A stretch of DNA of 21,020 nucleotides from a virus (IMGVR_UViG_3300030012_004901:1-21020), one strand, 5' to 3'. Counted from the stretch's first letter, positions 1-21,020 are shown. Notes: generated from the letters alone by a model not told the origin. Made by a program: numbers and translations.

Positions 1-411
1 CCACTAAAATATCTAGCAGAAACTACAGGTAAAGACATGGGACAAGTTGTTAATTGGTTCTTACTACTTATTATATTTGTGTTTGACCCATTAGCAATTG
101 CCCTAGTTGTAGCAGCTAATTTTGCATTTAGTCAATTAAAACCAAAAGATATTAAAATGTCTGTACCAGAAGGTATGGAATTTAATAAACCATATCCAAT
201 GCCAAAATCTTGGCTTGACCCAGAAGACGAAGAGTATGATGAGTCTGAAGGCATAGAAGAAATGTTAGAAAAAGAAAAGCAAAAAGAAGAAAAAATTGAA
301 AACTTAGAGATATATAAAGACAAAGATAAGACATATTGGCAAGGACAATTAAAGGCTGGAAAATTAACTAGGGTACAGGTTGGCAAATTAAGACAAAAAG
401 GGTTATTATGA
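1..411 (+). CDS. C-terminal part of a membrane protein (5' end outside window)
   Basis: The reading frame is open from base 1. The first internal ATG, at 37, has no convincing ribosome binding site, so I read this as the end of a longer gene that begins upstream. From base 1 the peptide has one strongly hydrophobic stretch, about residues 16-43 (VVNWFLLLIIFVFDPLAIAL and onward), with an Asp-Pro inside it. A very charged tail rich in Glu and Lys follows and probably lies in the cytoplasm or forms a coiled coil. Similar 'NWF...FVFDPLAIAL' ends occur on long membrane or coiled-coil proteins of marine phages, as I recall them. The function is unknown. The stop codon overlaps the next start (ATGA at 408-411), so the two are probably translated together. 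Confidence 0.7.
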   Translation, partial: PLKYLAETTGKDMGQVVNWFLLLIIFVFDPLAIALVVAANFAFSQLKPKDIKMSVPEGMEFNKPYPMPKSWLDPEDEEYDESEGIEEMLEKEKQKEEKIENLEIYKDKDKTYWQGQLKAGKLTRVQVGKLRQKGLL

Positions 412-947
412 AAAAAGAAGAAATAACATATAGAGTAGAATACAGAAAAGGATCCGCTTGGAACGAAAGAGAAGGTGCGGTGTACAAGTGGATGGAGTGT
501 AAACTTTGTGGTCAAATGGCCAAGTGTGGAGAAGATGCCACTTCAGTAACTTGCCACGATTGCGTACAAGAAATGGTTGGACCAGTAGAAACACCATACA
601 AAAAATCAGACAAGCCTAGAGGCTGGACCCTTATGGCAGAATTTGTTGACAAAGATGGAAATGTCTATCATAAAGGAGTTGAAGTACCAGAATTAAAAGG
701 TACTTTGAGCCCAACGGAAACAGAAGAAAGAAAAAAATCAAAAAGAATGACTAAGTCAGAGAAAGATAAACTTATGACTGTAGCAGCTCTTCAGTTACAC
801 GCACTAAAGAAACAGCTAGAGAAAACTAGGTGGAAAAAAGATAAGAAGCCTATCTTGAGTCAGATAAAGTTTCATTCAAAGGTTGCATCAGCAAAATTTC
901 CTAGAAACTTTGACCGAAAAGATTATCTTAAAAAATATCAAAAATAA
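408..947 (+). CDS. Zinc-ribbon hypothetical phage protein
   Basis: This is a 179-residue protein whose ATG overlaps the stop of the gene before it. An AAGGG about 5 bases upstream serves as ribosome binding site. Two CxxC pairs, C31-K-L-C34 and C49-H-D-C52, are spaced like a small zinc ribbon. A conserved-looking middle segment (GWTLMAEFVDKDGNVYHKG) follows, then a Lys/Arg-rich C-terminal third predicted to be helical, which could bind nucleic acid. Similar proteins occur in marine T4-like phages as uncharacterised genes (recalled, not searched). Zinc binding and nucleic-acid binding are inferences from the cysteine spacing and charge. No enzymatic motif is visible. Confidence 0.75.
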   Translation: MKKEEITYRVEYRKGSAWNEREGAVYKWMECKLCGQMAKCGEDATSVTCHDCVQEMVGPVETPYKKSDKPRGWTLMAEFVDKDGNVYHKGVEVPELKGTLSPTETEERKKSKRMTKSEKDKLMTVAALQLHALKKQLEKTRWKKDKKPILSQIKFHSKVASAKFPRNFDRKDYLKKYQK

Positions 948-986
948 TTTTACCGTTTGAAAAATTTTTATTATATTATATCAATA

Positions 987-1138
987 TGAAAGGATTACTA
1001 GAAGAACTTATAGTCGCTTTTATAGTTTTAGTAGCAGCAACTACAACTATGGTAATAGTCCTTTTGATGATAATACTAATTTTACCAATAAGATATTTGG
1101 AGAAATTTTTGAAATGGATAAAGAATACGATTTTTTAA
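987..1138 (+). pseudogene. Possible small membrane protein with a one-base frameshift
   Basis: An ATG at 987 opens MKGLLEELIVAL and then hits TAG at 1023-1025. The frame one base back, open from 947 to 1138, continues with a hydrophobic helix (residues like FIVLVAATTTMVIVLLMIIL) and a basic amphipathic tail (RYLEKFLKWIKNTIF). Joining the two at the TTT of 1019-1021 gives a plausible 50-residue single-pass membrane protein. Read as written, only a 29-residue piece from ATG 1049 remains. No good ribosome binding site precedes 987. This may be a real lesion, an assembly error in a T run, or chance. The end overlaps the next gene start at 1114. Confidence 0.3.
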
Positions 1139-1347
1139 TTTACAAAAGAGGTAATGACACTAAAGAGGCCAAGTCCGTAGAACTAAAATTACCCAACGAA
1201 ATGACATGTAAAGAATTCAAAACTATTTGTATTAGAATGGCTCACGCCTTAGGTTATCACGAATCCTCTGTAAGAGAAGCATTTGGACAAATAGAAGATG
1301 AAAATAAAAATAAAGATAAAAAGCAATTAAAATTATTATTTGATTAG
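1114..1347 (+). CDS. Small hypothetical protein (77 aa)
   Basis: I do not recognise this protein. It is acidic and basic by turns, with a predicted mixed alpha/beta fold in the first 60 residues and a Lys/Asn-rich end. It carries two cysteines (in MTCKEF and TICIRM) but no metal-binding pattern, no signal peptide and no membrane segment. GGAG at 1099-1102 lies upstream at a rather long spacing of about 11 bases. The stop codon TAG is only two bases before the ATG of the next gene, which fits one transcription unit with its neighbours. Typical of the small accessory proteins found between replication and structural genes of large phages. Confidence 0.6.
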   Translation: MDKEYDFLIYKRGNDTKEAKSVELKLPNEMTCKEFKTICIRMAHALGYHESSVREAFGQIEDENKNKDKKQLKLLFD

Positions 1348-1349
1348 TT

Positions 1350-1589
1350 ATGGAATATACAGAAGAAAAAAATCAAGTACTATTGAGAGTACCCCCTGGA
1401 GATAGATGGAGGCCGGTTGGTTCAACCGACGTTATATTTGAATCGTTAACAGATGGTTTAGAGTGGTGTTACCAAAAATCTGGCTGTAGAGACTATCATT
1501 TAGCAGCATTGGATGGAAAGGTATACTCTATTGATAAGGTAGAAAAGAAGCCTGAACCGATAAAAACGTTTAATCTTTATGGAGAATAA
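1350..1589 (+). CDS. Small hypothetical protein (79 aa)
   Basis: Unrecognised soluble protein. The middle (residues about 24-45) reads like a small alpha/beta unit: a strand with DVIFESL, a helix DGLEWCYQKSG, then DYHLAALDGKVYSI, which looks like a beta hairpin. There is no ribosome binding site in the usual place, and the start is two bases after the upstream stop. It is therefore probably translated by coupling to the preceding gene. It ends three bases before the HD-domain gene, whose ribosome binding site (GGAG at 1581-1584) lies inside this gene's last codons. No function can be assigned from the sequence. Confidence 0.6.
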   Translation: MEYTEEKNQVLLRVPPGDRWRPVGSTDVIFESLTDGLEWCYQKSGCRDYHLAALDGKVYSIDKVEKKPEPIKTFNLYGE

Positions 1590-1592
1590 GTT

Positions 1593-2351
1593 ATGAAATT
1601 GACAGAAGAACAAATAGTAGAAAACTGGAAAGCACTATTAAGAAAGATTGATACTAATTTTGAAGGCGAAAGAAAGGCAAAGCTTACAAACCTATACGAA
1701 AGATTTTCTGACAGGATGATGCTAGCTCCAGCATCTGGAATAGAACACTTTCATAATTGTTTTGCTGGTGGATACGTTGACCATGTATTAAGAGTTATGG
1801 ATTGTTCAGAACAATTGTACGATCTTTGGTCCAGTATGGGAGCTGACATGAGCAATTACACCAAAGAAGAACTTATGTTTTGTGCCCTAAACCATGACCT
1901 TGGAAAAGTTGGTGACAATGAAAACGAATATTATGTACCTAATCCAAGTGAGTGGCACAGAAAGAATCAAGGTAAAATATATGACCCGAATCCAAATATT
2001 CAACACATGACAGTACCTCATAGAAGTATATGGCTATTGTCTAATTATGGAATTACTTTCTCTCAAAATGAAATGATAGGAATACTTACTCACGACGGAG
2101 TTTATGATTCTGCAAACGATTCTTATCTTAAACCTTGGGGAAAAGAAAAAGCGTTGTGGAACAATTTACCAATTATATTACACCATGCAGATCACATGGC
2201 TTCTAGAATAGAATATGAAAATTGGAAAAATAAAGATAAAGTAAAAACGGCATTTAGTAATAATCCAAAGCCGTACGCTAAGAAATCTAAACTATCAACA
2301 GAATCTAATTCTGCCCAAGATATGTTTAAAGATTTATTTGGAGATAAATAA
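1593..2351 (+). CDS. HD-domain phosphohydrolase
   Basis: A 252-residue protein with the ordered metal ligands of the HD superfamily: H64 (in GGYVDH), H101-D102 (in NHDLGK), H143, H167 (in THDG) and D200 (in HHADHMASR). HD proteins hydrolyse phosphate esters such as nucleotides, cyclic nucleotides or nucleotide alarmones. The substrate cannot be read here. It resembles bacterial HD hydrolases of about 220-260 residues, so it looks complete. The C-terminal 40 residues are charged and end in MFKDLFGDK. GGAG at 1581-1584 sits 8 bases before the start. Its position among pre-late genes upstream of the sigma factor suggests a role in nucleotide handling or signal removal in the infected cell (inference). 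Confidence 0.85.
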   Translation: MKLTEEQIVENWKALLRKIDTNFEGERKAKLTNLYERFSDRMMLAPASGIEHFHNCFAGGYVDHVLRVMDCSEQLYDLWSSMGADMSNYTKEELMFCALNHDLGKVGDNENEYYVPNPSEWHRKNQGKIYDPNPNIQHMTVPHRSIWLLSNYGITFSQNEMIGILTHDGVYDSANDSYLKPWGKEKALWNNLPIILHHADHMASRIEYENWKNKDKVKTAFSNNPKPYAKKSKLSTESNSAQDMFKDLFGDK

Positions 2352-2617
2352 TGATTTATGTAGTATCTACATTATTATTGGTTTCATTATATGTTAATTG
2401 GAATCTTTTTAGAAAAAATGAAGATCTAGAAGATGCAAATGAAGAAAGTTTCGAATGGGTAAATTCAGTTAGAAATTCTCTTGTTTCCATATTATCAAAA
2501 ATAAAAGAGATTGATGGTAAAAAAATGTTTGAATCAGACGATGAAGTTGGAACAACATTTAATATGATAAAGAAAGAAATAAAAAGATTGGAGGATGCTT
2601 TTGGAAAAGACGAATAG
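2351..2617 (+). CDS. Small membrane-anchored hypothetical protein
   Basis: An 88-residue protein starting with a hydrophobic helix (about residues 2-18, IYVVSTLLLVSLYVNW), which acts as a single N-terminal membrane anchor. A charged helical remainder follows, probably a coiled coil on the cytoplasmic side. The stretch around residues 54-72 (KIKEIDGKKMFESDDEVGTT) resembles a conserved 'ID..MFE.DDEVG..F' signature I associate with a family of small proteins in T4-like marine phages, of unknown function. The start overlaps the HD gene's stop codon by one base (TAATG), with GGAG at 2340-2343. The end overlaps the sigma-factor gene by 23 bases. Confidence 0.7.
   Translation: MIYVVSTLLLVSLYVNWNLFRKNEDLEDANEESFEWVNSVRNSLVSILSKIKEIDGKKMFESDDEVGTTFNMIKKEIKRLEDAFGKDE
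2590..2603 (+). promoter_or_regulatory. Ribosome binding site that favours a TTG start for the sigma gene
   Basis: GGAGG at 2590-2594 touches the ATG at 2595 with no spacing, which is unfavourable for initiation. An in-frame TTG at 2601-2603 lies 6 bases downstream, the usual distance. The true start of the gp55-like protein may therefore be TTG 2601, two residues later. The difference does not affect any domain. Confidence 0.5.
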
Positions 2618-3377
2618 TCCCGTTATATTATTTTACGAAACACTAGAGGCAGAGAGAAGAAGGGCAGAAGAGGAGGCAAAAAAGACTAAGAGAGGTAGGC
2701 CAAGGAAAAACAAAATGTATTTTACGCTTGAGACAGAAAGAGCGATAATAGCATATAACAAGGAACCAGATCAAAACTTAAAGAATAAGGTGTACAATGA
2801 ATTTATTCATAAACCACTAATGAAGCTGGCAGAAAACATTATACATACATTTAAGTTTTATTATTTTGACGGAGGCCCAAAAGAGGTACAACACGAGGTT
2901 ATAGCTTTTATGTTGGAAAAGTTACCAAAATTTAAGGAAGGAAAAGGAAAGGCTTTTTCATACTTTAGTATTGTTGCAAAAAATTACTTGATTCAAAACA
3001 ACAATAAAAATTATAGAGACCTAAAAACAAAGAAGCCCATAATAACCATAGACAGAGAAAGAGATTTAGAGACAGAATCAACTCTACAAGAATATAGAGA
3101 CGACTTAGATGTATTCATGGAAAGGTTTTCTAAATACTATTCATCAAAAGTTGATGAAAGATTTAGGTCAAGTAGAGACAGACGAATAGCCCATGCAGTT
3201 TTAAGGTTATTTGACGAAAGAAAAAATATAGAAATATTCAATAAAAAGGCCCTATATATTTTAATTAGGGAAATGACTGACACCAAAACACAACACATTA
3301 CTAAGGTGGTTAATGTCATAAAGAAAGATTTCACAGTAAATTTTATTAAGTTTCAAAACGGAAATTTTTTTAACTAA
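2595..3377 (+). CDS. 55: gp55-like late-transcription sigma factor
   Basis: A 260-residue homologue of the T4-type gp55 family, which replaces the host sigma factor and directs RNA polymerase to phage late promoters. Evidence is the sigma-70 region-2-like core: a helix with NKVYNEFIHKPLMKLAENII, then EVQHEVIAFMLEKLPKF, then GKGKAFSYFSIVAKNYLI and NNNKNY. This corresponds to the part of T4 gp55 with its 'AYITQACFNAFVQRIKKE' helix. It is longer than T4 gp55 (185 residues). The N-terminus adds a Glu/Arg helix and an AT-hook-like KRGRPRK at residues 32-38. The extreme C-terminus (FIKFQNGNFFN) is hydrophobic, as are the clamp-binding tails of late-transcription proteins (inference). It is followed at once by a candidate late promoter. 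The start is ATG 2595 or, more likely by ribosome-binding spacing, TTG 2601. Confidence 0.85.
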   Translation: MLLEKTNSPVILFYETLEAERRRAEEEAKKTKRGRPRKNKMYFTLETERAIIAYNKEPDQNLKNKVYNEFIHKPLMKLAENIIHTFKFYYFDGGPKEVQHEVIAFMLEKLPKFKEGKGKAFSYFSIVAKNYLIQNNNKNYRDLKTKKPIITIDRERDLETESTLQEYRDDLDVFMERFSKYYSSKVDERFRSSRDRRIAHAVLRLFDERKNIEIFNKKALYILIREMTDTKTQHITKVVNVIKKDFTVNFIKFQNGNFFN

Positions 3378-3382
3378 AAAAG

Positions 3383-3392
3383 TATATTTATA
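3383..3392 (+). promoter_or_regulatory. Candidate late promoter (TATATTTATA)
   Basis: TATATTTATA occurs six bases after the sigma-gene stop and about 113 bases before the outer-membrane protein start. The same 10-mer stands before four other gene blocks here. The -10-like role is inferred from recurrence and position. The long leader that follows holds a direct repeat. Confidence 0.55.
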
Positions 3393-3408
3393 TTCGTTAT
3401 AGAAAAAC

Positions 3409-3458
3409 AGGTTATTAAATAAAGGTTATGTGAATAGCGCTAGGTTATTCAATAAAGG
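3409..3458 (+). repeat. Direct repeat pair in the leader of the outer-membrane protein gene
   Basis: AGGTTATTAAATAAAGG (3409-3425) recurs as AGGTTATTCAATAAAGG (3442-3458), 16 of 17 bases identical. The two copies start 33 bases apart, about three helical turns. Between them is the 8-base palindrome TAGCGCTA (3435-3442). Both lie downstream of the candidate late promoter, so they could be protein binding sites or act in the mRNA leader. Role unknown. Confidence 0.6.
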
Positions 3459-3505
3459 CTTAAAAGAGAGCATCTAAAATAAGCAAAAACAAAGGAGAGA
3501 ATTTT

Positions 3506-3916
3506 ATGAGAACAATTATTTTAACAGTAGTATTGGCTTGTGCAACCGTATTGGGAACTCAAGCGCAAACTAAAGGCGATTGGTACGTAGGTACTGGTGA
3601 CGTTGCAAATGTTGCTTGGACAGATTGGGCAGTTTCGCCAACTGTTGGATATGGTGTGACAGACAATCTTATGATTGGCCTATCCGTAGCTCAAGCAGAC
3701 TCGACAGTAGATATGGAATTAGATTTCCATGCAAGATATTTCGTAAATGGATATTTTGTGTATGCAGCAGCGAAAGGCTTAGACACAGATAACTTAAATA
3801 TCGGTCTAGGTAAAATGTTTACGTTTCACAAGAACGTATATGTAGACCCTAAAGTGGTTTACAACACAGGAGAAAAGACTACTAACTTGTTGTTAGGTTT
3901 CGGTCTTAAATTTTAA
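3506..3916 (+). CDS. Phage-encoded outer-membrane beta-barrel protein with signal peptide
   Basis: A 136-residue protein with a clear Sec signal peptide (basic MR, hydrophobic core about residues 3-17, likely cleavage after A20 in GTQA-Q). The mature part of about 115 residues has alternating strands rich in Gly, Tyr and Trp (GDWYVGTGD, SPTVGYGV, LMIGLSVAQ, DFHARYFV, GYFVYAAAKG, LNIGLGKMF, VYVDPKVVYN, TNLLLGFGLKF). It ends in phenylalanine, the terminal residue typical of BAM-inserted barrels. About eight strands fit a small OmpW/OmpX-sized barrel. AAGGAG lies 8-10 bases before the start. Possible roles are blocking superinfection or altering the envelope before lysis (inference). It sits next to a small membrane protein gene and before a terminator, so both form one unit. 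Confidence 0.8.
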   Translation: MRTIILTVVLACATVLGTQAQTKGDWYVGTGDVANVAWTDWAVSPTVGYGVTDNLMIGLSVAQADSTVDMELDFHARYFVNGYFVYAAAKGLDTDNLNIGLGKMFTFHKNVYVDPKVVYNTGEKTTNLLLGFGLKF

Positions 3917-3921
3917 TTAAC

Positions 3922-3934
3922 GTCCAGAATGGAC
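3922..3934 (+). other. Small hairpin between membrane protein genes
   Basis: GTCCA-GAA-TGGAC can fold into a 5-base-pair stem with a three-base loop, just after the beta-barrel stop codon. There is no T run after it, so it is not an intrinsic terminator. It could stabilise the 3' end of the upstream message or be chance. Confidence 0.3.
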
Positions 3935-3979
3935 AATGCTCTCGCTAATTATTAACGCTAAAAAAGAGGAGAATTCAAA

Positions 3980-4207
3980 ATGGATAATGTAATTAAATAT
4001 ATTACAGGATTTTTCGGAGGATTATCAGCAGTATTACTTGCTATTTTACCCGTTACAATTCTATGGACCGTCCTAACAGGTGGTACAGTATTCGGATTTG
4101 ATGTAATTGCTAACTTGACTGCTCTAGTAAGTGCACTTGGAAACGGTGGATTTGTTGGATTGGTAGTTTTAGTTATTATTGCACAATTTTTTGTAGGTAA
4201 AAAGTAA
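3980..4207 (+). CDS. Small two-helix membrane protein
   Basis: A 75-residue, very hydrophobic protein with two predicted membrane helices, about residues 8-33 (TGFFGGLSAVLLAILPVTIL and onward) and 46-71 (LTALVSALGNGGFVGLVVLV and onward). They are separated by a short loop with a Gly-Gly and an Asp, and the protein ends in GKK. GAGGAG (3966-3971) lies 8 bases before the start. It follows the beta-barrel gene and is closed by a strong terminator, so both belong to one late unit. Size and topology fit a class II-type holin, but many phages carry similar proteins of unknown role and no endolysin lies beside it. I therefore do not call it a holin. A partner of the outer-membrane protein is equally possible. 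Confidence 0.75.
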   Translation: MDNVIKYITGFFGGLSAVLLAILPVTILWTVLTGGTVFGFDVIANLTALVSALGNGGFVGLVVLVIIAQFFVGKK

Positions 4208-4229
4208 TATAACTTTACTTTAAATAATT

Positions 4230-4267
4230 GGGTCTGGGAAGAAATTTCCAGGCCCTTTCTGTTTTTA
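4230..4267 (+). terminator. Intrinsic terminator with GAAA tetraloop
   Basis: GGGTCTGGGAA (4230-4240) pairs with TTTCCAGGCCC (4245-4255) in an 11-base-pair stem that includes two G-U pairs. The loop is GAAA, an extra-stable tetraloop. TTTCTGTTTTT follows. It closes the beta-barrel and two-helix protein unit just before the next candidate promoter. Confidence 0.9.
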
Positions 4268-4276
4268 TAGGAATAC

Positions 4277-4286
4277 TATATTTATA
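4277..4286 (+). promoter_or_regulatory. Candidate late promoter (TATATTTATA)
   Basis: TATATTTATA lies between the terminator and the first baseplate block, only 15 bases before the ATG at 4302. The leader would be very short, with the AAGGGA ribosome binding site almost at the 5' end of the message. Confidence 0.6.
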
Positions 4287-4301
4287 CTAAAGGGAATTAT
4301 T

Positions 4302-4679
4302 ATGTTTGAAGAAGAAATATTTAATGGAAAGAGTTTTTCTGACTTATTAAAGGAAATTCACACAAATTCTAAAAAGAAAGATAAGCAGATAAATTCACTA
4401 ATAGCCCAATTGCATCCTCTGATTAAAAACATAAGTGATGCGACAATACTTGTTCCGTTAATAAAAGACTACTTAGACGTAGGTATAAAAAATGATGACA
4501 TGTTAGTTAAGATGGCTAGCATAGTTCAGAGAGCAACGAGTAGGTCTGAAGCTGAAGGCGGTGATTTTAGCCTTAGCGAAGATGAGAGAAAACAGTTATT
4601 AGACACAATAAAACAAGCAGAGGCCCCTGTTAAATGGGAAGAGGAAAATGCCAAGAATAGCACCAAGCAAGAAAAGTAA
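4302..4679 (+). CDS. Probable small structural protein upstream of the spike gene
   Basis: A 125-residue, mostly helical, charged protein. The first part (FNGKSFSDLLKEIHTNSKKK, a helix with KDKQINSLIAQLHPLI, then ISDATILVPLIKDYLDVGIKND and LVKMASIVQRA) matches a family I know only as uncharacterised proteins found directly before spike or hub genes in far-T4 phages. That gene order is the main reason to call it structural. The C-terminal 40 residues are Glu/Lys-rich and look disordered. AAGGGA precedes the start. The end overlaps the peptidase-spike gene by 32 bases, so translation is coupled. No catalytic motif is visible. Confidence 0.7.
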   Translation: MFEEEIFNGKSFSDLLKEIHTNSKKKDKQINSLIAQLHPLIKNISDATILVPLIKDYLDVGIKNDDMLVKMASIVQRATSRSEAEGGDFSLSEDERKQLLDTIKQAEAPVKWEEENAKNSTKQEK

Positions 4680-6312
4680 TCCATCCGTACAGGGTCAAGA
4701 AAATGCAGCTAGAGATATACAGCAAGGTATATTAGAAAATGCAGAGGTAGTTGACATAATCATGGATGAGGGTCACCCTGCATGGAATCCAAGCCAATAT
4801 AGAATTATCGGTTCTATTCAGGCTCGAGCTTTCCCTAGACAGTTTGGTGTAGGGGTTGAATCTTGTGGATGGTACAACCCATTGTTTCCAAATCTTAGAC
4901 AGTATCCTTTACTTGGCGAGATAGTACTACTTATTGCAGCAGCTAGTAGGGCTGCCCAATTAAGAAGTTCTGCTAGAGAAAAATATTATATGAGCATGCC
5001 TGTTGGAGTCTGGCAAGGCGTTAATCAAAATGGACTGCCGGCTTCAAGCTACAATATCAATAGGGCGATTGAAAACCCTGAAAAAAATTATAGAGGTTTT
5101 ACTGGTAACCCAAAAGGAGATGCCAACGATTTACCATTCGGAGAATACTTTGAAGGTGCAGCTGTTCCTAGACTTTTTCCTTATGAAGGAGACACTATAT
5201 TTGAAGGTAGATTTGGACAAGGTCTTAGGTTTGGTAGTGGTGCACCAGAAGCGGTAACTGCAAATGATTGGTCTAAAGACGGGGTCCCTGGCGCCCCAAT
5301 AACAATTTTATCTAATGGTCTTTCAACAGAAGACAGTGCGTACCACCAAGAAAACGTAAATGAAGATTCTGCAGGAATATGGCTTTGTGATGGTCAAAGC
5401 GTGCCAATAGATGTTTCTTCAAAGCTTGCAGATTCTTATGCGACTGCCTTTGAAAAGGCTGAACAAGAGGAAAGGTCAAAAATTGATCCACTCCCTGAAG
5501 GCCGCCAACCAGATGCCGGAGCATCTAGTGGAGCAAACGCTGAAAAGAATCAAGGCGTAGGTAGTACAGCAGAAGATAATAAAGGAAACCCAGCGCCAGG
5601 AGACGGCACAGATGCAGGAGATGAAGCTCCAACTCCAGCCCCAGAGCCAGATGCAGATATAGAAGAGGCAGTTGAAGAACTACCTGAAGCTGGTGAATTT
5701 GATGCATACGTAAGAGGAGCATTCCAAAAAACAATAACTTGCGTTATCATTGACGGAAAGCTAGTAGACAAGGCTTTTGCCGATAAAGTACTACAGATAA
5801 AACAAGATGCATCAAAAGATGGAGTTACTGTAAGATTAAACAGTGGTTTTAGACCGATGGAGGTGGCGTCTGGCCCAGGATACTTTACCGACGGACAAAG
5901 AACAATAAGAAGGAAAAACGTCGATAGAAAATATGAAGGTACAAAATCTGGTCTTAGTAAACCTGCAGGAACAGCCGACGACGGATGGGCAGCTCAAGGA
6001 AGACAAAGAGGTTATTTTAGCCCGCTAACCGCTGGTCCAGGTTATTCAAAACACCAGAATGGTACAGCTATGGATGTACAAACAGGTATGCCTGGTGATA
6101 AAGAAAAAATCAATGGCGTATGGAAATTAAAGAGTCTAGAAAAAACTCCTGAAAGAATCACTAAAACATATAAGTGGCTAGTTGCTAACATGGCAAAATA
6201 CGGCATGATTAGAACTGTTGCAACAGAAAGATGGCACTGGGAATATCACCCAGGAGCAGGACCATTTTCAAGAATAGCTAGAAACGATCCTTCTTGGGAC
6301 GGACTAGTTTAG
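4648..6312 (+). CDS. Spike/hub-type baseplate protein fused to an M15 (VanY-like) peptidase
   Basis: A 554-residue protein in three parts. Residues about 30-270 look like an OB-fold adaptor and spike base: a strand with YRIIGSIQARAF, then PLFPNLRQYPLLGEIVLLIA, then EGRFGQGLRFGS at 186-197, a signature I associate with phage spike or baseplate proteins. Residues about 280-348 are an acidic Pro/Ala/Gly linker. Residues about 350-554 carry the D-Ala-D-Ala carboxypeptidase/endopeptidase M15 signature: R402 (SGFRP), H469 and D476 in SKHQNGTAMD, then E527-R-W-H530 in ERWHWEY. The zinc ligands are H469, D476 and H530, and E527 is the base. It would cut peptide cross-links in host peptidoglycan when the tail penetrates, the role played by the lysozyme domain in T4 gp5. 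AGAGG precedes the start, inside the gene before it. Confidence 0.85.
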   Translation: MPRIAPSKKSNPSVQGQENAARDIQQGILENAEVVDIIMDEGHPAWNPSQYRIIGSIQARAFPRQFGVGVESCGWYNPLFPNLRQYPLLGEIVLLIAAASRAAQLRSSAREKYYMSMPVGVWQGVNQNGLPASSYNINRAIENPEKNYRGFTGNPKGDANDLPFGEYFEGAAVPRLFPYEGDTIFEGRFGQGLRFGSGAPEAVTANDWSKDGVPGAPITILSNGLSTEDSAYHQENVNEDSAGIWLCDGQSVPIDVSSKLADSYATAFEKAEQEERSKIDPLPEGRQPDAGASSGANAEKNQGVGSTAEDNKGNPAPGDGTDAGDEAPTPAPEPDADIEEAVEELPEAGEFDAYVRGAFQKTITCVIIDGKLVDKAFADKVLQIKQDASKDGVTVRLNSGFRPMEVASGPGYFTDGQRTIRRKNVDRKYEGTKSGLSKPAGTADDGWAAQGRQRGYFSPLTAGPGYSKHQNGTAMDVQTGMPGDKEKINGVWKLKSLEKTPERITKTYKWLVANMAKYGMIRTVATERWHWEYHPGAGPFSRIARNDPSWDGLV

Positions 6313-6322
6313 GAGATAAGTT

Positions 6323-6712
6323 ATGGCATATAAACCGGATAGTCCAAATAAATACGCAGGCAAGCAGGTAATTATTACTTCTGACAGATTACTCTTCAAT
6401 GCTAGAAACGACGCAATTCTAATAATAGGAGACCAAACAGTTGGTATATCTACAAACGGAACGTTTAATGTTGATAGCGGAAAGGAGACAATTATCAATA
6501 GTCCCGAAATTTATTTAGGATTAGACGCTACAGAACCAGTAGTATTAGGAGACACGTTATTAGGACTATTAGAAGAGCTTTGCGACGAGCTGGCAAAAGA
6601 AACCCACCCAACCCCAGTAGGAGTCAGTGGTCCACCTATAAACGCAGCAGCATATTCATCAATAAAAAGTAGGCTTAAGCAATTTTTAAGTCCTCAAAAT
6701 TTTACACTATAA
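6323..6712 (+). CDS. Baseplate/spike-associated protein (129 aa)
   Basis: The N-terminal 70 residues are a run of short strands (KQVIITSDRLLFNARNDAIL, IIGDQTVGISTNGTFNVDSG, ETIINSPEIYLGLDA) typical of a small beta-helix or beta-prism as in spike C-termini. A helical part follows (GDTLLGLLEELCDELAKETH), then a Pro-rich loop and a C-terminal helix. The 'INSPEIYLGLDATEPVVLG' type segment recurs in small baseplate proteins of T4-like marine phages (recalled, not searched). It may cap or extend the spike made by the preceding protein. AGGAG (6311-6315) lies 7 bases before the ATG. The stop is two bases from the next start. Confidence 0.7.
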   Translation: MAYKPDSPNKYAGKQVIITSDRLLFNARNDAILIIGDQTVGISTNGTFNVDSGKETIINSPEIYLGLDATEPVVLGDTLLGLLEELCDELAKETHPTPVGVSGPPINAAAYSSIKSRLKQFLSPQNFTL

Positions 6713-6714
6713 CT

Positions 6715-7167
6715 ATGGCATTTTTACCAAATTTATTCGCTTTACAAGTAGACCAATTAGAGGCTAATCCTCCAACAAATGCTCTAGCATTCGCAAACGG
6801 ATGGGCAGATGCGTTCTATAACGGTTTTGGAAAACCTACACCGCCTTCAGTAACAGCAGAGATAGCTAGACAGGCTGCCTTTGGAATATTTATTAACGCA
6901 TACAATCAAGATGAGGATCCAGGAAAAACCTTAATGAAGCAAGGCGCAGCTGCCTTTGCCAATGCATTGGGTTTAGGAATGCTACCAGCGTTTGCTGCCG
7001 TTCCACCAATGTCTCCGTGCCCAATATGGGAGCAGCAAGGCGGAACTATAGTTAAAATAAAATCAAAAGGAAGCGCTGGACAAATAATGTCTCTAGTGGC
7101 CCTTCAATGGTTTGCAACTGGAAAAGCAGTAAATACCAGTAGTGGTGTAACTCTTCCTTGGCTATAA
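6715..7167 (+). CDS. Hypothetical structural protein of the baseplate block (150 aa)
   Basis: The 150-residue product is neutral and rich in Ala, Gly and Pro, with helices around residues 25-65 (ALAFANGWADAFYNGFGK, then EIARQAAFGIFINAYNQ) and 70-95. A short strand-forming segment follows (GTIVKIKSKGSAGQIMSLVA). There is no signal peptide, and the mildly hydrophobic helix near residues 79-97 is not a convincing membrane segment. No ribosome binding site is visible, and the start lies two bases after the upstream stop, so expression should be coupled to the 129-residue gene. Position and coupling suggest a virion component. No domain is recognised. Confidence 0.6.
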   Translation: MAFLPNLFALQVDQLEANPPTNALAFANGWADAFYNGFGKPTPPSVTAEIARQAAFGIFINAYNQDEDPGKTLMKQGAAAFANALGLGMLPAFAAVPPMSPCPIWEQQGGTIVKIKSKGSAGQIMSLVALQWFATGKAVNTSSGVTLPWL

Positions 7168-7207
7168 AATAAACACGGCCATACTCAAATAAAATACCAA
7201 TTATTTT

Positions 7208-7217
7208 TATATTTATA
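7208..7217 (+). promoter_or_regulatory. Candidate late promoter of the surface-chemistry cassette
   Basis: TATATTTATA lies 34 bases before the first cassette gene. A weak AT-only inverted repeat (AAATAA at 7187-7192 with TTATTT at 7201-7206) is just upstream. This copy makes the cassette a transcription unit separate from the baseplate genes before it. Confidence 0.6.
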
Positions 7218-7251
7218 TATAGTAGATAGTTATAGATTTAGGGGAACAATA

Positions 7252-8346
7252 ATGAATGTTTTAATTCCAATGGCTGGAGAAGGGTCAAGATTCAAGATTA
7301 ACGGATACGAGCTACCAAAACCTTTAATAGAAGTTGATGGTGAACCAATGATTAAAAAAGCTGTGTCAACGTTGAATCTACAAGGAAGGCATATCTTCGT
7401 TACCAGAAAATATGAAAATAATTCTAACAATGAAAAGTTAAGAAAGACTCTTAAAGAAATATCTCCAAATTGCATCATATTAGAAATAGATAAACTTACA
7501 AATGGTTCGGCTGAAACTTGTCTAATAGCAAAAGATTATATAGATAATTCTGAGGAACTAATAATTACAAACTGTGACCAATTGATGGAATGGGACTCTA
7601 CCCTTTTTAACAACTTTATTAAGGGAGAAATGGATGGAGCAGTTGTAACATATACTTCACAAGACCCAAAAAATAGTTTTGTAGAATTAGGAAAGGATAA
7701 CAAGGCTAAAAAGATAGTAGAAAAAGACGTTATATCAAATATTGCCTTGATAGGCTTGCACTACTGGAAAAAAGGATCTGATTTCGTAGATTCTGTTGAG
7801 GAAATGATAAAAAATGATATAAGACATAAGAACGAATATTATGTAGCACCAACGTATAATTCTCTAATAAAAAAAGGTAAAGACATAAGAGTTTACCATC
7901 TAGGAGAAAATCAATACATTCCAGTTGGAACGCCAAACGATTTAAACCTATACATAGGAAGAAAAAGAGAATACAATAAAGATAAGTTAAAAACAATAAT
8001 TTGTGATATAGACGGAACAATACTTAAGCACATTCATAAATACTCTAGGTTAAATGAGAGACCTCAAATATTAACTGGTGTTAGAGAAAAGATAGATGAA
8101 TGGGATTCTACTGGCCATAAAATTATACTTATGACTGGAAGAAAAGAATCAGCTAGAAAAGTAACGGAAAAATTTTTAGAAGAATTAGCAATACCATACG
8201 ACCAATTGATTATGGGAGTAGGTAATGGTAATAGAATTTTAATTAACGATAAAATAACGCAAGTTTCTTTCGATAGAGCTTCATCAGTTAACGTTGTAAC
8301 CAATGGCGGGTTCAATGATACCGACTGGAAAAAATACGGATTGTAA
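7252..8346 (+). CDS. Bifunctional sugar-phosphate nucleotidyltransferase / HAD phosphatase
   Basis: A 364-residue fusion. Residues 1 to about 235 are a nucleotidyltransferase: the nucleotide-binding loop MAGEGSRF (G9, G11, R13), PKPLIEV (K23) and the metal-site strand TNCDQ (D109). Enzymes of this class join a sugar or polyol phosphate to an NTP. Residues about 247-364 are a HAD-type hydrolase: CDIDGT (D252 nucleophile, D254 acid), MTGR (T295) and ILINDK (D333). One chain would thus both release phosphate and activate a substrate in the same pathway. The exact substrate is not readable. GGGG (7241-7244) lies 7 bases before the ATG. The stop overlaps the cupin start (TAATG). An LicC-type cytidylyltransferase is one alternative for the first half. 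Confidence 0.8.
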   Translation: MNVLIPMAGEGSRFKINGYELPKPLIEVDGEPMIKKAVSTLNLQGRHIFVTRKYENNSNNEKLRKTLKEISPNCIILEIDKLTNGSAETCLIAKDYIDNSEELIITNCDQLMEWDSTLFNNFIKGEMDGAVVTYTSQDPKNSFVELGKDNKAKKIVEKDVISNIALIGLHYWKKGSDFVDSVEEMIKNDIRHKNEYYVAPTYNSLIKKGKDIRVYHLGENQYIPVGTPNDLNLYIGRKREYNKDKLKTIICDIDGTILKHIHKYSRLNERPQILTGVREKIDEWDSTGHKIILMTGRKESARKVTEKFLEELAIPYDQLIMGVGNGNRILINDKITQVSFDRASSVNVVTNGGFNDTDWKKYGL

Positions 8347-8678
8347 TGAAAATATTTAAACTAAAGGATATGAAACAAGGATGGTTCTTTGGTAATTTTG
8401 AACCTTCTGCATACAAGGATAGCGAAGTTGAAGTTTGTTATAGGGTACACCCAAAAGGAGAGAAATGGGAATGGCATTATCACAAAGAAATTACAGAGGT
8501 TAATGTTTTAATTGAAGGAAAAATGATTATGCATGGTAAAACTTTAGTCTCTGGAGACATATTTACAATAGAGCCGTATGAAATATCCGACCAAGAATTC
8601 TTAGAAGACTGTAAAATAATTTGCGTAAAAACAAAAAACAAACCAAAAGACAAATATATTGTAAAGGTTGAATCATGA
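8346..8678 (+). CDS. Cupin-fold protein of the cassette
   Basis: A 110-residue single-domain cupin. The first cupin motif is visible as W43-H44-Y-H46 with E51 (HYHKEITEVNVLIEGK), followed by GKTLVSGDIFTIEPYEI and DCKIICVKT, the second half of the barrel. The histidine expected in the second motif is absent, so metal binding would be incomplete, or the protein may bind sugar without metal. Small cupins in polysaccharide loci are often sugar isomerases or epimerases, or accessory binding proteins. Which one applies here cannot be read. The start overlaps the upstream stop by one base and the end overlaps the next gene (ATGA), so it is translated as part of a tight operon. Confidence 0.7.
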   Translation: MKIFKLKDMKQGWFFGNFEPSAYKDSEVEVCYRVHPKGEKWEWHYHKEITEVNVLIEGKMIMHGKTLVSGDIFTIEPYEISDQEFLEDCKIICVKTKNKPKDKYIVKVES

Positions 8679-9109
8679 AACTAATATCACACAGAGGAAA
8701 TATAAACGGAAAAAAACCTAAATTAGAAAATATGCCTGAATACATAGATAAAGCCCTTGATTTAGGATATGATGTAGAAATTGACGTTTGGTATACTGAT
8801 GGATTTTGGTTAGGACACGATGAGCCACAATATAAGACCGATGTTGAATATTTATCTAAACCTGGACTGTGGTGCCACGCAAAAAACAATGACGCACTAT
8901 TTGAATTATCAAAAAATGCAGACAGAATTATGCAATATTTTTGGCACCAAGAAGACGATTTTACCTTAACTTCACAAGGTTATTTATGGACATATCCTGG
9001 AAAAAAATTATATCCTAATAGTATATGTGTTTTGCCTGAGCTTGTTAAACATGTAAATATTACTAACTGTTATGGTATCTGTAGTGACGAGATAGAGAGA
9101 TATAGATGA
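8675..9109 (+). CDS. Glycerophosphodiester phosphodiesterase-like protein (short)
   Basis: A 144-residue protein with the ordered catalytic signature of the GDPD/PI-PLC-like family: H6-R7-G8, E18-N19, E35-I-D37 and G47-H48-D49. These correspond to the HRG, EN, ExD and HD motifs that hold the metal and the phosphodiester. Known full-length GDPDs have about 230-250 residues forming a complete TIM barrel. This one stops early, after CYGICSDEIERYR, yet shows conserved-looking segments (GLWCHAKN, GYLWTYPGKKL), so it is probably a natural short family and not a fragment. It could release glycerol phosphate or choline from a phosphodiester, or trim a glycan phosphate (inference). AAAGG precedes the start, and ATGA overlaps join it to both neighbours. 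Confidence 0.7.
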   Translation: MKLISHRGNINGKKPKLENMPEYIDKALDLGYDVEIDVWYTDGFWLGHDEPQYKTDVEYLSKPGLWCHAKNNDALFELSKNADRIMQYFWHQEDDFTLTSQGYLWTYPGKKLYPNSICVLPELVKHVNITNCYGICSDEIERYR

Positions 9110-9900
9110 AAATAGCTATACTATTTCATGGGCACCTTCGAAGTTTTAGAAATACAAAGGATAGTTTTAACGAGAAAGTATTAAATAGCTTGTCATCTTT
9201 TGGTTTTAAACAAGATACGTTTATACACACATGGGATAAAGAAGAATTTTTAACTAAAACTTGGCATGAAGGCGCAAAAACAGCAATACCAACTTCAACC
9301 GATGAAGTCAAAAAAGCATATAACCCAAAAGGATTATCTATTGAAAAGCAAGAGTTAAAAAATACAAAAGATATTTTTGGAAGACCATACGATTCATTTA
9401 AGTCCTATTGGTATAGTCTCTATCAAGCTTTCATGTTGATGAAAAATTATGAAGAAAAAAATCAATTTAAGTATGACTCTATAATTGTAACTAGACCCGA
9501 TGTTCAATATTTTTCTAATATATTTTTATCAGAGATAGAAAAACAAGACACACTATGGCAATGCCAAGTATACACAAAGAGAGCAGCATCAGATGTTTTA
9601 TTTTATGGCAATAGAGACACGATAGAGAAATCAATAGTTTTATTTTACGAAAATTTTGATGATTTACATTCTGATAAAAATGTATCAAAATACGTAAACA
9701 ACGAGTATATATTCAATGACTTCATTTCTTTTAATTGCAATGTTAGGCAATCAAAGTATTGCATGCCTAGAGATTGGAGAATACTTAGAAGTTGGTGGAA
9801 ACCAAACCATGTCGTAGGCCATAAGAAATGGGATAAAAATTTGTGTGAACAAGACATAAAATCAAACAACAAATATAAATTTTACAGGCATGACAAATAA
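9106..9900 (+). CDS. Glycosyltransferase-like protein of the cassette
   Basis: A 264-residue protein that begins with a strand-and-loop KIAILFHGHLRSF, has H41-T-W-D44 (FIHTWD) after the second strand, and R130-P-D132 (IVTRPD) near the middle. This is the layout of a nucleotide-sugar-binding Rossmann-type fold, with RPD in place of the usual DxD metal motif. Similar 'GH.R.F ... HTWD ... TRPD' proteins occur in polysaccharide gene clusters and in aquatic phages as putative glycosyltransferases (recalled). I cannot name donor or acceptor. There is no membrane segment, so it should act in the cytoplasm. The start overlaps the previous stop (ATGA), and the end overlaps the sulfotransferase gene by 11 bases. 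Confidence 0.6.
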   Translation: MKIAILFHGHLRSFRNTKDSFNEKVLNSLSSFGFKQDTFIHTWDKEEFLTKTWHEGAKTAIPTSTDEVKKAYNPKGLSIEKQELKNTKDIFGRPYDSFKSYWYSLYQAFMLMKNYEEKNQFKYDSIIVTRPDVQYFSNIFLSEIEKQDTLWQCQVYTKRAASDVLFYGNRDTIEKSIVLFYENFDDLHSDKNVSKYVNNEYIFNDFISFNCNVRQSKYCMPRDWRILRSWWKPNHVVGHKKWDKNLCEQDIKSNNKYKFYRHDK

Positions 9901-10531
9901 CTTATACAAAACAATATTTATTCATTTTTCAAAAACAGGCGGTTCGAGCATAGAGAATTATTTTGGTTCAAGAGACGGCGTGATAACAACAGAGGTTACC
10001 TTGACAGATGGGTCTAGAAAAACAATAACCGAGTCCCATCACATGAGCTCTGAAAAATATGTGAAAAACAATGGAATCGATGTTTGGCAAGACTTTTTTA
10101 AGTTTTCATTCGTTAGAAATCCATGGGACTGGTTTGTATCTCATTTCCATTGGGATATAAAGCAATACCATATAGCTTTAAAAGAAGGAAGACCAATAAA
10201 GTACAGGAGAAAATTTATTGTCGAAGAATGCAATAGTGATTTCAAAACCTACGTTAAAGAAGGAGCAAAAAGACCAGATTGGTTTGTTTTTCCGGACATG
10301 GTGGACTATTGTAAAGGCGTAGATTTCATAGGGAAGTTTGAAAGGTTACAAGATGATTTTGATATTGTTTGTGAAAAAATAAATGCCCCAAAGAAAACGT
10401 TGCCACACCTAAAAAAACCTGATCCAAGGCCCCACTACTCTAAATTTTATGACCAAAGGTGTATAGATATTGTTTATGGTATTATGCAAAAAGATATAGA
10501 TTTCTTTAAGTACACATTCGAATCTAAATAA
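9890..10531 (+). CDS. PAPS-dependent sulfotransferase family protein
   Basis: A 213-residue protein with both sulfate-donor-binding motifs. The 5'-phosphosulfate loop is FIHFSKTGGSSI (K15, T16, S19, S20). The 3'-phosphate motif is FVRNPWDWFVSHF (R76, S84). Then comes a segment VDFIGKFERLQDDF and a His/Pro-rich stretch before the final helix. This layout fits the membrane-associated or carbohydrate sulfotransferase group (Sulfotransfer_2-like). The usual product is a sulfated sugar, using PAPS from host metabolism. It has no membrane anchor. As the last gene of the cassette it probably finishes the product made by its neighbours. Starts ATG 9890 inside the upstream gene without a good ribosome binding site, so coupled translation is likely. 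Confidence 0.8.
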   Translation: MTNNLYKTIFIHFSKTGGSSIENYFGSRDGVITTEVTLTDGSRKTITESHHMSSEKYVKNNGIDVWQDFFKFSFVRNPWDWFVSHFHWDIKQYHIALKEGRPIKYRRKFIVEECNSDFKTYVKEGAKRPDWFVFPDMVDYCKGVDFIGKFERLQDDFDIVCEKINAPKKTLPHLKKPDPRPHYSKFYDQRCIDIVYGIMQKDIDFFKYTFESK

Positions 10532-10542
10532 TATAACAATAT

Positions 10543-10556
10543 GAGTAACGTTACTC
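10543..10556. other. Perfect 14-base palindrome after the cassette
   Basis: GAGTAACGTTACTC is a perfect palindrome 11 bases after the sulfotransferase stop and 29 bases before the next candidate promoter. No T run follows (GTAGAAG), so it is not a standard intrinsic terminator. It could be an operator for a dimeric protein or a hairpin that protects the 3' end. Confidence 0.5.
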
Positions 10557-10585
10557 GTAGAAGAAGTTAATATTTGCCGTTTATT

Positions 10586-10595
10586 GATATTTATA
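10586..10595 (+). promoter_or_regulatory. Candidate late promoter (GATATTTATA)
   Basis: GATATTTATA has one mismatch to the TATATTTATA motif seen at the other four sites. It lies 38 bases before the ATG at 10634 and starts the second baseplate block. Confidence 0.5.
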
Positions 10596-10633
10596 TATTG
10601 ATAAATAGTGTATACCACAAGGAGATTTTACTT

Positions 10634-11071
10634 ATGAAAAAATCAGATTTAATAGAAGTTATTAGAAAAGTTGTTCGTAAAGAGGTAAAACTAGCCCTAA
10701 AAGAAGAACAAAACAAAAAACAGCCATCGACAAACGGAGAGTTTGGTCAAATGATGGAACACGCTGAAGAGTTATTTAACAAAACAGAATATACAAGTAA
10801 TTCTGCTTTAAATGAGGCACTAAAACAAACGGCAGCAAATAGAGATGAGTGGCCAACTATGGGAGGTAAAACTTTTACAGATGGAAGAGCAGGTCTAGCA
10901 AGCGCAATGGGAATGCAATCACCAGACCAAATGTTTGGTGGTAAGCCAACGGTAGATCAAATGGTACCACAAGACAGAAAGCACATAAAGATAGACGATG
11001 ATTTAGCAGGAATACTTACTAGAGACTATAGTGCTTTAATGAAACACCCTAAAATGCAAAACAAAAAGTAA
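10634..11071 (+). CDS. Small structural-block protein with N-terminal coiled coil (145 aa)
   Basis: I chose ATG 10634 because AAGGAG (10619-10624) sits 9 bases upstream. The frame also has an ATG at 10574, but that would run through the candidate promoter at 10586-10595 and adds residues of no evident fold. The first 30 residues form a basic amphipathic helix (SDLIEVIRKVVRKEVKLALK). A Gln/Asn/Met-rich middle follows with a Gly-rich loop (EWPTMGGKTFTDGRAGLASA), and a C-terminal segment DDDLAGILTRDYSALMKHP resembles the ends of uncharacterised proteins found before gene 25 in related phages (recalled). Its place directly before gp25-like suggests a virion or tail-assembly role (inference). No catalytic motif is seen. 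Confidence 0.65.
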   Translation: MKKSDLIEVIRKVVRKEVKLALKEEQNKKQPSTNGEFGQMMEHAEELFNKTEYTSNSALNEALKQTAANRDEWPTMGGKTFTDGRAGLASAMGMQSPDQMFGGKPTVDQMVPQDRKHIKIDDDLAGILTRDYSALMKHPKMQNKK

Positions 11072-11075
11072 ATAG

Positions 11076-11612
11076 ATGGAAAAAATAGTTGACATAGAAA
11101 ATAATGTTCAAATAGATCCTGGAAAAGGTAAAATAGTAAAAAGAGGAAACCAGCCTGGTCCTGGAAGAGAAGAGTTTAGACTAGAGCCAATGGACTTTGA
11201 AACAGATATTTCTCTAGGTTTAGATTTGCCGTTTAGAGAGAGGTCTGGAAAATTATTTCAACTAAACTATTTATCTATTGACCAAGCCATTACAAATCTA
11301 AAAAATTTAATTTTAACGCTTAAAGGAGAAAGGGTAATGCACCCTAATTTTGGCACAAATATTAAAAGATATTTATTTGAACCAAATTTTCCAGAATTGA
11401 GATCTAGAATTAAGACAGAGATAGAAGACACTGTTAAATTTTGGCTGCCATATATAGACATAAAAGAATTGAGTGTAATTATTCCAGAAGCTCCAGCAGG
11501 ATCTCAGCCGTTTCTTGATAGATTGCATGGAATATCAGTAGAACTAACGTTTGGTTTACTAAATAATACTTTAGATGAAAGAACCATTGTACTAGAAATT
11601 AAGGCAGACTAA
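11076..11612 (+). CDS. 25: gp25-like baseplate wedge protein
   Basis: A 178-residue member of the GPW/gp25 family, a core part of the baseplate wedge in contractile tails and related to TssE of type VI secretion. The core starts near residue 55: a helix with QAITNLKNLILTLKGER, the characteristic GERVMHPNFG (84-93), YLFEP (99-103), then a helix RSRIKTEIEDTVKFWLPYI and a final beta sheet ending in ERTIVLEIKAD. Compared with T4 gp25 (132 residues) it carries about 50 extra N-terminal residues with a Pro/Gly-rich loop (RGNQPGPGREEFRLEPMDF). It lies directly before the gp6-like gene, its partner in the wedge, with only one base between stop and next ATG. No clear ribosome binding site precedes it. 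Confidence 0.9.
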   Translation: MEKIVDIENNVQIDPGKGKIVKRGNQPGPGREEFRLEPMDFETDISLGLDLPFRERSGKLFQLNYLSIDQAITNLKNLILTLKGERVMHPNFGTNIKRYLFEPNFPELRSRIKTEIEDTVKFWLPYIDIKELSVIIPEAPAGSQPFLDRLHGISVELTFGLLNNTLDERTIVLEIKAD

Positions 11613-11613
11613 G

Positions 11614-13497
11614 ATGGCAATACAAACAGCAAAAAAAGATTTAAGATACCTCAACAAAGATTTCCAGCAATATAGGGATAAGTTAATTGATTTTTCTAAG
11701 ACTTATTTTCCAGATATTTTTAATGACTTCAATGAGTCATCACCCGGTATGATTTTTATAGAGATGGCGGCTTATGTTGGCGATGTACTATCATATTATA
11801 TAGACAATCAACTTAGAGAAAGCTTATTATTAGAGGCACAGGAAAAAAGTAATATTGTTCAAATAGCAAAAGGATTAGGGTATAAAGCCAAGCCAACAGT
11901 TGCTTCAACCGTAGAGCTAGATGTATTTTTATTATTGCCACCAGCCGGAACGGGACAAAACGTTGGTCCAGATTATAGATATGCTCCGGTGGTTGACGAG
12001 GGAATGACAGTAACTGCACCAACACAGGGACAAGTAGGCTTTTTTACAACTGCCCCTGTAGACTTTAAATTCTCTAGTTCATTCGACCCAACAGAAGTAT
12101 CAGTTTTTAAGATAGATTCCAATGGTAATCCAGAAAGTTTTCTATTAAAAAAATCTGTTTTTGCAAAGTCTGGAACAGAAAAAGAAGCGTCTTTTGAATT
12201 TGGCAGTCCAATAAAATTTGATAAAAGATTATTGACCGATACAAACGTTATTGAAATTTTAGATGTAACCGATAGCGATGGAAACAAATACCACGAAGTT
12301 GATTATTTGGCTCAAGAAACGGCTTTTGTTGAGGTACAAAATACCGCACTACAAGATGAGGAGTTATCACAATTTAACGATCAAACACCGTATCTCCTTA
12401 AGCTTAAAAGAACAGCAAAAAGATTTGTTACTAATGTTAGACCAGATATGACGACTGAATTATTATTTGGAGCTGGAAACTCAGGAGAAGCAGATGAATT
12501 GATAATACCAAACCCAGATAATGTGGGATTAGCATTACCATACGGAAACGTTTCACAAATAGATAATGCATGGGATCCATCAAATACAATGTTTACACGG
12601 GCATATGGTCAAGCTCCAGCAAATACAGACCTAACCGTAAAATATTTGGTTGGTGGAGGCGTTGAAGCCAACGTTAGGGCTGGAACAATAACCGAACTAG
12701 AAACAGTGTCATTTACACTAGATAGAGATGGATTAGATACTACAGTAATAAATTTTGTTGAAGGATCCATAGCAGTAAACAACCCTGTCCCAGCTGCTGG
12801 AGGAAAATCTGCAGAAACAAATGAAGAAATAAGGCAAAATGCAATAGCATTTTTTGCAGCACAGAATAGAGTAGTAACTAGAGAAGATTTTCTAGCTAGA
12901 ATATATTCAATGCCTCCTAGGTTTGGTAACGTCTCAAAAGCATACTTGATACAAGATGAGCAAGAAAATTCAAAAACAGGAGAAGAAATAGCCAATCCAC
13001 TAGCTATAAACTGCTATGTTCTTGGATACAATGCTAGTAAACAGTTGACAAACCTAAACATTGTAACAAAGGAAAATTTAAGAAACTATCTAAGTAAATT
13101 TAGAATGCTGACAGATGCAGTAAACATTAAAAATGGTTTCATCATAAATATAGGAATAGATTTTTCGATAGTTCCACTACCTGGATACCAGGGAAAAGAG
13201 GTACTAGCTAGTTGTATATTTAAGCTGCAAGAAATATTTGACATAAATAAATGGCAATTTAATGAGCCTATATTTACGGGAAATGTTGCAACAGAATTAG
13301 ACAAGGTAGACGGCGTACAGACAGTAATAGATTTACAGTTCCATTGTAAATTTGATAAGGCATCGGGTTACTCTGGTAATTTTTATGACTTACAGGCGGC
13401 AACTAAAAATAAAATTATATATCCATCACAAGACCCAGCAATATTTGAGGTTAAATTCCCAGATAAAGATATTAGGGGCAAGGTTGTAAGCTATTAG
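11614..13497 (+). CDS. 6: gp6-like baseplate wedge protein (J-type)
   Basis: A 627-residue protein close in length to T4 gp6 (660). The N-terminal 80 residues carry the conserved block for this family: YLNKDFQQYRDKLIDFSKTY, then DFNESSPGMIFIEMAAYVGD and VLSYYIDNQLRESLLLEAQ. The central and C-terminal parts have the Baseplate_J-like layout: a segment NNPVPAAGGKSAETNEEIRQ followed by QNRVVTREDFLARIYSMPP, then FGNVSKAYLI. This is the stretch with 'G...E..E.IR..A...F....R.VT..D' typical of J proteins. In T4, gp6 forms the ring that clamps wedges together around the hub and contacts gp25. AAGG lies 9-12 bases before the ATG. Gene order 25-6 agrees with the assignment. Confidence 0.9.
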   Translation: MAIQTAKKDLRYLNKDFQQYRDKLIDFSKTYFPDIFNDFNESSPGMIFIEMAAYVGDVLSYYIDNQLRESLLLEAQEKSNIVQIAKGLGYKAKPTVASTVELDVFLLLPPAGTGQNVGPDYRYAPVVDEGMTVTAPTQGQVGFFTTAPVDFKFSSSFDPTEVSVFKIDSNGNPESFLLKKSVFAKSGTEKEASFEFGSPIKFDKRLLTDTNVIEILDVTDSDGNKYHEVDYLAQETAFVEVQNTALQDEELSQFNDQTPYLLKLKRTAKRFVTNVRPDMTTELLFGAGNSGEADELIIPNPDNVGLALPYGNVSQIDNAWDPSNTMFTRAYGQAPANTDLTVKYLVGGGVEANVRAGTITELETVSFTLDRDGLDTTVINFVEGSIAVNNPVPAAGGKSAETNEEIRQNAIAFFAAQNRVVTREDFLARIYSMPPRFGNVSKAYLIQDEQENSKTGEEIANPLAINCYVLGYNASKQLTNLNIVTKENLRNYLSKFRMLTDAVNIKNGFIINIGIDFSIVPLPGYQGKEVLASCIFKLQEIFDINKWQFNEPIFTGNVATELDKVDGVQTVIDLQFHCKFDKASGYSGNFYDLQAATKNKIIYPSQDPAIFEVKFPDKDIRGKVVSY

Positions 13498-13508
13498 GAG
13501 AATAAGAA

Positions 13509-14675
13509 ATGATATATTCAATAAAAGCAAATAGAGATACAACCATATATGAAGCAACCGAAAGCTTAAACGCTGGAATAGATGAAGTATTGGAACTTCA
13601 AAAAATAGTATCTGCTTCAAATACTTCAAATACATTTAATTCTAGAATCTTGATTGATTTTGATTTAGAGAATATATCTCAGTCTGTAGCTGCAGCCGTA
13701 ATAGGTAATTATCCAGGTTTAAGTTCACCAAAATATATACTTAACCTGTATACCCTTCAAGCAACAGAGATAGACTATAAATATGGAATAGAAGCTTTTC
13801 CAGTAAGTCAGTCTTGGTTAATGGGAAGAGGTAGAAGAATAGACAAGGTTGGTGGAGGACCAAGCGATCACGTAACAGAAGGGGCTAGTTGGAAATTTAG
13901 AGATGGAGAAAAGTATTTTGGAAATCAATGGGCCAGCGGCAGTCAAATAGATGGAAATTCAACGGGCTCTTTTTCTACAACTATTGGAGGAGGAACATGG
14001 TACACAAGTTCTAAGGCTTCACAATCCTTTAATTATGAAGGAACAGACCTGAGACTCGATGTTACCGATATAGTCAATGACTGGTTCAATGGAACTAGAG
14101 TACAAGATGGATTCATCATACTAAGAAGTGGATCCCAAGAAGGAGGAGAGGTTGATGAAGAGAGAAATGGAAGACCATACGGATCCTTACAATTCTTCTC
14201 ATCAGACACTCACACAGTATATCAACCTAAATTAGAGGTGTTATGGCGTGACGCAACTACCTCGTCTGATTTAAACGTATTAGATACAACTCTTACTGAG
14301 AGTATAGTTGACATAAAAAATATGAAGTCTTCATATGAAAGAGATTCTAGAGAAACGTTTAGGCTCGTTGTTAGAGAAAAATTTCCTGCAAAGACCTTTG
14401 ATACAGTATCAGCGGCGCTTACAAATAACATTTTACCACAACAATCTTATTACTCTGTTAGAGACTACGTAACGGACGAAGTAGTAATACCATTTGATAA
14501 TTCAGCAACACAGCTTAGTACAGACAACAATGGAAATTACTTTACTCTTTGGATGGATCAGTTCTACCCAGAAAGAAGATATAAATTTGTATTTAAGACT
14601 GTTGGTGGAAACTATAATTACCCTACAAGTCAAAGTATTTTTGATAACGAATATATATTTAAGGTGACTAAATAA
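13509..14675 (+). CDS. DNRLRE-like tail/baseplate structural protein
   Basis: A 388-residue, beta-rich protein. Its N-terminal 230 residues look like a DNRLRE-type jelly roll: it opens with IKANRDTTIYEATESLNAGI, has SRILIDFDLENI (about residues 45-56) and later LRLDVTDIVNDWFNGTRV followed by DGFIILRSG. That matches the 'sDtyv......n.g....L......s.aLlrFDL ... vDVT..v..W..G....GfaL' layout. The last 150 residues are a second beta domain (ETFRLVVREKFPAKTF, VRDYVTDEVVIPFDN, FYPERRYKFVFKTVGG). Such domains occur on extracellular or virion surfaces. Between gene 6 and the giant protein it most likely belongs to the outer baseplate. AGGAG lies 8 bases before the start. The stop overlaps the next ATG (TAATG). 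Confidence 0.65.
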   Translation: MIYSIKANRDTTIYEATESLNAGIDEVLELQKIVSASNTSNTFNSRILIDFDLENISQSVAAAVIGNYPGLSSPKYILNLYTLQATEIDYKYGIEAFPVSQSWLMGRGRRIDKVGGGPSDHVTEGASWKFRDGEKYFGNQWASGSQIDGNSTGSFSTTIGGGTWYTSSKASQSFNYEGTDLRLDVTDIVNDWFNGTRVQDGFIILRSGSQEGGEVDEERNGRPYGSLQFFSSDTHTVYQPKLEVLWRDATTSSDLNVLDTTLTESIVDIKNMKSSYERDSRETFRLVVREKFPAKTFDTVSAALTNNILPQQSYYSVRDYVTDEVVIPFDNSATQLSTDNNGNYFTLWMDQFYPERRYKFVFKTVGGNYNYPTSQSIFDNEYIFKVTK

Positions 14676-16075
14676 TGGCTTATAGTAGAAGAGCAAATAC
14701 TAGAAACACTAGCCCAAGAAGGGCAAATGTCAATAGGAAAAATAGAAGACCTAAATTTCCAACTAGTCCAATTATTCCTAGAGGTAATAAATATGCCCCT
14801 AAAAAAATAGTAAGAAAAAAACCAGGGTCTGACGACAGGTTTGAAGTTGTAGATGAGGTATATACTCCATTTGCAAGATCGACAAAAATAGAGGCAACCG
14901 TAGAATCACCGGAACAATATACATTGCGAAACGATTTTGACTATTCAATAGGTTCGATATCTATAAAACCAGCAGACAACAACAGAATTGCGAGTGATGA
15001 TGGAGAAGACGATGGTACCATGCAGGTACCTACAGAAAAAGTAAAAAGAACTTCTAATGGAATAATAATCTCAAAGGAAGATAGCGAAGACGAAGGCGAA
15101 AGAATGGTTGTTGCAAATGCTAGATTTGTATTCGACAACAACGACTTTGAGAGAATAGTAAACACGGAAATATCAGAGCTTGCAGTTGAAACAAAACCAT
15201 TAGATGGACCAAACAAGGCGCCAACTATAATTAGCACCAATTGTTACCCTGGATTCGGTAACCTTGACGGCTCAAAGTCTGATGGATACACTATTCAAAA
15301 TTTACCTGAGATAGGAGAACCTAGCTATCAATTACCATCAAACAATAACGTTGCCTTTTGGGTAGATGCCTATAGTTTTATAGACAATGACGGAAATAGA
15401 GTAAATGAAGGTTTAACGTATACTTGGAGGTTTACCGCAGACGGAGTAGGTACTGCACAACAAGCTGTTGTTGGTAATGAAGAAGTCTTAAGACTATATA
15501 ATGTTCAGCTACAACAAAGAGGTAGATATACCTGTGAAATATCTAACGAAAAAGGAAGCGGGTTCAGTCAAACAATATTCCTTAATCCAATTGGTGGATT
15601 ACTAAGAGAGCTAGATGGAGATGGATTACCTACTGGAGCACTTGTAAGAGACGAAGACCACGATGAACAATTTAGCCAGTTTGACGATTACTTTGACTAC
15701 GATCCTGAAGACGGAAAATGGTTCCTTGCAACTTGGAATGGAAGCCAATGGGTTGAGTCTAATCAAGAGCCTAACTTCTACCAAGGTAAAGATTTACCTG
15801 AATCAACTACGCCTTCAAAAACCCTTATTTCAAGGGCTAGTTCAATAGCTGCGTCTAGTGCAACATCAGCTAGATCAAGGGCAATAGGTAAATATTTCCA
15901 AGATGAAACTTCATTTGTATTTTTTGTAGAACCAGGAAAACCTAACATTAGATTTGCGTCTTTAGAAGAGCTTAACTCTCACAAGCAGGCAAATGGTTTT
16001 GACTTTGTAAATAGTACTTCAGGAGATGGTCAAACAGGAGTAGATAAAACAACATACTTTGACGAGGAATTGTAA
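14675..16075 (+). CDS. Structural protein with Ig-like domain and basic N-terminus
   Basis: A 466-residue protein. The first 55 residues are very basic (RANTRNTSPRRANVNRKNRR and following), possibly disordered. Residues about 190-305 contain an Ig-like fold of I-set type: W251 in LTYTWRF, the L-x-L turn region EVLRLYNVQ, then G-R-Y285-T-C287 in RGRYTCEISNEKGSG. The W and the Y-x-C are the classic core residues. The partner cysteine is not at the expected place, so no standard disulfide forms. The C-terminal part carries an aromatic and acidic segment (DDYFDYDPEDGKWFLATWNG) and a Ser/Ala-rich stretch. Ig-like domains on tailed phages are usually exposed and thought to hold on to carbohydrate. 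It starts in the TAATG overlap with AAGGTGA upstream. Confidence 0.7.
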   Translation: MAYSRRANTRNTSPRRANVNRKNRRPKFPTSPIIPRGNKYAPKKIVRKKPGSDDRFEVVDEVYTPFARSTKIEATVESPEQYTLRNDFDYSIGSISIKPADNNRIASDDGEDDGTMQVPTEKVKRTSNGIIISKEDSEDEGERMVVANARFVFDNNDFERIVNTEISELAVETKPLDGPNKAPTIISTNCYPGFGNLDGSKSDGYTIQNLPEIGEPSYQLPSNNNVAFWVDAYSFIDNDGNRVNEGLTYTWRFTADGVGTAQQAVVGNEEVLRLYNVQLQQRGRYTCEISNEKGSGFSQTIFLNPIGGLLRELDGDGLPTGALVRDEDHDEQFSQFDDYFDYDPEDGKWFLATWNGSQWVESNQEPNFYQGKDLPESTTPSKTLISRASSIAASSATSARSRAIGKYFQDETSFVFFVEPGKPNIRFASLEELNSHKQANGFDFVNSTSGDGQTGVDKTTYFDEEL

Positions 16076-16081
16076 TAAATA

Positions 16082-19000
16082 ATGGCTACTAGAATAACAA
16101 CATACGATCCAAAAGATATTAAGCTAATAAAGAGCCGTCCAATATTTACAAATTTTGGAACAGGCAATTTTGATGATTATGTAGAACTACACGTTTTATC
16201 TGGCGATAATGTAATCGAAAGCTCATACAACGTATCTACCTGGTCAATAAACCAAGAAGATACTGAAAACTCCTCTCCTACAATTAGACTATCGATACAC
16301 GATGATATACGTAACTTAGGATATAGGTCGGGTAGATTCAACGTACAATACAACTTCTTTAGAAATATCGTTGGTAATAGCTCAACAACCTTAATTGTAG
16401 ATGAAATATCAAATAGTAGGCGAGAAATAAGGCTAAGACCTAAAGACGTAGATGACATTGCAGGCATCGGCCAAGAAATGATGGACTTTGGGATGAGAAC
16501 CCAAAACCCTGACCTTGTTGATGTTGAGGTAGATTTTTTTAGAGACGTACGACTTAACTTTGGAGAAAACCAAGCACTATTAGCCATAAACTGGCTACTT
16601 GATTATCGGGCATATCCAGAAGAACCCCATTCACTTGTAGTAAAACTATATGAACCTCTTCCAGACAATATTGAAGAGAAAGATGAGTTATGGATTGTTA
16701 AGGCCGTAATTGAATCTATAATAGAACCAATATTGGTAGAGTATACGCCTCCTGTACAAGCACCCAACGTATTGGCTCCAGCAGATTTTACACTAGATTT
16801 AAAGTACGACACGCCAACCCCTACTGGATGGAAAACAATAGATGATTTAGTTGGAACACAACCTACAGTTAGAAATAAGATATTGGATAGAATATCTAGA
16901 AGAACAGGAAGTCTTGGTACAGTAGGATTAAATTTTGATTTTGACATAGAAGGAACAGACTTTTCTAAACTAGTACACTTTGGCAGTGCAGTTGAAAGAT
17001 TAGAAAACTTTAAATACAAATTAAGACAAATAGAAACATATGACGGATCTGTAGCAGCATTATCCACAAACCTAGTTGGAAAATCAGGGGCGGCATCTTC
17101 AGGGTCAATACATTATCAAACCAATATTACTAAGTTTACAAACTTAAAATCTGCGGTGATAAGCACGTTTGATGAGTTCGAACAACACCTATACTATGAA
17201 AAACAAACCCACAGAAAGTCAAATTACGGTGATTTTTGGCCGCTTACCTGGCCTAAAAGAAATAATACTGAACCGTATGTTTTATATTCCGTCTCTTCAT
17301 CTGAGGCAAAACAATGGTTCGGGAGCTTAGATCCAGGAGAAGAGCTATATTATCAAAAAGGAGCAATTTATTCGGCTTCAATATTTGACCAACAAAACGA
17401 AAACAGCTTAAAAAGGTTAATACCTTCTCACATAGTAGAAGACGACAACAACGCTGACTTTACCATGTATATTGACATGATTGCTCAGCATTTTGATTAC
17501 ATATATCACTATGTTAAAGAATTAACACAAATACACGATAGAGAAAATCCATTATTTGAAGGTTTATCTAAAGATTTAATTCAGCCTGTCCTAGAGTCTT
17601 TCGGCTGGTATCCTCACCAAGGGTTTGATTTTGATGAGTTATGGACTTATGCCATGGGTACCGATGTTTCAGGAAGCTATGGTGGTAATACTATAAATTA
17701 TACGGCTGACTTTAGCCAATCAGTGACCTATGCTAATAATACTCAGGCTAGCGAATCTTTTTCTAAAGAAGAAATAACAAAAGAACTTTGGAAAAGAATA
17801 CTAAACAATTTGCCTTACGTATATAAGACAAAGGGATCTGAAAGAAGCATAAGAGCTGTAACTAATTTATATGGCCTACCTTCAACGATACTAAGAATAT
17901 ATGAATATGGTGGCCCTCAAAAAAAGCCAAATAGACATTCTAAAATAATATACGACAGATTTAATTTTGGACTTAGAATAGAAAGTCATTCTGGTACAGG
18001 TGGTTCTCACCTAGCTGGTCCATGGGCTCCTGCAGAAGCAGCCATAGGACCAAGAAGATACCCAGATACAGTACAGTTTAGGTTCAAGATTCCAGATGTA
18101 TCTCACCAAGGAAAGCTACAAAATTCTAAATTAAAAAGAAATACTATTCTTTGGAATACTAACAGTGGAAGTGTAGCAATACTTGCAGAACATACTAGAT
18201 CCATGAACCCATCTGCGCCGACAGATAGTCCTTATGGTAGAATTGTATTTGCACTAAGTGGAAGCCATGGTCAACCTACCGTTACTGCATCTACCAAATA
18301 TGGACCTATATTTGACGGTGATTGGTGGAATGTAGCTCTCATGAGATATGATGAAAGCAAACTTAGTGAGGCATATGCATTTACAGAATCTGTCTCAATA
18401 AACGATCACCACGGACAAAACCTAACATATGACCTATTCTGCAAAAAACAAGGAGATTTTAGTCAGTTTGGTAGAATGTCTCATCAATTATCGGCAAGTT
18501 TTACAACTGACGGTACAACTGAAGCAGGTAAAACAACCAATGCAGCATGGGGAAAAGCAGTAACTGGATCTGCCGATCATTATCCTACGGCAGAAACGCA
18601 GAGCACGCTAAAACAATATTTGGGAGGTAACAATATTCCAAACTGGTCAATTAACCTTGGCTCTAATTTTACTTCATTGGCAAACGCAAGTACTTTTTCT
18701 GGTTCAATGCAAGAATGGAGGGTATACCATAATCAAATAACTGAATCGTATTTCAATTTTCATGTTGGAGCACCAAGGACAATTGCCAATAGTACAAATG
18801 AAACAAGCTCTTTTTCAGATTTACTAGCAAGATGGAGTTTAGGAAGCGACCTTAATAGAGTAGACTTTTCAAACGGAGCAGTTGTAAGCTCAAGTCACCC
18901 TGATAACCAAAATTCTAGGTTTGTTGCCTTAAATTCTGCTGGCAATGTTGTAGATAGAATAAAAACTTTAGCAACATTTAGTGGATTTGTAAATACAGGG

Positions 19001-20797
19001 CTAGGTCAGTATGAAGAGGTAGAAGAAAGACATTATACGCTCAGTCCTAGAAATATTGGTCCTTCTCCATATTCTGAAAAGATAAGACTAGAAGATAATA
19101 AGCTAAAGGGCATCTTATCCGCAGATAATAAGAAAGAGTTTAGTTCGGCAGACACTAATCCAACAGATGAAAATAGACTAGGGGTATATTTTTCTCCACA
19201 AGATGAAGTAGAATTAGATATTGCCCATGAGTTTGGACCATTTTCTTATGATAATTTTGTTGGCGCGCCAAGTGATGAGTTCAAACCGGCATATACACCG
19301 TTAAAAGACTTAAGAGAAAGCTACTTTAGAAAGTTTGCAGGTAATCCGACATTTTTTGATTTTCTGTATATCTTAAAGTATTTTGACGACTCACTATTCA
19401 GAACGGTTAGACAATTATTACCAGCAAGAGCAAATGCTCAAGTAGGATTGTTAGTTAAACCACATGGACTAGAGAGACCTAAGGTGATTACTAGACCAAG
19501 TGCTAGTTTGCATGGCTATGGGTTTCTAGATAATGCCACAAATCAATTTCAACAAACCTCTATAGAAGGTGCGATAAATTTAAGTATATACTCCGCTAGT
19601 GGTAACACAACAGAAGTTGGCCCATACTTTAGTTCATCTTACTTTAGAGCAGGTGATCCTTCTCAATCTCTTAGTCGAGACCCATACATATACAGAAGAG
19701 CAAGAGAAGGCGGACAAATGCTGACTCCTGCACATAAGAATAGTCAAATAAATAAAGGCTTTGTTCCACAAACAGACAGGGAACGAGAGCAAGCGTTACT
19801 AAACACAGCAGTCGGTGAACTAGAGGGAGGACTAGATTACACAAACTATTATGATAGTAGATATGAAGGGTCGAGATACATATACACAACAGTAGATCTA
19901 TCAAATATTTCAGCAACCGGTGATAATGGCGCAAGAGTCTGGAACAGCTACTGGCAAAGAGACTCTATTGGAACAATAATCCACACCCCACCGCACAACA
20001 ATATCATAACAATGCCAGATAAATACATGGCTAAGAGGTTGGGTATACCATCGCCTTTACCAGTAACTAACTATGAGGACGCACAATATTTAGTAAGGAA
20101 AGAATCATTTACAGCAAATGACTTTTTACCATTTTTTACAAATGCGGGAGTATTAGATAACTATACAGCTTCAGCTTTCGACCCTAATAAAATACAATAC
20201 CATAACGCAAATCCAATATTGGGTCAAAATGCAAATGTAACAGACGGGTACCACAAGTGGGGCTTCAATAGAAAATATGAAAGTGAGGTAAATGTTCCTT
20301 TTATTGGAGCGTCAAGAAAATCGTTTGAAAGAAAAAAGCCTTTATTCTACTTTGCAACTGCACTTAGCAAATCTTTAGGAAGGCCAATACCTGAAAGTCA
20401 TATATTATCTAATAGAGTAGATGATTATTTTGGATCTAGACTAAACGGAGTTGCTCTTCCTTCTCACGCACTAACGGAATCTGCAGAGTTTCAAGATTAC
20501 AAGGCAACAGCAATACACAACGTATATTACAATGGGTGTAAACTTGTTGGATCAGATTTTAATATGGAGTCGGCTCAAACCGTAGACGGAGGACCAGTTG
20601 TAGAATTTAACGAAATAAGTCCATACAAATATGTCGCGTCAGATGATTCTGCAGATGGAAGAGTATTAACTGCTGGAGACGGAACAGGAAGAGAAGTAGT
20701 ATCTACAAGACCATTAAGGGGTACTGGTCGAGTGTCGGCAAGGCCTAATCCTAGAACAGGAAGGTTTAGGGCAAATGACGGTCCAGCTAGTAGGTAA
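16082..20797 (+). CDS. Giant baseplate/tail structural protein with LamG-like region (1571 aa)
   Basis: The largest gene here. The first 350 residues are beta-rich (TRITTYDPKDIKLIKSRPIF, then DDYVELHVLSGDNVIESSYN). A helical middle follows around residues 430-600 (DFTMYIDMIAQHFDYIYHYV, KELWKRILNNLPYVYKTKGS). Residues about 655-895 resemble a LamG/concanavalin-type jelly roll: PDTVQFRFKIPDV, GRIVFALSG, DGDWWNVALMRYD, then FSGSMQEWRVYHNQITESYF. Residues about 1085-1140 (NPTFFDFLYILKYFDDSLFR) look like a conserved C-terminal core. The end is a Gly/Arg/Pro-rich tail. Its place directly after gp6-like, DNRLRE and Ig proteins matches where T4 has gene 7, a 1032-residue wedge protein. Homology to gp7 is an inference from position and size only. 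Confidence 0.75.
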   Translation: MATRITTYDPKDIKLIKSRPIFTNFGTGNFDDYVELHVLSGDNVIESSYNVSTWSINQEDTENSSPTIRLSIHDDIRNLGYRSGRFNVQYNFFRNIVGNSSTTLIVDEISNSRREIRLRPKDVDDIAGIGQEMMDFGMRTQNPDLVDVEVDFFRDVRLNFGENQALLAINWLLDYRAYPEEPHSLVVKLYEPLPDNIEEKDELWIVKAVIESIIEPILVEYTPPVQAPNVLAPADFTLDLKYDTPTPTGWKTIDDLVGTQPTVRNKILDRISRRTGSLGTVGLNFDFDIEGTDFSKLVHFGSAVERLENFKYKLRQIETYDGSVAALSTNLVGKSGAASSGSIHYQTNITKFTNLKSAVISTFDEFEQHLYYEKQTHRKSNYGDFWPLTWPKRNNTEPYVLYSVSSSEAKQWFGSLDPGEELYYQKGAIYSASIFDQQNENSLKRLIPSHIVEDDNNADFTMYIDMIAQHFDYIYHYVKELTQIHDRENPLFEGLSKDLIQPVLESFGWYPHQGFDFDELWTYAMGTDVSGSYGGNTINYTADFSQSVTYANNTQASESFSKEEITKELWKRILNNLPYVYKTKGSERSIRAVTNLYGLPSTILRIYEYGGPQKKPNRHSKIIYDRFNFGLRIESHSGTGGSHLAGPWAPAEAAIGPRRYPDTVQFRFKIPDVSHQGKLQNSKLKRNTILWNTNSGSVAILAEHTRSMNPSAPTDSPYGRIVFALSGSHGQPTVTASTKYGPIFDGDWWNVALMRYDESKLSEAYAFTESVSINDHHGQNLTYDLFCKKQGDFSQFGRMSHQLSASFTTDGTTEAGKTTNAAWGKAVTGSADHYPTAETQSTLKQYLGGNNIPNWSINLGSNFTSLANASTFSGSMQEWRVYHNQITESYFNFHVGAPRTIANSTNETSSFSDLLARWSLGSDLNRVDFSNGAVVSSSHPDNQNSRFVALNSAGNVVDRIKTLATFSGFVNTGLGQYEEVEERHYTLSPRNIGPSPYSEKIRLEDNKLKGILSADNKKEFSSADTNPTDENRLGVYFSPQDEVELDIAHEFGPFSYDNFVGAPSDEFKPAYTPLKDLRESYFRKFAGNPTFFDFLYILKYFDDSLFRTVRQLLPARANAQVGLLVKPHGLERPKVITRPSASLHGYGFLDNATNQFQQTSIEGAINLSIYSASGNTTEVGPYFSSSYFRAGDPSQSLSRDPYIYRRAREGGQMLTPAHKNSQINKGFVPQTDREREQALLNTAVGELEGGLDYTNYYDSRYEGSRYIYTTVDLSNISATGDNGARVWNSYWQRDSIGTIIHTPPHNNIITMPDKYMAKRLGIPSPLPVTNYEDAQYLVRKESFTANDFLPFFTNAGVLDNYTASAFDPNKIQYHNANPILGQNANVTDGYHKWGFNRKYESEVNVPFIGASRKSFERKKPLFYFATALSKSLGRPIPESHILSNRVDDYFGSRLNGVALPSHALTESAEFQDYKATAIHNVYYNGCKLVGSDFNMESAQTVDGGPVVEFNEISPYKYVASDDSADGRVLTAGDGTGREVVSTRPLRGTGRVSARPNPRTGRFRANDGPASR

Positions 20798-20834
20798 ACT
20801 AAACGTGGATAGTTAACTAATTTTGTAGAAAAGA

Positions 20835-20844
20835 TATATTTATA
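20835..20844 (+). promoter_or_regulatory. Candidate late promoter (TATATTTATA)
   Basis: TATATTTATA lies 28 bases before the ATG at 20873 and just after a 10-base palindrome TAGTTAACTA (20810-20819). It is the fifth copy of the motif in this window and again precedes a structural gene. Confidence 0.6.
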
Positions 20845-20872
20845 TACGAGTAAAAATGTAAGGAGTAAAAAT

Positions 20873-21020
20873 ATGGGATATTTAGATAAAACCACAATTA
20901 CAGTTGATGCAATATTAACTAAAAAAGGAAGAGAACTTTTAGCACAAGGTTCTGAATTTTTTAATATAACGCAGTTTGCTTTGGCAGATGACGAAATAGA
21001 TTACAACCTATGGGACGTTA
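20873..21020 (+). CDS. Start of a further structural protein (3' end outside window)
   Basis: The first 49 codons of a gene cut by the window end. It opens MGYLDKTTITVDAILTKKGR, continues with ELLAQGSEFFNITQFALADD and then EIDYNLWDV. This resembles the N-terminus of an abundant, uncharacterised virion-type protein of marine T4-like phages (recalled, not searched). AAGGAG (20860-20865) sits 7 bases before the ATG, and the candidate late promoter is just upstream, so start and strand are well supported. What follows cannot be read. Confidence 0.75.
   Translation, partial: MGYLDKTTITVDAILTKKGRELLAQGSEFFNITQFALADDEIDYNLWDV

Follow-up and report, generated by a model that had tools for sequence, protein, structure and literature searches.

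Five intact, overlapping ORFs occupy positions 7252-10531 (+ strand) of IMGVR_UViG_3300030012_004901:1-21020, the 21,020-nt stretch of DNA that was analysed as a whole and is referred to here as the window. With moderate confidence, we interpret this set as a cassette for glycan remodelling that a T4-related marine myovirus acquired horizontally. When gp6 is compared, Microcystis phage Mel-JY01 (49%) and the Flavobacterium phages immuto (41%) come nearest among cultured phages. An earlier note on this DNA had also proposed a cassette for glycan modification, a proposal supported by the intact catalytic motifs, by homologues elsewhere that keep the whole gene order and by relatives that cleanly lack the genes.

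The five genes and their probable insertion

The features discussed in this work are the following:

7168-10567 (+/- few bases), + strand: whole inserted segment, delimited by the empty sites of 14 relatives
7209-7217, + strand: ATATTTATA, promoter-like, located in the leader 43 nt ahead of the first ATG of the cassette
7252-8346, + strand: nucleotidyltransferase (NT, residues 1-238) fused to a capless HAD phosphatase (residues 246-364), by Pfam, phrog and PDB matches
8346-8678, + strand: single-domain cupin (phrog_24762 4e-31; weak Cupin_2; HxH cupin motif)
8675-9109, + strand: 144-aa GDPD-like mini barrel (mini-GDPD), by invariant residues, AlphaFold model and Z 10.7 to GDPD 1o1z
9106-9900, + strand: GT-A-fold glycosyltransferase-like protein (GT6-like fold, DUF7796-related), by predicted fold
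9890-10531, + strand: carbohydrate-type sulfotransferase (Sulfotransfer_2 2.5e-11; phrog_3347 9e-21)
10568-10633, + strand: ancestral spacer before g18, with a promoter-like motif at 10587; 13 relatives have a matching empty site

The gene junctions are TAATG at 8346, ATGA at 8675, ATGA at 9106 and an 11-base overlap at 9890-9900, exactly as the earlier note had described them, and the five genes are co-transcribable. Upstream of the cassette lies the VanY-bearing g10 of the spike region, downstream lie gp25 and gp6, which confirms its placement between the spike block and genes 25 and 6. The spike-region protein (4648-6312) carries a VanY D-Ala-D-Ala carboxypeptidase domain. Further upstream, a small protein (3506-3916) resembles an outer-membrane beta-barrel with a signal peptide; it is conserved at 81-89% in most relatives but at only 30% in the contig L029.

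Scans with gp6 and g12 gathered 14 related phage contigs, all of which (14/14) have an empty site, the stop of g12 being followed by g18 across a 68-73 bp spacer; no filled site was found among them. Because the relatives have just this spacer, ~3.4 kb has most likely been inserted, and the comparison with relatives devoid of the genes, suggested in the earlier note, thus yields a clean empty site. In the window the same spacer adjoins g18 (from ~10567), and the additional sequence separates it from the stop of g12. Insertion in the lineage of the window is the simplest reading; loss from all other lineages is a possible alternative. The flanking genes on both sides of the insert share ~56-93% identity with those of the relatives. 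No convincing terminal repeats were found at the insert ends. The right end contains a perfect 14-nt palindrome, GAGTAACGTTACTC (10543-10556), which is absent from all 261 loci searched.

On its + strand the window has five copies of the motif ATATTTATA (at 3384, 4278, 7209, 10587 and 20836), always in intergenic sequence, which amounts to 3.6% of the window (751 bases). The copies sit 24-122 nt before start codons and are found at corresponding places in the relatives; ATATTTATA is likely a phage promoter element. One copy resides in the ancestral spacer and another in the leader of the insert. Since the insert carries its own copy, the cassette appears equipped for expression by the window phage. 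Of the candidate late promoter that the earlier note had placed on each side of the cassette, the promoter-like elements stand (ATATTTATA at 7209 and 10587) and the attribute "late" is unsupported: the T4 late consensus TATAAATA was not found in sense orientation ahead of the cassette, and its single + strand copy in the window, at 13776, is inside a gene.

The encoded proteins

The NT-HAD fusion matches the Pfam NTP_transf_3 and HAD families, phrog_3980 (2.5e-65) and PDB 4evw (9e-15), and its GxGSRF, PKPLI, DIDGT and IND motifs are invariant across four homologues. The NT domain is closest to sugar-1-phosphate NTs, and HddC-type structures (6-deoxy-D-mannoheptose pathway) are among its matches. 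Its fusion partners are a C-terminal HAD (40 ORFs), an N-terminal HAD_2 (97 ORFs) or a C-terminal RpiB (11 ORFs); partners as diverse as these, all three of them phospho-sugar enzymes, are good evidence for a sugar phosphate as the compound that the NT domain activates. In a SAR11 homologue (L041:1600-2973), HAD_2 precedes the NT and the GDPD is directly adjacent; NT-RpiB/LacAB isomerase fusions annotated as phosphatase are present in cultured cyanophages (L262:4835-5992 and L004:7992-9149). The cupin, whose Pfam match is weak (E 0.054), is a probable sugar isomerase or epimerase. Compared to their counterparts in the phage contig L006, dN/dS is ~0.04 for NT-HAD and ~0.03 for the cupin, which points to purifying selection on both.

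For the third protein no Pfam family was found above the cut-off, and the curated Pfam GDPD model matches none of the 70 members of its family (0/70), for which reason we call it "GDPD-like" and do not file it as a GDPD member. The family profile, nevertheless, matches the PDB GDPD 7e0v (4e-4). The AlphaFold model (pLDDT 97.3, pTM 0.91) gave weak Foldseek hits (best E 0.05), but the relationship is clear by structure comparison: 138 of the 144 residues align with 1o1z (Z 10.7, 3.4 A), the 144 residues span entire GDPD barrels of 217-251 residues (Z ~10-10.7), whereas unrelated barrels reach Z <=6.6. The protein has the fold and, by alignment, the HR, ExD, H and K residues in common with the GDPD family (GlpQ/UgpQ), and differs from it in size (144 residues versus ~220-250) and in falling below Pfam detection. 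The residues H6, R7, E35, D37, H48, H68, K70, H91 and D138 are invariant in the alignment. The third metal ligand of a GDPD is expected to be the Glu of an E-x-K motif; at this position the alignment places the invariant H68-x-K70, with a His apparently in place of the metal-binding Glu.

The glycosyltransferase-like (GT-like) protein was modelled with a pLDDT of 80.6, its C-terminal 40 residues being poorly modelled. Its best structural match is the metal-independent bacterial GT6 (4ayl/4ayj; Foldseek E 7e-7), with Z 12.6 at just ~10% identity. No Pfam family above the cut-off was found for the cassette protein itself; DUF7796 is matched by 26 of the 35 members of its family. The sulfotransferase scores 44.6 bits with Sulfotransfer_2 (cut-off 22), and its PAPS motifs, KTGGSS and RNPWDWF, are kept in the homologue of phage contig L015. 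Among 50,697 cultured phage records a single one, Stenotrophomonas DLP6, has a relative of it. The family assignments of the earlier note are thereby borne out by Pfam (NT plus HAD, Sulfotransfer_2), by phrog and the HxH motif (cupin) and by predicted folds (GDPD-like, GT-like). The same note had raised the objection that the folds might lack active sites; the predicted folds match GDPD and GT6/GT-A, and the catalytic motifs of the cassette proteins are intact and retained across homologues.

Distribution of the genes in phages and bacteria

The complete five-gene set was found in two phages only, those of the window and of contig L015, whose five genes follow one another in unchanged order and are 49-56% identical to those of the window. 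In L015 the set lies within a large surface-polysaccharide locus, the other products of which include two CMP-sugar-synthetase-like proteins, a KDO8P/DAHP-type synthase, an aminotransferase and an epimerase; gp25- and gp6-like genes are located further along the contig. The co-occurrence in related phages that the earlier note had proposed to look for is thus found in L015, with the order kept. Homologues that never co-occur, which the note had put forward as the contrary outcome, are contradicted by L015 and by the recurrence of NT, cupin and GDPD together. In contig L006, the NT-HAD and cupin genes share 91-94% protein and 87% DNA identity with those of the window, the sequences differ beyond them, and a GDPD copy is found 2 kb past the pair, a pattern indicative of recent exchange of parts. 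GroEL- and GroES-like chaperonins are apparently encoded in the phage contig of L006 (L261:2825-4750, translation inspected by eye).

We surveyed 247 loci for the NT-cupin-GDPD module. In the 34 viral NT-HAD loci, which include three contigs from earlier searches, the cupin is always present (34/34), directly downstream in 25, and a GDPD is <=4 kb away in 28. Sampling by GDPD alone gave an NT nearby in 126 of 136 loci (viral 73/80, genomic 53/56). The genomic GDPD loci belong chiefly to SAR11, and also to SAR86, Prochlorococcus, Patescibacteria and Bacteroidota. Some of the SAR11 host homologues adjoin glycosyltransferases, and the neighbours of the NT-HAD fusions include GT61, FkbM methyltransferases, epimerases, WavE and NeuB. 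The GDPD was considered as a SAR11 core gene; since strong matches are present in just 6 of 197 genomes drawn from one SAR11 family, it is accessory there. A RuBisCO-like protein (L209:6540-7733; PF00016, 1.2e-35) is encoded beside NT, cupin and GDPD, and its cluster is found at 25 viral and 7 genomic loci.

We tentatively suggest that the NT (HAD-, HAD_2- or RpiB-fused), the cupin and the mini-GDPD may together form one undescribed pathway, traded between marine phages and SAR11-type hosts, for building or editing a surface glycan that contains phosphodiesters. The mini-GDPD would then possibly rank with the smallest TIM-barrel enzymes in nature; for comparison, sTIM11, a designed barrel, is 184 residues long (PMC13105402).

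Proposed pathway and its target

In the proposed pathway, the HAD domain would dephosphorylate a host phospho-sugar, and the NT domain would activate the sugar as an NDP-sugar, the two acting in series like GmhB and HddC. The cupin would isomerise the sugar, the GT-A protein would transfer it, and the sulfotransferase would sulfate it with host PAPS; the sugar product is probably sulfated. The mini-GDPD might hydrolyse or transfer a phosphodiester-linked group, either trimming a host glycan or releasing a substrate. The cassette encodes no enzyme that makes the phospho-sugar or PAPS and therefore needs host supply, hence the "self-contained pathway" of the earlier note is not upheld. Neither is phosphocholine (Lic) decoration, which was considered and rejected: the choline kinase and LicD families are absent from the five proteins, and the NT bears most resemblance to sugar-1-phosphate NTs. 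The presence of one transferase-like gene, without a flippase or polymerase, counts against the glycan-remodelling reading.

A different version of the chemistry, which would suit a virion as well as a host-surface target, is that the NT makes a CDP-alditol or similar compound and the GDPD-like enzyme processes a phosphodiester-linked polyol, as in CDP-ribitol/CDP-glucitol capsules. The constant pairing of GDPD with NT, the cyanophage NT-RpiB fusion, which points to pentose or hexose phosphates, and the CDP-6-glucitol precedent (PMC10918830) speak for it; nevertheless we hold it to be somewhat unlikely, as the five genes include no reductase or LicD-type phosphotransferase, and the NT is less similar to IspD-type CDP-alditol enzymes than to HddC and sugar-1-phosphate NTs.

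As for the target, we consider it rather likely that the product goes onto the host LPS or capsule, altering the view that rival phages or grazers have of the cell. The host surface is favoured because polysaccharide loci, in phages as in free-living bacteria, are where the module resides. The insertion inside a structural operon keeps alive the alternative that the cassette glycosylates and sulfates the tail or baseplate proteins of the phage itself; the site between spike and baseplate wedge genes and a promoter-like motif common to structural genes agree with this, but elsewhere the same genes belong to polysaccharide loci, both in phages and in the free-living bacteria SAR11 and SAR86, which have no virions, and we regard modification of the virion as unlikely.

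Two further explanations were considered. That a chimeric assembly set foreign genes between baseplate genes is very improbable: the insertion is known from a single assembly, no second contig with the exact right junction having been found, but the left and right flanks show synteny with one and the same set of relatives and join exactly at the spacer, and the intergenic motif of the phage itself is present in the insert. Passive host-derived cargo of no selected function, dispensable inasmuch as it is missing from 14 relatives, is hardly credible in view of the low dN/dS of NT-HAD and cupin against L006, the intact motifs and a five-gene order maintained at ~50% identity.

Comparison with known systems

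Phage LPS/capsule clusters with epimerases, cupins, kinases, NTs, HAD phosphatases and glycosyltransferases have been described, with the same superinfection (rival-blocking) hypothesis (PMC7824862, PMC7029224, PMC9602691); in the available portions of these three papers the mini-GDPD and the sulfotransferase are not named. The clusters of the T4-like marine cyanophages P-SSM2, S-SSM7 and S-SCSM1 resemble the cassette in combining glycosyltransferases with an NT, a cupin and a HAD phosphatase, and a host-surface change that blocks rivals was likewise proposed for them (PMC7824862); compared to what is given there, the cassette is distinguished by having five genes, its location in a baseplate spacer, the sulfotransferase and the mini-GDPD. 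NDP-sugar synthesis and a glycosyltransferase, a combination expected of an LPS/capsule cluster, occur together in the cassette as NT-HAD and a GT-A fold in one operon. Several glycosyltransferases and epimerases are present in the L015 and L006 loci and absent from the insert; with one GT-like gene and no epimerase, the cassette is a reduced variant and not a full LPS/capsule cluster. The glycosyltransferases of the pelagimyophage host-recognition cluster are also surface-glycan genes near marine myophage tail genes, but that cluster, in the part of PMC7029224 consulted, is 44 kb long, variable and associated with tail fibres, in contrast to the compact cassette. In heptose activation, GmhB (HAD) and HddC (NT) likewise catalyse consecutive phosphatase and NT steps, which the cassette fuses in one protein, without the kinase and isomerase.

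The Synechococcus phages SynMITS9220M01, Bellamy, S-CAM9 and S-PRM1 have homologous NT and GDPD-like genes, and SynMITS9220M01 and Bellamy have the cupin and GT-like genes too, in NT-cupin-GT-like runs with the same GDPD nearby; the matches are at 26-48% identity. The NT of these phages has RpiB or HAD_2 as its fusion partner, unlike the C-terminal HAD of the cassette, no sulfotransferase relative was found at E 1e-5, and the region adjoins tRNA and metabolic genes. In the cyanophage NT-cupin-GT-GDPD run the annotations read hypothetical, phosphatase or capsular polysaccharide biosynthesis protein. In the light of these runs, and of the clusters covered in the consulted parts of the three papers above, the assertion of the earlier note that no phage system with this combination had been described is too strong. 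The NT-cupin-GDPD-sulfotransferase set is not named as a unit in the open literature searched; what is new is the compact five-gene form, its insertion site, the sulfotransferase, and the fact that the mini-GDPD is recognised as a family tied to the NT.

The cassette offers a clean empty-site comparison and a case of surface-glycan genes moving into an operon of structural genes as a small unit that brings its own promoter-like motif. At hundreds of loci in marine phages, and in some genomes of SAR11, a Pfam-orphan GDPD-like family is tied to one NT, and with a few small enzymes at hand the long-standing guess on the role of phage LPS genes becomes testable.
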